From Natrinema halophilum (GTDB lineage: Archaea > Halobacteriota > Halobacteria > Halobacteriales > Natrialbaceae): DNA of 64,000 nt. The stretch's first letter is position 1. Every line of letters starts with the position of its first letter. The DNA lies in NCBI RefSeq assembly GCF_013402815.2, contig NZ_CP058601.1, positions 1,612,001-1,676,000 on the forward strand, written 5' to 3'. Shown piece by piece: positions 1 to 64,000 of this stretch. The position numbers and the translations under genes were made by a program. The notes beneath the pieces were generated by a model that worked only from the letters and a program-made list of their open reading frames with translations, did not search any database and was not told the origin of the DNA.

Positions 1-607
1 GCGAGAGTTTATTGATCGAATAGAACCCGCCGCGGGCGAGCAGCCCCTCCACGATCATGTGATACACCGTAAGCGCCTCGGCGATGTCGACGGGGTCCTG
101 TGAGTGGGCCGCTCTCGCTGTTAACTGGCCCTGTCGGTCGAAAACGTCGCCGAGCCCAGTTGCTTGCACGATCGGAATCCGCGCTCCTCCGCGTTTCGGG
201 TTCAGTTCCGCGAACGCGTCCTGTTCGCCCATCACCTCGTGCATGTACACGTCGAGAAACTGTGTGTGCTTGTGTTCGGTCAGCGTAAACATCGTCATAT
301 ACATCTCCATTTCTTCGTTGTCGTCGAAACACGGCGCGCCAACGATTCGCTGGAGATGATGGCTCGCGTCCTCGCCGACAGCAAACTCTCCGTCGAGAAA
401 TCCGGATAACAGGTATCGGATCTGTTTTCGCTCGCCAGGCTCGAGCGATGCCCAGATCTCGCGATCCTCCTCGAAACCGACCTCGTCGAACAGTTTCTCG
501 ACGTCCCACGTCCCGAGTTCGACACCTTTCTGAAAGAGATCGTACCATTTGCTCGTGGTGTCGATCCGTTCGGCCTGCCAGTTCGTACCCGTGGTGTCTT
601 GTAACAC
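1..607 (-). CDS. R2-like di-metal oxidase (ribonucleotide reductase small-subunit family), 3' end outside window
   Basis: The reading frame starts at a GTG (605-607) and runs off the left edge, giving about 202 residues. It shows the ferritin-like four-helix pattern of R2/R2lox proteins: an acidic ligand in the helix around E79, an E-x-x-H pair (E111, H114) in a TEHKH segment, and a later helix with a further Glu (HMIVEG). Family knowledge: R2 proteins make the radical for ribonucleotide reduction, while R2lox proteins are related Mn/Fe oxidases of uncertain substrate. The visible part looks closer to the R2lox/haloarchaeal R2-like group, but I cannot decide without the C-terminus. A longer overlapping minus ORF begins at 609 in another frame and shows no family signature, so it was discarded. 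Confidence 0.75.
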   Translation of the reverse strand, partial: MLQDTTGTNWQAERIDTTSKWYDLFQKGVELGTWDVEKLFDEVGFEEDREIWASLEPGERKQIRYLLSGFLDGEFAVGEDASHHLQRIVGAPCFDDNEEMEMYMTMFTLTEHKHTQFLDVYMHEVMGEQDAFAELNPKRGGARIPIVQATGLGDVFDRQGQLTARAAHSQDPVDIAEALTVYHMIVEGLLARGGFYSINKLS

Positions 608-639
608 ACTAGTCGTTCGCGAGTACTACCAATGAGCGT

Positions 640-894
640 ACCTGCTCGAATAACCGGTACTTAAAGACGAACGGCGTGACTCGAGTCGTCGGCAGCCACC
701 TTCTGCCGTGGACGATCCGAGGTGAATCGCCCCGGGATCACGTGGTTCGAAAGGCCTTCGGCCTTTCGTCGCCAATCGGGGCTCCGCGAAGTCAGCGAAA
801 CCAACGGTTTCGCGGTCCTGGCGAATCGTTGATTCGTTCAGTCACGAGAATCGGAAATTCTCGAACGACTTGACTCCGAGGCGATTCACTCGCG
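640..894. repeat. palindrome-rich intergenic segment, possible MITE or transposon-end remnant
   Basis: No gene is visible between the R2-like start and the hydrolase stop. The segment holds a perfect hairpin (748-768, arms CGAAAGGCC/GGCCTTTCG, loop TTC), the inverted pair GTGAATCGCC (722-731) and GGCGATTCAC (880-889), and a smaller stem around 846-862 (GAGAATC...). The outer inverted pair encloses about 170 bp, which would suit a small non-autonomous element or the end of an IS. No transposase fragment was recognised. Confidence 0.4.
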
Positions 895-1827
895 TTACCT
901 GTCGTCTCGATTCTCCACAGCGGTATCGGCAGCTCTGAAGTCAGTTACAACCTGACTGACGATCCCGCCGCTTTGAATTTGATAGGCGCAATGACCGCCA
1001 ATTTCGTCGGTTACGTCGACGTCGACGTAGGCGTCCGGCGTCGACCCACTTCCGGACAACGCGGTACAATCAGCACCATCGCATCCGAGTCCACCGTTCG
1101 AGTTTCCGATCGTGTACGTCGTACAGATCGTATCGTCATCGTTCGAGTAGTAGTTGAATATCGTTCCCGTGGAGGCGTCGATTGCCGCACCATCGTATCC
1201 GGTCGAACTATTCGAACAGAGCCACGTGGCATCGACCGCTGCCCCGAAGAGCGAAACGGTTGCGACAGTAACGTCGCCATCTAACGCCTCGAGCGTCGTG
1301 AGTGGGACACGTGCTCCGAGCGAGAGTCCAGCGAGACGAATCGTAACGTCTGGATGGCGGGTCCGGTAGTCGCGGAGCCAGTCGGCCAGACGATGCGCAC
1401 ACTCGTCTGCGCGTCGTCCGGCCTCAGCCAGGTCGAAGGAATCCGATTCCCACTGAGCGTTGACGACGGGATGTTCGTACCCGTTCGCTCGAAGCGCATG
1501 TTCGAACGTGGCCGCTTGATCGCGGCCGTTCTTTCCTTCGCTGTTCCATCCGTGAGCGTAAATCAGCAACTCCGTCGGAGAGTTGGGGACGTTACGGGTC
1601 GTGGGTTGCGAGACCGTTAGATCGAGTTGCGGATACGTTTCCGAGGCGGCATCCCAAAACGTGAAACAATCCGTAAGCTCCTCGATCGGTCCAGGGTCGG
1701 GTTCTGCAGCATCCACTCGATTCGATAGTCCGAGACTACCGGTGGCTGTGACAGCAGTGGCCTGTAGCAGTCGTCGGCGGCGTACGGTTATTCCTTCTGA
1801 CCGACTTGAATTGTAATTACCATCCAT
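895..1827 (-). CDS. Tat-exported alpha/beta hydrolase (lipase/esterase-like)
   Basis: The protein has 310 residues. The N-terminus carries a twin-arginine export signal (R16-R19 followed by a hydrophobic stretch to about 35), so it is probably exported folded. The core has an alpha/beta-hydrolase signature: an AHGWN oxyanion-type motif at 91-95 and the nucleophile elbow GLSLG at 167-171 (S169). A late GGH segment could supply the catalytic His. At least six Cys lie in the second half (WLCSN, ICTT, GCDGADC, GHC), which may form disulfides outside the cell. The substrate cannot be told; lipase, esterase and peptidase-like activities all fit the fold. It is not obviously in an operon with its neighbours. 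Confidence 0.75.
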   Translation of the reverse strand: MDGNYNSSRSEGITVRRRRLLQATAVTATGSLGLSNRVDAAEPDPGPIEELTDCFTFWDAASETYPQLDLTVSQPTTRNVPNSPTELLIYAHGWNSEGKNGRDQAATFEHALRANGYEHPVVNAQWESDSFDLAEAGRRADECAHRLADWLRDYRTRHPDVTIRLAGLSLGARVPLTTLEALDGDVTVATVSLFGAAVDATWLCSNSSTGYDGAAIDASTGTIFNYYSNDDDTICTTYTIGNSNGGLGCDGADCTALSGSGSTPDAYVDVDVTDEIGGHCAYQIQSGGIVSQVVTDFRAADTAVENRDDR

Positions 1828-2231
1828 GGTGATTCATCATATGCACCTCTGTCTGAAGAAATAACCGATCGTTACGCTGGGACGTTCGCGAGACACTGAT
1901 CGGAAACGAACCAACGAATCGACGCAGTGGCGGCCTGGCCGAGCGAGGTGCGAGAACGTCGGCAACAACGAATCCGTCGGTCAGGATTCGGTCGTCAGTA
2001 GGAGAGACAGCGGCGGAGTTCAGTACTCGCCCGATACCTCCTCGAGGTGCGTCACCGTCCGGATCGAGCGTCCGGCAAATTTTCGGACCATCGGGCGAGA
2101 ACGATCCTGAAACTCGACAGCGGGAAATCCGGTCGCGACACGGACACAGTGGAAATATATCAAGATATTCAATATAATCATTAATAATATTGATAATCCT
2201 GTGCCATCAATCTCTACAAGAGGGGTCGAAG
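1828..2231. other. intergenic region, AT-rich near its right end
   Basis: Between the hydrolase start and the small zinc protein I see no convincing gene. A minus-strand ORF across 2020-2478 has an unnatural residue mix and overlaps the zinc-protein gene. The only notable content is the AT-rich block at 2150-2205. Confidence 0.4.
2150..2205 (+). promoter_or_regulatory. AT-rich promoter/operator candidate upstream of zinc protein
   Basis: This is a sharply AT-rich block in GC-rich DNA. It contains several TATA-like stretches and an inverted repeat TCAATAT (2169-2175) / ATATTGA (2187-2193). It sits 30-80 bp before the ATG at 2232, where an archaeal TATA box and operator would be expected. Confidence 0.35.
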
Positions 2232-2390
2232 ATGGGCGCACTATCACTACTCCGAAACAAAGCCACCAGATCCGAGAAGACGAACGGAGCAAGGTTGTAT
2301 GAGTGTCGAAATTGTGGTGAAAAGCTCGAGACAAACGCGGATATATGCTCGACCTGTGGATCCCAGGAGATCGCTTACTACGAGTTTTGA
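2232..2390 (+). CDS. small zinc-ribbon protein (52 aa)
   Basis: The ATG at 2232 was chosen over an upstream in-frame ATG at 2190, because the sequence before it lacks conserved character and a GAGG-like motif lies shortly upstream. The 52-residue product has two knuckles, CRNC and CSTC, spaced as in rubredoxin-like zinc ribbons, and ends in a short aromatic tail. Such one-domain zinc proteins are common in haloarchaea and mostly have no assigned function. It stands alone between two long intergenic regions. Confidence 0.7.
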   Translation: MGALSLLRNKATRSEKTNGARLYECRNCGEKLETNADICSTCGSQEIAYYEF

Positions 2391-2959
2391 TCGATCTCCA
2401 CGAGCATTCGAATCGGTGAGGCGAAGAAGAAATCGGCGATCCATCCGAGAGGGTTCCGGCGAGTGGACCCCTGTTCACGCGCGGCGGAACCTTGCAGCCG
2501 ATCGGCGGGTATGTTCGGCTTCGCTTCGTGTTCGGACGGGCTACCCATCGGTCGACGCTGTGGTCGGAGGCAACAATGCTACACCGTCGGCGGGGTTATC
2601 GCCTGGATCGGTGCCTCAGGGACTCTTAGGGAGTCGTTATTGGTGAATAGGTTCTGGCGATGAGTCGTGCGATGGGCCTACGGAGTGAGAAGGCGGCGAC
2701 CTGTCCGTCTTCGATTTGGACTTCGACTGTCGCTAACGCGCCTCTGGCGCCCGTCTATCGGCCAGGTCAGGCAACCTTCATTGCGCCGAGCTACGGGTCG
2801 GAATTACCGAAGCGGATGTGAGGTATACGATCGTCCCTTGTCACCCTAATCGAGACGGTTGCAGTTTTCATAACACCGTTAACAGGTGTCTTGTAAGGGT
2901 ATGTGGGTCGAAACAATGTGTCGGTGAGCCGTTTGCGTACAGTGAAACCCCCTGTAAGG
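2391..2959. other. long intergenic region, no supported gene
   Basis: About 570 bp separate the zinc protein from the ABC operon. Overlapping plus-strand ORFs (2299-2646, 2463-2663, 2667-2849) are Arg/Cys-rich and show no domain or haloarchaeal acidic bias, so I treat them as chance. The right end holds a short palindrome listed separately. Confidence 0.35.
2873..2889. promoter_or_regulatory. palindrome upstream of ABC operon, possible operator
   Basis: The site reads ACACC-GTTAACA-GGTGT, a 17-bp imperfectly spaced palindrome with a GTTAAC core. It lies about 70 bp before the ATPase start at 2960 and could be a regulator site or part of the promoter. There is no direct evidence of binding. 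Confidence 0.3.
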
Positions 2960-3727
2960 ATGTTCGACCACTCAGTTCACGATTCGCGGTCGTCGGTCGA
3001 GGGAGCCGACGACGACAACCGCGAATCGACGACGGCCGTTCGACTCGAGGGCGTCAGCCATCAGTACGGTTCGACCGGTGGCCGATTTCGATCGGGCGAC
3101 GAGCGCACGGTGACGGCGCTCCGTGACGTTTCCTTCGAGGTGCCGATGGGGACCATCGTCGGACTCGAAGGGCCGAGTGGGAGTGGCAAATCGACGATAT
3201 TGCACGCGGTCGCGGGGCTGCTGGTTCCGACGGCCGGGACCGTCGAACTGTGTGGAACCGATCTCGCAGCACAGTCCGATGCGGAGAGAACGCGGGTGCG
3301 CCGTCGCCATATCGGCATCGTATTCCAGCGGTTCCATCTGCTGCCGTCGCTCTCCGCTCGTGCGAACGTCGCATTACCGCTCGTTCAGGAAGGCGTCTCG
3401 CGACCAGATCGACGCGACCGTGCGACGACGTTGCTCGAGGCGGTCGGTCTCGGTGACCGCATCACGCACCTTCCCGGAGAACTCAGCGGCGGGGAACGCC
3501 AGCGGGTTGCGATTGCACGAGCCCTTGCAACCGATCCGAACGTAATCGTCGCTGACGAGCCGACGGGTGAACTCGACACGGCGACCGGTGCGGACGTCCT
3601 GGAATTGTTGACCGACATCGGGCGCGAACGGGCGGTTCTGGTCGCGTCGCACGACGAATCCACTCTGTCCGTAGCCGACCGGGTCGTCACGCTTTGCGAC
3701 GGACAGGTGGTCGAAAATGACGCGTGA
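2960..3727 (+). CDS. ABC transporter ATP-binding protein (LolD/MacB type)
   Basis: The 255-residue ATPase has Walker A GPSGSGKST (71-79), a Q-loop Gln near 123, signature LSGGERQ (175-181), Walker B VIVADE (195-200) and switch His (SHDE, about 231). The leading 25 residues are acidic and probably disordered. The ATG at 2960 is preferred over GTG 2903, because the extra residues show no conservation. Its stop overlaps the start of the FtsX-like permease by 11 bp. Together with the second permease this is a type VII-like (MacB/LolCDE) system, which in the family works on envelope lipids, lipoproteins or peptides mechanically rather than as a classical importer. The substrate is unknown. Confidence 0.9.
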   Translation: MFDHSVHDSRSSVEGADDDNRESTTAVRLEGVSHQYGSTGGRFRSGDERTVTALRDVSFEVPMGTIVGLEGPSGSGKSTILHAVAGLLVPTAGTVELCGTDLAAQSDAERTRVRRRHIGIVFQRFHLLPSLSARANVALPLVQEGVSRPDRRDRATTLLEAVGLGDRITHLPGELSGGERQRVAIARALATDPNVIVADEPTGELDTATGADVLELLTDIGRERAVLVASHDESTLSVADRVVTLCDGQVVENDA

Positions 3728-4991
3728 CGGCGACGGAGTCGCCGACGACGTGGACGACCGGCTACGAACACGGTGGGCGGGGGTCATCCGCTTTTCGCTC
3801 ACCAGATGGTGGAAACAGGCAGCGCGAACGACGACGGGCCGAATTGCGTCGACGATCGCGGCCGTTGCACTAACGATCGCGTTGCTGTTGGTCGTGACTG
3901 GCGTCGCGCTAGCGCTGGCCGACGGTGGCGTGATGAGCGCCGACGACGCTGACGCCCGTATCACGGCGGCTGAGAGTACGACGATCTCGTCCGTCGACGG
4001 CGTCGAGGGGCCACGGCTCGGCGCGACGAACGAACGAGCCGCGACGATCCGGTCGCACGATGGCGTCGATCACGCGTCACCTGTACTGGTCGAGACGGTC
4101 CGACTCGAGACGGCTGAGGGAGATGCTCGAAGCGTCCGTCTCGCCGGTATCGTTCCAGACGATGAATCGCGGACCGTCGCGGGCTTGCCAACGACCGCGC
4201 TGGAACCGGGCGATCCACACTACGCGAACGGAACGTACAACGGCTCGCGAACGGGCGAAATCGTCATCTCGTCGACCGTCGCAACGCACCTCGACGCATC
4301 GACTGGTGACGAACTAAACGTCTCGGTCGGCTGGACCGACGCAGGCGGTCGCTCGATGACGGTAGTCGGCGTCGCAGAGGGCGGAACGGGCGGTACCAGC
4401 GCGCCGGTCGCGCTCGTCCATCTGAGCGATCTCCAGTCGATCGCCGGTGCGGACGACGGCGAACTCGCCGATAGAGTGTTGGTCTGGGGCGACCGGGAAG
4501 CCGCGCAATCGGCCGCGGCGGACGCCTACCCCGACGCAGCGGTCCAAATCGCCGGGAGCACCGATCCATCCTCGCTGTTCGACGACGGGTTGGCGTTTGC
4601 AACGAGCGTAATCGCGCTGCTGGTCGGGGTCACCATCTGTGCATCGTTCGTTGCGACGACCATGGGAATGACCGTCGACGAGGACCGACGCACCCTCGCC
4701 GTCCTCGAGTCGGTCGGCTTCCCCACTAGCGGCCGACTCGCCGTCGTCGTGGTATCGACTGGAATCACGACGCTGGTGGGCTCGTTCGTGGGAATCGGGC
4801 TCGGTTTGCTGGGAGTCATCGGAATCAACGCGTTCGCGAAGGCAACCGTCGCACCGGGGGCGGTCGCCCATTTCCATCCCGTATTCATTCCCTACGCAAT
4901 CGCCGTCGCCCTTCTGTCCGGGCTGGTGGCCGTTCCCTACCCGCTTGCAGTGGCTGCGAGAACGACGGTTCTCGACGAGGTGGGACGGTGA
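3717..4991 (+). CDS. FtsX-like ABC transporter permease (first)
   Basis: The 424-residue membrane protein has the MacB/FtsX layout: one N-terminal transmembrane helix (about 43-69), a large extracytoplasmic domain (about 75-285) rich in Asp/Thr and with a VGVAEGG-type MacB_PCD core, then three C-terminal helices (about 290-312, 340-370, 388-415). It overlaps the ATPase gene by 11 bp and the next permease by 4 bp, so the three are translated together. The pair of different permeases suggests a heterodimeric transporter. The extracellular domain would face the S-layer side and contact the substrate. Confidence 0.85.
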   Translation: MTRDGDGVADDVDDRLRTRWAGVIRFSLTRWWKQAARTTTGRIASTIAAVALTIALLLVVTGVALALADGGVMSADDADARITAAESTTISSVDGVEGPRLGATNERAATIRSHDGVDHASPVLVETVRLETAEGDARSVRLAGIVPDDESRTVAGLPTTALEPGDPHYANGTYNGSRTGEIVISSTVATHLDASTGDELNVSVGWTDAGGRSMTVVGVAEGGTGGTSAPVALVHLSDLQSIAGADDGELADRVLVWGDREAAQSAAADAYPDAAVQIAGSTDPSSLFDDGLAFATSVIALLVGVTICASFVATTMGMTVDEDRRTLAVLESVGFPTSGRLAVVVVSTGITTLVGSFVGIGLGLLGVIGINAFAKATVAPGAVAHFHPVFIPYAIAVALLSGLVAVPYPLAVAARTTVLDEVGR

Positions 4992-6220
4992 CTCTGCGCC
5001 GAGCGGCGGTTCGAATGCGGGCCGTCGCCGGGATCGCCTTCGCACAGCTCCGGCGATCGCCCGGTCGGACCGTGCTCACCGTCCTCGCGGTCACGCTGGC
5101 CGTCCTTTCGGTGACGATCCTCGCGAGTCTCGGGATCGGCGTCCTCGAAAAGGGTGAAAAGGGGCTGAACAACGCCGATCGCGATATCTGGATCTCGAGA
5201 GAGCCCGTCAATCCGGCGGTGAGCGGCACCGAAAATCCGATCGTCGGTTCACACGACATGGCAGTCAATCTCACCAAACGAGACGACATTAAAAGCGCGT
5301 CCCCGATCGCGATGTACGACGTCTACATTGGCTCGAACGAATCGGATCTCCAACGGAGGCCCGCAATCGGCGTTCAGGAGACCCACGACGGATTCGAGTT
5401 CGAGGCGGGACACGGATTCGAACTCGACGCTGAGGCCGCTGCACGTCCGCCACCAGACGAGCCGAGGACGGGGAAGATCGTGATCGACCCGCGAACCGCA
5501 GCGGAACTCGACGTCTCGGTTGGCGACGCGGTGTACGTGGGAACGAGCAGAGAGACTGCTCGCAAGTACGAATTCACCGTTATCGGTACCTCCGGATACT
5601 ATTCTCAGTACCTGGGTGCGCCCGCGGTGACGGTTCCGCTGGGAGACCTCCAGGCGGTCGCCGGCACGTCGGGAACCGATCGAGCGACGTTCGTCACCGC
5701 CGACGTGGCGGATGACGCCGATCGTGCTACCGTCCGGGACGAACTCAGCGAGGCGTACCCCGAATACGAGGTTCGAACCAGCGACGAACAGGTCGAAGGG
5801 ATGATCGAACAGCGGTCGGTCGTCCTTGCGAGCGGTGCGACGCTCGTCGGGCTCGCGATAGTCGGCGGCGTCATCCTGACAGCTAATCTGTTCGCGCTTG
5901 TGGCCCACCAGCAGCGCGAAGAACTCGCGGCCCTTCGGGCGATCGGGCTCTCTCGCCGGGTCCTCGCCGGTACGATCGGCGTACAGGGGCTTATCATCGG
6001 CCTTCTCGGCGGTCTCGTTGGCCTCGCTGTGACGCCACCGGCCGTCCTGGGACTGAACCGATTCTCGACGTCGGTTCTTGGCTTCGAGCGACTCCTCCGA
6101 ACGCCACTCGAGGTCTATGCCGGCGGTTTCACGCTCGCGATTTGCGTCGGAACTGTGGTCGCGCTCGTCGCTGGCTGGCGTGCCGGTCGATACGCGCGGA
6201 TCTCCCACCTCGAAGGCTGA
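4988..6220 (+). CDS. FtsX-like ABC transporter permease (second)
   Basis: The GTG at 4988 overlaps the TGA of the first permease (GTGA), which supports translational coupling; an ATG ten codons later is a possible alternative. The 410-residue protein repeats the layout of its neighbour: N-terminal helix about 28-52, extracytoplasmic domain about 55-275 and three C-terminal helices. A conserved-looking LRAIGLSRR stretch after the second helix is the usual coupling segment contacting the ATPase. Together with the genes at 2960 and 3717 it completes the transporter. Confidence 0.85.
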   Translation: MTLRRAAVRMRAVAGIAFAQLRRSPGRTVLTVLAVTLAVLSVTILASLGIGVLEKGEKGLNNADRDIWISREPVNPAVSGTENPIVGSHDMAVNLTKRDDIKSASPIAMYDVYIGSNESDLQRRPAIGVQETHDGFEFEAGHGFELDAEAAARPPPDEPRTGKIVIDPRTAAELDVSVGDAVYVGTSRETARKYEFTVIGTSGYYSQYLGAPAVTVPLGDLQAVAGTSGTDRATFVTADVADDADRATVRDELSEAYPEYEVRTSDEQVEGMIEQRSVVLASGATLVGLAIVGGVILTANLFALVAHQQREELAALRAIGLSRRVLAGTIGVQGLIIGLLGGLVGLAVTPPAVLGLNRFSTSVLGFERLLRTPLEVYAGGFTLAICVGTVVALVAGWRAGRYARISHLEG

Positions 6221-6294
6221 TCCCTCGAGACTCGGCCCCACCAACCCCGGCTCGACCATCCCGAACCCACTTGCCACCCGAGCCCGTACGACGC

Positions 6295-6858
6295 ATGATG
6301 CGAATTCGAACACCCGATCGCGATCGAGCGAATTCGGCGTCACGAACGGACTTGACCGCAAATCCTCCGTCCGTCGATCGTTACGTCAGATATCTCCTCA
6401 TCGCTGGCGTCGTCCTCGCATTTACCTACGCGGTGAGACGTCTCTTCGGCTCGAACGACGGCGGGATCCGATCCGTCGACGAGTTCCAGGAGCGGGCCGC
6501 GGACGCCGTCCCCGACGAACTAACTGAGCCCACCGCCACGATCCCGATCGGGGAACCAGGAGACGACGAGCCCGAAACCGACGACGAAGTTCCGGCGGAG
6601 ACGAACGAGGCCCCGGCCGGTGCGGACGATGCCGACGCGATCGACGAAACGGCAACCAACGCCGAGTACGCCGCCGACCGCTCCGACGAGGAGATCGCCG
6701 AGCGGGCGGAACCGGACGTTCGGACCGAACCAGCGGAACCGGGCGAAATGACGGTCGACGAATCGGTTGCCGAGGATCTGCTCGACGCCGATACGGATCC
6801 CGATTCCGCGGCTGACGGCGACCGTAAGAGCGAAGATGCCGAGGAAACCGAAGAGTGA
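6295..6858 (+). CDS. single-pass membrane protein with long acidic tail
   Basis: ATG 6295 (or 6298, a second adjacent Met) is chosen because the upstream extension from 6142 is Arg/Pro-rich and overlaps the permease gene. The product has about 188 residues: a short basic N-terminus, one transmembrane helix (LLIAGVVLAFTYAVRRLF, about residues 30-47), then roughly 140 residues dominated by Asp, Glu and Ala. The tail looks disordered. No domain is recognised. It follows the ABC operon by 74 bp and may be co-transcribed, but a functional link is only a guess. Confidence 0.65.
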   Translation: MMRIRTPDRDRANSASRTDLTANPPSVDRYVRYLLIAGVVLAFTYAVRRLFGSNDGGIRSVDEFQERAADAVPDELTEPTATIPIGEPGDDEPETDDEVPAETNEAPAGADDADAIDETATNAEYAADRSDEEIAERAEPDVRTEPAEPGEMTVDESVAEDLLDADTDPDSAADGDRKSEDAEETEE

Positions 6859-6951
6859 ACGGTACCGAACCGTCTGTATCGGCTCCCGTCCGGACGCCCG
6901 GGTGCGCCGAAAACGTGGCCCTTATCCGGCGTTCGCCCCTATCACGGTTCG

Positions 6952-9789
6952 ATGACTGACGGGGACGTCGCGGCCTTTACGCACCTCGGAGCGACGGTTC
7001 GCGGTGCGCTCTCCGAACGCGGCTTCTCGCAGCCAACGGCACCCCAGCGACTGGCGATTCCGCCACTTTCGGCTGGCGAGAACACGCTCGTGATCGCACC
7101 CACCGGGAGCGGGAAGACCGAGACGGCGATGTTGCCCGTCTTCGATCACCTGCTCGCCGACGACGGCCCGCCGGAGGGGTTCGGTGCACTGTACGTCACC
7201 CCGCTCCGGGCGCTCAACCGCGACATGCGCGAGCGCCTCGAGTGGTGGGGCGACTACCTCGACCTCGAGGTCGACGTTCGCCACGGCGATACGACCCAGT
7301 ATCAGCGGGGAAAACAGGCCGAAAATCCGCCGGACGTCCTGGTAACGACGCCCGAAACGTTGCAAGCGATGCTCACCGGTGAACGGCTTCGCGAGGCGCT
7401 CGCGGACGTGTCGCACGTCGTGATCGACGAAGTCCACGAACTCGCCGCGTCGAAACGGGGTGCGCAGTTGGCGGTCGGTCTGGAGCGGCTCCGGGATCTC
7501 GCCGGGCCGTTCCAGCGGATCGGGCTCTCGGCGACGGTCGGCGACCCGTCCGAAGTCGGTCAGTTCCTGACGGGGGGACGGCCGTGCGAGATTCGCGAAA
7601 TCGACGTCGGGAGCAACGTGGACGTGACGGTCCGCGAACCAGAGGTGACCGAGGAAGACGAGCGTCTGGCCGGCGAGCTCATGACCGAGCCGGACACGGC
7701 CAGTCACGTTCGCCTGATACGTGATCTCGTCGACGAAAACGAGTCGACGCTGATTTTCGTCAACACTCGCCAGACCGCGGAAGCGCTTGGCTCGCGATTC
7801 ACGGAACTCGATCTGCCGATCGGCATCCATCACGGGTCGCTCTCGAAGGAAGCCCGAATCGACGTCGAGGATCGGTTCAAAGCCGGCGAGCTTGACGGAC
7901 TGCTGTGTACGTCCTCGATGGAACTCGGGATCGACGTGGGACAGGTCGACCACGTGATCCAGTACAAAAGCCCCAGGCAGGTCACCAGGCTGCTGCAGCG
8001 GATCGGCCGCGCGGGCCACCGCCAGGACGAGGTTTCGAGCGGGACGATCGTCGCGACGCGACCGGACGATACGTTCGAGGCCCTTGCGATCGCCCGTCGC
8101 GCCCGCGACGGCGAAGTCGAACCGGCAGCGATCCACGAGGGCAGCCTGGACGTGGTCGCGAACCAGTTGCCGGCCGTCGTCCAGAGCCGCGGGAACACGA
8201 ACGTCGACGAAGCCGTCGAAACCGTGACGCGGGCGTACCCGTTCCGAAACGTCCCCGAGGCGACCGTTCGGGAGATACTCTCGGAACTCCATCGAAATCG
8301 GATCGTCTGGTTCGACGAAGGCGAGGACCGGATCGAAACGACGGGCGGTACCTGGCAGTACGTGTACGCAAATCTCTCGATGATCCCGGACGAGGAGACC
8401 TACGAGGTTCACGACATCGCCTCGGGAGGGCAAATCGGCACGCTCGACGAGCGGTTCGTCGTCAACTTCGCCCGGCCGGGAGAGGTGTTCATCCAGCGCG
8501 GCGAGATGTGGCGGATCGCCGAAATCGACGACGATGAGGGCCGGGTCAAGGTAAGCCCCATCGAGGATCCCGCGGGCGAAGTCCCGACCTGGATCGGGCA
8601 GGAGATTCCCGTTCCCGCCGCGGTCGCGGGAGAGGTCGGCGACATCCGCGGGGTCGCGGAACCGCAACTTCGAGCGGGAGCCGACGCCGCTGCGGTCGGT
8701 CGGGACCTCGCCCACCGGTACCCGGCAGACGAGCACACGCTCACGGAAGCGTGTACGCAACTCGAGCGTCAGATCGACGCCGACGCGCCGATGCCGACGG
8801 CCGATCGACTCGTTCTCGAGCGACAGGGTCGGTCGATCGTCTGCAACGCACCCTTCGGTCACATGGCCAACGAGACGCTCGGTCGAATCCTCTCCGCGCT
8901 GCTGGGCCAGCGTGCGGGATCCTCGGTCGGCCTCGAGACCGACCCCTATCGGATCGAACTCGAGGTGCCGAACTCGATCGCGACGAGCGACGTGATCGAA
9001 GTCATCGAGGAGACCGATCCCGATCACGTCGAGGCGATCGTCGAACTCGGGCTCAAGCGCTCGGACGCGCTCGCCTTTCGACTGGCGCAGGTATCCGCGA
9101 AATTCGGCGCGCTCAAACGCTGGCAGGGACAGGGGTCGGGCCGTCTCTCGAACGATCGGTTGCTATCGGCGCTCGAGGACACGCCGATGTACGAGGAGGC
9201 GATCCGGGAGGTGTTCCACGAGGACCTGGACGTCGAGCGCGCGAGTAAGATACTCGAGGCGATCCAGACTGGCGATCTCGAACTGGTGACCCACCGCGGT
9301 CGCACCCCGGTCGGTCGGGGCGGTCGGTCGTCCGGTCAGGAACTGCTTGCACCGGAAAACGCGGACGCGAGCGTCATCGAGACGGTTCGAGAGCGGATTC
9401 AGAACGATCGCGTCATCCTGCTCTGTACCCACTGTACGGAGTGGAAGGTGAAGACGGTGGTCAAGCGGGTTGCCGACCAGCCCGAGTGTCCGGAGTGTGG
9501 GTCGACTCGGATCGCCTCGCTGAATCCGTGGGCCGACGAAGTCGTTCAGGCAGTCCGCGCCGAGGAGAAAGACGAGGAACAGCGGACGATGACCGAACGC
9601 GCGTTTCGCAGTGCGAGCCTCGTCCAGAGCCACGGCAAGCAGGCCGTGATCGCGATGGCGGCCCGCGGCGTCGGCCCGCACAACGCCGCGCGAATCATCA
9701 ACAAGCTTCGCGAGAACGAAGACGAGTTCTATCGGGACATCCTTACGAAAGAACGCGAGTACGCCCGAACGCAGGCGTTCTGGGACTGA
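6952..9789 (+). CDS. lhr: Lhr-family DEAD/DEAH-box helicase
   Basis: The 945-residue superfamily 2 helicase has Walker A APTGSGKTE (49-57), Walker B DEVHE (159-163), motif III SAT (193-195) and motif VI QRIGRAGHR (349-357). These are followed by the Lhr-type winged-helix and accessory core. Near the C-terminus a zinc-binding pair, CTHC (about 825) and CPEC (about 847), marks the archaeal Lhr subgroup with a terminal zinc domain. Family knowledge: Lhr helicases translocate 3'-5' on nucleic acid and act in DNA repair or RNA metabolism. A 701-residue antisense ORF covers most of the gene but is a GC-codon shadow. Confidence 0.92.
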   Translation: MTDGDVAAFTHLGATVRGALSERGFSQPTAPQRLAIPPLSAGENTLVIAPTGSGKTETAMLPVFDHLLADDGPPEGFGALYVTPLRALNRDMRERLEWWGDYLDLEVDVRHGDTTQYQRGKQAENPPDVLVTTPETLQAMLTGERLREALADVSHVVIDEVHELAASKRGAQLAVGLERLRDLAGPFQRIGLSATVGDPSEVGQFLTGGRPCEIREIDVGSNVDVTVREPEVTEEDERLAGELMTEPDTASHVRLIRDLVDENESTLIFVNTRQTAEALGSRFTELDLPIGIHHGSLSKEARIDVEDRFKAGELDGLLCTSSMELGIDVGQVDHVIQYKSPRQVTRLLQRIGRAGHRQDEVSSGTIVATRPDDTFEALAIARRARDGEVEPAAIHEGSLDVVANQLPAVVQSRGNTNVDEAVETVTRAYPFRNVPEATVREILSELHRNRIVWFDEGEDRIETTGGTWQYVYANLSMIPDEETYEVHDIASGGQIGTLDERFVVNFARPGEVFIQRGEMWRIAEIDDDEGRVKVSPIEDPAGEVPTWIGQEIPVPAAVAGEVGDIRGVAEPQLRAGADAAAVGRDLAHRYPADEHTLTEACTQLERQIDADAPMPTADRLVLERQGRSIVCNAPFGHMANETLGRILSALLGQRAGSSVGLETDPYRIELEVPNSIATSDVIEVIEETDPDHVEAIVELGLKRSDALAFRLAQVSAKFGALKRWQGQGSGRLSNDRLLSALEDTPMYEEAIREVFHEDLDVERASKILEAIQTGDLELVTHRGRTPVGRGGRSSGQELLAPENADASVIETVRERIQNDRVILLCTHCTEWKVKTVVKRVADQPECPECGSTRIASLNPWADEVVQAVRAEEKDEEQRTMTERAFRSASLVQSHGKQAVIAMAARGVGPHNAARIINKLRENEDEFYRDILTKEREYARTQAFWD

Positions 9790-9939
9790 GGCCCGCACGG
9801 GACAGCCGACTGGTTTCCTGCGTCGGGACGTGACCGATCAATCGCTGGTGGTCACTCACGGACTGTGCATGTACGTCGTCCGCCAGCGACCAGATTCAAG
9901 GACGTCGGGACGATCGTTCGGTCGTTCCGGAATTGTTTG

Positions 9940-10302
9940 TCAGCGGGTGTGTTCGGTCTGTTGCTGGGCTTTTGAAACAAAGGTGAGAAACGCAATTACA
10001 CCAAATAACAAAACCACGATCGAAAACGACGCCGTCCCCTGTTCCCCGTAGTAGTCCGCAAACGCAATCAGACTCGTACTCAGTCCGAAACTACCGATAG
10101 CATAACCGAGACTATCCGTTCGGTCGGTAAAATGGATATCACTACCGAAAAGCGACGTATCGAAGGCAAAATAAAAGTATCCCGCTCCAACGTACACCGT
10201 TGCTGTACTTGCCGCAACGAACCAGTCGGGAACGAGAAGCCAGTATATCCCGAGACCGACGAGTAACCCACAGAGGACAGCACGCAAAATATCTCCGTCC
10301 AT
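9940..10302 (-). CDS. four-helix membrane protein, function unknown
   Basis: The 120-residue protein has about four hydrophobic helices (roughly 8-25, 28-48, 68-86, 91-110) and a short polar C-terminus rich in Gln. Codon use is less GC-biased than in neighbours. I recognise no family. It is convergent with the lhr gene and lies about 240 bp from the deacetylase-like gene on the same strand. Confidence 0.6.
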   Translation of the reverse strand: MDGDILRAVLCGLLVGLGIYWLLVPDWFVAASTATVYVGAGYFYFAFDTSLFGSDIHFTDRTDSLGYAIGSFGLSTSLIAFADYYGEQGTASFSIVVLLFGVIAFLTFVSKAQQQTEHTR

Positions 10303-10540
10303 ATTATTAACTCACCCACTGGTGTAATAAAGCGCTCCGGTTTTCCAGTACTTCTTCAGACGGATTCCGCTGTGAGTGCAGTCTTCGACGACCAGCTGAT
10401 ACGCTCGGAATTGGGGGGTAGATCGACCTGAAACCTGGCGAACGGTGGTCGTGTCCGTTCACGATTCCGGTTTCGGGCTCGAGAGGGAGGTGGCCGATCT
10501 GGCTTCCAGATAGTCGATTGCGTCATCGAGAGCGGTCCGA

Positions 10541-11743
10541 TCAGCGAACGAACGACTCGGCCATCTCCGACGGCCCGATGACCTCGAGGTCGCCGGCGGA
10601 CTCGAGTTCGTTGAGGTGGCCGATCGTTTCCGCCAGTGCGGATCGAGATCCGTCGTCGAGTTGTCCGAACGCTAGCGACGTGATGCCGCCCACCTCGGCG
10701 GTGAGATCGAGCATCGACTGCGCCGTGCCGGCGTCCGGACCGTCGACCCGGGAGCAGAGGTGCGGATTCGTCGCGAAACCCTGGGATGGATAGAGTCCGG
10801 CGAACGCGAGATCGTGGTGTTCCGCGACGAATTCGAGCGTGTCCCCGTTGTACATTCCCTGCGGATAGGCGAAATACTGCGCTCCGTCCTCGAACCCTTC
10901 GTCCTCGAGCCACTCCGTGGCGTCGCGGATTTCCGACTCCGGGTCGCGATCCGACAGGCTGGTGAGATCGAGGCCGTGCATCGAGTGACTTGCGATCGTC
11001 CAGCCGGCGTCAGCGAGTTCGTCGAGCTGTTCGCGGAGGAGGTGGTCGCCCGTGGCACGTTCGTCCTCGCGAACCCGTCCCGGTGTGATAAACGAGACGG
11101 CGGGATAGTCGTACTCCTGGAGAACCGGGAGAGCGTGCGTATAGTCGGTTTCGTAGCCGCCATCGAATTGAAGCATGACCTTCCCGACGTCGGGGGTAGA
11201 GACGAACCGGAGATCGTCGACCCACACCGCTCCTTTATCGTCGTCGCCGGTCCAGCGGAGGAGTTGGACTTCACTGATCGCACTCATATCGGGTTCGCCG
11301 TCGACTGTATCGACGCCGAAATTGGTTTGCACGAGCGGCGTTCCGCGGTGAACCTGCTGTCGAAAGACCATTCGATTTTCGTCCTCGTCGAGTAGCTGAA
11401 CGACCATATCCGCCTCGTGCTCCGTCGATACCGCCAGACAGGGGCGCATTCCGGAGAGGTCGGCCGGCTCGGACAGCTCTCGAACGATCCTGAACTGGTT
11501 GTCAGAACCCGACTCGAGCTTTGCGGATTGCGATCCGGTGTACGTTCGCGACTCGTCCGCGGAGAGCGTTCCGAGCGGCGCGTCCCACGCGTCCAGATTT
11601 TCGAAGTCGTCGAACGCGACGGCGGTACCGTTTTCGTTCGACCGCTGCTCGGCGTCTGGGCCTTCGCCGTCCGATTCTTCGGAACTTGAACAGCCCGCAA
11701 GAGCAGTCGCGAAAGCGGCGCTGAGATACGTTCGTCGTTTCAT
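10541..11743 (-). CDS. polysaccharide-deacetylase-like lipoprotein
   Basis: The 400-residue protein begins with MKRRTY and a lipobox LAGC (C18), so it is likely a Tat-type lipoprotein anchored outside the membrane. Residues about 40-185 form a beta-rich, carbohydrate-binding-like domain with repeated acidic strands. Residues about 188-395 match the NodB fold, which deacetylates N-acetylated sugars. Two metal motifs differ from the classical enzyme: motif 1 reads FDGGYETD (193-200), with Gly where the second Asp is usual, and motif 2 reads SHSMH (252-256), one residue shorter than H-S/T-x-x-H. It may be a non-catalytic or altered member. No operon partner is visible. Confidence 0.8.
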   Translation of the reverse strand: MKRRTYLSAAFATALAGCSSSEESDGEGPDAEQRSNENGTAVAFDDFENLDAWDAPLGTLSADESRTYTGSQSAKLESGSDNQFRIVRELSEPADLSGMRPCLAVSTEHEADMVVQLLDEDENRMVFRQQVHRGTPLVQTNFGVDTVDGEPDMSAISEVQLLRWTGDDDKGAVWVDDLRFVSTPDVGKVMLQFDGGYETDYTHALPVLQEYDYPAVSFITPGRVREDERATGDHLLREQLDELADAGWTIASHSMHGLDLTSLSDRDPESEIRDATEWLEDEGFEDGAQYFAYPQGMYNGDTLEFVAEHHDLAFAGLYPSQGFATNPHLCSRVDGPDAGTAQSMLDLTAEVGGITSLAFGQLDDGSRSALAETIGHLNELESAGDLEVIGPSEMAESFVR

Positions 11744-12161
11744 GGCTGGCGACCGCTTGCGCCACGGACCAGCATATTGTTATTCTCGAGAATCAACAAT
11801 ACGTCACTGCCGTTAGCTCGAAAGAAATGCGTCTCGAACGGTCAAGAACGCCGAAAACGACGATACAGCCGTCGGCAGGTTCAAATATTCGATGATACCG
11901 TCGTAGCTGTCAGCTATTCGTTCCACGGTTGCCCAAATTTTGGTTGTAATCGACTAGCCGAAACGAGCGACCGTCGCTACCGATAGAACTCCCTCCGTAT
12001 CGAGTCCCAGCGGTGTAAACGGAATAATACCCCGTCTGTAGGAGGCCACTGTGATGGGGGTTCTGGAGCCGCAGTTCCGTTGTACAGAGATATCGAAATA
12101 CCGCTGACCGCGGGGCTTTCGAGCCGTAACGGCCATACGATTCGGCCACCTCAGTCAGTTC
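11744..12161. other. intergenic region, no supported gene
   Basis: About 420 bp lie between divergent genes. Short ORFs on both strands show no domain. It must hold the promoters for the deacetylase-like gene (leftward) and the decarboxylase gene (rightward), but I cannot point to a clear TATA box. Confidence 0.35.
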
Positions 12162-12980
12162 ATGAACATCGCGCCGGGTGGTTGGAAGTACGCCGTCGTT
12201 CCCCTGCTTGCCGCCCCGTTTGCCCTCCTCATCAGCGTCACGGCGAGTCTCGTGGCGCTCGCGGTCGGCGCCGCCACTCTCGCGTTCTTCCGCGACCCCG
12301 ACCGTACTCCCCCGCCGACCGGCGTCGTCTCGCCCGCCGACGGGACCGTCTCAGTCCTCCGCGAAGAGGGAGACCGGGTTCGCCTGGGAGTATTCATGAA
12401 CGTCTGGCACGTTCACGTCGTCCGTTCGCCTTTCGCGGGACGCGTCACCGACGTCGAGCACGTCTCTGGTGCGAATCGTCCTGCCTTCTCGAAGGAATCC
12501 GACCGAAACGAGCGTGTTCACGTTCGCTTCGAGACTGAGTCTCCGAATTTGCCCGCTGACGGTGACGGAACGGCGGCGTCGAGTGTGACCGAAAGCCCGA
12601 ACGAAGTCGTGAGCGAGAGCGCGGCAGAGGCCGCTGACGATGGTGAACCGTCTCTCGAAACCGACATCCGCACCGCAAACCCGAATTCGGCCGTGGCGGA
12701 ATCCGATGCCGAGGTAACGCTGATCGCCGGTGCATTCGCCCGTCGCATCCATCCATACGCCGAACCTGAAGATGACGTCGAGCGAGGCGAGCGAATCGGA
12801 CACATCGCGTTCGGCAGCCGCGTCGACATCCTCTTTCCGCAAACGGTGGGCAAAGCGGACGTCGCCGTCGACATCGGCGATTCGATGACGGCAGGGGAGA
12901 CGGTGGTCCTCGAGTCGCCAGCCGGAACGTTCGACGGCGAGTTCACCCTCGACTCGAGTGCGGACGACCGGGATCCGTAG
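12162..12980 (+). CDS. asd: archaetidylserine (phosphatidylserine) decarboxylase proenzyme
   Basis: The 272-residue protein has an N-terminal membrane segment (about 10-43), FFRDPDR, the VSPADGTV motif (56-64), the NVWHVHVVRSP block (80-90) and a late FGSR (217-220). The family cleaves itself at Gly-Ser (here G218/S219) to make the pyruvoyl group that decarboxylates the serine head group to ethanolamine. The short archaeal form is usually near 200 residues; this one is longer because of an acidic, low-complexity insert at about 127-182. Role: archaetidylethanolamine synthesis. In haloarchaea a related PssD also supports C-terminal lipid anchoring by archaeosortase (family knowledge). Confidence 0.88.
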   Translation: MNIAPGGWKYAVVPLLAAPFALLISVTASLVALAVGAATLAFFRDPDRTPPPTGVVSPADGTVSVLREEGDRVRLGVFMNVWHVHVVRSPFAGRVTDVEHVSGANRPAFSKESDRNERVHVRFETESPNLPADGDGTAASSVTESPNEVVSESAAEAADDGEPSLETDIRTANPNSAVAESDAEVTLIAGAFARRIHPYAEPEDDVERGERIGHIAFGSRVDILFPQTVGKADVAVDIGDSMTAGETVVLESPAGTFDGEFTLDSSADDRDP

Positions 12981-13351
12981 CGAGTTTCATCGGTCCCGTG
13001 ACGAAGAAACGAGCTATCTCGAATCGCTACCCGGTCGGCGGTCTCGTGTTCGTCCACCCGGGGAGAACCCGATCGTGACAGAATTCGACGGAACCGCGAA
13101 TCGATCCGATGGATACCTCACCCTCCACTGACGGGTCGAGTATGCGCGAAGAAACAGCAGACGAGGGAGACAAAGGGGATCGTTCGACGAGTTGTGAGAG
13201 GCACCATCGTGGTTCCTCGAGCCGAGGCGGATCTTTTCGGCGTAAATGTTTCGTTCAATCGGACTGATTCCGCTGAATCCATCCTAACCGTCCAAAACGT
13301 TCGACCCGTACTTGCGTCGTCGTCGAGAAGGCACACTCGTAGGTCCCTCCG
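12981..13351. other. intergenic region, no supported gene
   Basis: About 370 bp. A minus ORF (13118-13336) has no domain and no haloarchaeal acidic bias. Nothing else was seen. Confidence 0.3.
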
Positions 13352-13627
13352 ATGACGAGCCCACCCTCCCTCTCAGATCGGCGGTCGGGTAGTTCGAGTC
13401 CACCGAGTGATCGCCGCGATAGCGAGCACGGTGCCCTCGAGCGAGCAGTACCGCGACTCGCGACGGCGATCCGTGCGGCGGGATTCTGGTCGGCCATCGC
13501 GATGCCGATTCTGTATTTCCCGCTGCTGGCGTCCGGCTTGTCGACGTCCATCGACGGTGTCCTGTTTCTCGGTCTGGTCGTCGGCCACCTCCTCGCGTTG
13601 TACGTCGGTCACGCGCATCGTCGGTAA
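13352..13627 (+). CDS. small two-helix membrane protein
   Basis: The 91-residue protein has a Ser/Arg/Pro-rich N-terminal 30 residues, followed by two hydrophobic helices (about 42-60 and 67-85) and a His/Arg end. The plain haloarchaeal codon use and the hydrophobic pattern support a real gene. No family is recognised. It runs convergently into the decayed EamA gene, whose last reading frame overlaps it slightly. Confidence 0.6.
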   Translation: MTSPPSLSDRRSGSSSPPSDRRDSEHGALERAVPRLATAIRAAGFWSAIAMPILYFPLLASGLSTSIDGVLFLGLVVGHLLALYVGHAHRR

Positions 13628-14567
13628 GCGCTCAATTGTCCGAGGCCTGCGAACGAACGTGCCCGAATTCCCGCCGAATTGACCGGTTTGACGAAGAGGA
13701 AGCCGACTGCGATGAGACCGAGCCCGACGACCGACGCCGTATCGACTGCGTCGCCGTAACAGAGCCAGCCGACGATTGCGGTGACGATCGGTGCGACGGA
13801 CGACACCATGTTGATCTCGTCGGCACCCAATCGCTCGTGTAGATCGAAGTAGATGAAAAAGCCGACTGCGCTCGCCTCGGGCGACAGGTCTGCGAGCCCA
13901 CCGTTGGCCTCAGGCTGAGCCCACGCGCCCGAGTCGACGGAATCACCAATTGCGAGACTCACCAGATACCAGCAAAGTGGTCCGCCGAGCATCGACCAGG
14001 CTTCTATCGTTTCGATAGCGAACGACGCGTCGATCCGACGGGTGAGAACGCTTCCGAGGGCGAACGCCGCCGCGGCGCAGATGAGGAACGAGCCCTTTCG
14101 CAACGACGCTCGTCGTGAGCCGGTGCGACGGATCGGGCTTGACGACGACGCCAACATCCACGAAGCCGATGAGGACGTCGATGAAGTCGACCCTGGAGAG
14201 CGCGTCAGCGGGGACGAGAAGTCGGGCGAAATTGCCACTCGGGCCCGGTGGGAGATTGACGAGGATCGCCACTGCTGCGGCCATCGTGTTCTGCTGGCCG
14301 ATAAACAGAAACGCGTGATAAGAAGCTATTACCAGCACTGCCCCGCCGGAACTTCCGTCCACTCCGCCCGGCCTCGGGGGTACCAGTTATCGACTGCGTA
14401 CACCGCGTATCCGAGATCCGCTGCGCCGACGATATCGAAGCGGAGCGCTGCAAAGAGGCCGGCGGAAGTCCCGAGAGTCCGGCACTGATCGCGACGAACG
14501 CGGTACCCCAGAGCGTAGCGAGAGCTAGAACAGCGAAAGGGTCCGATGGCGGCTCACCGCAGCCATC
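13609..14567 (-). pseudogene. decayed EamA (DMT family) transporter
   Basis: Pieces of an EamA-type 10-helix exporter appear in order but in different frames. They are the N-terminus (ALATLWGTAFVAISAGL) near 14520, LFAALRFDIVG near 14450, the GGAVLVIASYHAFLF to VVVKPDPS segment near 14360-14120, and CAAAAFALGSVLTRRID to the C-terminus near 14090-13690. At least three frameshifts separate them, so no full protein can be made. Several substitutions in otherwise conserved helices suggest old decay. The intact family exports metabolites; the substrate is unknown. Confidence 0.8.
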
Positions 14568-14697
14568 TCGGGAGGAGAATACGATGACTACCGATTCGAA
14601 ATGTGTACGAGAGGGTCGAAGGCAGCGTTCTCCGTTCTGAACGTCGAAAACGGGAACCGGCAGAAAACGGTGTCCGGTGATTCGACCTCGTCTTTTC

Positions 14698-15063
14698 TCA
14701 GAGCGGTGCTCGTTCGCGAATTTCGGGTTCGTCCTCGGTCTGTCTGAACTGCTCGAGCAGGGGTTTGATGTCGTCGAATCCGTCATCTAACACGATATCG
14801 CCGCTTCGCAGATCGTATTCGATGATATCGTAATCCGCGAGTCGTGGCAGGTGGTTGTGCACCAACGAGACGTACACGCTCTGTCTCGTTTCCTTATCGA
14901 TCGCCACGTCGTGGATGTCGAGTTCCCAGGTCGCGACCTGTGCGACGAGGTCCTCGAGGTTTGCAGACCGGTCTTCCGCGAGTTGGTAGAGGAGAAACCG
15001 CCGCTCGGATTCCGCGAGAAGTGAACAAGCCGCTTCCATTCGGCTGCCGTTTGTCCGGTTCAT
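14698..15063 (-). CDS. DUF7344-type winged-helix regulator
   Basis: The ATG at 15063 is preferred to the in-frame GTG at 15078. The 121-residue acidic protein has the pattern of haloarchaeal DUF7344 proteins: ERRFLLYQLAE, a helix with DLVAQVATWE, then YVSLVHNHLPRLADYDIIEYD, which forms the wing and recognition region. Family members are thought to bind DNA as small transcription factors, but few have been tested. It is divergent from the RNase H-like gene, with a repeat-bearing spacer between them that it might control. Confidence 0.75.
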   Translation of the reverse strand: MNRTNGSRMEAACSLLAESERRFLLYQLAEDRSANLEDLVAQVATWELDIHDVAIDKETRQSVYVSLVHNHLPRLADYDIIEYDLRSGDIVLDDGFDDIKPLLEQFRQTEDEPEIRERAPL

Positions 15064-15194
15064 ACTTCGTTCAAGCACCCAGTGGTATTACACCTACTGC
15101 CAATACAGATTGGGTCCTGGTCGACCCGTCTTCATCCACCTTTTCTGCCATCCCCGAATTCGGCATTATCGAACCGAATGGCGGTGTTACGTCC

Positions 15195-15312
15195 CGATAT
15201 AGTTAGATAGAATGACTTTTTATTTCTCGAGAACGGTTATAGAATACTATATCGTCGCGCAGATCGCTCCCCTGGGCTTCATTGACATATGTTATCACGG
15301 ACGATATAGTTA
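15195..15312. repeat. three copies of CGATATAGT(T/A) in the divergent spacer
   Basis: The 11-bp CGATATAGTTA occurs at 15195-15205 and 15302-15312 in direct orientation. The inverted form TACTATATCG lies at 15245-15254, and the inner pair extends to an 11-bp perfect inverted repeat (15246-15256 with 15300-15310). The spacer between the DUF7344-like gene and the RNase H-like gene is also AT-rich (15205-15255). An operator or promoter role is plausible. Confidence 0.45.
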
Positions 15313-15338
15313 AGTGCGCGACTGGCCTACTCGCTTAC

Positions 15339-15974
15339 ATGGCCGCTCACGGCCGGCCCGCACTGCGGGATCTGTTCGACGAGTCGCCCACACCACACAT
15401 CGCCCACCCCCCTCGAACCCATCATCGTGACTTCTACGTCGCCACCGACGGGTCGTTCCGAGACTCGGGCGGTGGGCTGGGCGCCGTGATCGAAACGCGC
15501 GACGGAACCCGCGTTGCACGGGTCGCAACCGATGACACGCCGCCTGACAACAACGTCGCCGAGTATCGGGCGTTGCACCTCGGTCTGGACGTCCTCGCTG
15601 CGCGTGCGCCGCGGGACGCCGCAGTCGGCGTTCTCATCGACCACGACGCACTCGCGAGCAACGTCAACAACGCGATCCTCGCCACGCGACATCCGGACGG
15701 CAAGTCTCCCCGGCCGGTTTCGGTTCCCGCGGCGACCCGGTATCACTGGCGCGGGATTCAGGCCCGACTCAGCGGGTTCAGCGAGGTACGCGCCGCCCGT
15801 ATCGACAGCGATCAGAATCCTGCCCATCCCCTCGCGAATGCACCGAACCAATATCGCCACGTCAATCGCGAGCCCGACCGGTGTGTCCTTCCAGAGACCC
15901 CCGAAGCGACCCCGACAGAGTTCCCGCCCCCGTCCCGAGCCGACCGCAACGGGGGCGGCCGCGCCTCGGACTGA
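15339..15974 (+). CDS. RNase H-like (RnhA/reverse-transcriptase-like fold) protein
   Basis: ATG 15339 is used; the earlier in-frame ATG at 15282 would put the start inside the repeat region. The 211-residue protein has an RNase H fold: YVATDGSF (D37), NVAEYRAL (E75) and LIDHDAL (D101). The last carboxylate block reads NPAHPLANA, with His where Asp is usual. The family cuts RNA in RNA-DNA hybrids. Many haloarchaeal members are small stand-alone proteins of unproven activity. The C-terminal 40 residues are Pro/Arg-rich and probably disordered. Confidence 0.75.
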   Translation: MAAHGRPALRDLFDESPTPHIAHPPRTHHRDFYVATDGSFRDSGGGLGAVIETRDGTRVARVATDDTPPDNNVAEYRALHLGLDVLAARAPRDAAVGVLIDHDALASNVNNAILATRHPDGKSPRPVSVPAATRYHWRGIQARLSGFSEVRAARIDSDQNPAHPLANAPNQYRHVNREPDRCVLPETPEATPTEFPPPSRADRNGGGRASD

Positions 15975-16058
15975 TCCACCGCGGCCGACTGCTGACGTTC
16001 GACCGCTGATCGGTCGGAACCGCCATCGTTATCTCACCGCTCGAGAGAGTCGTCTCCG

Positions 16059-16517
16059 ATGAGCCTTCGCGTCGCGGTTGCCGCGCCGTTCATCCAGAAC
16101 GGAACCCGCCGACTCAAGGAAAACGAGTTCGTCGTCGCCCTCTCGCTCGACCGGGACTGGTTCTCCCCCGATCAGTCCAAACGGTTGATCGACGTTGCAA
16201 CTCGGGACGGACTGCTGGAGCGCAACGGCGACGGTCTCACCGTCACGTTCGATCCCGCCAGTGTGACTGTGCCAGAGGAGTTCGTCCCGGACGAAGACCT
16301 CTTACAGGAACGCTCCGCGTTCGAACGCGTCCTCGATTCGCTGGTCGCCGACGGGATGGAAAAACACGAAGCCGTCGGCGCGATCAACACCCTCCAGCAG
16401 GACCTGGGTTTGACAATCGAGGCCGCCGCGGTCGTCTACGCTCGCCGCGAGGGCCTCGCGATCGACGACCTCGCACCGATCGCTCGTGAGGCGATCCTCG
16501 AAGCCGAAGACGGTTAA
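16059..16517 (+). CDS. DUF2240 family protein
   Basis: The 152-residue protein matches the haloarchaeal DUF2240 pattern: MSLRVAVAAPF, a winged-helix-like half with DRDWFSPDQSKRLID, and a helical C-terminal half (VGAINTLQQDLGLTIEAAAVVYARREG). The function of the family is unknown. The domain shape suggests nucleic-acid or protein binding. It is followed 25 bp later by another small gene on the same strand, so the two may form a pair. Confidence 0.8.
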   Translation: MSLRVAVAAPFIQNGTRRLKENEFVVALSLDRDWFSPDQSKRLIDVATRDGLLERNGDGLTVTFDPASVTVPEEFVPDEDLLQERSAFERVLDSLVADGMEKHEAVGAINTLQQDLGLTIEAAAVVYARREGLAIDDLAPIAREAILEAEDG

Positions 16518-16541
16518 TCCACAGCGTACCGACCGACGTGC

Positions 16542-16934
16542 ATGGTCGAGGAACGGATCACCGACGGTCACCGAATCGCACAGTTGCTCGCTTCGGAGGT
16601 TGACGGTCGCGAAGACGGCGAACTCGAGTATTTCTCCGTTACGAACGCGGACCGAGACGTTCAACCGACGGCTGACGGCGCTCGCGCATACGACGTCGTT
16701 CGTCGGAAGAAGCGGATCGCTCGTGCGTTCGTCCACGAAGAGAGGGCACACCTCGAGTTCGAGGTGAGACAGGACGTGGCAACCGAGGCAGCATCGGACG
16801 TTGATCTGCGGGTACGGCCGAAAGCATCGACGCCTCCCCGGACGCTCGTATTCGTCGAGAGCGGGGCGGAGGTCAAGCGAGCGACCGACGTATTACAGGC
16901 TGTGAGTCGAGCACTCGAGAACACCGATGCGTAG
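16542..16934 (+). CDS. conserved haloarchaeal protein, function unknown
   Basis: The 130-residue alpha/beta protein has an even spread of acidic residues and no transmembrane segment. Helical N-terminus (HRIAQLLASEV), a beta-rich middle (YFSVTNADRDV, ARAFVHEERAHLEFEV) and a C-terminal helix (VKRATDVLQAVSRAL) suggest a folded domain. No family was recognised. Its closeness to the DUF2240 gene suggests co-transcription. Confidence 0.65.
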   Translation: MVEERITDGHRIAQLLASEVDGREDGELEYFSVTNADRDVQPTADGARAYDVVRRKKRIARAFVHEERAHLEFEVRQDVATEAASDVDLRVRPKASTPPRTLVFVESGAEVKRATDVLQAVSRALENTDA

Positions 16935-16949
16935 CGCGACCTGTCAAAT

Positions 16950-17495
16950 TCAGTTGTAGAGCGTTTCACACGCTACATCTATGTGGATCGACCCCGTCGC
17001 AGCCACGGACACTACACAGCCGGAGTACTGAAACTGGGCAGCTATCGTCCCGCCGTTCTGTGGCGGGGCCTGACTTACTATGTCTTCGAGCGCCTCGGGG
17101 TCAACGACATCGTATAGCGGCTCCATAGCCGTCGGTTCGTCGTCCGTCGTGGCGGCTACTGCCTCGACGATCGATAGGCACAACGGACGGTCGCCCCCCC
17201 ACGCGAGAACGGTACCGTCGGGATCGGCAGGTTCCAAATCGTCGATCGGCGAGACGGTTATCGTTCCGTTACTGCGGACGACGACGTGGTGGTTTACGTA
17301 CCTGAACTCGAGTCGGCCGGGATTGTCCTCTCGACCACCGAAGAGTCGCTCCAATGCGTCAGGGTCGATTTCCCCGTACAGGGGTGGAAGCGCTGTAGCG
17401 GACGTGCCAACGGAAGCAGCTACTTTTCTCACCGTCCGCTCGCCGATCTGTGTGTATCCCGATGTGGACGGCGGGCTCGTAACTTTTTCAGACAT
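16950..17495 (-). CDS. tandem HalOD1 output-domain protein
   Basis: The 181 residues contain two HalOD1-type units in a row. Unit 1 is about 36-82: LPPLYGEIDPDALERLF, then LEFRYVNHHVVVRSNGTITV. Unit 2 is about 123-175: MEPLYDVVDPEALEDIV, then FQYSGCVVSVAATGSIHI. HalOD1 is a haloarchaeal domain proposed as an output module of signalling systems, usually single. Nothing else (no receiver, no helix-turn-helix) is present. The C-terminal unit has Cys residues in the strand region. It is convergent with the gene ending at 16934. Confidence 0.8.
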   Translation of the reverse strand: MSEKVTSPPSTSGYTQIGERTVRKVAASVGTSATALPPLYGEIDPDALERLFGGREDNPGRLEFRYVNHHVVVRSNGTITVSPIDDLEPADPDGTVLAWGGDRPLCLSIVEAVAATTDDEPTAMEPLYDVVDPEALEDIVSQAPPQNGGTIAAQFQYSGCVVSVAATGSIHIDVACETLYN

Positions 17496-17652
17496 CGATG
17501 TTCTACCCCTTCTAGTTGACTGCTTCCGATAGTGATGATGGCTAAATGAGTGCCCCCTGGGGAGAACGATGGTTCAATGGCTAGAGGACGTTCGAATCGA
17601 GACGCCGTATCCCCGAAAATCTGGAAAAGCAGTGAGTTGGTGGCCCGAACTG

Positions 17653-20415
17653 TTACTGCGGGCTCTCCTCATCGTCGTAGAGGAGACCGAGCAGTTTCCG
17701 GAGACTGGCACGGAGATGATTGCTGACCGTTGGTCCGGAGACGTCGAGTGCGTCGGCTATCTCCGTCCCCGTTCGCTTGCGCGGCGTCTCGAAATACCCG
17801 CTGAAGTAGGCTGTCTGCAGAACTTCGCGCTGGCGAGCCGTCAACCGTTCCTCGACGGCCGTCGCGAACACATCCTCGGATCGGTCCGATCGTTCACGTT
17901 CACGGCTGGCGACTAACTCCGTCGACGGATACTCCCGCTGCAAGAGGTCGACGAACTCCCGGATATCGTTGTCGCCCGACAGCTCGACGCGAAGCCGTCC
18001 CCCGTCTTGCGTCATCGTAAACGATCGCGGTACTGCGCCTCGGTCGAGAAGCCAGAACTGGAAGCTTTCGTCGGTAATTATACTCTCGAACAGGTGTGAA
18101 CTGTCATCAGACGAAATCAATTGGCTGTTCTGTACGGCGACCTGGCGGTCGACGAACTTCAGATACGTTTCGGGCGATGCTCCCTCGATCCGATAGTACA
18201 CCCGGTACTGGCCTTCACCGGCGGGCACGATGTTCTCGAGGCGATACTCGCGACCAGGTTCCTGGTCGACGAATTCCTTCAACGGATGGCCCGAGAAGTC
18301 GATCGTAAATTCGAGTTTGACGACGGTATCGCTCACCAGCGCCTGTTTGCTCTCGACCGCGTTGATGGCGTGGCCGACCGTTTCGCCGAGTTCGATGAGA
18401 ACCTGTCGTTCGATACCGTCGAAGAGTTCCGGCTGATCGGAATACACCGTGAGGACGCCGTAGAGACTGTCCCGATAGGTGAGTGGAATCGAAATCGCGG
18501 ACCGATAGCCTCTTCGGAGGGCTTTCTCCCGCCACGCTTCGTGCGGTGGATCGGTGAGGAGATCGCTTTCGATGACCGGCTCCCGTTTGTGCACCGCCGT
18601 TTCCGCTGGCCCCTCGGATTCACTACGAGCCCCAGCGAACGAGAGCGATTCCAGAAATCCCTGTTGGTGTCCCCCCGACTCCCGGGGATCGACTTCGTTC
18701 GTGGCCGAGTCGTATTCGCCGATCCAGGCGAAGGTGTACGTATCTCCCGCCGTGAGCTTCTCGCACACCGCCTGTTCGATCTCGGTTCGATTCGAGGCTG
18801 AAACGAGAACCTGGTCGATACTCCTGACCACGTTGTTGATCCGGTTCAACCGGTTGAGCGATTCGTTCTGTTCCTCGAGGAGTTCGTCCCGATTCTGGAG
18901 GCTCTTCTCGCGGTCGATGCGGTCGAACGTTCGTCGAACGTCCTCCGCAACGGTCTGTACGAACTCCACATCGAGCGACGACGAACCCGCGATGAGCACT
19001 CCGTGTCGACCCAGGGGATGGACGATCAGTTCGGCACTCGTCTCGGTGTCGTCCAGGTAGGGTGAGGGATTGTCGACAACCGTCGGCTCGCCGCTCGTAA
19101 ACACGTCCCAGGCGGTCCCATCTTCCTGATCGAGGAAGTCGGAGACGTTCAGGTCGGTTCGCGCTGCGTCAGATTGCGCGACTGGGCGGAGTGTCCCTTG
19201 CTCTCCGATGAGCGCGATGGCCGCGAGAGGGAGGTGGAGACGTTCCTGTGTCGCTTCGGTGAGGATATCACAGATCTCCTGTTTCGACTCGACCTCCATA
19301 CACCGGGAGAGAGTGTCGTTCAGGCCGGCGATCCGTTCCTCGTGGCGCTTGCGGTCGGAGATATCCTGGAAGTAAAACGCTAGGCCGCCGTCAGGTTCGG
19401 GGTAGACTTCGACGTGGAACCACCTCTTGAGTTGGGCAAAGTACTCCTCGATAGTCGCCGGTTCGCGCGTTTCCATCACCTCGTGGTACACCTCCTCCCA
19501 GCGCGTTCCGAGTCCCTCGTCGAACACGTCCCAGAAGTGCTTTCCCAGCAGGTTCGCTTCGTCCATTTCGTAAATCTCTTCGGCTCGGTCGTCGACCAGC
19601 GTAAAGCGCCAGTCCTCGTCCACTTCGACGACCGCGTCCGTCATCCGATCGATGATCGTCTGGCGTTCGCGCTCGCGTTCTTTTCGGGTCGTGATGTCGT
19701 GTCCTTCAGCGACCAATCGCGTTACCGTCCCGTTCTCGTCGATGATCGGCCGTATCGAGAAATCGATGACGAGTTCCTGGTCCTCACCCTGGACGCGTAT
19801 TTCGTCGCGGAACTGCTCGCCGTCTCGTCCGCGGTCGATCGCCTCCCGAACCGTCTCTCGGGCCGTCTCGGACGACTGCACCCAGTACGTTTCCTCGAGT
19901 GGCTTTCCGACGACGTCTTCCCGGTCGAGCCCGCCGAAATAAAGCGCCGTCTCGTTTGCCTCGAGAACGGTTCCGTCCGGTTCGAGGAGCCCCGAAAACT
20001 GGAACGTGTTATTGAAAATCGATTCGAAGCGATGTTCGCGCCGCTTTTCTTCCGTGATATCTTCGACGAACCCGAGAAAGACCCGGTCTGGTGTTTCGGT
20101 AATGATGGTACCGTACGCTTTGACGATGATTTCGCTTCCATCTTTCCGCACCCCTCTGTGTTCCGTCGGAAGGCTCTCGTCTGTCCCTCGTGCGAGCGCG
20201 TCCATATTTTCTCGTAGCGCCTGCTGGCCTTGCTCGGCGAGAACAACGAGCGGTGACGTTCCGACTAGTTCCGCCTGAGAGTAGCCGAACATGTCGGCAA
20301 ACCGTTGGTTAACGTAGGAAAACTCATCGTTCCGGATTTCGAAGATTCCGCCGTTGAGCTCCTCTATGAGAGCTTTGTAACCCGTCTCCGTCGCGTGGCG
20401 TGTGTTTTCATTCAT
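17653..20415 (-). CDS. Bat-like PAS/GAF sensor with HTH_10 DNA-binding domain
   Basis: The start at ATG 20415 (MNENTRH) gives 920 residues; an upstream Met at 20433 adds six. The order is PAS about 10-130, PAS about 135-255, PAS about 255-370 (DVFDEGLG type), two GAF-like domains about 375-690, the Bat-associated domain about 705-840, and HTH_10 about 855-915 (LTARQREVLQTAYFSGYF ... TGTEIADALDVSGPTVSNHLR). There is no kinase or receiver, so this is a one-component regulator in which ligand or redox sensing is coupled directly to DNA binding. The prototype Bat controls bacterio-opsin in response to light and oxygen; the targets here are unknown. Confidence 0.88.
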   Translation of the reverse strand: MNENTRHATETGYKALIEELNGGIFEIRNDEFSYVNQRFADMFGYSQAELVGTSPLVVLAEQGQQALRENMDALARGTDESLPTEHRGVRKDGSEIIVKAYGTIITETPDRVFLGFVEDITEEKRREHRFESIFNNTFQFSGLLEPDGTVLEANETALYFGGLDREDVVGKPLEETYWVQSSETARETVREAIDRGRDGEQFRDEIRVQGEDQELVIDFSIRPIIDENGTVTRLVAEGHDITTRKERERERQTIIDRMTDAVVEVDEDWRFTLVDDRAEEIYEMDEANLLGKHFWDVFDEGLGTRWEEVYHEVMETREPATIEEYFAQLKRWFHVEVYPEPDGGLAFYFQDISDRKRHEERIAGLNDTLSRCMEVESKQEICDILTEATQERLHLPLAAIALIGEQGTLRPVAQSDAARTDLNVSDFLDQEDGTAWDVFTSGEPTVVDNPSPYLDDTETSAELIVHPLGRHGVLIAGSSSLDVEFVQTVAEDVRRTFDRIDREKSLQNRDELLEEQNESLNRLNRINNVVRSIDQVLVSASNRTEIEQAVCEKLTAGDTYTFAWIGEYDSATNEVDPRESGGHQQGFLESLSFAGARSESEGPAETAVHKREPVIESDLLTDPPHEAWREKALRRGYRSAISIPLTYRDSLYGVLTVYSDQPELFDGIERQVLIELGETVGHAINAVESKQALVSDTVVKLEFTIDFSGHPLKEFVDQEPGREYRLENIVPAGEGQYRVYYRIEGASPETYLKFVDRQVAVQNSQLISSDDSSHLFESIITDESFQFWLLDRGAVPRSFTMTQDGGRLRVELSGDNDIREFVDLLQREYPSTELVASRERERSDRSEDVFATAVEERLTARQREVLQTAYFSGYFETPRKRTGTEIADALDVSGPTVSNHLRASLRKLLGLLYDDEESPQ

Positions 20416-21125
20416 ATATAGAAACGTGAGCATCGCAAGGAGAGCGGGGCGCTGAAAATCTCTGACCGTGATCGGAGTCCGTTTCTGTGAGTACGTTACG
20501 GGTAGGTGTCTGCCGTGGGACCGAGTCGTGAATTCGGAAAAATGGCTTCAGTGCGACGCGAGGACGGTCCTCTATCACTGCGGCAGTTCCGTTCGATCGA
20601 CGGCAGTTGACGGACATCTGACTCCCTACCGTCCCTGGAGCGAACGATAGTGGGCGAAACGGAGAGGAACGATACCTCGCGATCGTCGCTCCGTTCATGT
20701 GTGCGACGGGATTCGTATCGACCGAGCAAGATGCGTCGCGGTTCGTCGAGTCATGTGCATACACGTTCCATCGACCTCTCGAGAGAAATTGCAGGTGGCA
20801 CTCAATAAGTTGGGTACTCCGTTCTGATTGCGTATCAGGCAAAACGGTTGTTCCCAAATACTGAGGTATACCGACGAAAAAGCGGCGAAGCTCACGCCAC
20901 CATAGAACGCGTATCTGGAACATCGACTGGCGATCGGCGTGATAACCCCAAAATGGCGGCTACAGAATTCGTACGTGTTCGGATTCTGAGACGTGACGGT
21001 CCGCTCATGACACAGACGTGTGAGTTATCTACCACTCCGACACAGCGTCGTGGTCCGATCGGTGTGGTGTCATCGCGCATGCGAGTGAGACGACGATCAC
21101 AGGCACGGCCCGGGCCCGATCCTGC
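20416..21125. other. long intergenic region, no supported gene
   Basis: About 710 bp upstream of the Bat-like gene and downstream of the HAD gene. ORFs on both strands (e.g. 20848-21228 plus, 20408-20923 minus) have Arg/Ser-rich, domain-free translations and no consistent acidic bias. It may contain the regulator's promoter or an old gene remnant that I cannot identify. Confidence 0.35.
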
Positions 21126-21821
21126 TCAGCGGCTCTTCCGAAATGCGCGGCCAACTCGCCCGCACTGCGTCTCGAGTTCGGTGGCAACGTTCGGCACCGC
21201 AGTCGCGACCGCGCTCTGCTCGACGTGAGCGACGGCACGAGGGTCGGGTTCAGGGCCGGTTTCGAGCAGCACCTGAATCGCAGCCATCCCTGCCTCAGTC
21301 GCACCCCGAATGTCCGCTTCGACCTCGTCACCGACGTAAACCGCCTCGGCAAGTGGGACGTCCAGTTCGTCTACGACTGCTTCGAACGCGCGAGGGTCTG
21401 GTTTTCCGGCTTCGAGTTCCCCGGTGACCAGTGCGGCATCGAAGGCGTCCTCCCAGCCCAGGGTTTCGAGTTTGTCGCGCTGGGCGCGGATCGGACCGTT
21501 CGTCAGCAAACCGACCCGATACTCGTCGCGAAGATCCGAAAGCATGGCTTCTACGCCCGGTAACGGCTCGAGGTCGTCGGCGATCGTCTCGCGGTAGACC
21601 CTCGCAACGGCTGCCGGATCGACGTCGCTTTGACCGAGTAGATCTTCGAAGATCGGCTCGCGCGTTTCGGTCGTGAGGTTCCGGCGATGGGCGGCGAGAT
21701 ACTCCTCGCGGGTAAGCGCCGGCGCTCCCGTGGCGGCCGTGACCTCCTCGAGGATGGTCGCCCGGTCGCGTCGAGGAACCGCCAGCGTGTAATCGAGGTC
21801 AAAGACGACCGCCCGTGGCAT
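21126..21821 (-). CDS. HAD family hydrolase (phosphatase-like)
   Basis: ATG 21821 (MPRAVVFDLDYTL) places the catalytic DxD (D8, D10) at the normal distance from the start; an upstream Met at 21866 adds 15 residues without match. The 231-residue protein has motif II in LLTNGP, motif III Lys in AGKPDP and motif IV in YVGDEVEADI. The cap is helical, as in the pyrophosphatase/phosphoglycolate phosphatase group. The substrate is uncertain. It lies next to the truncated antiporter gene. Confidence 0.85.
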   Translation of the reverse strand: MPRAVVFDLDYTLAVPRRDRATILEEVTAATGAPALTREEYLAAHRRNLTTETREPIFEDLLGQSDVDPAAVARVYRETIADDLEPLPGVEAMLSDLRDEYRVGLLTNGPIRAQRDKLETLGWEDAFDAALVTGELEAGKPDPRAFEAVVDELDVPLAEAVYVGDEVEADIRGATEAGMAAIQVLLETGPEPDPRAVAHVEQSAVATAVPNVATELETQCGRVGRAFRKSR

Positions 21822-21902
21822 AGGCGTGACAGGGGGCTCGAAGAGGTTGAAGCTATCCCTTCCCAACCGGCGGTACTTCGGCCGGCACCGACAGTAGCCG
21901 GA

Positions 21903-22660
21903 TCAATCCTCGTTCGACCGAGCGGTCACACCGCGGTTGTGCTCGAGCAGCGAGACGGCGACGGGTTCGATCCATCCGGAATACTGCATGAGCGAAGTGC
22001 CGAGGATGCTCATGACGAGGACGTAGCCGACCGTAAACGCGTAGATCGTCTGGGCAGACTCCGCGGCGATGCCACTGCCCGCCCCGGAGAGCGCGAGGCT
22101 TGCGATGATCAGCGAGAACTCGCCGCGAGTGGTCATCCCAAGTCCGACCCTGAGCGACCGGCGATCGTCGAGGTCGTAGATACGCCCGCCGAGGTAGCCG
22201 CTGACGACCTTCGTCGGCGTCGTCACGACCACGGCGGCGATCGTCACGAGTATCGAGAGCGTGAACAGTTCCGGATCGGTGACGAGGCCGATCCAGAAGA
22301 AAAAGATCGCCGCGAAGGCGTCCCGGAGCGGCTCGAGGAGTCGTTCGAGATCGTGGACGTGGTCGGTCGCCGAAACGGCCATACCGACGAAGAACGCCGC
22401 GACGGCCTCGCTGACACCCAGCGCGAGCGCGATCCCGGCGACGAGGATCGTGACGCCGAGTGCGCGGACGACGAGGAACTCGTTGGTGGTGACGTCGAGG
22501 AAACGCTGGAAGAAGTCGGTCCCGAACGCGACGAGCGCGAGGAGAGCGAGAATGACGCCGGCCGCGATCGCGATTTGACCCGCGGCCTCACCGACGGTGC
22601 CGCCGCCAAGGACGAGCGCGGACGCGATGGCCCCCTCAGGGATTCGCGCCGCCTGATCGC
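21903..22660 (-). pseudogene. 5'-truncated Kef-type cation:proton antiporter
   Basis: One continuous frame encodes the C-terminal half of a Kef/NhaP-type antiporter: IASALVLGGGTVGEAAGQIAIA, then TNEFLVVRALGVTILVAG, FFVGMAVSATDHVHDLE, IFFFWIGLVTDPELF and a C-terminal MTTRGEFSLIIASLAL core with VMSILGTSLMQYSGW. No ATG, GTG or TTG occurs in frame before 22382, and upstream of about 22660 the frame runs into methylglyoxal synthase. The N-terminal helices that a roughly 400-residue family member needs are missing. It looks like a deletion that joined mgsA to the middle of this gene. A short product from ATG 22382 is possible but would lack half of the transporter. Confidence 0.75.
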
Positions 22661-22696
22661 GACTGTCGTGGTGGGACAGGCGTCGGTTCCGATGTG

Positions 22697-23065
22697 CTAC
22701 TCCGCCAGCCCCTCGATGAGAAACGACGCGGAGGCGAGGTTCGTCGCGATCGCGGTGTCGTGAACGTCACAGATCCGCAACAGAGCCGAAATGTCGGGCT
22801 CGTGAGGCTGGGCCCGGAGTGGGTCCCGAAGGAACACGATGCCGTCGAGTTCGCCCGCCGCGACCTCCGCGCCGATCATCAGATCCCCGCCGAGCGGTCC
22901 CGACTCCTTCCGTTCGACCTCGAGGTCCGTCCCTTCGAGCAGCCGTTTGCCCGTGGTACCGGTCGCGATCAGATCGTACTCCTGCAGTTGCGTTTCGTGG
23001 GTCCGTGCGAATTCGATGAGCTCCGGCTTCGTTTCGTCGTGGGCGATCAGCGCGATGCGCGTCAT
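22697..23065 (-). CDS. mgsA: methylglyoxal synthase
   Basis: The start is ATG 23065 (MTRIALIAHDETKPEL); a GTG two codons upstream is possible. The 122-residue protein carries the methylglyoxal synthase marks: AHDETK near the N-terminus, the GTTGKRL phosphate-binding loop, a SGPLGGDLMIGAEVA block with the catalytic Asp (GGD), FLRDPL and PHEPDISALLR with the His. It turns dihydroxyacetone phosphate into methylglyoxal and phosphate, a bypass of lower glycolysis. The remnant antiporter starts a few dozen bases after it, probably a deletion junction. Confidence 0.9.
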   Translation of the reverse strand: MTRIALIAHDETKPELIEFARTHETQLQEYDLIATGTTGKRLLEGTDLEVERKESGPLGGDLMIGAEVAAGELDGIVFLRDPLRAQPHEPDISALLRICDVHDTAIATNLASASFLIEGLAE

Positions 23066-23159
23066 ACTCACCTGTCAACGTCGCGGAGGTTAAGCGCTCG
23101 TCTGCCGGACGAGGGTCCTCGTACCGCCGGGACGAGAACGCCGGCGGGCTCCGACGAGA

Positions 23160-23879
23160 TTAGAACTCCTCGACGTGGGGTCGGACGTCCAGTTCGAGCG
23201 TCCATGCCGATCGGTCCTGCTCGACGAGCTGCCAGTACGAGTCGGCGATCGCGTCAGGGTCGAGGAACTCGTCCCCGTCACGGTCGGGCTGAGACTCGCG
23301 AACTCGCGGCGGTTCGATCTGACCGTCGATGACGACGTGGGCGACGTGGATCCCCAGGGGACCGAGCTCTCGTGCCATCGATTCTGCCATCCCGCGGACG
23401 GCGAACTTGGCCGCGCTGAAGCCGATCGCACCTCCGCGGCCACGAACCGCCGAGGTCGCACCGGTGAAGATGATCGTCCCGCCATCACCGCCATCACCAC
23501 CGTCGTCGTCGAGCATGTCTTCGATAGCCGTCTGCGAACACAGTAGCGCGCCGTAGGCGGAGACACGCCACGCCCGTTCGAACTCCTCGGGCGAGATGTC
23601 CCGCAGGCCCGACCAGGCCCCGCCGCTCGCGTGATTGACGAGGATGTCGACAGGACCGTACGCGTCCCGAACCTCCTCGAACCCCGCTTCGACCCGCTCG
23701 GGATCGGTGACGTCCGTCGGCACAGCGAGTGCGTCGTCGCCCAGGTCAGCCGCCAATTCCTCGAGGTAGTCCGCCGAGCGGGCGAACAGCCCTACCCGAC
23801 AGCCCTCGGCGACGAATTTCCGCGCCAGCGATTCTCCGAGTCCTGGACCGACGCCTGCGATCACGGCCGTGTCTGCCAT
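23160..23879 (-). CDS. short-chain dehydrogenase/reductase family protein lacking the usual catalytic Tyr
   Basis: ATG 23879 (MADTAVIAGVGPG) sets the Rossmann glycine motif GVGPGLG at 9-15. The 239-residue SDR fold has VNHASGG (81-87) and K158 of the YxxxK site, but the Tyr position is Phe (F154 in GFSAAKFA). The usual Ser 13 residues earlier is Ala, with S143 nearby. An acidic Asp/Gly loop (125-134) is an unusual insert. The family reduces or oxidises carbonyl and hydroxyl groups with NAD(P); this member may be inactive or use a different mechanism. Its 5' end lies next to the DehI relic. Confidence 0.8.
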   Translation of the reverse strand: MADTAVIAGVGPGLGESLARKFVAEGCRVGLFARSADYLEELAADLGDDALAVPTDVTDPERVEAGFEEVRDAYGPVDILVNHASGGAWSGLRDISPEEFERAWRVSAYGALLCSQTAIEDMLDDDGGDGGDGGTIIFTGATSAVRGRGGAIGFSAAKFAVRGMAESMARELGPLGIHVAHVVIDGQIEPPRVRESQPDRDGDEFLDPDAIADSYWQLVEQDRSAWTLELDVRPHVEEF

Positions 23880-23921
23880 GGGACGAACAACGGTCGCGCC
23901 CCTCAAAACCCTGTTCGCTGT

Positions 23922-24302
23922 CTAGAGCGATCGTTCGCCGGCAGCATCGAGCGTCGCCGCGTAAACGACGATGGCATGAAGGACCGCGTCGACGGCTCCC
24001 CGGTTGAACGAGCGCACGTAGTTTTGGAGGTCCCCGACCGTCGCATCGTCGAAGCCCCGTTCAGCAAGATCCGACGGGGAAAGCCGAGGAACGTACGAAA
24101 GGCGCTCGAGGTGATCGTCTACGGTCACATCGGCGCGTCACACCCGCGATCGAACGCACCGCTTTCGAAGATTGGCTCGAGGTCGTTCCACGCCGGTTCG
24201 AGGAACGCCGGCCACTGTGCGAGACACCGATGGATACTCGGCAGTCCGGCCTCGAGGCCGTGGAAGTCGCTGATCTCGTCGACGGTCTGATGTAATTGAT
24301 AC
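23922..24302 (-). pseudogene. frameshifted fragment of DehI-type 2-haloacid dehalogenase
   Basis: Two in-order pieces in different frames resemble the DehI family. The first is YQLHQTVDEISDF ... WPAFLEPAWNDLEPIFESGAFDRG (about 24300-24135). The second is VDDHLERLSYVPRLSPSDL ... NYVRSFNRGAVDAVLHAIV (about 24122-23922). A one-base shift near 24125 and stops between them prevent translation, and the first half of the family protein (a duplicated-domain dehalogenase) is absent. A 25-bp tandem repeat lies exactly where the N-terminal part should be. The family hydrolyses D- and L-2-haloacids; assignment rests on general helix pattern, hence moderate confidence. Confidence 0.6.
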
Positions 24303-24402
24303 GTTCCGTCTCGACCGAGTTTGCCGTGTCCCGTCTCGACCGAGTTTGATGTGTCCCGTCTCGACCGAGTTTGCCGTGTCCCGTCTCGACCGAGTGCTCG
24401 AG
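24303..24402. repeat. four tandem copies of a 25-bp repeat
   Basis: Copies start at 24303, 24328, 24353 and 24378. The unit is about GTCCCGTCTCGACCGAGTTT plus TGCCGT, with two-base differences (GCCGT or GATGT) and a changed end in copy 4. There are no spacers, so it is not a CRISPR. It lies between the DehI relic and the AI-2E family gene. Confidence 0.9.
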
Positions 24403-24517
24403 GCCGCGTGTACGCACCGGAGATCAATTACGATAGCTCGGCGTGACGGTCACGGGACGAGTACCGTGTTCCGTATCGAAACTGGCGCTTTTCCGGTTCG
24501 GAACCATGTGGTGGACT

Positions 24518-25609
24518 ATGGCCGTTTTCGACGACTGGGACGGCAAGCGCTTCGTCTGGGTCGTGCTCGGGCTGGTCATCGCAGCGCTGATCGGACTCGC
24601 CCTCTTCCGGTACATCGGAGCGCTTCTCTTCGCTATCTTCGTCTATTACGCGACGCGGCCGTTTTACCGGTGGCTCGATCAGTACGTCGACCACCCGAAC
24701 GTGACGGCGACGGTCACGATACTGTTCGTCATCCTCCCGATGGTCGCCGTCATCGCCTACGCGGGTATCGTCGCACTCAGAGAGCTCGATCAGTTTCTCG
24801 CCGCGAGCGACCTCGGGGCGTATCGATCACTCTTCCAGCCGTACCTGCGATTGGCCCGCGACGGAAACGTCGGTCGACTGATCGAGACGCTTCGATCCGC
24901 CTCCGGCGGCTCGGTCGGAAACGTGGTCCGCCAGGGACTTCCGAGCACCGTTCGGCAGTTGACTTCGGTTGCCGGATTCGCATTCTCGGTCCTCGCTCGC
25001 TTCTTTCTCATGCTCACGTTCCTGTTTTACCTCCTGCGGGACGATCACAAATTACGTCGGTGGTTCTACGACAGCATCGATCACGAGCAAACAATCGTCG
25101 GGTACGCGAACAATGTCGACGACGACCTCGAGACGGTCTTCGTCAGCAATCTCGCCGTAATTCTGGTCGCCGCCACCGTCGCCGCCGTCACGTACTACGG
25201 CCTCAACGTTCTCGCCTCGAGCGGGCCCGTCGTCGGAATGCCGGTGTTACTCTCCTTGCTCATCGGGATCGGGACGCTGATTCCGGCCGTCGGGATGAAG
25301 ATCGTGTACGTCCCGTACGGCTTGCTCCTGCTTGGACTCGCGGTCGCGACGCCGACGCCGTTCTGGCATCCGATCGCCTTTTTGGCCCTCACGTTCGTCA
25401 TCGTCGACACCATCCCCGACTTCTTCGCGCGGTCGTTTCTCTCTGCGCGCAGCGGCGTCCACATGGGACTGGTCCTCCTCGGCTATTTTCTCGGCACGCT
25501 CGCGTTCGGCTGGTGGGGGCTGTTCCTCGGCCCGATCATCGTCGTCCTCGCGGTCCACTTCGCCCATGATATCTTTCCTGACCTCGCCAGTCACTTCGTC
25601 ACAGACTAA
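24518..25609 (+). CDS. AI-2E family transporter (TqsA/PerM-like membrane protein)
   Basis: ATG 24518 (MAVFDDWDGKRF) is preferred over 24443/24506, whose extra residues have no family match. The 363-residue protein has eight or so hydrophobic helices in the PerM arrangement: paired helices near 12-60, a helix near 70-95, a long polar middle (about 105-170), then helices from about 175 to the C-terminus, with LIGIGTLIPAVG typical of the family. Homologues export small molecules such as autoinducer-2 or act as Na+/H+ transporters. The substrate here is unknown. Confidence 0.85.
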   Translation: MAVFDDWDGKRFVWVVLGLVIAALIGLALFRYIGALLFAIFVYYATRPFYRWLDQYVDHPNVTATVTILFVILPMVAVIAYAGIVALRELDQFLAASDLGAYRSLFQPYLRLARDGNVGRLIETLRSASGGSVGNVVRQGLPSTVRQLTSVAGFAFSVLARFFLMLTFLFYLLRDDHKLRRWFYDSIDHEQTIVGYANNVDDDLETVFVSNLAVILVAATVAAVTYYGLNVLASSGPVVGMPVLLSLLIGIGTLIPAVGMKIVYVPYGLLLLGLAVATPTPFWHPIAFLALTFVIVDTIPDFFARSFLSARSGVHMGLVLLGYFLGTLAFGWWGLFLGPIIVVLAVHFAHDIFPDLASHFVTD

Positions 25610-25651
25610 CGGCGGCGACTCCGCCGACCAGCACTCTGTCTCGTCTGGAAC

Positions 25652-26674
25652 TCAGTCGTAGGTGTGAAACGAGACGGCTTGCTCGAGCAGTTCGTCGGGA
25701 ATTCCGGGCACTTCTTCGTCGCGGACGGCGTCGGTCGCAGCCGTCTCGTCTCCGTCTCGCGGGAACTCCCGCTGTGCCCAGTGAATCGCGATGCCGGCTT
25801 TCGCCCCTTCGCCGAGCGCGACCGGGACCTGATTGTGCCCCGGCGTGAGGTCGCCGACCGCGTACACGCCGTCGACGCTCGTCCGTCCGTGGTCGTCGAC
25901 CGCGACCGTCCCGTCGTCGTTGCGTTCGCAGCCCAGGTCGGTCGCCAATCCGTTGTTGTACTCGCTGCCGTACATCGCGAATCCACCCCTGTATTCTCGG
26001 ACGCTTCCGTCGGCGAACTCCAGTGCTTCGAGCCAGCCATCCTCACCGTTTCGAACGCTCGTGACGTCCTCGCGAACCACATCGATCGGGTGCGCCTCGA
26101 GCATCGTCGCGGTTTCGTCGCTCCATGTCGGTTCGGCTCCCCGCGTCAGTAGGTCCACGGTATCGGTGAAATTGAGCATGATGGCGGCGACAGTGGCGGC
26201 GCTGTCGCCGTGGCCCATCACGTACACTGGCTCGTCGACGAACATGTACGCGTCACAGTGGAGACAATAGTGAAGGCCCCGACCGGTCCGCGGGAGGGGC
26301 GGTTGCGGCCGAACGTCGTTGAACCCCGTCGCGAGGACGATAGACTCCGCGACGTAATCCACGTCGCTTCCGCAGACGCGAAATCGCTCGTCGTCCGTCG
26401 GGGAAACGGACGAAACGAAATCGCGGTCGACGTTGCAGCCATAGGATTCGAGTTGCTCGCGACCGGTCTCGAGGTACTCGGTGCCGCTCGTGTCCTCCGT
26501 GACTCCGAGGAGATTGTGAACGTTTCGCATCATCGCCGCGCGGCCGCCGCCGCGCTCGACGACTGCCGTCGAGTGGCCGAGTCTGGTCGTGTAAAGCCCG
26601 GCGGTCTGTCCCGCTGGCCCGCCACCGATTACGACGACGTCGTACTCTCGCTGGTCGGTCAAGTCGTCGGTCAT
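25652..26674 (-). CDS. thioredoxin-reductase-like FAD/NAD(P) oxidoreductase
   Basis: The 340-residue flavoprotein has the FAD-binding GGGPAG (17-22), a CxxC disulfide (CLHC, 137-140) in the place of the thioredoxin reductase redox pair, a second Rossmann motif GHGDSA (154-159), and GVYAVGDLTPG near 290 for the FAD ribose. This is the TrxB/AhpF group, though the CLHC spacing and surroundings differ from the classical CATC. It may reduce a thioredoxin- or glutaredoxin-like partner; no such gene is adjacent. Confidence 0.85.
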   Translation of the reverse strand: MTDDLTDQREYDVVVIGGGPAGQTAGLYTTRLGHSTAVVERGGGRAAMMRNVHNLLGVTEDTSGTEYLETGREQLESYGCNVDRDFVSSVSPTDDERFRVCGSDVDYVAESIVLATGFNDVRPQPPLPRTGRGLHYCLHCDAYMFVDEPVYVMGHGDSAATVAAIMLNFTDTVDLLTRGAEPTWSDETATMLEAHPIDVVREDVTSVRNGEDGWLEALEFADGSVREYRGGFAMYGSEYNNGLATDLGCERNDDGTVAVDDHGRTSVDGVYAVGDLTPGHNQVPVALGEGAKAGIAIHWAQREFPRDGDETAATDAVRDEEVPGIPDELLEQAVSFHTYD

Positions 26675-26905
26675 GGAACCCTCCGTACGCGTTGCAGTTC
26701 CAAAGTATCCGTGCGTGCAGACACACCCGCAATCGCCTTCGGCTCGTGGTTGTCCCGTGACAGGCGGACCCGGTCGTACTCGTGGATCTGCGCTGGGCTG
26801 CGTTCGGTCACTCCGCAGTCGCTTCCGTTCGTGTCGTTACCACTACCTGACGGGGCGAAACGATCGGCCGAGAACTATAGCGCTTCGCGCTCACGTTCTG
26901 AGTGG

Positions 26906-27589
26906 ATGTCATTCGATCCCGACCAGGTTACGACGATTACGTTCGATTCCTACAGCACTATCGTCGATGTCGATGCCGCCGTCCGGGCCCTCGCGAATCA
27001 CGTCGACGACCCCGAACCGGTGTCGTCTCTGTGGCGGCTCCGGTCGCTCGAGTACACGCTCGTCGCGAACTACCTCGACGCCTACCAGCCGTTCTACGAA
27101 ATGAACCGCGACGCGCTCCAGTACGCGCTCGACGTGTTCGATGTCGACGTCGACGAGGACGAGCGGGACGAAATTCTGGCGGTCTACCACGAACTCGAGG
27201 TCTTCGACGACGTCCGCGACGGGATCAAGCGACTCCGCGAAGGCGGCTACGACTGCTACGTCGTCTCGAACGGGGATCCGGATATGCTCTCCTCGATGAT
27301 CGACCACGCGGACATCGACGATCTCCTCGCGGACACGATCAGCGCCGACGAGGTGGAGACGTTCAAGCCCGCCGCCGAACTGTACCGCCACGCCGCGGCG
27401 AGGACTGGAACCCCGATCGACGAGATCGTCCACGTGACCGCCGGCTGGTACGACGTGATGGGAGCGAAACACGCCGGTATGCAGGGCGCGTGGGTCGACC
27501 GGAAGGGACGGCCGTGGGAGGCGGTCGCCGGCGAGCCGGATCTGACCGTCGACTCGTTCTACGACCTCGCCGACGCGCTCGGCGTCTAA
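26906..27589 (+). CDS. type II haloacid dehalogenase-like HAD hydrolase
   Basis: ATG 26906 (MSFDPDQVTTITFDSYST) gives 227 residues. The catalytic motif FDSYSTIVDVD holds the Asp nucleophile, followed by a cap helix pair, SNGDPDML (motif II), a Lys in ETFKPAAELY (motif III) and HVTAGWYDVMGAK (motif IV). The class hydrolyses 2-haloacids or phosphates. The Tyr-containing DSY motif is typical of L-2-haloacid dehalogenases. The ORF open to 26210 in this frame is an artefact upstream of the start. No operon partner is obvious. Confidence 0.85.
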   Translation: MSFDPDQVTTITFDSYSTIVDVDAAVRALANHVDDPEPVSSLWRLRSLEYTLVANYLDAYQPFYEMNRDALQYALDVFDVDVDEDERDEILAVYHELEVFDDVRDGIKRLREGGYDCYVVSNGDPDMLSSMIDHADIDDLLADTISADEVETFKPAAELYRHAAARTGTPIDEIVHVTAGWYDVMGAKHAGMQGAWVDRKGRPWEAVAGEPDLTVDSFYDLADALGV

Positions 27590-27788
27590 GGACGCGGGCC
27601 CCACTAAGACGGTTGTTCTCGCTCGGCGTTCGACGATCCGCGGGCCTGACGAACCCGGGCGTATCGAACCGCTCCGACCGAACGGGCGATCGACCGACTC
27701 GAGAAGGGGGACGCACGATCGCGTTCGGGCGGGCTACTCTGCGGGACAGACGAAAGCGTTTTTCCCCGCGCTTGCGCGAGCCATTACC

Positions 27789-28208
27789 ATGGCGACTCTC
27801 AGCGCACACCACGTCGGACTCACAGTGAGCGATCTCGAGGGAGCGCTTGCGTTTTATCGGGACGTTCTCGATTTGACCGTCGTCGATCGGTTCAGCGTCG
27901 GCGGCGAAGCCTTTTCCGATGCCGTCGGCCTCGAAGAAGCGAGCGCCGATTTCGCCCACCTCGACGCCGACGGGGTCCGGATCGAACTCGTTAGCTACGA
28001 TCCCGAAGCGCAATCGGTTCCGACGACTGAACTCAATCAACCCGGAGCGAAACACGTCAGCCTCTCGGTCGACGATCTCGACGCGTTCTATGCGTCTCTG
28101 GCGGACGACGTGTCGACGATCAGCGAGCCCCGAACGACCGAGAGCGGCACCAGCATCCTGTTCCTGCGAGACCCCGGTGGGAACCTGATCGAGATACTCG
28201 AATCGTAG
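27789..28208 (+). CDS. VOC family protein (glyoxalase/dioxygenase fold)
   Basis: The 139-residue protein has two beta-alpha-beta-beta-beta modules with likely metal ligands: His7/His8 in the first strand, Glu of RIELVSYDP, His of AKHVSLSVDD and the terminal Glu of LIEILES. This is the vicinal-oxygen-chelate fold used by glyoxalase I, extradiol dioxygenases and methylmalonyl-CoA epimerase. The N-terminal HHVGLTVSDLEGALAFYRDVLDL is the classic glyoxalase-like opening. The reaction cannot be fixed from sequence alone. A methylglyoxal synthase gene lies 5 kb away, but no direct link is shown. Confidence 0.85.
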   Translation: MATLSAHHVGLTVSDLEGALAFYRDVLDLTVVDRFSVGGEAFSDAVGLEEASADFAHLDADGVRIELVSYDPEAQSVPTTELNQPGAKHVSLSVDDLDAFYASLADDVSTISEPRTTESGTSILFLRDPGGNLIEILES

Positions 28209-28255
28209 CGACGACGGCCGAGCGCGGAGTCGGCTGAGAAACGCCGATCGACGTC

Positions 28256-28531
28256 TTACGGCCCCTGACAGGCCAGCGTCGATCGCACTTGCTCGACTTC
28301 CTGGTCACACTCCGAGCAAGTGTGCTTCTCCGCGGCGATGTAGACGACGCTGCATCGGGAACAGTGAAAGAGATTCCCCAGCGAGTCGGTGACTCTGTCC
28401 GAGACGGTTTCCGTCGTCGGGCGGTCGCCGAGAGTTGTCTCGTCTTCTCTCGTTCCCGTCCCCAGCACCGTCGACCGAACCTGTTCTCGAAGCCGGTGAG
28501 AGAACGATGTCGCGCTCTGTCGAATTCCCAT
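28256..28531 (-). CDS. small zinc-finger protein (91 aa)
   Basis: Start ATG 28531 (MGIRQSATSF); a longer form from 28600 has an odd N-terminus. The C-terminal half carries two Cys pairs, CSRC and CSEC, 14 residues apart (CSRCSVVYIAAEKHTCSEC), forming one zinc ribbon. The N-terminal half is polar with Arg/Thr. Function unknown. Confidence 0.65.
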   Translation of the reverse strand: MGIRQSATSFSHRLREQVRSTVLGTGTREDETTLGDRPTTETVSDRVTDSLGNLFHCSRCSVVYIAAEKHTCSECDQEVEQVRSTLACQGP

Positions 28532-28640
28532 ACATTGCGCGACAACTGTACGAACAAAGTAAGTGACGTCTAAAGTATTTGGAACGGTGAATGAGCACAC
28601 TCACCATGGACAGTGACCTTCTGCGACGGAGGCCGTCGGG

Positions 28641-28678
28641 AAATGTCATGCGGCTGTCTAAATGTCATGCGGCTGTCT
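28641..28678. repeat. 19-bp tandem duplication
   Basis: AAATGTCATGCGGCTGTCT occurs twice without a gap (28641-28659 and 28660-28678), in the spacer upstream of pyrF. It is a recent, perfect duplication. Confidence 0.9.
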
Positions 28679-28764
28679 AACAGCCAGTCGTCTCTCTCGA
28701 CCGCGCCACGAGTATCGCCCGCCAGTATAGCAACCTTTTCGACCGTTGCGAAGCCACGTCCAGC

Positions 28765-29580
28765 ATGAACTTCTTCGACCGCCTGCACGACCGAATCCGA
28801 ACGGTCGACAGCGTCGTCTCGGTCGGTCTCGACCCCGATCCGTCGCGCATTCCGGATCACCTGCGGGAATACGATCTCCCCCGGTGGGCGTTCAACCGCC
28901 GCATTATCGACGCGACCCACGAGCACGCAGCCGTTTTCAAGCCGAACGCGGCCTTCTACGAGGATCCCGACGGGTGGCGAGCCCTCCAGGAAACGATTGC
29001 CTACGCCCACGGCAAGGACGTGCCCGTCCTGCTAGACGCCAAGCGCGCCGACATCGGAAACACGACCAGACAGTACGCACAGATGCTCGAAACCGTCGAC
29101 GCGATCACCGTCAATCCCTACATGGGACGGGACTCCCTGCAGCCGTTTCTGGCAAACGGGGAAGCCGGCGTTTTCGTTCTCTGTCGGACCTCGAATCCGG
29201 GTGGTGCCGACGTTCAGGATCTCGAACTCGAGACCGGGGAACCCGTCTACGAGCGGGTCGCGGCCCTGGCAGATCTCTGGAACGAAAACGACAACGTCGG
29301 GCTCGTCGTCGGCGCGACTCAGCCAGCGGAACTCGAAGAACTCCGCGAACAGGTGCCCGACCTCCCGTTCCTCGTTCCCGGCATCGGGGCGCAAGGCGGC
29401 GACGCGGAGGCGGCCGTCGAGTACGGACTGGCCGATGGCGTAGGGCTAATCAATTCCTCGCGCGGTATCATTTTCGCCGGGGAAAACGACGGCGAGGAGT
29501 TCGCACGGGCCAGCGGGCAGGCTGCGAAACGGCTCAAAAAGCGACTCAATCGGTACCGTGAAAACGAAAGTAGTCGGTGA
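28765..29580 (+). CDS. pyrF: orotidine 5'-phosphate decarboxylase (type 2)
   Basis: The 271-residue enzyme has the type-2 OMP decarboxylase signature: VGLDPDPSRIP near 20-30, the catalytic DAKRADIGNT (about 92-101), NPYMGRDSLQPF and the late phosphate-binding LVPGIGAQGGD and INSSRGIIFAG. It converts OMP to UMP, the last step of de novo pyrimidine synthesis. The frame is well supported by its length and by the overlapping shadow ORF on the same strand being Arg-rich. Confidence 0.93.
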   Translation: MNFFDRLHDRIRTVDSVVSVGLDPDPSRIPDHLREYDLPRWAFNRRIIDATHEHAAVFKPNAAFYEDPDGWRALQETIAYAHGKDVPVLLDAKRADIGNTTRQYAQMLETVDAITVNPYMGRDSLQPFLANGEAGVFVLCRTSNPGGADVQDLELETGEPVYERVAALADLWNENDNVGLVVGATQPAELEELREQVPDLPFLVPGIGAQGGDAEAAVEYGLADGVGLINSSRGIIFAGENDGEEFARASGQAAKRLKKRLNRYRENESSR

Positions 29581-29699
29581 AGCGATTTACCCACCGCTTG
29601 CGTTGCGACGGCCAGCGAGCACTCGCTGGCCGCGAATCCGCGGGAGGTGTGCGATGACTATCAACGACTACGATAGCGGTCGAGTTCGCGCTCGTCTGG

Positions 29700-29960
29700 C
29701 TACGCTCCGCGGTCGGGATCGGTATCGACTACCCGCCCAGCAATCCGCCCGTCGACCACTCGAGGAATGATCTCGACGACGACAGGCCCCGTCGGCGGTC
29801 GTTTCTCGAGACGACCGCCACCTTCGACGACGGCGATGTCCATCGGACTTGCCTCGTTCGGGTGGCCGGCGACGAGCGTTCCGTCGCACTCCTCGAGCCG
29901 AACGCAGTAGGTTTCGCCGATGCCGAGCGATTCGCCGAGCAGGTCGCGGATTGACGTCAC
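29700..29960 (-). CDS. conserved small acidic protein, function unknown
   Basis: The 86-residue protein has a short beta-rich pattern (ETYCVRLEECDGTLVAG, MDIAVVEGG, VVVEIIPRVVDGRIAGRVVD) and no membrane segment or metal motif. The pattern resembles a small beta-barrel such as TRAM-like folds, but I cannot confirm that. It is followed 21 bp upstream on the same strand by the zf-HIT gene, so the two could be transcribed together. Confidence 0.6.
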   Translation of the reverse strand: MTSIRDLLGESLGIGETYCVRLEECDGTLVAGHPNEASPMDIAVVEGGGRLEKRPPTGPVVVEIIPRVVDGRIAGRVVDTDPDRGA

Positions 29961-29981
29961 GGGATTGGGTCGTGGTTTCGA

Positions 29982-30158
29982 CTAGAATCGATTGATGTCT
30001 ACGTCTTCGGACCGCCCTGGCTGGGCCTGGGCGGCACAGTCGGCACACAGTCCCAGCTCACCGTCGAAATGGAGTTCGCACGCGAGCGTGCCGCAATTGG
30101 GACACCGCTCCTGTGCGGGGCGCGACTCGCAGATCTGACAGAGCCCACTGACGCTCAT
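29982..30158 (-). CDS. HIT-type zinc-finger protein (58 aa)
   Basis: ATG 30158 (MSVSGLCQIC) gives 58 residues with eight zinc ligands in the cross-brace order C7, C10, C19, C22, C27, H30 and C38, C41. This is the zf-HIT pattern (also found in small haloarchaeal proteins). HIT fingers bind proteins or RNA in chromatin and snoRNP factors in eukaryotes; the archaeal role is unknown. The longer ORF starting at 30437 runs through a tandem repeat and was rejected as the start. The promoter must lie next to that repeat. Confidence 0.75.
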   Translation of the reverse strand: MSVSGLCQICESRPAQERCPNCGTLACELHFDGELGLCADCAAQAQPGRSEDVDINRF

Positions 30159-30489
30159 AGCTCGAATTACGAACTCGAAGGGCTTGAAAGCGAGCCCGGC
30201 ACGTTCGTCGGACCCGATCGGAAGCGGCCGTACCCGATCGGAAGCAGCCGTACCCGATCGGAAGCAGCCGTACCCGATCGGAAGCGGCCGTATCGGTGAC
30301 GAACGTTCGGCATGTACGGACCCGAGCGTTGCGGCGTCTCCGTTCGAGACGAACGCGACCCGAACGATCGCCGGGTACGCGATGGACGAGCGACTGACGG
30401 CGTAGTTTTCTCCGGCTCGAGAGTTATACCATGCCATACATTGTCAATACACGGGAAGGCTTTTGCCATGTGCCCAACTAACAGGGAAT
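30159..30489. other. divergent intergenic region between zf-HIT and GTPase genes
   Basis: About 330 bp with no gene. It contains the 20-bp repeat array and, to the right, an AT-richer stretch (about 30425-30470) that probably holds the GTPase promoter. Confidence 0.4.
30211..30290. repeat. four tandem copies of a 20-bp repeat with CCGATCGG palindrome
   Basis: Copies at 30211, 30231, 30251 and 30271, each TACCCGATCGGAAGC(G/A)GCCG apart from the first two bases. Each holds CCGATCGG, an 8-bp palindrome, so this is an array of regularly spaced symmetric sites 53-132 bp upstream of the zf-HIT start and also upstream of the GTPase gene on the other strand. Confidence 0.9.
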
Positions 30490-32094
30490 ATGAGCCGTGA
30501 CCGGGCTCTCCTCGAGCGAGCCCTGGACCGTGGCGAAGAGGACGGTGGGAACGTCGAATTCAAGGAACGACTGTCACGAGACGTCCACCTCGAGGGTGGA
30601 CGGCGAGAGAGTCTGGCTGCACAACTCAGACATCGACTCCTTTCTGGCGACGGCGAAGCGACCTACGTAGTCGGCGTCACGGATGACGGCGGTCTCGCCG
30701 GCATCGACCCCGATACGTTCTCCGAGACGATGGACGTCCTTTCCCTCCTCGCGGAGGAGGCCGATGCACACATCGAAGACGTCCAGACATGGGGGATAAA
30801 CGAGGGGCTGGTCGGCGTTGCTCAAGTTCGCGAGGGGGGCGTCCTCGAGACGGACGACGAACACGTCGTCGTCGGAACGGCGGGTCACGTCGACCACGGA
30901 AAGAGTACGCTCGTCGGTTCGCTGGTGACCGGCAAACCCGACGACGGAGACGGTGCGACCCGCGCGTTCCTCGACGTACAGCCCCACGAAGTCGAGCGGG
31001 GCCTCTCCGCCGATCTATCCTACGCAGTCTACGGCTTCGACGACGACGACGGGCCGGTTCGAGTCCGTAATCCGAACCGCAAAGCAGATCGCGCGGAAGT
31101 CGTCCAGGAAGCCGACCGACTCGTTTCGTTCGTCGATACAGTCGGCCACGAGCCGTGGCTCCGGACGACGATCCGCGGCCTCGTCGGGCAAAAACTCGAC
31201 TACGGCCTGCTGGTCGTCGCCGCCGACGACGGCCCGACGCGGACGACCCGAGAACACCTCGGGGTCTTGCTCGCAACCGATCTCCCGACCATCGTCGCCA
31301 TCACGAAAACCGACACCGTCGACGAAGAGCGCATCGAGGAGGTCGAACGCGAAGTCGAGCGTCTTCTCCGTGAAGTCGACAAATCGCCGCTCCGGATCTC
31401 CCGTCACGGTACCGACGCCGCCGTCGAGGAGATAAGCGAACGAGTCGTGCCGATCGTCGAAACCAGCGCCATCACAATGGACGGTCTCGAGACGCTGGAC
31501 GAATTGTTCGACCGACTCCCGAAGACAGCACAGGATGCGGGAGAGTTCCGAATGTACGTCGACCGTAGCTACTCGGTCACCGGCGTCGGCGCGGTCGCCT
31601 CGGGAACGGTGATGGCCGGCGAGGTCGAGGCCGGCGACGAACTCCTGATCGGCCCGATGACCGACGGTCGGTTTCAGGAGGTCGAGGTGCGATCGATCGA
31701 AATGCACTACCACCGAGTCGACAAGGCCCAGGCGGGCCGGATCGTCGGCATCGCGCTCAAGGGGATCAAAGAAAGCGCGATCGAGCGCGGCATGGTCTTG
31801 CTTCCCCGGGACGCAGACCCCGATCCGATCCGCGAGTTCGAGGCCGAAGTCATGGTCCTCAACCATCCCACTCGCATCGGCGAGGGCTACGAACCCGTCG
31901 TCCACCTCGAGACGATCGGCGAGGCCGCTGCCTTCTACCCCGAAGACGGGCGGCTCCTCCCGGGCGATACCGGCGAAACCACCGTTCGGTTCAAATTCCG
32001 CCCGTACCTCGTCGAGGAAGGGCAAAAGTTCGTCTTCCGCGAGGGCCGTAGCAAGGGCGTCGGAACGGTGACCGACGTTCACCCCCTGGATTAA
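30490..32094 (+). CDS. GTPBP1-like translational GTPase
   Basis: ATG 30490 (MSRDRALLERALD) is preferred over 30463. The 534-residue protein has an archaeal-specific N-terminal domain (about 1-120) and an EF-Tu-type G domain: P-loop GHVDHGKST (132-140), switch II DTVGHE, and TKTD for guanine binding. Two beta-barrel domains follow (about 360-534). GTPBP1/GTPBP2-type factors are related to EF-1A and are linked to ribosome rescue or mRNA decay. In haloarchaea this gene is common but untested. It is probably a single-gene transcript. Confidence 0.88.
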   Translation: MSRDRALLERALDRGEEDGGNVEFKERLSRDVHLEGGRRESLAAQLRHRLLSGDGEATYVVGVTDDGGLAGIDPDTFSETMDVLSLLAEEADAHIEDVQTWGINEGLVGVAQVREGGVLETDDEHVVVGTAGHVDHGKSTLVGSLVTGKPDDGDGATRAFLDVQPHEVERGLSADLSYAVYGFDDDDGPVRVRNPNRKADRAEVVQEADRLVSFVDTVGHEPWLRTTIRGLVGQKLDYGLLVVAADDGPTRTTREHLGVLLATDLPTIVAITKTDTVDEERIEEVEREVERLLREVDKSPLRISRHGTDAAVEEISERVVPIVETSAITMDGLETLDELFDRLPKTAQDAGEFRMYVDRSYSVTGVGAVASGTVMAGEVEAGDELLIGPMTDGRFQEVEVRSIEMHYHRVDKAQAGRIVGIALKGIKESAIERGMVLLPRDADPDPIREFEAEVMVLNHPTRIGEGYEPVVHLETIGEAAAFYPEDGRLLPGDTGETTVRFKFRPYLVEEGQKFVFREGRSKGVGTVTDVHPLD

Positions 32095-32374
32095 CCCCTT
32101 CGCGGGCCGACCTGCCGCTACCGGCCCCCGGAATTCGGACCCGAATCCCGCCCAACGACCGTCGGTCGTCCGTTGATCTCTCCTCGATCGGACCGAACCG
32201 GTACGGAGTGTCTCTTGTCCCGGACCGACTGCTATCAAATCTATCGCGTTCCGTATCAAATGATAGTGTGTCACCTTCATCTCTTTCGATACCGTACGAA
32301 TACCCGGATTTCTCCCGTCGTCACAGCAGCCTCGCGTGCCGGACGGCGGGCACGAAATCCCAGGGGTAAGAGCA

Positions 32375-32779
32375 ATGGTATCAACCGAAACGGAGTCTGA
32401 GATAGAAGCGTACCTGGGGCAGGTCCCGAGCTGGATCGCGGCGCTTCCGGAGCCGGCCGCGGACCACAGCTGGGGAATCGTCCGAGACCTCGAACTCGAG
32501 GAAACGAAGCTCACACAGCGAGAGAAAGCGCTCGTCGCCCTCGGTGCAGCGGCGGCCATCCAATGTCCGTACTGCACGCACTTCCATACGGAGGAAACGA
32601 AACTCGAGGGCGTAACGGACGCCGAGCGAGACGAAGCGGTAGCCGTCGCCGGCAACGTTCGGTTGTTCTCGTCGGTCCTCCACGGCGCGTCGGTAGACCA
32701 CGACGAGTTCGTCTCCGAGACGGGGGACATCGTCGAACACATAAAAGAGCAACAGGCGACGGCACACGGTGACGACTGA
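32375..32779 (+). CDS. carboxymuconolactone decarboxylase/AhpD-like protein
   Basis: ATG 32375 (MVSTETESEI) follows a GGGG-rich stretch. The 134-residue all-helical protein has the CxxC-xxx-H motif CPYCTHFH (C64, C67, H71) of the AhpD/CMD family, which acts as a disulfide relay or peroxidase helper. The rest, with the KALVALGAAA helix and ERDEAVAVAGNVR, matches the trimeric family fold. It lies alone between the GTPase and the histidine kinase (opposite strand). Confidence 0.85.
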   Translation: MVSTETESEIEAYLGQVPSWIAALPEPAADHSWGIVRDLELEETKLTQREKALVALGAAAAIQCPYCTHFHTEETKLEGVTDAERDEAVAVAGNVRLFSSVLHGASVDHDEFVSETGDIVEHIKEQQATAHGDD

Positions 32780-32927
32780 AAGACACCCGTTCAGTCGATT
32801 ATTTTCCGGTCGCTGGTTTGCTTTCGTGCGGAACTTCCGGCGTTCACTCCGACCGCTCGACTACTTTGTAAGCCAGTCGGTTCGCGTCTCGACCACTTTG
32901 TGAGCAGCGACACCTTTCGTGGGCATT

Positions 32928-35306
32928 TCAGCAGGTGTGACTATCCACAGCGGGCAGCGAAAACGAGAACGTCGCCCCCTCACCGGACTCGGAGTTAACC
33001 CAGATGTCGCCCCCGTGACGTTCGACGATGCGCTCGCATAATGCGAGTCCGATCCCCGCTCCATCGTACTCTGCACGGCTGTGCAGGCGGTCGAATACCG
33101 TAAACACTCGCTCGTGGTCCGCCGGATCGATCCCGATCCCTTCGTCGCGAACCGATACCACCCACTCTTTACTCCGCCGTTCGGCCCCGACGTGGATCTG
33201 TGGCGGTTCATCGCCGCTGTACGTGATCGCGTTCGAGAGAAGATTGAGGAAGACCTGTCGCAGTTGGCTGGCGTCGCCCGCTACGCGGGGAAGGTCCTCG
33301 GTTTCAATTTCAGCGTCGGTCTCTCGGATTCGAACCTGGAGATCCTCGAGGACGCCCTCGAGTACTTCGTTCAAGGTCACCGGTTCGAACGGGTCGCCCT
33401 GGGTTTCGACTCGCGAGTACTCGAGCAGCCCGTCGATCATCGTCCGCATTCGTTCTGCCCCGTCGATGGCATATGCGAGAAACTCTTCGCCGTCTTCGTC
33501 GAAGGCGTCGTTGTACCGCTTCTCGAGTAACTTGAGGTAGCTCGTCACCATCCGAAGGGGCTCTTGCAGGTCGTGAGAGGCCGCGTACGCGAACTGCTCC
33601 AGTCGTTCGTTTGACTGCTCGAGCCGGTCGATCAATTCCTCGAGTCGCTGCTCGCGCTCGACGTGCTCGGTGATGTCCTGTGCCATACTCAGGCCGGCGA
33701 AGACATCGCCGTCGGCATTACGAAGCGGTACAGCCCACACGCGCCAGTTCCGATCGCCGAACTCTGTCGTCGTGCTGTGGGTGGTGCCGTCCTCGAGGGC
33801 GGTGCGAAACAGCGCCTCCAGATCCGCGGCCGTCTCTTCGGGAAAGATGTCCGGGACGCGATTGCCCTCGAGGCGGTCCGCGCTGGGGAGGCGGTCGCCG
33901 AGAACGCCGCCTCTGGTCAGCGTATACCGAAGCTCCTTGTCGTATATTCCGACGGCACCGTTCGGGAAGTTCTCCGCGAGCGTCCGGTAGCGGCGCTCGG
34001 ATTCCTCGAGTTTTCGCTCTCGCCGTTTTCGCTCGGTGATGTCCCTGACGACGCCGACTTCTTCGCGGTCGCCGCTATCGGACCGTAGCGTTGCGAAGGT
34101 TCCCTCCGTTGGGATGTGATTGCCGTCTGCCGTCTTGATCTCAGCTTCGACGACCGGACTGCTCGTTTGCTCGGCAGGTGATTCTGTCAGTCGCTCCTTC
34201 GACTGCTCGATCGTCGATTCGTCGACGACGAGCGAAGCGTGTTCCCCGATCAGTCTCTCGCGATCGTAGCCCGTCAGTTCCGCGTACGCGTCGTTGACCA
34301 TCGTAAACCGGCCCGACTCGTCTTTGACGTAAATGCCGTCGTCGATCGTTTCGACGATCGTCTCGTACTTGGCCAGTTCATGCTCGTGTTCTTTTTGTTT
34401 GCTGATATCTCGGCCGATACCGGCCAGGACGCGCTTCCCTTCGGGGTTTTCGAGTTTGGCCGCGACGAACTCGTACGGAATCCGTTCGTCACTTTTGGTC
34501 AGGACGTCTACTTCGACGCGTGCGTTCCCGGTGTCGAAGATTTCGCTGATTCCGGTTGCGAGCTGCTCTCGATCCTCCTCGGCGACGAATTCGATCGGGT
34601 GCATCGATTCGATTTCGGCGTCCGAATAGCCGGTGACTGCGTTCAGCGTCTGGTTCCACCGCTGAAAGTTGCCCGCCTCGTCGACGACGTAAAACATGTC
34701 GTCGACCGAGTTCAGGATATCGTCGGTATAGACCCTGTACCGCTCGAGTTGCGCCTCACGGTCGCGCAATCGACGTTCTTTCGCCGTACGGTCGATGGCC
34801 GCCGCGATGACGTTCGCGACGCTCTGGACGAAGTTGGCGTCGTGGTCGGTAAACTCTCTGTGGTCGATCGTGTGGGTCCCGAGAACGCCCCACGGCTCCT
34901 CGACCGAGCCGATAACGACGCTGATGCCGCTTCTGACGTCGTGATCGACGAGCAGATCCGGACCGGAAAATCGGGGTTCCGTCCGGAGATCGTCGACGAT
35001 GACCGGCTCCTCCGAGAGGAGCGTATACCCCGCCTGGGAGTCCCTGTCCGTGGGAACCGTCGCCGTCCCGACGAGCCCCGTTTGCCAGCCGACGCCCTGT
35101 CGCAACAAGACCTCGTCCCCGCCGGGTAGCAACTCGAGCACTTTGCAGTAGTCGGCGTCCAGCGTCTCGGCGACGGCGACCGATGCGTCGTGCATCAACC
35201 GGTCTATATCCTCCGTTGACAGTGCCTGTTGACCGAGTTCGGCGACGATCTCCTGTTGGCGAACTCGAGTCTGGAGTTCCCCCTCGGTCGGCGGAGACGA
35301 TTCCAT
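32928..35306 (-). CDS. GAF/PAS histidine kinase
   Basis: The 792-residue sensor kinase has GAF (about 30-200), three PAS domains (about 205-315, 320-440, 450-570, separated by DITERKRRE-type linkers), HisKA (AASHDLQEPLRM, phospho-His about 592) and HATPase_c with N-box NLLSNAI and G-box DEGIGID and GIGLALC. There is no transmembrane segment, so it senses soluble ligands or redox state in the cytoplasm. No response regulator is adjacent; stand-alone receivers lie 9-14 kb to the right. Its C-terminal half is a close paralogue of the truncated kinase at 47380-48130. Confidence 0.93.
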   Translation of the reverse strand: MESSPPTEGELQTRVRQQEIVAELGQQALSTEDIDRLMHDASVAVAETLDADYCKVLELLPGGDEVLLRQGVGWQTGLVGTATVPTDRDSQAGYTLLSEEPVIVDDLRTEPRFSGPDLLVDHDVRSGISVVIGSVEEPWGVLGTHTIDHREFTDHDANFVQSVANVIAAAIDRTAKERRLRDREAQLERYRVYTDDILNSVDDMFYVVDEAGNFQRWNQTLNAVTGYSDAEIESMHPIEFVAEEDREQLATGISEIFDTGNARVEVDVLTKSDERIPYEFVAAKLENPEGKRVLAGIGRDISKQKEHEHELAKYETIVETIDDGIYVKDESGRFTMVNDAYAELTGYDRERLIGEHASLVVDESTIEQSKERLTESPAEQTSSPVVEAEIKTADGNHIPTEGTFATLRSDSGDREEVGVVRDITERKRRERKLEESERRYRTLAENFPNGAVGIYDKELRYTLTRGGVLGDRLPSADRLEGNRVPDIFPEETAADLEALFRTALEDGTTHSTTTEFGDRNWRVWAVPLRNADGDVFAGLSMAQDITEHVEREQRLEELIDRLEQSNERLEQFAYAASHDLQEPLRMVTSYLKLLEKRYNDAFDEDGEEFLAYAIDGAERMRTMIDGLLEYSRVETQGDPFEPVTLNEVLEGVLEDLQVRIRETDAEIETEDLPRVAGDASQLRQVFLNLLSNAITYSGDEPPQIHVGAERRSKEWVVSVRDEGIGIDPADHERVFTVFDRLHSRAEYDGAGIGLALCERIVERHGGDIWVNSESGEGATFSFSLPAVDSHTC

Positions 35307-35518
35307 TACAGACCACAGTAACAGTCAAGACCGGTAAAACTTCGTGGTACGATTCGTTTCGATGCGACAGTCGGTTCGTGACCCGGACGCGAGGATCGGC
35401 GAGAGTGAGCTCCTCTTCGCGACGTCTCGCACCGGTGACCGATATCGGTGGCCGGCACTAACGCAGCCGATCGAAACCAAAGTTGGTATGTCCGATTCGG
35501 TACCTCGACTAGAACAAG

Positions 35519-36295
35519 ATGGTACAGACGAGCGTTATCGGTTGCGGAAACATGGGAAGCGCCCTGATAAAAGGGCTCTGGCGGGCCGGGAATCACACGG
35601 TGACCGCGTGTGATCTAGATCCCGACGCACTCGAGTCGGTTACCGACTACTGCGAGCGGACCACTGCGGACGTCTCGGCCGCGGCCGACGCCGACGTTGT
35701 GATCGTCGCCGTGAAACCCGACATCGTCGGCGCGGTCCTCGACGACCTCGATCTCGCACCGGAGCAGACGCTTCTTTCTATTGCCGCCGGCGTCTCGACC
35801 GACTACGTCGAAGCGCGAACCGAGGCGAACGTCGTCCGAATCATGCCGAATCTCGCGGCCGAAACGGGGGACATGGCTGCGGCCGTGGCCGGAGAGAACG
35901 TCCCCGACGAGGTTCGGACGCTGCTCGACGACGTCGGCGAGTACGCCGAAATCGACGAAGCACAAATGGACATCGCGACCGCCGTCAACGGAAGCGGACC
36001 GGCGTTCGTCTTCTACCTCCTTCAGGCGATGAAAGAAGCCGGAATCGACGGGGGGCTCGACGCCGATGACGCCGAAACGCTGGCTGCACAGACGTTCAAA
36101 GGGGCAGCCGAAACCGTCCTCCGGTCGGACGAGGACGTCGACGACCTGATCGACGCCGTCTGTTCGCCGAACGGGACGACTATCGAAGGGATGGAAGTCC
36201 TCTGGAACAGTGACGTACAGGAAACCATCGCCGACGCCATAAAGGCGGCCGAAGAACGCTCTGCGGAACTCGCAGGCGAATCCGACAATGAGTGA
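35519..36295 (+). CDS. proC: pyrroline-5-carboxylate reductase
   Basis: The 258-residue protein starts with the NAD(P) motif [14 protein letters not shown] and has the ProC core [21 protein letters not shown] and the family signature [18 protein letters not shown], then [11 protein letters not shown]. It reduces pyrroline-5-carboxylate to proline. It is the first gene of the proC-proB-proA operon, with an 8-bp overlap to proB, so all three steps from glutamate to proline are co-expressed. Proline also serves as a minor osmolyte. Confidence 0.95.
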
Positions 36296-37121
36296 GACGC
36301 TCGAGGACGCGACCGTCGCGGAGGCGAGACAGATGGCTGCCGACGCCGATCGTGTCGTCGTCAAGGCGGGAACGAATTCGCTGACCGACGAGGAGTCGAA
36401 CCTCGACGACGAGAAACTCGACAAGCTCGTCGACGACATCCAATCCCTCCTGAAACGGGACAAGGAGGTCATCCTCGTCTCGTCGGGTGCGATCGGTGCC
36501 GGAACGGGCCGGATCGAGGGATCGACCGGGACCGTCGAGGAGTCCCAGGCACTGTCGACCGTCGGACAGAGCCACCTCATGCACCGCTATACCGAAAGCT
36601 TCGGGCGGTACGACAGGAAGGTCGCCCAGCTTCTGTTGACCCAACACGACCTCGAAAACCCCGAGCGCTTTACGAACTTTCGAAACACCGTGGAGACGCT
36701 GCTGGACTGGGGCGTCGTTCCGATACTCAACGAAAACGATGCAGTCGCGACGGAGGAGATTCGAATCGGCGACAACGACATGCTCTCGGCGGCGGCGACC
36801 ATGGGCGTCGACGGCGACTTGCTGGTCACGCTGACCGACGTCGGCGGCGTCTACACCGGCAACCCGAAGGAAGACGGCCACGCCGAACGGATCGAGGCTG
36901 TCGGGGCGAACTACGACACGGTACAGGAAATCGTCACGGAAAGTACGAGCGACGAATTCGGCGGCATCCAGACAAAAATCGAGGGGGCACGCGACGTCAG
37001 CGAACACGGCATTCCGGCCGTCATCGCGAGGTCGACCGAACCCGACATTCTCGAGAAGATCGCTACTGCCAAACCCGTGGGAACCATATTCGTTCCCATC
37101 AACGGTGTGAGCGATGACTGA
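36288..37121 (+). CDS. proB: glutamate 5-kinase
   Basis: The 277-residue protein has the amino-acid kinase fold: [14 protein letters not shown] near the N-terminus, [32 protein letters not shown] and a late VIARSTEP. It lacks the C-terminal PUA domain of bacterial ProB, as is usual for the short form. It phosphorylates glutamate in the first step of proline synthesis. It overlaps proC by 8 bp and proA by 8 bp. Confidence 0.94.
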
Positions 37122-38451
37122 GATCGATATCGAACAAAACGTCGACGAGGCACAGTCCGCAGCGCTCGAGCTCGCGAAGCTCTCGGACGAAGAGCGAACC
37201 GAGGCCCTTCACGAGATCGCCGACGCGATCGAAGCTCGAACCGACGAGGTCCTCGAAGCAAACGAGAAAGACGTCACCGAGGGCGAACGACTGCTCGAGG
37301 ACGGCGAGTACACGCAGGCGCTGGTCGACCGGCTGAAGCTCTCCGAGTCGAAGATCGAGAGCATCACCGAGATGGTCCGAAGCGTGGCAGACCAAGAGGA
37401 TCCGCTCGGAAAGACGCTTTCGGCGCGGGAACTCGACGAGAACCTCGAACTGTACAAGGTCGCCGTACCAATCGGCGTTATCGGCACGGTCTTCGAGTCC
37501 CGGCCCGACGCGCTCGTCCAGATCGCCGCGCTCGGTCTCAAGTCGGGGAACGCGGTCATCCTGAAAGGCGGCAGCGAGGCGCTCCACTCCAACCGGATCC
37601 TCTTCGAGATCATCGAGGACGCCGCGGCCGACGCCGGGGTTCCGGACGGCTGGGCACAGCACATCGAAGCCCGCGAGGACGTCGACGCGCTGCTCGAGAT
37701 GGGTGAGTCGATTGACCTCCTCATGCCGCGGGGAAGCTCCGAGTTCGTCGGCTATATCCAGGACAACACGAGCATTCCCGTCCTCGGGCACACTGAGGGA
37801 ATCTGCCACGTGTACGTCGACGACGAGGCAGACCTCTCGATGGCGGAAGACATCGCCTACGACGCCAAGGTCCAGTACCCAGCGGTCTGTAACGCCGTCG
37901 AGACCCTGCTGGTCCACGAGTCCGTCGCCGACGAATTCCTGCCGGCAATCGCAGACCGCTATAATTCCGCCGACGTCGAGATGCGCGGCGACGAGGCTAC
38001 CCGCGAAATCGTCGACGTAGAAGCCGCCACCGAAACCGACTGGGACACCGAGTACGGCGATCTGATCGTTTCGATCAGGATCGTCGACTCGCTCGAGACG
38101 GCGGTCGATCACATCACCACTCACGGCTCGAAGCATACGGATTCGATCGTGACCGAGAACGCGGACCGCGCGAGCACCTTCATGCGCAGCCTCGACTCGG
38201 CGAGCGTCTTCCACAACGCCTCGACGCGCTTCGCCGACGGCTACCGGTTCGGCCTCGGTGCCGAGGTCGGCATCAGCACGGGCAAGATCCACGCCCGCGG
38301 CCCCGTCGGCCTCGAGGGGCTGACGACCTACAAGTACCACCTCGAGGGTGACGGCCAGCTCGTCGCCACCTACGCCGGCGAGGATGCGAAACCGTACACC
38401 CACGAGGAGTTCGACGAGGAGTGGAACCCCGGCCGTCTGTCGGACGAATAG
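37114..38451 (+). CDS. proA: gamma-glutamyl phosphate reductase
   Basis: The 445-residue aldehyde-dehydrogenase-fold enzyme has the conserved [16 protein letters not shown] type N-terminal block, [19 protein letters not shown], the active-site Cys in [14 protein letters not shown], and [18 protein letters not shown] at the C-terminus. It reduces glutamyl-5-phosphate to the semialdehyde that cyclises to P5C. It closes the proline operon. Confidence 0.95.
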
Positions 38452-38612
38452 TTCGATCTGGTTCCGACGTCTTCCTATCGGTCTGTGATTCTGAGTGCCA
38501 GCGTCCGTTTTCCGCCGTCGATGGCACACAGCAGCTGATACACCGTGTGAAGACCTCAGGGCCTCACGGTGACGGCATCTCGAGTGCTCACCTGCGCGCC
38601 GAAACGTGTAAT

Positions 38613-38987
38613 TCAGCCGTCGAAAAATGGTATTTCCGTCGGCAAGTCAGAGTCCACTTTCCGAACTGCTGCTTTCGCCGTTATGGCGATGAGTCCGCCC
38701 ACAAAAACCGCACCGGCGAGTTCGAACCGCGTCTCGCTGGTCCCGAGCGCACCTATAACACCGCCGGTTGTGCCCGCCCATATAATTTTCAGTTTGGCAC
38801 TATCTCTGTCGTACTCCAGATACGACCCGAGCATCCCGAGAACGGCGACGATGAGCAGGGAGGCGGGATCGGCTCCGATTTCGCTGATATCACCTGTAGT
38901 GGTATAATCCAACCCGGCCACGGCAGTTCCGACCAGAACGACACTCAAATATAGTTTCACTTGCGTATACTGTGATACTAACGCCAC
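38613..38987 (-). CDS. small membrane protein, function unknown
   Basis: The 124-residue protein has three hydrophobic helices (about 8-27, 40-60, 68-82 and perhaps 90-108) with polar ends, and no known domain. It is convergent with proA. Codon use is slightly less GC-rich than in the neighbours. Confidence 0.6.
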   Translation of the reverse strand: MALVSQYTQVKLYLSVVLVGTAVAGLDYTTTGDISEIGADPASLLIVAVLGMLGSYLEYDRDSAKLKIIWAGTTGGVIGALGTSETRFELAGAVFVGGLIAITAKAAVRKVDSDLPTEIPFFDG

Positions 38988-39065
38988 ATATACGTTTCCT
39001 GTCTGTCACAGGGTGAATTCGGACGTTCTGAACAGCCGCAGCACCTACTGTTTTCATCCACGCAT

Positions 39066-39623
39066 TCACTCGTCCTCATCCACGGGTTCGCTCTCTTCGA
39101 ATCCGCCACAGGCATGGAATACACCGTTGTCCCGCTCGACCCACCCCAGAAGAACCGCCCACTCGAGGAGCCGTACGATTCGATCTCGCTCACCGTCCGC
39201 ACCATCGGCCCGGGACGGACGAGATCGCCGCTCGTCGGTTCGTCGTGCGTCTCGAATCGCGGCTACGATTTCCTCGGCAGTGAGCGGTTCGTCAGCGCGC
39301 TCGAGAACTGAGATGACCCTCTCGGCTCCGTCGACGCGCTCCCGGAACGTCCGCCGAAGCCGACCGCGGTCGAGCCCGGTCCGGGAGTCGACGCCTGTGA
39401 TCGAGTCGCGGCGCCGATACCCCGCCGGCTCTTCGGTCGCCAGCTCGAGCGCCTGGAGAAACGCCAGCCAGGTCGCCGCCTCGTCTCGGGTCTCGAGGGA
39501 CGTCTCGTCCACGAGGTGCCGACAGCAATCGTCGACGTCGCCGGCGGCCGCGGGGAGCGCGCGGGTGACGGCGGCGACGAACGCGAAATCGGCTGGCGGC
39601 TCGGGAACCGGCTTGAATCGCAT
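39066..39623 (-). CDS. helical protein with winged-helix-like C-terminal half, function unknown
   Basis: The 185-residue protein is mostly helical. Residues about 105-180 (AERVISVLERADEPLTAEEIVAAIRDA ... RIVRLLEWAVLLGWVERDNGVFHA) look like a winged helix-turn-helix. It lies 2 bp downstream of mch on the same strand, so the two are likely co-transcribed. No family name can be given; a link to C1 metabolism is only suggested by position. Confidence 0.65.
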   Translation of the reverse strand: MRFKPVPEPPADFAFVAAVTRALPAAAGDVDDCCRHLVDETSLETRDEAATWLAFLQALELATEEPAGYRRRDSITGVDSRTGLDRGRLRRTFRERVDGAERVISVLERADEPLTAEEIVAAIRDARRTDERRSRPSRADGADGERDRIVRLLEWAVLLGWVERDNGVFHACGGFEESEPVDEDE

Positions 39624-39625
39624 GA

Positions 39626-40558
39626 TTACAGCCCGAACGAATCGGCGAGCAATTCTTCGTCCGTCTCGCCGTAGACGCGCGTCGGACCGCCGATCACGTC
39701 GATCGTCACCGTCGCGGGTGCGAAGAGATCAGAGGGGACCTCCTCGAACTCCCACTCGAGGTCGTCGAAAACGTCGGCGAACGGACGGCCGTGCTTCTCG
39801 ACGGCCGTCGACGGCACCGAGTCGAAGATATCGGCGTCTTCCCGGACGGTGAGGTGCGCTCGACCGCCGTAGGCGATCGCATCTGTCGTGCGTGCGATCG
39901 CGGTCCGTTCGTCCCCCGCGACGGGTGCGACGGGTGCGCGTCCGGTGGCCGAAACGATATCGAGCGGGTCGTACCCGAGCTCAGCGAGCCGGAACGTCGC
40001 GAGTTCGGCCGCGCGGGCGGCGTTCGTGATGCTCCCGACGATGCTCGCGGTTCGATACGCGAGCAGGAAAACGCTGCTCGGCTCGACTTCGGCAAGGTCG
40101 GCGACCTGCTTGGCTGCGGCTTCGGTCGGCTCCTCGTCCGTCTCGACAGCGAGTGCGGTCAGATCGAACGCGTCGGTGTAGCCGACGCGGCGAAACTCCG
40201 CTTCTTCGGCCACCAGCGCTCTCGCGGGACCGCTTCCGAGACCTTCGAAATCGTCCGTCGTCAGCTCCCAGCCCGCCTTCTGAGAACAAAGAAGCGAGAG
40301 CGCCGGCTGGTCCGTCGACAGTTCGACGAAGGGGATCGACGCGTCGCCGAGTTCGCCCAGGTCGTAGCTCGGCGTCGCCATCCCCGCCGTCTGGATCTCG
40401 GTCAGCAACAGTCCGGCTTCGATGCCGCCCTCGAACTCGAGCCCGAAGTCCAGTACTGTCGATTCGTTCTCGAGGTCGTACCCTCCGATATTCAACTCCT
40501 CGGCGTAGTCGAGGGCCTCGTCGACCAGCTCGATCGCCATCCGATTGAGACTTTCCAT
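39626..40558 (-). CDS. mch: methenyltetrahydromethanopterin cyclohydrolase
   Basis: ATG 40558 (MESLNRMAIELVDEAL) is used; the frame is open further upstream but that part is Arg-rich. The 310-residue protein has the Mch marks: a long N-terminal helix, TAGMATPSYDLGEL, LCSQKAGWEL, FRRVGYTD, SSVFLLAYRTASIVGSI, and the late VTIDVIGGPTRVYGE. It interconverts 5,10-methenyl- and N5-formyl-tetrahydromethanopterin in methanogens. In haloarchaea, which use folate-type C1 carriers, it presumably works on tetrahydrofolate or a related pterin. Confidence 0.9.
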   Translation of the reverse strand: MESLNRMAIELVDEALDYAEELNIGGYDLENESTVLDFGLEFEGGIEAGLLLTEIQTAGMATPSYDLGELGDASIPFVELSTDQPALSLLCSQKAGWELTTDDFEGLGSGPARALVAEEAEFRRVGYTDAFDLTALAVETDEEPTEAAAKQVADLAEVEPSSVFLLAYRTASIVGSITNAARAAELATFRLAELGYDPLDIVSATGRAPVAPVAGDERTAIARTTDAIAYGGRAHLTVREDADIFDSVPSTAVEKHGRPFADVFDDLEWEFEEVPSDLFAPATVTIDVIGGPTRVYGETDEELLADSFGL

Positions 40559-40736
40559 GCAACGGGATTCAGTCTCCGTGCTAAAACCGTTTGTCCGTTC
40601 GGTTCCGACCGACAATGACGGGATGGCTTGGCCACTCACAGTGCGTTTCGCGCCATGTAGCCGGGTACGCTCTCGGTTTCGTTTCCTCGCGGACCGCTCA
40701 TGTCGGACGATTCCTGGCGAAAGCACCCCGAGCCGG

Positions 40737-41051
40737 TCAGTCCTCAGTGTTTCGGGCCGGCCGACCGAGTTGCGTTTCGACTGCCTCGACCTTCTCCGAC
40801 GCGGTGGCGTCTCGTGTCCGCTTGTCGTCGATCTTCAGAACAGTGCTCACTCGATCGGCGTCGACGGCATCGTGAGCTGCTTGTGCGGCTGCGAAGAGTT
40901 CGTCCGTCGTCTCGGCTTCGATCACCGTCCCCATCGGGTTCGTCTCGTAGCGGACGTCGTACCCCTCGAGCGCGTCGACGGCCTTCGCGACCTCACTGGC
41001 CATACTGTCTTCGATCACGGGGGCGACGCTCAGTAATGCAACGACAGTCAT
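40737..41051 (-). CDS. MTH1187-type thiamine-binding protein (UPF0045)
   Basis: The 104-residue protein has the ferredoxin-like fold of the MTH1187/YkoF family: MTVVALLSVAPV, VAKAVDALEGYDVRYETNPMGTVIEAE and a helix with LFAAAQAAHDAV. Family members bind thiamine or related pyrimidines. The PMGT motif of the ligand site is present. It stands alone, just upstream of mch on the same strand. Confidence 0.85.
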   Translation of the reverse strand: MTVVALLSVAPVIEDSMASEVAKAVDALEGYDVRYETNPMGTVIEAETTDELFAAAQAAHDAVDADRVSTVLKIDDKRTRDATASEKVEAVETQLGRPARNTED

Positions 41052-41173
41052 GCGTGTAGCTGAAGAGACGTAGCTCCCTAAGTCGTGCTATTCGATTCTA
41101 TCCGGCACACCGCTCAGTGCGCCTGAAGGCGCGCCGAAAACGATCAGGTCGACGGGGACAGAAGCAGCCGCGG

Positions 41174-41527
41174 TCAGTTGGAGGTCGGCGGCCGGGGCGA
41201 CTCTGCCGGTGGGTAAATGATGACGTCGCCGTTCGCGTAGACGTACACCTCGTGTTCGAGGGCGGTGAACGCGATGTGGCCATCCGACCGTTCTGTCCCA
41301 TCCGCCTTCGAGCTAAAGATGCGGTCGAGTGCGTCTGGGTCGACGCTGTCGTACAGGGAGAACTCCCCCTGCGAGACGTCAGTATTCGCGATCGACGCGA
41401 GGGCGTGGACGATCGTCGTCGTGATCGTCGCGGTGCCGTCGCTGTCGTGGTGGAAGACGTAGCGATCGTTGGGCTGGTCGTACTGGAGGTCGGTCGTATC
41501 GTCTGCGGGTGAGAGTTCCGTCTGCAT
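41174..41527 (-). CDS. single HalOD1 output-domain protein
   Basis: The 117-residue protein has one HalOD1 unit: EFSLYDSVDPDALDRIFSSK and then GHIAFTALEHEVYVYANGDVIIYP (about 56-108). The N-terminal 50 residues have RYVFHHDSDGTATITTTIVHALASIANTD, which is the usual helical lead-in. It is the single-domain relative of the tandem HalOD1 protein at 16950-17495. Confidence 0.8.
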   Translation of the reverse strand: MQTELSPADDTTDLQYDQPNDRYVFHHDSDGTATITTTIVHALASIANTDVSQGEFSLYDSVDPDALDRIFSSKADGTERSDGHIAFTALEHEVYVYANGDVIIYPPAESPRPPTSN

Positions 41528-42214
41528 TGCTAGATCTGATCGTTCAACCGTGTATTAGACTGTAGTTACCCATAGTATAAAAGCCACTCGTCGCTAATAA
41601 TAGTATTATTCTGTGAAATACAGGAATTCGGTACGAAGGTCCTGCATCCGGCCGTTTTGGCGATCATGTGGCGGCAATGACGGTATTCGAACCAACTGTT
41701 ACTCGTGAGCTGGAGAGAAATACGAACTTTTTCACGGTCAAGTGATGGTTGCCGTGGTTGTGAACCGCCTCGAGGATACGTGGTTCGAGACGCAATCGCA
41801 GCCCGTCTGGACGGTGGCTGAACTCGGAGAGTTTGCGGACAGCGATGGACCACCGGTCCCCACGAGTCGTCGCCCATGCCGGTGATAACGTGATGCTTCG
41901 CTCAGCCACGAAATCACCGTTACGGAACGGGTCTGAAGCTCTCGCTTTGCTTACGTGTAAAGTACCACGAGGACAACTCTCGAGGCACTCGCCCTGTTCC
42001 GCCTGTAGAACGATCGAAGGGACGTCAGACGGACCCATCACCGTCAGGGATCGGACCACCGACCGAGTGGCATCTGCGCGGCTACTATCGACGATCGAAC
42101 TGAAGCCGTACGAAGGCTGTCGAAATCGTCCGGATCATGTCGACGACCATCAACGGCCTGACCGCTTGCCACGGCCACCCCTGTGTTTATCCTCATTCAC
42201 TTCGAACCAGGGTC
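41528..42214. other. long intergenic region, no supported gene
   Basis: About 690 bp. ORFs on both strands (41566-41877, 41664-42059, 41833-42225) have no family match and poor haloarchaeal codon character, and overlap one another. An AT-rich stretch at 41570-41625 could carry a promoter for the HalOD1 gene. It may include an old gene remnant. Confidence 0.35.
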
Positions 42215-42661
42215 ATGGAAACTGACGCAACCGACGGAATTCGATCGAAACTCGAGGACGTCGACGACGATCTCCCGGAATCCGTCGACAAAGCCGCTCT
42301 CGGGCGAATGCAAACGGTTGCTCACGCACTCGACAAAGGGCTCCGAATCCCGGGAACGGAGTTCCGATTCGGGCTCGATCCGATCGTCGGGATCCTCCCC
42401 GGGGCCGGTGATTCTGCAGCCGCAGCCGTCTCGTTGTACCTCGTCGCCGAATCGGCTCGTATGGGTGTCTCACAATCGACGTTGCTCCGGATGGTCGCGA
42501 ACATCGCAGTCGACACTGTCATCGGTTCTGTCCCGGTTCTCGGTGTCCTTTTCGACGCATTCTGGAAAGCGAACACTCGCAATCTCGAACTGGCCCTCGA
42601 GGATCTCGCCGTCGAGGGCGACGGACGCGACTCCAGCCCGAAAGCGGTGACCATCAACTGA
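42215..42661 (+). CDS. DUF4112 family membrane protein
   Basis: ATG 42215 (METDATDGIRSKLED) is preferred over 42137. The 148-residue protein has the DUF4112 pattern: a helix with ALDKGLRIPGTEFRFGLDPIVGILPGAGD, a hydrophobic segment AAAAVSLYLVAE, VANIAVDTVIGSVPVLGVLFDAFWKANTRN. Family function is unknown; it is a common small membrane protein in haloarchaea. It precedes the amphi-Trp gene on the same strand. Confidence 0.85.
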   Translation: METDATDGIRSKLEDVDDDLPESVDKAALGRMQTVAHALDKGLRIPGTEFRFGLDPIVGILPGAGDSAAAAVSLYLVAESARMGVSQSTLLRMVANIAVDTVIGSVPVLGVLFDAFWKANTRNLELALEDLAVEGDGRDSSPKAVTIN

Positions 42662-42750
42662 CCGAACCGTAATCGATACGCCGACACGATAGTCCCCCGA
42701 ATTGAGACAACCCCTCTTTGTTTAAGTCCAATTTCGGTGTAGCGAGACGT

Positions 42751-43029
42751 ATGGGAGAACTGGAAACCGAGGCAGAGCGATCCCGAGCGGAAATCGCCGA
42801 CACCCTCCGTGGCCTGGCCGACCAACTCGACGACGACGGTAACGTAACGCTCGACCTCGAGGGGACGCAGGTGCGATTGAACCCGACCGAACCCGTCACG
42901 TTCAAACTCGAGGGAGAATCGGACTGGTCCGACGGGGACAAAGAAGCAAAGCAAAGTATCGAACTCGAACTCGTCTGGCGGCGAGAAGCGGCTACTGCCG
43001 AAGAGGGGGCCCTCGACGTACGGGAGTGA
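42751..43029 (+). CDS. amphi-Trp domain protein
   Basis: The 92-residue protein has the short amphi-Trp pattern: an N-terminal helix RAEIADTLRGLADQLDDDG, beta strands VTLDLEGTQVRLNPTEPVTFKLEGES and a terminal ELELVWRRE. The role is unknown. It is 20 bp upstream of the universal stress gene, so probably in the same transcript. Confidence 0.8.
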   Translation: MGELETEAERSRAEIADTLRGLADQLDDDGNVTLDLEGTQVRLNPTEPVTFKLEGESDWSDGDKEAKQSIELELVWRREAATAEEGALDVRE

Positions 43030-43049
43030 TCTCGCTTCCAGCGCATACC

Positions 43050-43925
43050 ATGTTCACAGAGATCCTCTTTCCAACCGATGGCAGCCAGGGAGCGTCGGCC
43101 GCGTTCGATCACGTTCTCGATATCGCCGCCGCTCACGAGTCGACGGTCCACGTCCTCAACGTGGCTAATACGACGAGGGATAGCGTTCTCCAGATACAAG
43201 GCGAGATCGTCGATGGCCTCGAGCGGCAGGGCGAACGACTCGTTGCCGAGACCGCCGACCAGGCACAGGAACGCGGCGTAAACGCGGTCACCGCGGTTCA
43301 CCAGGGCGAACCCTACAGCACGATTTGCGAGTATGCGGAATCGTCCGACATCGATCTCATCGTCATGCCGACCCACGGTCGGCAGGGCCTCAAGCGGTTC
43401 TTGCTCGGTAGTACGACCGAGCGCGTCGTCAGACGAGCATCCGTCCCGGTACTGACGCTCAGGCCAGACGGCGACGCGCCGACGTATCCGTACCGTCGCG
43501 TTCTGGTACCGACCGATGGAAGCGAGTGTGCGCGCGAGGCACTCACGATCGGCACGGACGTCGCCAACGCCGAGAACGCTGCGCTGCATCTCCTTTCTGC
43601 CATCGCCACCGTGAGTCTCGGCGTCGACGTCCGGAGTGATATCCAGATGTCGATGCTGGAGGAAACCGCGAACGAGATTCTCGCGGACGCGGCAGCTTAC
43701 GCGGCGGCCGCCGGCGTCGAACCTGTCGCCGAGACGGTCGAATATGGACCGTCGATCCAGCGAGCGATCCGTTCGTACGTCGAGGGCCACGATATCGATC
43801 TGGTCGTCGTCGGCACGCACGGCCGAACGGGTCTCGATCGATACCTCCTCGGAAGCGTCACGGAACACCTCGTTCGGACGGCTTCGATTCCGGTGTTGAC
43901 GGTCCGAAACACGTCGTCGGAGTAG
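43050..43925 (+). CDS. universal stress protein with two Usp domains
   Basis: ATG 43050 (MFTEILFPTDGS) gives 291 residues with two Usp repeats: about 1-140 (ending VMPTHGRQGLKRFLLGSTTERVVRRASVPVL) and about 147-290 (VLVPTDGSECAREA ... VVVGTHGRTGLDRYLLGSVTEHLVRTASIPVLTV). Both keep the G-2x-G-9x-G(S/T) ATP-binding motif, so both may bind ATP. Such proteins accumulate under stress. It follows the amphi-Trp gene closely. Confidence 0.9.
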   Translation: MFTEILFPTDGSQGASAAFDHVLDIAAAHESTVHVLNVANTTRDSVLQIQGEIVDGLERQGERLVAETADQAQERGVNAVTAVHQGEPYSTICEYAESSDIDLIVMPTHGRQGLKRFLLGSTTERVVRRASVPVLTLRPDGDAPTYPYRRVLVPTDGSECAREALTIGTDVANAENAALHLLSAIATVSLGVDVRSDIQMSMLEETANEILADAAAYAAAAGVEPVAETVEYGPSIQRAIRSYVEGHDIDLVVVGTHGRTGLDRYLLGSVTEHLVRTASIPVLTVRNTSSE

Positions 43926-44124
43926 CGACCGATGCAGGACGATCCGGGTGTTCCCCGCGAACCATCCGTTCGAATCCGCTCAAGCAGTCGTTCTTCGTGA
44001 GCACGAACTTACTACCTCGATTCGGCCGTGTATCGATTCTAATCGGGCCGATAACTCCAGAGAATCTACCCTTTCACTAACTATCGGTGATAACAAAACG
44101 TAACTAGGTTGTGAATAGTTATAC

Positions 44125-44140
44125 AAGATTTAATATTTCA
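44125..44140 (+). promoter_or_regulatory. TATA-like promoter for response regulator
   Basis: The AT-rich GATTTAATATTTC lies 22-34 bp before the ATG at 44161. With the usual 25-bp distance from TATA to start site, transcription would begin at or just before the ATG, so a leaderless mRNA is likely. Confidence 0.45.
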
Positions 44141-44160
44141 GCCGATGCTACCCGGCACAA

Positions 44161-44628
44161 ATGGCCCGTTCGAACGGACAGACGGATCAGCCACGAACCA
44201 TCTTGGTCGTGGAGGACAATCCGGGCGATGCGAGACTTATACGGGAGGTGTACGACGCGCTGGATCTCACCGAAAGACTTCGCATCGTCTCGACCGGGTC
44301 CGACGCACTCGACTTCGTAAACCAGCGTGACGAGTACGCCGACGCTCCAGAGACGGACCTCGTTATCCTCGATTGGCACCTTCCGGACATGGGCGGGAGT
44401 GACATTTTGGAAGAACTGAACGCCGACCCCGCCCACAATCACATTCCCGTTATCGTCTCGACCGGACAGCTTGCCGAACAGGAAGTTCGCAAGGTATATG
44501 AAAAAAACGCGAATGCCTGCATCACGAAACCGAACGGGCCCGACGAACTCAAGGAGATCATTCTATCGATCGAGGCGTTCTGGGTGTCAACGGCCAGGCT
44601 TCCAACTGTTGACGACGGTAACCGGTAA
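44161..44628 (+). CDS. stand-alone response regulator (Rcp-like receiver)
   Basis: The 155-residue receiver has the acidic pair E18/D19, phospho-acceptor D71 (VILDWHLPD), S100/T101 and K123 (ITKP). The long loops (NQRDEYADAPETD, NADPAHNHIPVI) are typical of the CheY-like Rcp1/Rcp2 group that partners cyanobacterial phytochromes and many haloarchaeal PAS kinases. No output domain is attached. A second such receiver lies at 46479-46919 and a kinase relic at 47380. Confidence 0.92.
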   Translation: MARSNGQTDQPRTILVVEDNPGDARLIREVYDALDLTERLRIVSTGSDALDFVNQRDEYADAPETDLVILDWHLPDMGGSDILEELNADPAHNHIPVIVSTGQLAEQEVRKVYEKNANACITKPNGPDELKEIILSIEAFWVSTARLPTVDDGNR

Positions 44629-44886
44629 CGTGAGGGAATCGTCGTGAGGCGACGGAACTGACCAGGGTTCGAACTGCTCCCGAGAACGTGCTCGCTTTGC
44701 TCGTGGACCATCGGTCGACTTCAAATCAGACCGATTTCTCCGAAAAGAGATCGTTTCAATTCATCAATCCGGGTGGTTCCGTCATTACTCCCTCACATCA
44801 CCCTCGATTGATGGCTAGTGGTTCTTGAGTTCTCGCAGGGAAGCAACCGGGTGGGAGATTTGCTTACTGACCGATCGCATCTTCCG

Positions 44887-45435
44887 ATGTATTTTATCCC
44901 TTTTCGCACCAACGTGTTAGATACGGCCTTCCGGCACTGGCTGTATTTCGGTGGATTCGTAATTACTGGCATCCTGCTGGTCGGCGCAGCGTTGATGGGG
45001 ATCGTAGATGGATTATCAGCACTCTCCAGCGGTGTCCCAGCCAGTGAGGAATTCATTCTGTTACCAGTGCTTGGAGCAGCGGCTGAATAGGATCTGATCG
45101 TATTCGTCCTCGGAGACATTGCAGCGATATTTCTCGCTGCGACGATTGTCTCTGTTCTCCGGATTGGGTCACTCCCTCGTGACGATAGGCTGGTTTCGAT
45201 CGTTGAGGGACTCCAACGGGAATACCCGTTTTTCCGCCGGTTCGATGTCTCCGAAACGGTCGAACCAACGACCGAAGATCGGCGACAGCAACTCAAGAAG
45301 CAGTACGTCGAAGGCGAGTTCGGCGACGCCGAATTTGAACGGAGGATGGAACAGTGAGTGGATGATACCGACTCGACGAACAGGTCGGGGTCTGAAGCGG
45401 GGAAGACGACCAAAATTGACGAGAGCCCAGGATAA
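44887..45435 (+). pseudogene. SHOCT-type membrane protein gene interrupted by in-frame stop codons
   Basis: The frame from ATG 44887 (MYFIPFRTNVLDTAFRH; open back to GTG 44818) codes for a hydrophobic helix (LYFGGFVITGILLVGAALMGIVDGL). It then meets TAG at 45088-45090 and continues in the same frame with a second helix (VFVLGDIAAIFLAATIVSVLRIG) and a SHOCT-like ending (QLKKQYVEGEFGDAEFERRMEQ). A TGA follows at 45355, after which the same frame goes on to TAA at 45433 with acidic residues. The sense on both sides of TAG shows recent loss by point mutation rather than a frame change. The family is a small two-helix SHOCT membrane protein of unknown role. Confidence 0.65.
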
Positions 45436-45745
45436 CTCGTTGGTCTCTACGTACTTGAGACTCGAGGTCGCCCGTCTGAGTCTGGTCTGAGAATCGGACG
45501 CGGCACCCAAGGTGCAACAAACACTGTGATATTCCTGGAATGTTCCTGGCAGGTATTGGCCCGATTTCTCGAGTCGTGCGAGAGACACAGCGCGAATGGA
45601 GCATGAGTTGACACCCACCCAGAGGACAGTCCAATTGCTCAGTATCGATGAAAAGTGAATAAGACGCTCGGTCCGTGGATTTTTGCCTAAAACAGTTGTT
45701 TGAGTTTGCGAGACACTTATCTGGATATCTAATCAGCGTCTTGAT

Positions 45746-46201
45746 GTGAACCGACGTACACTCATCAAGTTGCTCGGTGCAATCGGTAGTGTTGGGGTTG
45801 TCGCAGTCGGCATCGATACTGCCTTCGCAACGTCATCAACGGTGGAGGGAACGGTTGAAGCCAAGTCGATTACAGGTCGCGGCGGTGACGAGAGTCATAC
45901 GGTCTTAGCACACGAAGGGACACTGAATATTGACGACGCTGAGTACCGCGACGCGTTCTCAGACTGGCAGAATGTCACAGTTGATGATGCTCTTGCCCGC
46001 CGGTTTGAGAACGACTACGAGACGGTCTACTACAATCTTCACGTCAACCACGAGACAGCAAACAAAAAGCAGAGCATACCGGCGGGTGAATCGCTGGCCT
46101 ACCGAACTGACCGACCGGTGTTCAACAGCGTGCAGGTCGGCGACTCGGTGCAATTTAAATCATCCGGCGCAGACGTACCGCGCATAGACTCTCTCGAATG
46201 A
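45746..46201 (+). CDS. exported protein of unknown function
   Basis: Start GTG 45746 (MNRRTLIKLLGAIGSVG). The 151-residue product has an N-terminal Arg-Arg and a 20-residue hydrophobic segment, i.e. a signal peptide with Tat-like start. The mature part is polar, with many Asp/Asn/Thr and no Cys (SSTVEGTVEAKSIT, TVYYNLHVNHETANKKQ, AYRTDRPVFNSVQVGDSVQF). It may form a beta-rich extracellular domain. No family recognised. Confidence 0.6.
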   Translation: MNRRTLIKLLGAIGSVGVVAVGIDTAFATSSTVEGTVEAKSITGRGGDESHTVLAHEGTLNIDDAEYRDAFSDWQNVTVDDALARRFENDYETVYYNLHVNHETANKKQSIPAGESLAYRTDRPVFNSVQVGDSVQFKSSGADVPRIDSLE

Positions 46202-46478
46202 CTCGGCGAGGTTGGATGACGATTTCAGACCACCGTAGTTGAACTACCTGTCCAATTTGCATCTCTACTGAAGGACTGATTCATCGGCTTTGGATGAAGA
46301 CAACCAAAGCCGTCGAGTGGAATTACCTCTGTAGGTAGCACGTCGTTTCTGACAGTGTGTGCGCAGAATTGGCAGCCGCTGCTGGTTAGAACATGCGAAT
46401 GTGGCACCGACTGAGAGCGACTTAAGAGGATGTTGACAATCAGTCCAGGTGAAGAAGTAACCGGAGAAGCAGGCACCA
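46202..46478. other. intergenic region with one inverted repeat
   Basis: No gene seen. The stem CGGCTTTGG (46285-46293) / CCAAAGCCG (46304-46312), with a 10-base loop, lies downstream of both convergent genes (exported protein and response regulator). It could act as a transcript end structure, though no T-run follows. Confidence 0.4.
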
Positions 46479-46919
46479 TCAGTCCTCTCGCATAATTGCT
46501 AATCGAAACGACTCGAACGACTGAATTACCTCGACGAAGTCGCCGGTGTCAACCGGTTTTTCGAGGACTGCATCTTCATCCGAATCATGATCGAGATCTC
46601 GAGATTCGATCAATCTTTCGTCCACTCCGGTCAGGACGATCACCGGGACATGATCCAACTCGGGATGGTGTTTGATTTCGTGTAGAACGTCTTCACCTCC
46701 AACTTTTGGCAGGTTCAGGTCTAGCAGTACAATGTCCGGTCGAGGAGCGTCCTCGTACTCTCCACGTTGATGGATGAAATCGAGCGCTGCTCGGCCATCG
46801 GTGACGGTGCGAAGCGGGTTCGTGATGTTGCCGTCCGAGAACGCTTCTTCGATGAGGCGAACATCACCAGGATTGTCTTCTACTAGCAGTATTATCGCCT
46901 CTGGTGACCCGGTGCCCAT
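46479..46919 (-). CDS. stand-alone response regulator (Rcp-like receiver)
   Basis: The 146-residue receiver has E14/D15, phospho-acceptor D67 (VLLDLNLPK), T97 and K121 (LEKPVD). It shares the Rcp-type loop (QRGEYEDAPRPD, KHHPELDHVPVIVL) with the receiver at 44161-44628. It has no output domain. In haloarchaea these receivers often pair with PAS-containing kinases; a decayed kinase gene follows 460 bp to the right. Confidence 0.92.
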   Translation of the reverse strand: MGTGSPEAIILLVEDNPGDVRLIEEAFSDGNITNPLRTVTDGRAALDFIHQRGEYEDAPRPDIVLLDLNLPKVGGEDVLHEIKHHPELDHVPVIVLTGVDERLIESRDLDHDSDEDAVLEKPVDTGDFVEVIQSFESFRLAIMRED

Positions 46920-47379
46920 ACTGTGACAGTCTTGGGTAACGGGTATAAGAAGTTCGGTGGGGCCCTTTCTGAGAAATGTCTCAAATGTGCAGTATTGACA
47001 ACCTTACAATTGTTTTTTCGTTAACATATCTGCTGAACAACTCGGTCAGTAGATCCCTGATGAAACAAACAAAGCTCTCGTGCCGAGTTCATCCGCTGTA
47101 TCCAGCACGCTATTTGTAACAGTGGTCGGATGAACCGCCTCGGAGTCAAGTGGTTCGAGAGAGCAAAGCTCCCTCGTCACTAAGCGGGATCTTCGATCCC
47201 GCGAGGTCCAAAAAGAGCTTGGCAGCTCTTTTGCGGATCACGGAAAACCGAAGGGCTTCCGAACGACCCCGAGGCACCCGGCCTGATCCGCCTCTAGATC
47301 GCAGAGCCGTCGCTGAATAGAACGAGTGTATTCAACAGATCAACTGCTCAGTTGGGGGCAACCGGTTACTACAGGCCGT
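46920..47379. other. intergenic region with two hairpins
   Basis: About 460 bp without a gene. It has two strong hairpins: GCGGGATC-TTC-GATCCCGC (47184-47202) and AAAAGAGCT/AGCTCTTTT (47211-47232). The left part is AT-rich, the promoter side of the response regulator at 46479-46919. The hairpins lie between the receiver and the kinase relic and may be remnants of a mobile element or a transcript terminator for one strand. Confidence 0.4.
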
Positions 47380-48130
47380 TCAGATATCGGATTCCCTTCC
47401 AACTGGGAGCGTGAACGAGAACGTCGCACCCTCCCCGGGTTCGGACTCGACCCAGGTCTTGCCGTCGTGGCGTTCGACGATCCGCTCGCAGAGCGCGAGG
47501 CCGATGCCCATCCCATCGTACTCCTCGCGGCTGTGGAGTCGGTCGAAGATCGTGAATACCCGCTCGTGGTCGGCTGGATCGATGCCGATTCCCTCGTCTT
47601 CGACCGAGATCACACACTTTCCGCCTCGGCGCTCGGCGCTGACGTAGACCCGCGGGGACTCGTCGCCGCTGTAGGTGATGGCGTTGCCCAGCAGGTTCTG
47701 GAACAATTGCCGGAGTTGACTACTGTCACCTTCGACGCACGGGAGGTCGTCGGCCGTGATCTCGGCATCGCTCTCTTCGATCTGCAATTGGAGGTCCGCG
47801 AGCACGTCGTCATGCACGGCATTCAGGTCAATCGGTTCGAACGGATCGCCCCGCGTCTCGATCCGCGAGTACTCGAGTAAGGCATCAATCATATCCCGCA
47901 TCCGCTCGGACCCGTCGACAGCATAGGCGAGGAACTCCTCGCCGTCCTCGTCGAAGGCGTCGCTGTAGCGCTTCTCGAGCAACTGCAGGTAGCTGGTGAC
48001 CATCCGCAAGGGTTCCTGGAGGTCGTGTGACGCGGCATATGCGAACTGTTCGAGGCGTTCGTTGGACTCCTTGAGTTTTTGTTCGTATTTTTTCCGTTCG
48101 GTGATATCAGTCTGGACGACAACCCCACGA
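47380..48130 (-). pseudogene. 3' part of a PAS histidine kinase cut off at the tnpB element
   Basis: The frame holds the end of a PAS domain (VVVQTDITERKKYEQKL), HisKA (AYAASHDLQEPLRM) and a complete HATPase_c (NLLGNAI, DEGIGID, GIGLALC). Upstream it enters the IS200/IS605-type element at about 48131, and the sequence on the far side of the element (beyond 49500) shows no kinase coding. The N-terminal sensor part is therefore lost. The remaining 209 codons from ATG 48009 could in principle make a short kinase core, but without a start signal. It closely resembles the C-terminal part of the kinase at 32928-35306. Confidence 0.8.
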
Positions 48131-48135
48131 TTGAG

Positions 48136-49389
<1,254 letters not shown>

Positions 49390-49456
49390 ATCTTATATGT
49401 AAGACTGGTGTTTCTTAAACAGTGGGGAGTCGGCTTGCTACTGTAGCGTGGTTTGA

Positions 49457-49685
<229 letters not shown>

Positions 49686-49707
49686 TGCGCTGGCTGGGAT
49701 TTGAACC
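49686..49707 (-). repeat. 22-bp copy of the tRNA-Gly 3' end (candidate attachment site)
   Basis: The 22-bp sequence TGCGCTGGCTGGGATTTGAACC is identical to the 3' end of the tRNA-Gly gene (49806-49827), covering the 3' acceptor strand and T-loop. Such partial copies are typical of tyrosine-recombinase attachment sites (attR) left by integrative elements in tRNA genes. Confidence 0.75.
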
Positions 49708-49805
49708 ACGCCCAGACGGTCACCTCGCTTCGCTCGGTGCTGCGACTGGTCTGATTCAAACCCAGATTCGATTTCTGTCGCTCCCGAAGTTGGTCGCGAC
49801 AGAAA

Positions 49806-49876
49806 TGCGCTGGCTGGGATTTGAACCCAGGTTGTGACCATGGCAAGGTCACGTGATACCACTACACTACCAGCGC
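49806..49876 (-). tRNA. tRNA-Gly (anticodon GCC)
   Basis: On the minus strand the gene folds as acceptor GCGCTGG/CCAGCGC, D-arm, anticodon stem TGACC/GGTCA with loop TTGCCAT (anticodon GCC), T-stem CTGGG/CCCAG with TTCAAAT loop, and discriminator A at 49806. It has no encoded CCA and no intron. The 22-bp copy of its 3' end lies 120 bp downstream. Confidence 0.93.
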
Positions 49877-50104
49877 CCCGTTGCACTCATATCTACTCCC
49901 GGAGGGATGTATAAGGGTTGCGAATCAACCCGGCATCGACATGCTGGAGCATGGCGATTCTCGGAGAGGGCGACCGGCGACTCGACGTCAGAAGTGGCAA
50001 TAAGTTCCGGTTTCTCGCAGTGGTCGACGGCGATCGGTAGTCGATCGAGAGTGTGTGTCCGTTCGGCACGAATTCGCGAGTGTGAGGCGTTCACAGCCGG
50101 AATC

Positions 50105-50130
50105 GAATCCGCTATTCTTTTAAGACCCTC
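50105..50130 (+). promoter_or_regulatory. TATA-like promoter for ribosomal cluster
   Basis: The block TATTCTTTTAAGA (50112-50124) sits about 57-69 bp before the ATG at 50181, in the 300-bp spacer (49877-50180) between tRNA-Gly and the first gene of the ribosomal cluster. No other gene was seen in that spacer, so this is a sensible place for the cluster promoter. A transcript starting about 25 bp downstream would have a leader of about 35 nt. Confidence 0.4.
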
Positions 50131-50180
50131 TCCGCAATAGATCGCTACAGTCTAGTGACGCGGCGCCGAAGCGTTTCGGC

Positions 50181-51056
50181 ATGACCGTCAGCGTACTCGT
50201 GCCGTCGTCGCTCACCCGGGAAGCCGAGGACAAACGCGAGGCAACTCGCAAACTCGGATACGTCGCCCGCGCGGCGACTATTTTCCGGGCCGATCGTCTG
50301 GTCGTCTATCCCGATCGGGACGGCGAAACCGGACGATTCGACGGCGGGTTCGTAAACACCGTCTTGCGGTACGCCGCAACGCCCCCGTACCTTCGCAACG
50401 AGGTCTGGGGGATGCGGGACGAACTGGAGTACGCGGGCGTCTTGCCGCCGCTCCGCGCGGTGTCACAGACCGGCTCCGAATCGAACGGTTCGGGGTCGTT
50501 AAGACAAGGGATCGTGACCGAGGTCGGACCTGAAGGGCGCGTCCGGGTCAATTGCGGCATGCAACACCCGATCTCCCTCAACGTACCGCCGAAAATGGCG
50601 GTCGAGGAGGGAGAGCGCGTGACCGTCAGGATCTCTTCGCGACGACCGGTCCGGGCGAAGCTCGAGGCCGTCCCCCTTCCGGGGCTCACAATCGAGCAGA
50701 CGGACCTGCAGGCAGCACTCGGCCGTGAGGACGCTGGCGTCCGTATCGCGGCCTCCCGATTCGGTGCAGAACTTACCGTCGGGCGGCTCGAGACGCTGGC
50801 CGGACGCGTCGACCGTGACGGGATGACCGTCGCGTTCGGCGCGCCCGAGAGAGGGCTGCCGGCTATCCTCGGAATCGAGGCATCTGCCGTCGGCGCTGCA
50901 CAGGACGCAGCCGGCGACGGGGATGACGGAGTCGAACCCACTGCCGATCCGGGGTTCGACCTCTGGCTAAACACGGTTCCGGATCAGGGAAGCGAGGTCG
51001 TGCGAACGGAGGAGGCTCTGTTCGCGACCCTCGCTCCCCTCTCACTGAGAGAGTGA
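50181..51056 (+). CDS. SPOUT-fold RNA methyltransferase-like protein
   Basis: The 291-residue protein has a SPOUT (trefoil knot) layout: RAADLVVYPD-like N-terminal strand (FRADRLVVYPDRDGE), an inserted beta-domain around 115-165 (GIVTEVGPEGRVRVNCG, VTVRISSRRPVRAKLEAVPL), and the C-terminal cofactor half (VAFGAPERGLP, then FDLWLNTVPDQGSEVVRTEEALFATLAPL). It matches the archaeal/eukaryal SPOUT1 (C9orf114) group. It ends 4 bp before rpl3, so it opens the ribosomal operon and may modify rRNA. Confidence 0.85.
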   Translation: MTVSVLVPSSLTREAEDKREATRKLGYVARAATIFRADRLVVYPDRDGETGRFDGGFVNTVLRYAATPPYLRNEVWGMRDELEYAGVLPPLRAVSQTGSESNGSGSLRQGIVTEVGPEGRVRVNCGMQHPISLNVPPKMAVEEGERVTVRISSRRPVRAKLEAVPLPGLTIEQTDLQAALGREDAGVRIAASRFGAELTVGRLETLAGRVDRDGMTVAFGAPERGLPAILGIEASAVGAAQDAAGDGDDGVEPTADPGFDLWLNTVPDQGSEVVRTEEALFATLAPLSLRE

Positions 51057-51060
51057 TAGA

Positions 51061-52080
51061 ATGCCACAAGCAAATAGACCACGCAAAGGCTCACTCGGGT
51101 TCGGCCCACGGAAGCGCGCCTCATCGGAGATTCCGCGCTTTAATTCGTGGCCGGACGACGACGGACAGCCGACGCTGCAGGGCTTCGCGGGCTACAAGGC
51201 CGGCATGTCCCACGTCGTTATGGTCGACGATCAAGCGAATTCGCCGACCGAGGGGATGGAACAGACCGTTCCCGTAACGATCGTGGAGACGCCGCCGATG
51301 CGCGCCGTTGCACTGCGAGCGTACGAAGACACGCCGTACGGTATGAAGCCGATAACCGAGGTCTGGACCGACGAGTTCGTTCCCGAACTCGATCGCGTCC
51401 TCGACCTTCCCGGTGACGATTACGACGACGACGCTGCCGCAGACGAACTCCGCGGCCTCGCGGAGGAGGGCCGCGTCGACGACGTACGCGTCATCACCCA
51501 CACGGTTCCGGGGGACGTTCCCTCGGTGCCAAAGAAGAAACCTGACGTGATGGAGACGCGCGTCGGCGGCGGTTCCGTCGACGAACGCGTCGACTTCGCC
51601 CTCGACACGGTCGAGAACGGCGGCGAGCACGTAATGAACGACGTGTTCCGCGCCGGCGAGTACGTCGACGCAAGCGGCGTCACGAAAGGGAAAGGGACCC
51701 AGGGTCCCGTCAAGCGATGGGGCGTCCAGAAACGCAAGGGCAAACACGCCCGGCAGGGCTGGCGTCGCCGCATCGGCAACCTCGGCCCCTGGAACCCGAG
51801 CCGCGTCCGCTCTACGGTCCCCCAACAGGGTCAGACCGGTTACCACCAGCGGACGGAATTGAACAAGCGCCTCGTCGACATCGGCGACGGCGCCGACGCG
51901 ACGGTCGACGGCGGCTTCGTCAACTACGGCGAAGTCGACGGGCCGCACGCGCTGATCAAGGGCTCGCTGCCCGGGCCGGAAAAGCGCCTCGTGCGCTTCC
52001 GCCCGGCGATCCGACCCGGAGGACAGCCGCGCCTCGACCCAGAGGTGCGCTACGTCTCCACCGCATCCAACCAGGGATAA
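51061..52080 (+). CDS. rpl3: 50S ribosomal protein L3 (uL3)
   Basis: The 339-residue protein begins MPQANRPRKGSLGFGPRKRA and has the archaeal/eukaryal L3 core GFAGYKAGMSHVV, then VTKGKGTQGPVKRWGVQKRKGKHARQGWRRRIGNLGPWNPSRVR, the tip loop that reaches the peptidyl transferase centre. The first ribosomal protein of the cluster; starts 4 bp after the SPOUT gene. Confidence 0.97.
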   Translation: MPQANRPRKGSLGFGPRKRASSEIPRFNSWPDDDGQPTLQGFAGYKAGMSHVVMVDDQANSPTEGMEQTVPVTIVETPPMRAVALRAYEDTPYGMKPITEVWTDEFVPELDRVLDLPGDDYDDDAAADELRGLAEEGRVDDVRVITHTVPGDVPSVPKKKPDVMETRVGGGSVDERVDFALDTVENGGEHVMNDVFRAGEYVDASGVTKGKGTQGPVKRWGVQKRKGKHARQGWRRRIGNLGPWNPSRVRSTVPQQGQTGYHQRTELNKRLVDIGDGADATVDGGFVNYGEVDGPHALIKGSLPGPEKRLVRFRPAIRPGGQPRLDPEVRYVSTASNQG

Positions 52081-52083
52081 ATC

Positions 52084-52836
52084 ATGGACGCAACAGTACG
52101 CGACCTGGACGGCGACGACGCGGGCTCGGTCGAGCTCCCGGCGGTCTTCGAGACCCAGTACCGCCCGGACCTGATCGGCCGCGCCGTCCGCGCTGCCCAG
52201 GCAAACCGAAAACAGGACTACGGCGCCGACGAGTTCGCCGGCTTGCGAACGCCGGCCGAATCGTTCGGTAGCGGCCGCGGGATGGCCCACGTTCCACGAC
52301 AGGAGGGTCGCGGTCGCCGCGTTCCTCAGACGATCAAGGGACGCAAGGCCCACCCGCCGAAAGCCGAGAAGGACTGGACTGAATCGATCAACACGAAAGA
52401 AAAGAAACTGGCCGTCCGCAGCGCGATCGCTGCGACGACCGACGCCGATCTCGTCGCCGAGCGCGGCCACGCGTTCGATGACGACACAGAGTTGCCGGTC
52501 GTCGTCGACGACGAGTTCGAGGACCTCGAGAAGACGCGCGAGGTCGTCAATTTCCTCGAGGCAGCGGGCCTCGAAGACGACGTCGATCGCGCCGACGAGG
52601 GTCGTAGCGTCCGCGCCGGTCGCGGGAAGACCCGCGGACGGAAGTACAAGCAACCCAAGTCGATCCTCTTCGTCACTTCGAGCGAGTCCGGTCCGTCGCG
52701 TGCGGCCCGGAACCTCGCCGGTGCCGACGTGACGACGGCTGCGGAAGTCAACGCCGAGGATCTCGCACCCGGCGCCCAGCCCGGACGGCTGACCGTCTGG
52801 ACCGAGAGCGCCCTCGAGGAGGTGGCTGACCGATGA
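52084..52836 (+). CDS. rpl4: 50S ribosomal protein L4 (uL4)
   Basis: The 250-residue protein has the L4 globular part and the extended loop TPAESFGSGRGMAHVPRQEGRGRRVPQTIKGRKAHPPK that lines the exit tunnel. It starts 3 bp after rpl3 and overlaps rpl23 by ATGA. Confidence 0.97.
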   Translation: MDATVRDLDGDDAGSVELPAVFETQYRPDLIGRAVRAAQANRKQDYGADEFAGLRTPAESFGSGRGMAHVPRQEGRGRRVPQTIKGRKAHPPKAEKDWTESINTKEKKLAVRSAIAATTDADLVAERGHAFDDDTELPVVVDDEFEDLEKTREVVNFLEAAGLEDDVDRADEGRSVRAGRGKTRGRKYKQPKSILFVTSSESGPSRAARNLAGADVTTAAEVNAEDLAPGAQPGRLTVWTESALEEVADR

Positions 52837-53087
52837 GCTCGGTCATCGAACACCCCCTCGTGACCGAGAAGGCGATGAACGACATGGACTTCGAGAACAA
52901 GCTCCAGTTCGTCGTCAATCCGGACGCGACCAAGCCCGAAATTCGGGACGAGGTCGAGGAACGGTTCGAGATCTCGGTACAGAATATTAACACGCAGGTA
53001 ACGATGAACGGCAAAAAGAAGGCGATCGTCCGACTGGCAGAGGACGACGACGCACAGGAAATCGCTTCGCGAATCGGGGTGTTCTGA
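52833..53087 (+). CDS. rpl23: 50S ribosomal protein L23 (uL23)
   Basis: The 84-residue protein, starting SSVIEHPLVTEKAMNDMDFENKLQFVV, has the compact archaeal L23 fold at the tunnel exit, where SRP and the Sec translocon dock. ATGA overlap with rpl4. Confidence 0.96.
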   Translation: MSSVIEHPLVTEKAMNDMDFENKLQFVVNPDATKPEIRDEVEERFEISVQNINTQVTMNGKKKAIVRLAEDDDAQEIASRIGVF

Positions 53088-53089
53088 GA

Positions 53090-53812
53090 ATGGGACGACG
53101 CATTCAGGGACAACGACGCGGCCGCGGAAGTTCCACGTTCCGTGCCCCGTCACACCGATACAAAGCGAAGCTCGACCACAAGAAAGAAGAGGAAGACGAC
53201 ATCGTGCGTGGGACGGTCGTGGACATCGAACACGACCCGGCCCGGTCCGCACCCATCGCCGCCGTCGAGTTCGAAGACGGCGATCAGCGACTGATCCTCG
53301 CGCCCGAAGGCATCACCGTCGGCGAAGAGCTACAGGTCGGCGTGAGCGCGGAGATCAAGCCCGGAAACACGCTTCCGCTCGCTGAGATTCCCGAAGGGGT
53401 TCCGGTCTGCAACATCGAGGCGAACCCGGGCGACGGCGGACGGTTCGCCCGCGCCTCGGGAACCAATGCGGACCTGATCACTCACGACCGCAACGCTGCG
53501 GTCGTTCAGCTTCCAAGCGGCGAGGTCAAGCGCCTTGATCCGCAGTGTCGGGCCACCATCGGCGTCGTCGCCGGCGGCGGCCGCACGGAGAAGCCGATGG
53601 TCAAGGCGGGCAACAAGTACCACAAGATGAAAGCCCGGGGCACAAAGTGGCCTCGCGTCCGTGGTGTTGCGATGAACGCCGTCGACCACCCGTTCGGTGG
53701 TGGCGGCCGCCAGCACCCCGGCAAACCCAAGTCCGTCTCGCGGGACGCCCCGCCGGGACGGAAGGTTGGTGACATCTCGTCCCGGCGCACCGGCCGAGGT
53801 GGAAACAAATGA
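53090..53812 (+). CDS. rpl2: 50S ribosomal protein L2 (uL2)
   Basis: The 240-residue protein ends with the universal L2 block [43 protein letters not shown], including the His near the peptidyl transferase centre. Two bases separate it from rpl23 and it overlaps rps19 by ATGA. Confidence 0.97.
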
Positions 53813-54231
53813 GTCAGGAGTACCGAACCGGCCGCGAAGGTGAATTCACCTACCGCGGCCACACGCTCGAGGAGCTGCAGGAGATGGAGCTCGACGAAGT
53901 CGTGGAACTGCTACCCGCACGACAGCGGCGAAGTATCGAACGCGGCCTCTCCATCGAGAAGGAGAAGCTTCTCGAGGAGGCCCGCGAGGCGGGTGAGGAA
54001 GAGACGGCGAACGCGCCACTGCGAACGCACCTGCGGGATATGCCGATCCTGCCGGAGTTCGTTGGACTGACTTTCGAGGTCTACAACGGACAGTCGTTCG
54101 AGCGCGTACGCGTCGAACCGGAGATGATCGGCCACTATCTCGGCGAGTTCCAGTTGACGCGGACCTCCGTCGAACACGGACAGGCCGGCATCGGCGCGAC
54201 CCGATCCTCGAAGTTCGTCCCACTGAAGTGA
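53809..54231 (+). CDS. rps19: 30S ribosomal protein S19 (uS19)
   Basis: The 140-residue protein has the S19 core [47 protein letters not shown] and a positively charged [12 protein letters not shown] end. The N-terminal 60 residues form an archaeal extension. ATGA overlap with rpl2. Confidence 0.97.
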
Positions 54232-54238
54232 TCATCGC

Positions 54239-54718
54239 ATGGGAATCAACTACTCAGTCGACGCGGATCCGGATGCCACGGCGAAAGCGATGCTCCGGGA
54301 GCGTCATATGAGCCACAAGCACAGCAAGGAAGTCGCCCGCGAGCTCAAGGGCCGAACCGTCGGCGACGCCCGAGCGTACCTTCAGGACGTCATCGACGAG
54401 ACACAGTCGGTGCCGTTTAAGTCCCACAACACCGGCGCCGGACACCGCTCCGACGTCGACGGCTGGGACGCCGGCAAGTATCCCGAGAAGGTCTCGGGCG
54501 AGTTCCTCGACCTCCTCGAGAACGTCGAGGCCAACGCGGACCACCAGGGATTCGACGGCGAATCCATGGAAATCGTCCACGTTGCGGCACACAAGGTCGG
54601 CGAATCCGTCGGCCGCAAGCCCCGTGCGATGGGGCGAGCGTCGTCCTGGAACACGCCACAGGTCGACGTCGAGATCATCGTCGAAGAACAGCGCGAAACA
54701 GCGGAGGACGATAGTTAA
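54239..54718 (+). CDS. rpl22: 50S ribosomal protein L22 (uL22)
   Basis: The 159-residue protein has MGINYSVDADPDATAKAMLRE, a HKHSKEVARELKGR helix and the beta-hairpin that lines the exit tunnel (RKPRAMGRASSWNTPQVDVEIIVEE). It begins 7 bp after rps19 and its TAA overlaps the start of rps3 by one base. Confidence 0.97.
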   Translation: MGINYSVDADPDATAKAMLRERHMSHKHSKEVARELKGRTVGDARAYLQDVIDETQSVPFKSHNTGAGHRSDVDGWDAGKYPEKVSGEFLDLLENVEANADHQGFDGESMEIVHVAAHKVGESVGRKPRAMGRASSWNTPQVDVEIIVEEQRETAEDDS

Positions 54719-55671
54719 TGGCTGACGAACACCAATTCATCGAAAACGGCCTGCAGCGGTCCCAAATCGACGAGTTCTTCCAGGAAGAGCTCGGCCGCGC
54801 AGGGTACGGTGGTATGGACGTCGCCAAGACGCCGATGGGAACGCAGATCGTCCTCAAGGCGGAAAAGCCCGGGATGGTCATCGGCAAAGGCGGCGAGAAC
54901 ATCCGAAAGGTCACGACGGCCCTGGAGGAGCGGTTCAACCTCGAGGACCCCCAGATCGACGTTCAGGAAGTCGACGAACCCGACCTCAACGCACGGATCG
55001 TCGCGGACCGACTGGCGAACGCACTCGAACGCGGCTGGTACTTCCGAAAAGCCGGTCACACGACGATCGACCGGATCATGGAAGCCGGCGCGCTCGGTGC
55101 GGAGATCGTCCTCTCTGGAAAGGTGACGGGCGCACGATCGCGCGTCGAAAAGTTCAACCGAGGCTACATCAAGCACAACGGCGAACCCGCAGAGGAGGTC
55201 GTCGACCACGGCCAGGGCGTCGCGGTCATGAAACTCGGCACGATCGGCGTGGACGTCAAGATCATTCCGCCGGGTGCCGAGTTGCCCGACGACTTCCAGA
55301 TCAACGAGGACATGGATCCGGAAGAGCTCGTCCCGGAGGCCGTCGAGGCCAACGAGGCCGAAGGCGTCGAAGAGCTTCTCGAAGGCGAGCCCGAAGCGGC
55401 CGAAGCAGCTGACTCCGGCGTCGAGGCCGAAGCCGACGAAGCCGTCGAGACTGTCGACGAGGACGTCGAGGAAGTCATCGAAGAGGAAGTCGAGTCCGAT
55501 ACCGGCGAGGAGTTCGACGAGGTCGAAGTCCCCGGCGGTGACGAGGACGTCGAAGAAGAACTCGACGAACTCGAGGAAGACGTCGAGGCAGAGGCCGAAG
55601 AACTCGTCGCGGAGATGGAAGACGAGGAGGCCGCCGACGAGGAAGACGAAGACGAGGGAGGTGACGCCTGA
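54718..55671 (+). CDS. rps3: 30S ribosomal protein S3 (uS3) with long acidic tail
   Basis: The 317-residue protein has the KH domain [12 protein letters not shown] (GKGG at 56-59) and the C-terminal S3 domain with [14 protein letters not shown]. After about residue 203 comes an acidic Glu/Asp/Ala tail of about 110 residues, common in haloarchaeal S3 but long. The 1-base overlaps at both ends tie it into the operon. Confidence 0.96.
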
Positions 55672-55895
55672 TGGCGATTCTCCACGTCGAAGAAATCCGC
55701 GACATGACGCCTGCCGAACGGCAGGAGGAACTCGAGGAACTCGAGACGGAACTGCTGAACCAGAAGTCCGTCCTCGCAGCCGGCGGGGCCCCGGAGAATC
55801 CAGGTCGAATCGGCGAACTGGGTCGCACCGTCGCGCGGATCAAGACGATCCAGCGCGAGGAGGGGGATTTCGCGGACGAAGCCGACGAAGAATAA
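55671..55895 (+). CDS. rpl29: 50S ribosomal protein L29 (uL29)
   Basis: The 74-residue two-helix protein has the L29 pattern: [30 protein letters not shown], then [23 protein letters not shown] overlap with rps3. Confidence 0.95.
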
Positions 55896-55905
55896 CACGA
55901 TACCA

Positions 55906-56370
55906 ATGGCACTGACACCCGAAACCTTGCCGCGACACGAACTCAACGGACTCCCCGTCCGAGTCGTCGAGAGCGACGACTCTTCGCGGGTTGGTCTCGA
56001 TGGAAGAGTCGTCATCGAGACGACGAAGACCCTTTCCATAGAGATTCGAGAGAGCGGCGAATCTCGGGTCGTCACGGTGCCGAAATCGGGCTCGACGTTC
56101 GAATTCGCGATCACAGATGAAGCCGCCGACTCCGGAAAGGAGTCGGGGACTGCGTCCAAACTGGCCGACACTCAACCCGGGGGTTTCGAGCGATCGGAAG
56201 CCGCGGACCGGGCCGGCGGCGATGCCGCCGACCATCGAGGCGATGATTCCGCCTGGAATCACCGCCACGCCGCCGGCGAGGACGGAGCCTACGTTACGGT
56301 CGATGGCTCGCGACTGCTCTCACGACCCGCCCGACGCACGGAAACAAGTGGTGATTCACCATGGCAATAG
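55906..56370 (+). CDS. rnp1: ribonuclease P protein component 1 (Rpp29)
   Basis: The 154-residue protein has the Rpp29 beta-barrel in two parts: [22 protein letters not shown] ... [21 protein letters not shown] and, after an insert, a short end with [16 protein letters not shown]. The insert (about residues 72-128) is rich in Asp, Ala and His and is unlikely to be part of the barrel. It binds RNase P RNA and helps pre-tRNA 5' processing. It overlaps rps17 by 10 bp. Confidence 0.9.
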
Positions 56371-56798
56371 GACTAGACGTTGAAACCCCTCCGGAACCCG
56401 AAAACCCGGAGGAATACGACTACGAGACCTGTCCGTTCTACGGCGAACTCTCCGTTCGAGGCCAGATCCTCGAAGGGACCGTCGTATCGACGGACATGGA
56501 CAAGACCGTAGTCGTCGAGCGAGAGTACGATGTGGCGGTTCCGAAATACGACCGCCAGATGAAACGACGCTCGCGCATCCCGGCTCACGTGCCGGGCGTG
56601 CTCGAGCCGCTCTCGGTCGGTGACACGGTCAAGATCGCAGAGACCCGACCACTGTCGAAGACGAAATCGCACGTGGTCGTCGAAGTAACCGAAGAAGCGA
56701 CTGCGGAAGACCTCGCCGAACTCACGAGTCAGGCCGAGCCTGAGCCGGAGCTTTCCGACGAGGATTTCGCCGCGACCGAACCCGAAGGTGATCAGTGA
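56361..56798 (+). CDS. rps17: 30S ribosomal protein S17 (uS17)
   Basis: The 145-residue protein has the S17 core [56 protein letters not shown] and [18 protein letters not shown]. An acidic C-terminal tail (about residues 110-145) extends it beyond the usual archaeal length. TGATG overlap with rpl14. Confidence 0.96.
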
Positions 56799-57196
56799 TG
56801 GAGGCGATGAAGGCCGACGTCACCCAGGGCCTCAAAAAGGGCTCGCTGGTTACGTGTGCCGACAACACCGGCGCACGCGAACTGAAGGTCATCAGCGTTG
56901 CGGGCTATCAGGGGACGAAGAACCGCCAGCCGAAGGCTGGAATCGGTGACAAGGTGACTGTTTCAGTCACGAAAGGGACCCCCGAGATGCGCCGACAGGT
57001 CCTCGAGGCCGTCGTCGTCCGCCAGCGGAAGTCGATCCGCCGGCCGGACGGCACGCGGCTCAAGTTCGAGGACAACGCGGCGGTCATCATCGACGAGAAC
57101 GAAGAGCCCCGCGGAACGGAGATCAAGGGGCCGATCGCCCGCGAAGTCGCAGAGCGCTTCGGAGCAATCGCCAGCACGGCGACGATGATCGTATAG
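56798..57196 (+). CDS. rpl14: 50S ribosomal protein L14 (uL14)
   Basis: The 132-residue L14 starts at ATG 56798, which overlaps the TGA of rps17; a GTG one codon earlier is open but not needed. It has [69 protein letters not shown]. It lies at the subunit interface. Confidence 0.96.
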
Positions 57197-57198
57197 AT

Positions 57199-57555
57199 AT
57201 GAGCAAGCAACCACACAAACAGCGAACGCAAACGGAGCGTGCCCCGCTGCACGAGCGACAGAAGCAGCTGCACGCGACGCTGTCCGACGAGCTTCGCGAG
57301 GAGTACGACACACGTCGCACCCGCGTCAACGCGGGCGACACCGTCGAGGTCATGCGCGGCGACCACGCCGGCGACGATGGCGAGGTCCTCCGTGCGATCC
57401 TCGAAGACGGGACGATTCACGTCGAGGACGTCACCGTTGAGACGGCCGACGGCGAGGAAGTGCCACGGCCGCTCGACCCGTCGAACGTCCGAATCACGGA
57501 GCTCGATCTCGAGGACGAGCGTCGCGAGGCGCGTCTCGAAGGTGATAGTGAATGA
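57199..57555 (+). CDS. rpl24: 50S ribosomal protein L24 (uL24)
   Basis: The 118-residue protein has the archaeal L24 N-terminal helix ([22 protein letters not shown]) and the KOW motif [18 protein letters not shown]. Two bases after rpl14, ATGA overlap with rps4e. Confidence 0.96.
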
Positions 57556-58247
57556 CGAAACACCAGAAACGACTATCGGTACCGAAGTCCTGGCCGGTCG
57601 AGCGAAAGACCGAGACCTTTACGGTCAAGGCCGATGCCGGCCCGCACGGCGAAGACGGGGTTCCGCTCGTCGTCCTCCTGCGGGACGTCCTCGGCTACGT
57701 GGACTCACGGAAGGAAGCGCGATACGCCCTGTCGGAGGATGCGATCCTCGTCAACGGGGACGCCATCAACGACGAACAGCGCCCGATCGGCATGTTCGAC
57801 ATCGTCGCGTTCCCGGACCGCGAGGAGTACTACCGCGTCTTCCCCGACGAAGGCGGTCGGCTCGCGCTGACCGAGATAGACGAGGATTCGGCCCAGAGCC
57901 GCCTCGGCAAGATCGAGGGGAAACAGCAGGTTTCGGGTGGCGACACCCAGCTGACGCTGCACGACGGGACGACCGTCATTACCGACGACGATTACAACAC
58001 GAAGGACTCGATCGTCATCGACAACGACGACAAGTCGGTCGTCGCCCACTTCCCCTACGAAGAGGGCGCGCTCGTGACGGCCGTTCGCGGCAATCACGGC
58101 GGCAAGATCGGCGAGATCGACGCGATCGACGTGACGCCCGGAAGCGGATCCAACACCGTCGGCGTCTCGATGGAGGACGGCGGCTTCGAGACCATCGAAG
58201 AGTACGTCGTCGTCATCGACGAGAACTTCACGGGTGATGACGAATGA
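57552..58247 (+). CDS. rps4e: 30S ribosomal protein S4e (eS4)
   Basis: The 231-residue protein has the S4e order: N-terminal [15 protein letters not shown]4 RNA-binding domain ([19 protein letters not shown]), the eS4 central domain and a C-terminal KOW motif near [15 protein letters not shown]. Archaea and eukaryotes only. ATGA overlaps on both sides. Confidence 0.96.
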
Positions 58248-58783
58248 GCGAAGCTGAAGCCGGCGAGTTCCACGAAATGCGCGAACCGCGCGTCGAGAAA
58301 GTCGTCGTCCACATGGGCGTCGGCCAGGGTGGTCGCGAACTCGGCAAGGCCGAGGACATCATCCAGGAGGTCACCGGGCAGGATAGCGTTCGGACCCAGG
58401 CCAAACGGACCGAACCCGACTTCGGCATCCGCCAGGGCGATCCGATCGGCACGAAGGTCACCCTTCGCGGCGACGACGCCCACCAGTTCCTCGAGACAGC
58501 GCTGCCGCTTTCGGACGTTTCGTCGGCGCAGTTCGACGACACGGGGAACTTCAGCTTCGGTGTCGAGGAACACACCGACTTCCCCAGCCAGGAGTACGAC
58601 CCGAACGTCGGGATCTACGGATTGGACGTCACTGTCAACCTAGTGCGTCCCGGCTACCGCATCGCCAAGCGCGACAAGGCCACCCGATCGATCCCGTCGA
58701 ACCACAGACTGACCCCCGAGGACGCAATCGCGTTCCTCGAGGCGAACTTCGACGTCAGCGTGGAGGGCGCAGACGATGAGTGA
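58244..58783 (+). CDS. rpl5: 50S ribosomal protein L5 (uL5)
   Basis: The 179-residue protein has [29 protein letters not shown] and the C-terminal [35 protein letters not shown]. It contacts 5S rRNA and the P-site tRNA. It overlaps rps14 by 8 bp. Confidence 0.96.
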
Positions 58784-58964
58784 GAGCGAAACAGAACCAG
58801 ATAACGACCGCACGGGCGAGCACGCGGCGAAGCGAACGGGACAGATCGAGTCCTGCCAGCGCTGCGGCCGCGAGCAGGGGCTCGTTGGAAAATACGACAT
58901 CAACCTCTGCCGGCAGTGCTTCCGCGAGATTGCCCGCGACATGGGATTCAAGAAGTATCGATAA
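58776..58964 (+). CDS. rps14: 30S ribosomal protein S14 (uS14, zinc-binding)
   Basis: The 62-residue protein has the zinc finger CQRC/CRQC ([22 protein letters not shown]) and the basic MGFKKYR end. The N-terminal 25 residues are acidic. It overlaps rpl5 by 8 bp; TAA followed by one base before rps8. Confidence 0.96.
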
Positions 58965-58965
58965 C

Positions 58966-59358
58966 ATGACCGGAAACGATCCACTCAGCAACGCGCTCTC
59001 GGGACTCGACAACGCCGAGAGCGTGGGTCATCTTACCCACGAGGTAACGCCCGCCTCGAACGAAATCGGCAGCGTACTCGAGGTCTTCTACGACCGCGGG
59101 TACATCGACGGCTTCGAGTACGTCGACGACGGGAAAGCCGGTCAGTTCGAGGTCGAATTGAAAGGAGCGATCAACGAGTGCGGCCCCATCAAGCCCCGCT
59201 ACGCCGTCGGTTCTGAGGACTTCGAGAAGTGGGAGAAACGGTATCTCCCCGCTCGAGACTTCGGTGCCCTCGTCGTCACGACGAGCAGTGGCATTATGAG
59301 CCACTACGAGGCGCGCGAACAGGGTATTGGGGGCCAGGTGATCGCGTACGTCTACTAA
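58966..59358 (+). CDS. rps8: 30S ribosomal protein S8 (uS8)
   Basis: The 130-residue S8 starts at ATG 58966 ([21 protein letters not shown]), one base after the rps14 stop. It has [32 protein letters not shown] and the conserved C-terminal [24 protein letters not shown]. Confidence 0.96.
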
Positions 59359-59360
59359 CA

Positions 59361-59894
59361 ATGCGAGTCGAACTGGAAATTCCCGAAAACGTATCCGTCG
59401 AGGTCGATCGGTTCGACGTGACCGTCGAGGGCCCGGAAGGTAGCGTCTCACGCCGCCTCTGGTACCCCGACGTGACCGTCGAAGCCGACGACGAGCAGGT
59501 GGTCATCGAAAGCGGTTCCGAGGACGCGAAGACGAACGCGACCGTCGGTACCTTCGAGAGCCACATCCAGAACGCCGTCCACGGCGTGACCGAAGGCTGG
59601 GAGTACGAGATGGAAGTCTTCTACTCTCACTTCCCGATGCAAGTCCGCGTGGAAGGCGACGAGGTCGTCATCGAAAACTTCCTCGGCGAAAAGGCAGCGC
59701 GACGAACGACTATCCACGGTGAGACCGAGGTTGCCGTCGACGACGAACAGCTCGTCCTGTCCGGCCCCGACAAGGAACACGTCGGACAGACGGCAGCCGA
59801 TATCGAGCAACTGACGAAAGTCAGCGGCAAGGACACCCGAATCTTCCAGGACGGGGTCTACATCACCAACAAACCCGCCAAGGGAGGTGTCTAA
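59361..59894 (+). CDS. rpl6: 50S ribosomal protein L6 (uL6)
   Basis: The 177-residue protein has two L6 repeats: VSVEVDRFDVTVEGPEGSVSRRLWYPD and MQVRVEGDEVVIENFLGEKAARRTTIHGETEVAVDDEQLVLSGPDKEHVGQTAADIEQ. It ends RIFQDGVYITNKP. Two bases after rps8 and three before rpl32e. Confidence 0.96.
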   Translation: MRVELEIPENVSVEVDRFDVTVEGPEGSVSRRLWYPDVTVEADDEQVVIESGSEDAKTNATVGTFESHIQNAVHGVTEGWEYEMEVFYSHFPMQVRVEGDEVVIENFLGEKAARRTTIHGETEVAVDDEQLVLSGPDKEHVGQTAADIEQLTKVSGKDTRIFQDGVYITNKPAKGGV

Positions 59895-59897
59895 TAG

Positions 59898-60641
59898 ATG
59901 GCAGACGACGAACGACCGAACGACGAGGAGACGGCTGCGGACGAACCGCAGGAACTCGAGGAAATAAGCGGTGTCGGGGAGAGCAAGGCCGACGCGCTCC
60001 GCGAGGCCGGTTTCGAGTCCATCGAAGACGTCAAAGAAGCCGATCAATCCGAACTGGCCGATGCCGAAGGCATCGGGAACGCGCTCGCAGCGCGTATCAA
60101 AGCGGACGTCGGCGACCTCGAGGTTAGCGAAGAGACCGAAGCCGAAATCGAAGACGAGGGCGTCGAGGAAGAAGAGCCAGCCGAAGACGTCGAGACGGAA
60201 CTGCAGGCCCGCGGACTTACCGAGAAGACACCCGACCTCTCCGAGGACGAGCAGCGACTGCTCAGCCGCCGGCAGAGCGAGGGCAACCCGCAGTTCAATC
60301 GGCAGGATTACCACAAGAAAAAGCGGACGCCGGAATCCTGGCGTCGACCGCGCGGCCAACTGTCCAAACAGCGCCGCGGCGTCAAGGGCAAGGGCCCGAA
60401 AGTTCAGGCCGGCTACCGCACGCCGGAGGCCGTCCGAGGCAAACACCCAAGCGGCTTCGAGGAAGTGTACGTCGAGAACGTAGACGACCTCGAGGGCGTC
60501 GACAGCGACCGTGAGGCGGTTCGAATCGCTTCTGCGGTCGGCGCGCGAAAGCGCGAACGGATCGAGGAGGAAGCCGAAGAACAGGGCGTCCGCGTCCTGA
60601 ACCCGACCTACGAAGAAGTCGAGGTGGAATCAAATGACTGA
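59898..60641 (+). CDS. rpl32e: 50S ribosomal protein L32e (eL32) with HhH extension
   Basis: The 247-residue protein has an acidic N-terminal extension with a helix-hairpin-helix pair ([53 protein letters not shown], about 20-75) and a second acidic stretch. It then has the true L32e ([42 protein letters not shown] ...). The extension doubles the size of the eukaryal protein and is a haloarchaeal trait. It overlaps rpl19e by 8 bp. Confidence 0.94.
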
Positions 60642-61083
60642 TCTCTCAGCACAGAAGCGACTGGCTGCCGACGTCCTCGACGTCGGGAAGAATCGCGTCT
60701 GGCTCGATCCCGACGCGCAAGGCGACATCGCCGAGGCGATCACTCGAGACGAAATCCGCGAACTCGTCGACGAGGGTCGCATTCAGGCCGACGATCCCAG
60801 CGGCAATTCCCGGGGTCGTGCACGCGAGCGCAACGAAAAGCGCTCCTACGGCCACCAGAACGGCCACGGAAAGCGCCGCGGCAAGAAAGGCGCACGCAAA
60901 AACGAGAAAGACGAGTGGCAGAACAAGATTCGCGCACAGCGCCGGAAGCTGCGCGAACTCCGCGACAAGGGCGAACTGACGCCCACGCAGTACCGCGAGC
61001 TCTACAAGAAGGCTGGCGGCGGGGAGTTCCGAAGCGTCCGGTACCTGTTGAACTACATCGACGACAACTACGGTAACCAATAA
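60634..61083 (+). CDS. rpl19e: 50S ribosomal protein L19e (eL19)
   Basis: The 149-residue protein has the helical L19e pattern: [52 protein letters not shown]-like basic region ([25 protein letters not shown]) and a C-terminal helix. One-base overlap with rpl18. Confidence 0.95.
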
Positions 61084-61631
61084 TGGCGACAGGACCACGA
61101 TACAAAGTACCGATGCGGCGTCGCCGTGAGGTCCGAACGGACTACCATCAGAGGTTGCGCCTGCTGAAATCGGGCAAGCCCCGCCTCGTTGCTCGCAAGA
61201 GCAACAAGCACACTACGGCGCAGCTGATCACTCCCGGACCTCAGGGAGACGAGACGCTTGCGAGTGCACACTCGAGCGATCTCGAAGAGTACGGCTGGGA
61301 CGCTCCCACGAGTAACATTTCCGCGGCCTACCTGACCGGCCTGCTGGCCGGCACGCGGGCTGTCGACGCCGGTCTCGAGGAGGCAGTTCTCGACATCGGC
61401 CTCAATACGGCGACACCCGGGAACAAAGTGTTCGCGGTACAGGAGGGAGCGATCGACGCCGGTCTCGAGATTCCGCACAACGATAGCGTGCTGGCGGACT
61501 GGTCGCGTACACGCGGCGAACACATCGCCGAGTACGCCGAACAACTCGATGAACCGCTGTACAGCGGTGACTTCGACGCAACTGAACTGCCCGAACACTT
61601 CGACGACGTACGAGAGGCGATTCTCGAATGA
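61083..61631 (+). CDS. rpl18: 50S ribosomal protein L18 (uL18)
   Basis: The 182-residue protein has [46 protein letters not shown] and [51 protein letters not shown]. It binds 5S rRNA. ATGA overlap with rps5. Confidence 0.96.
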
Positions 61632-62290
61632 GTGGAAACAACTACAACGACGACGGCTGGCAGCCCGTCACCCGTCTCGGCCGGCAGGTCCAGGAGGGCG
61701 AGATCGACGACATGGAGACCGCCCTCAACTCTGGCCTCCCACTGAAAGAACCCGAACTCGTCGACCAGCTCCTTCCGGGGCTGGAAGACGAGGTGCTGGA
61801 CATCAACATGGTCCAGCGAATGACCGACTCCGGACGACGCGTGAAGTTCCGCTGCGTCGTCACCGTCGGCAACCGCGATGGGTTCGTCGGCTACGCCGAG
61901 GGTCGAGATGACCAGGTCGGGTCTGCTATCCAGAAGGCGATCGGTATCGCGAAACTGAACATGATCCAGGTTCCCCGCGGCTCGGGATCCTGGGAGGACC
62001 GCTCGGACCGGCCCCACTCGCTGACTCGACGGACGACCGGCAAGGCCGGCTCCGTCGAGGTCGAGGTCATCCCGGCCCCCGAAGGACTCGGTCTGGCCGC
62101 GAGCGACACCGTCCGCGCCGTCCTCGAACTGGCCGGCATCGAAAACGCCTGGACCAAGAGCCACGGAAACACTCGAACGACGGTCAACCTCGCGAAAGCG
62201 ACGTTCAACGCGCTCGAGAACGCTTCCCAGTCGCGACAGCCGCGACGGAACCGTGGCGGCCGAGAGGAACCTGAGGTGGCCGATCAATGA
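61628..62290 (+). CDS. rps5: 30S ribosomal protein S5 (uS5)
   Basis: The 220-residue protein has the archaeal S5 N-terminal [24 protein letters not shown], double-stranded RNA-binding part ([41 protein letters not shown]) and C-terminal [22 protein letters not shown] overlaps on both sides. Confidence 0.96.
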
Positions 62291-62754
62291 AGGCCATCGT
62301 CCAGGTTCGCGGCGAAGTGAACCGACAGGAAGACGTCGAAGACACCCTGTCGATGCTCAACGTCCACAGCGTCAACCACTGCACGCTCGTTCCCGAAACC
62401 GACGCGTACGAGGGAATGATCGCGAAGGTCAACGACTACGTCGCCCACGGCGAGCCGAGCACGGACGTCCTCGAGACGCTCCTCGAAAAGCGCGCAGAGC
62501 CCCTCGAGGGCAACCAATCCGACGTCAACGAGGAGTGGCTCGTCGAGAACACCGAGTACGACGACTTCGGAGAACTGGCCGAAGCGCTCGTCGACGAAGA
62601 GACGACACTTCGTGACGAGGGACTGTCACCAACACTTCGACTTCACCCACCGCGAGGCGGTCACGAGGGTATCAAAAAGCCAACAATCGAAGGCGGCCAA
62701 CTCGGAAAACATACAACAGGGGAGATTAACGACCTCCTAGAATCGATGCGATAA
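62287..62754 (+). CDS. rpl30: 50S ribosomal protein L30 (uL30)
   Basis: The 155-residue protein has the L30 core [54 protein letters not shown] and the archaeal C-terminal extension [28 protein letters not shown] overlap with rps5. Confidence 0.96.
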
Positions 62755-62756
62755 CC

Positions 62757-63257
62757 ATGACGAGCAAAAAACGACGCCAGCGCGGATCGCGCACCCACAG
62801 CGGCGGTTCTCACAAGAACCGACGCGGTGCGGGCCACCGCGGTGGCCGCGGCCGTGCAGGACGCAGCAAGCACGAGTTCCACAACTACGAACCGAAAGGC
62901 AAACACGGCTTCAAGCGACCGCACGACATCCGCGAGGAAGTCGCAGAGATCGACGTTCAGAAGTTAGACGAGGATGCGATCCTCTACGTCGCGGACGACC
63001 TCGCAACGGAGACCGATGACGGCTACGAACTCGACGCTCGAGACATCGTCGAGGACGGCCACGAGGCCGACGTCGTCAAGGTCCTCGGATCGGGTCAGGT
63101 CCGCAACCAGCTGACCGTCACCGCGGACGCCTTCTCCGATGCAGCCCGCGAGAAACTCGAAGAAGCGGGCGGCGAGGCGGTCCTCTCCGAACGCGGCGAG
63201 GAGCGGGCGGCCGAAGACGAGGACGCCGAAGCCGACGCAGAACAGGACGAGGAATAA
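62757..63257 (+). CDS. rpl15: 50S ribosomal protein L15 (uL15)
   Basis: The 166-residue protein starts TSKKRRQRGSRTHSGGSHKNRRGAGHRGGRGRAGRSKHEFHNYEPKGKHGFKRP, the glycine- and arginine-rich L15 tail, followed by the L15 fold and an acidic C-terminus. It ends 3 bp before secY. Confidence 0.96.
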   Translation: MTSKKRRQRGSRTHSGGSHKNRRGAGHRGGRGRAGRSKHEFHNYEPKGKHGFKRPHDIREEVAEIDVQKLDEDAILYVADDLATETDDGYELDARDIVEDGHEADVVKVLGSGQVRNQLTVTADAFSDAAREKLEEAGGEAVLSERGEERAAEDEDAEADAEQDEE

Positions 63258-63260
63258 CAT

Positions 63261-64000
63261 ATGGGATGGAAGGAAGCCGCTGAACCGGTCTTGACGCGGA
63301 TGCCAGCAGTGCGCCGTCCGGAGGGGCACGTTCCCTTCAAGCGAAAGCTGATGTGGACGGCGGGCATCCTCATGTTGTACTTTTTCCTGACGAACGTCTC
63401 GCTGCTCGGTTTGCAAACCGGCCAGTCAGAAGACCTCTTCGGCCAGTTCCGTGCGATCCTTGCCGGGGGCCAGGGGACAGTGTTGCAGGTCGGTATCGGA
63501 CCGATCGTCACCGCGAGCATCGTCTTGCAGTTGCTCGGGGGGGCAAACCTCCTCGGCCTCGACACGGACGATCCGCGCGACCAGGTTCTCTATCAGGGCC
63601 TCCAGAAGCTACTGGTCGTCCTGATGGTGATCCTGACCGGGTTGCCGATGGTGTTCGCCGGCGGCTTCCTGCCAGCCCAGAGTCAACTTCAACTCGGCGG
63701 ACTCATCCTCGGGCAAACGCAGGTCCAGGTGTTGATGTTCGCCCAGATCTTCGTCGGCGGCATCCTCATTCTGTACATGGACGAAGTCGTCAGCAAGTGG
63801 GGCGTCGGCAGCGGGATCGGCCTGTTCATCATCGCCGGCGTGAGCCAGAGCCTGGTTACCGGATTTATCCAGCCAACGAGCGGCGGGTTCTTCTTTGACT
63901 GGTATCGCATCCTCACCGGCAAGGTAGAGATTGGCTCGATAGTCTCCGGCGAGGGGCTCCAGAACCTGCTATTAAATCAAGGACACATCATCCCACTGCT
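63261..64000 (+). CDS. secY: preprotein translocase subunit SecY, 3' end outside window
   Basis: About 246 codons are visible. The start MGWKEAAEPVLTRMPAVRRPEGHVPFKRKLMWTAGILMLYFFLTN gives the first helix, then the plug-region GIGPIVTASIVLQLLGGANLLGLD and helices to about 230. SecY forms the protein-conducting channel. It stands at the end of the ribosomal operon as usual in archaea. Confidence 0.95.
   Translation, partial: MGWKEAAEPVLTRMPAVRRPEGHVPFKRKLMWTAGILMLYFFLTNVSLLGLQTGQSEDLFGQFRAILAGGQGTVLQVGIGPIVTASIVLQLLGGANLLGLDTDDPRDQVLYQGLQKLLVVLMVILTGLPMVFAGGFLPAQSQLQLGGLILGQTQVQVLMFAQIFVGGILILYMDEVVSKWGVGSGIGLFIIAGVSQSLVTGFIQPTSGGFFFDWYRILTGKVEIGSIVSGEGLQNLLLNQGHIIPL

Follow-up and report, generated by a model that had tools for sequence, protein, structure and literature searches.

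A tRNA-tail repeat behind tRNA-Gly(GCC) of Natrinema halophilum and a possible family of tRNA-matched cassettes in Halobacteria

The tRNA-Gly(GCC) locus and its 120-bp unit

The stretch of DNA analysed here (the window; 64,000 nucleotides of contig NZ_CP058601.1 from Natrinema halophilum) carries a tRNA-Gly(GCC) gene on the minus strand, so that a nearby copy of its 3′ end lies 3′ of the gene. The sequence TGCGCTGGCTGGGATTTGAACC stands at 49686-49707 and again at 49806-49827 with 0 mismatches, the copies being 120 bp apart with 98 bp only between them. An earlier note on the window had pointed out this 22-bp copy of the tRNA 3′ end, and its description holds: the pair is exact, 0.00 such pairs are expected by chance (100 shuffles), which rules out a chance origin, and the genome (4.84 Mb on 3 contigs) contains no other such pair. 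The search for further copies that the note had proposed returned no other exact one in the genome, and the two further sites with at most 3 mismatches belong to tRNA-Glu(TTC) and tRNA-Gly(TCC), at the 3′ end of each. When copies were compared with their own tRNA over 92 stretches, the first base differed in 32, the last in 13 and the others in 0-8. The first of the 22 bases is therefore unreliable, and the true repeat comprises 21 nt, from G53 of the tRNA to the discriminator N73. A lineage-specific compensated base of the tRNA is also present in the copy in 14 of 16 informative cases (manual count). The features of the locus are the following.

49806-49876, minus strand: tRNA-Gly(GCC) gene (ARAGORN; Rfam tRNA family)
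49806-49826, minus strand: 21 nt inside the tRNA-Gly(GCC) gene, the same as the copy (exact repeat and ARAGORN)
49686-49805, minus strand: whole unit, 120 bp, directly 3′ of tRNA-Gly(GCC) (sequence, inverted repeats, ssDNA fold)
49772-49805, minus strand: hairpin A, GTCGC type (inverted repeat 49771-49781/49796-49806 and fold; a related motif lies behind tRNAs class-wide)
49755-49765, minus strand: anti-T arm, CTGGGTTTGAA (fold; complementary to the T-loop/T-stem part of the copy, with one extrahelical base)
49708-49754, minus strand: core hairpin B, cluster B2 (fold and clustering)
49686-49706, minus strand: 21-nt copy of tRNA-Gly G53 to A73 (repeat search and comparison with own tRNAs; the reported 22-mer ends at 49707)

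In the sense of the tRNA, the unit thus runs through hairpin A (TTTCTGTCGC...GCGACAGAAA in the window), a linker, the anti-T arm, core hairpin B and the tRNA tail copy. Folded as single-stranded DNA, the 120 bp form two hairpins (−28.3 kcal/mol, z −4.09; 0 of 200 dinucleotide shuffles fold as well), with a single extrahelical base in the stem between arm and copy. Unit length across the collection ranges from 72 to 219 bp with a median of 129, which is too short for ordinary genes. An open reading frame across the region was considered and rejected, because spacings in relatives, e.g., 112, 128 and 130, are not multiples of 3. Within window positions 49400-50200, tRNA alone scores above its Rfam gathering score, and four other families stay far below their cut-offs.

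A gene for a TnpB/OrfB protein (IS605/IS1341-type; window 48136-49389) adjoins the unit. The 119 bp beside it (49400-49519) recur at 98% and 93% in the same genome (G000:C1:580419 and 1890854), and the TnpB element is therefore probably multi-copy. Also beside TnpB lies a histidine-kinase remnant (47380-48009, minus strand) with a HATPase domain and a weak HisKA domain, and receiver-only proteins are encoded at 44161-44628 and 46479-46919. No integrase was found among the eight neighbouring ORFs of the window that were scanned. The earlier note had suggested that the repeat borders this accessory patch to its left; against such a border speak the absence of a third copy from the genome and the different DNA that occupies the site in two close relatives, whose flanks are about 95% alike.

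Distribution of tRNA-tail units

In the window genome, the neighbourhoods of 45 tRNA matches were inspected, and the last 21 nt of each tRNA were sought within 400 nt downstream, a score of at least 16/21 being taken as a pass. A copy of the tRNA's own tail follows about one third of the loci (14 of 45), namely those for Met, Gly-TCC, Lys-TTT, Lys-CTT, Gly-GCC, Val-TAC, Arg-CCT, Tyr, Glu-TTC, Pro-TGG, His, Ser-TGA, Arg-GCG and Leu-TAG; at the other 31, no copy reaches 16/21 within 400 nt. In the upstream control, one of 45 loci passes, because a second, tandem tRNA-Asp gene lies there, and shuffled downstream DNA gives a best score of 15/21. The best sufficiently different foreign tail reaches 16-17 at 4 of the 45 loci, and the copies behind Gly-TCC (16), Lys-TTT (17) and His (17) are thus less secure than those scoring 18-21. 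The tRNA-Leu(TAG) gene (L107, G000:C1:1476424-1476508, plus strand) is followed by three perfect serial tail copies at 114, 243 and 355 nt.

The 22-mer was recovered at no more than one mismatch in 119 of 125 genomes of the own family, a count to which the tRNA itself contributes, and many of these genomes hold at least two copies. The extra copies lie downstream of tRNA-Gly(GCC), in the orientation of the tRNA and mostly about 85-160 bp away, among loci fetched because they hold the tRNA tail and in a spacing search that covered the downstream side. In many relatives of the own genus, the tRNA-Gly(GCC) gene is present twice, at a distance of about 300-600 bp (L036, L040, L044, L047-L050, L057, L058, L060, L061 and L064); in several of these relatives, a tail unit follows each gene. 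One genome, G101, has two tRNA-Gly(GCC) genes on contig L122 and likewise on its main contig, L123.

One type of hairpin A was followed through the class with a search pattern allowing up to two mismatches. Of 391 Halobacteria genomes, 99 contain it; by manual count, 74 of these belong to the own family and 25 to four other families. The reversed pattern matched 0 of the 391, and the motif occurred in 0 of 241 genomes outside the class. Among 30 motif loci fetched from the class sample, the motif stands 3-7 nt past a tRNA end in 19 and past a tail copy in seven; of the other four, three lie behind tail-like sequence lacking a called tRNA and one fits neither description. Exact motifs were also located in genomes with names (Natrialba, Natrinema, Natronorubrum, Natronococcus, Haloarculaceae and others, which may overlap the class sample in species): of the 30 found, 22 stand behind a tRNA end and the other eight behind a tail copy, the latter being judged by the T-loop motif just upstream. 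Units are present in at least three Halobacteria families. In two genomes of other families, where the units have other hairpins, tail copies of at least 18/21 were found at five (G241) and four (G398) of the 15 best-scoring tRNA loci of each, these being the best 30 of 110 matches, with one neighbouring full tRNA gene excluded.

Matches were also seen on plasmids. The region of tRNA plus unit matches Natronorubrum bangense plasmid NZ_CP031306.1 (L113, an 828-kb record) at 73%, and the tRNA there is Gly(TCC), not GCC. Natrinema thermotolerans plasmid CP031304.1 (L114, a 987-kb record) matches the unit region at 70% (query 6-153); no tRNA is called nearby, and the match thus resembles a unit detached from any tRNA gene. 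At a tRNA-Gly(TCC) locus in which one tRNA is called (L178), a second tail copy lies 2.5 kb downstream in a tRNA-like context with its own unit-like repeat.

Interchangeable hairpin modules

Behind tRNA-Gly(GCC), 91 distinct units fall into 16 clusters of hairpin A and 19 of hairpin B, which occur in 52 combinations. Clusters were formed greedily at 72% identity, and the split between A and B is unreliable for units with a low anti-T score (e.g., L016 and the first tRNA of L064). The set omits duplicate or off-target loci (L001-L004, L013, L077, L113, L005 and L010, the last two being replaced by L125 and L124), counts identical units once and was cleaned from 92 stretches, one of which (L036, third) runs into a second full tRNA. 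Units within one array are usually of different types, and simple tandem duplication is therefore rejected.

For other tRNAs, 90 stretches at 23 tRNA species were collected (139 distinct tRNAs in mixed loci that were partly motif-selected; ARAGORN calls longer than 131 bases omitted). Three of the 90 are neighbouring full or partial tRNA genes (the first stretch of L169, and those of L186 and L214), and after cleaning 76 units remain at 22 tRNA species other than Gly(GCC). The core matches Gly(GCC) units at E<1e-4 in 62 of these 76; five rounds of mononucleotide shuffling each gave 0 of 76. Cores therefore travel or are common to tRNA types, and arm and copy match the local tRNA. Over 167 units, the anti-T arm fits its own tRNA with a mean score of 9.7, as compared with 7.7 for foreign tRNAs and 5.9 in shuffled spacers; it beats every sufficiently different foreign tail in 58 units and fails to beat half of them in 21.

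Turnover between close relatives

Close relatives were compared in alignments and in a tree built from the neighbouring gene, which encodes an RNA methyltransferase. At this site, the window genome carries a single unit. Of the two relatives whose flanks are about 95% alike, one carries two units, both of other types, and the other retains nothing but a decayed unit. A 159-bp unit of G054 is precisely missing in G063 and G051, and a 130-bp unit of G061 is precisely missing in G065, in both cases with a 21-nt repeat and flanks that can be aligned on both sides. These cases are not polarisable on the tree, so that precise loss by recombination between repeats fits as well as gain. By eye, decay is not clearly stronger in second copies than in first ones, and accordingly no insertion polarity, with the proximal unit younger, was seen in the Gly(GCC) arrays. 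In two further pairs (G060/G059 and G069/G068), hairpin B is kept and hairpin A differs, the break falling near the anti-T arm. Identity between units of the same type exceeds that of the neighbouring gene in 37 of 74 pairs, five of 27 within genera and 32 of 47 between genera, the latter comparison being biased by the choice of same-type units (clusters at 72%); one between-genus pair has 92% in the unit and 77% in the gene.

Constraint on pairing

In 30 sequences, hairpin A has a covariation score of 0.171; shuffling gives 0.104, and sliding gives no more than 0.089. Among the 30 sequences, 13 double changes fall at one outer pair that the search pattern does not include. On the other side, each of the three outermost pairs fails to form in 15-21 of the 30 sequences, and further pair types do not rise above shuffles. 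Mismatches in the stems of units divide into G·T and A·C at 22 : 28, versus 62 : 11 in the tRNA stems of these loci (Fisher p 3e-6), although units are related to each other and the counts are not independent. By stem, the ratio is 6 : 8 in hairpin A, 13 : 9 in the stem of arm and copy and 3 : 11 in core B (p 0.06). The count covers Gly units with no more than two mismatches, artefact stretches included, and uses approximate tRNA stem coordinates. The lack of a tRNA-like G·U bias in unit stems argues for a constraint at the level of DNA, and pairing seems to be kept, though not as RNA in the sense of the tRNA. Of 142 folded units, 53 have a one-base bulge on the copy strand, 89 have none there, and nine have one on the anti strand; copy positions 7-8 hold 47 of 56 bulges.

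Viral contigs and the search for a mobiliser

Three IMG/VR contigs hold the 22-mer, L110 (at 12913), L111 (minus strand) and L112 (at 1008), none of which contains an intact tRNA-Gly. Their match to the tRNA extends over about 44 nt from the anticodon arm on (ACCTTGCCATGG...GCGCA), whereas the units share G53 to N73 only, and in L110 and L111 unit-like hairpins lie beyond the tRNA junction. These contigs are likely junctions of integrated elements at tRNA-Gly(GCC). Judged by their sequences, they fit an integration that used the same tRNA but cut it differently, which would leave the units as chromosomal flank. The exact hairpin-A motif has 0 matches in IMG/VR, and the unit has no match in the phage collection, neither search thus pointing to a vector. 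A mobilising enzyme, sought as an integrase among the eight neighbouring ORFs of the window, and an autonomous relative were not found. Among the loci examined later (mostly 3-8 kb, up to 14 kb), no long element bounded by tail copies was recognisable; distant tail copies there are further tRNA copies, full or partial, or further units.

Origin of the repeat

Since units occur at many tRNAs, are of interchangeable types and differ between relatives, the repeat in the window is best read as a member of a family, not as the scar of one lost virus. The reading that we prefer, with a probability of about one half, is that it forms the distal end of a gene-less cassette from a tRNA-tail family of Halobacteria, gained by means of a recombinase acting in trans and lost by recombination between repeats. 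Each cassette is composed of hairpin A, the anti-T arm, core hairpin B and a copy of the host tRNA from G53 to N73. This anatomy is shown by the sequences above, as are the fit to the particular tRNA, the occurrence at many tRNAs in at least three families, the reassortment of modules, the precise presence or absence of whole units between close relatives and the retention of pairing with no RNA wobble signature. For the gain of cassettes, its enzyme, intermediate and direction or polarity, we infer the following course from comparison of sequences. A trans-acting site-specific recombinase would place the cassette beside a tRNA gene by targeting the T loop and 3′ end; the recombination site of the cassette itself may be the B hairpin in its folded form, in which an extrahelical base is frequent. 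Each cassette ends in the same tail, and the tRNA would for this reason be left intact. Loss and shuffling would proceed by recombination between the tandem 21-bp copies and between similar junctions of A and B.

An unlikely alternative, which dispenses with a dedicated enzyme, is that old palindromic DNA was diversified by homologous recombination, allelic exchange between strains, repeat-mediated deletion and palindrome-templated correction. Short repeats can indeed account for the loss of units and the reassortment of A and B, the presence/absence cases have no polarity, and deletions mediated by repeats are described for Haloquadratum in the excerpts available of PMC3119063. This explanation nevertheless leaves open where a new tRNA-matched copy and its arm come from, and it sits poorly with a motif confined to tRNA 3′ ends at 30 of 30 loci in named genomes and 26 of 30 in the class sample. 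A role at the level of RNA appears improbable: the unit would be a structured tRNA trailer in which the anti-T arm can pair with either the tRNA or the copy, and it would thereby govern folding, termination or 3′ processing. The covarying stems, the strong folding and the position of units in the sense direction of the tRNA at the loci examined are as such a trailer would predict, but unit stems have no excess of G·U, which is strong in the tRNA stems of these loci, and no Rfam family other than tRNA passes its cut-off at the locus. The tail copy is moreover missing at 31 of 45 loci of the own genome and behind the same tRNA in the close relatives G063, G051 and G065.

It seems highly improbable that the units are scars of proviruses or plasmids targeted to tRNAs, each being the remnant of an attP arm after loss of its element, which is the interpretation of the earlier note in a generalised form. 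That note had seen in the repeat the footprint of tRNA-directed integration, and a direct repeat of a tRNA 3′ end is indeed of the kind left by insertions; archaeal integrases that target the anticodon loop, the T loop and the 3′ end of tRNA genes are reported in the excerpts available of PMC8371274, and the viral contigs carry half of tRNA-Gly(GCC). Its suggestion of nested attachment sites is borne out insofar as serial copies exist in relatives, and a spacer shared by all close relatives, which it had named as evidence to the contrary, was not found, the spacer being highly variable. The scar of one lost element is another matter: relatives have other units at the same site, own-tail copies recur at 14 of 45 loci, and the stretch that the viral contigs have in common with the tRNA is longer, beginning in the anticodon arm, and these contigs lack the exact motif of hairpin A. 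What the comparison of the tRNA-Gly locus in relatives proposed in the note reveals are other, gene-less units rather than one element; the earlier interpretation as a whole is partly supported. Scars would also leave unexplained the uniform anatomy of two hairpins and the cores common to many tRNAs. An insertion like that of Cas1 or a casposase, with target duplication and the tRNA as leader, is barely plausible. In the excerpts available of PMC6614799, the casposase of Aciduliprofundum boonei shows a preference for the tRNA-Pro 3′ end and depends on the motif TCAAATC in the leader. It is thus another integrase that reads such a sequence, and the motif is also T-loop sequence of the tRNAs here; yet the duplication reported there measures 14-15 bp and lies 8 bp downstream of the motif, as opposed to 21 nt that include the T-loop motif, and by eye the whole unit has no evident terminal inverted repeats.

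If the cassette reading is correct, some of the apparent junk or integration scars behind haloarchaeal tRNAs would belong to one coherent, fast-evolving family of tRNA-matched cassettes. It would then become testable what moves the cassettes, why cells tolerate copies of the tails of essential tRNAs and whether folded-strand recombination of the integron kind occurs in these archaea. For annotators, a short tRNA-tail repeat in Halobacteria alone is no evidence for a lost prophage. Open-access full text in PMC yielded no published description of such units among the matches listed (titles and abstracts), subscription papers and preprints lying outside this scope, and tRNA-tail cassettes are apparently a widespread, undescribed family.

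Comparison with known systems

The spacers consist of recurrent hairpin types, unlike the unique and unrelated spacers of a CRISPR array, which sets the units apart from CRISPR. They share with SMR-A of Haloquadratum a haloarchaeal host, a length near its ~110 bp, the lack of a transposase and the formation of hairpins. As described in the excerpts available of PMC3119063, SMR-A has inverted terminal repeats, causes no target duplication and targets palindromes of IS605-type elements and PATEs; the present units sit behind tRNAs, have a 21-bp direct repeat and lack inverted ends of the whole unit, by eye, and hence do not belong to it. Casposons likewise take a tRNA 3′ end and a motif of the T-loop type as target, and according to the excerpts of PMC6614799 they make a 14-15-bp duplication, have terminal inverted repeats and encode Cas1. 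The units differ from them in the 21-bp repeat, in a length too short for cas1 and in ends that are not inverted repeats (by eye). Integration into tRNA genes by tyrosine recombinases, as outlined in the excerpts of PMC8371274, resembles the units in its direct repeat from the T loop to the tRNA 3′ end and in the tRNA left intact. The units are about 130 bp long and gene-less, contain no integrase, form two hairpins and occur at many tRNAs per genome; at tRNA-Gly, the direct repeat of the 3′ end expected of a provirus or plasmid is present, and an integrase between the repeats and shared att boundaries were not found.

A further parallel, by analogy, is offered by integron attC sites and clusters of integrase-less cassettes, which the units resemble in tandem arrangement and turnover and perhaps, given that bulges favour the copy strand but 89 of 142 folded units have none there, in the form of the hairpin. 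In attC sites, the hairpin is imperfect, its extrahelical bases favour one strand, and the core reads GTTRRRY. In nearly all units, the copies begin with GTTC, the fourth base being C and not R, and the GTTCRA of the units thus departs from this core. The units also differ from integron cassettes in that they hold no gene and have no known integrase, none being found among the eight neighbouring ORFs, and in that their arm matches the neighbouring tRNA. It is tempting to speculate, although we regard it as doubtful, that Halobacteria possess a cassette system of their own, in which tRNA genes would act as attachment sites, single-stranded DNA folded like attC and equipped with a strand-biased extrahelical base and a tRNA-matched arm would be the substrate of a putative recombinase, and the arrays of hairpins that follow the tRNA genes of each genome would remain changeable.
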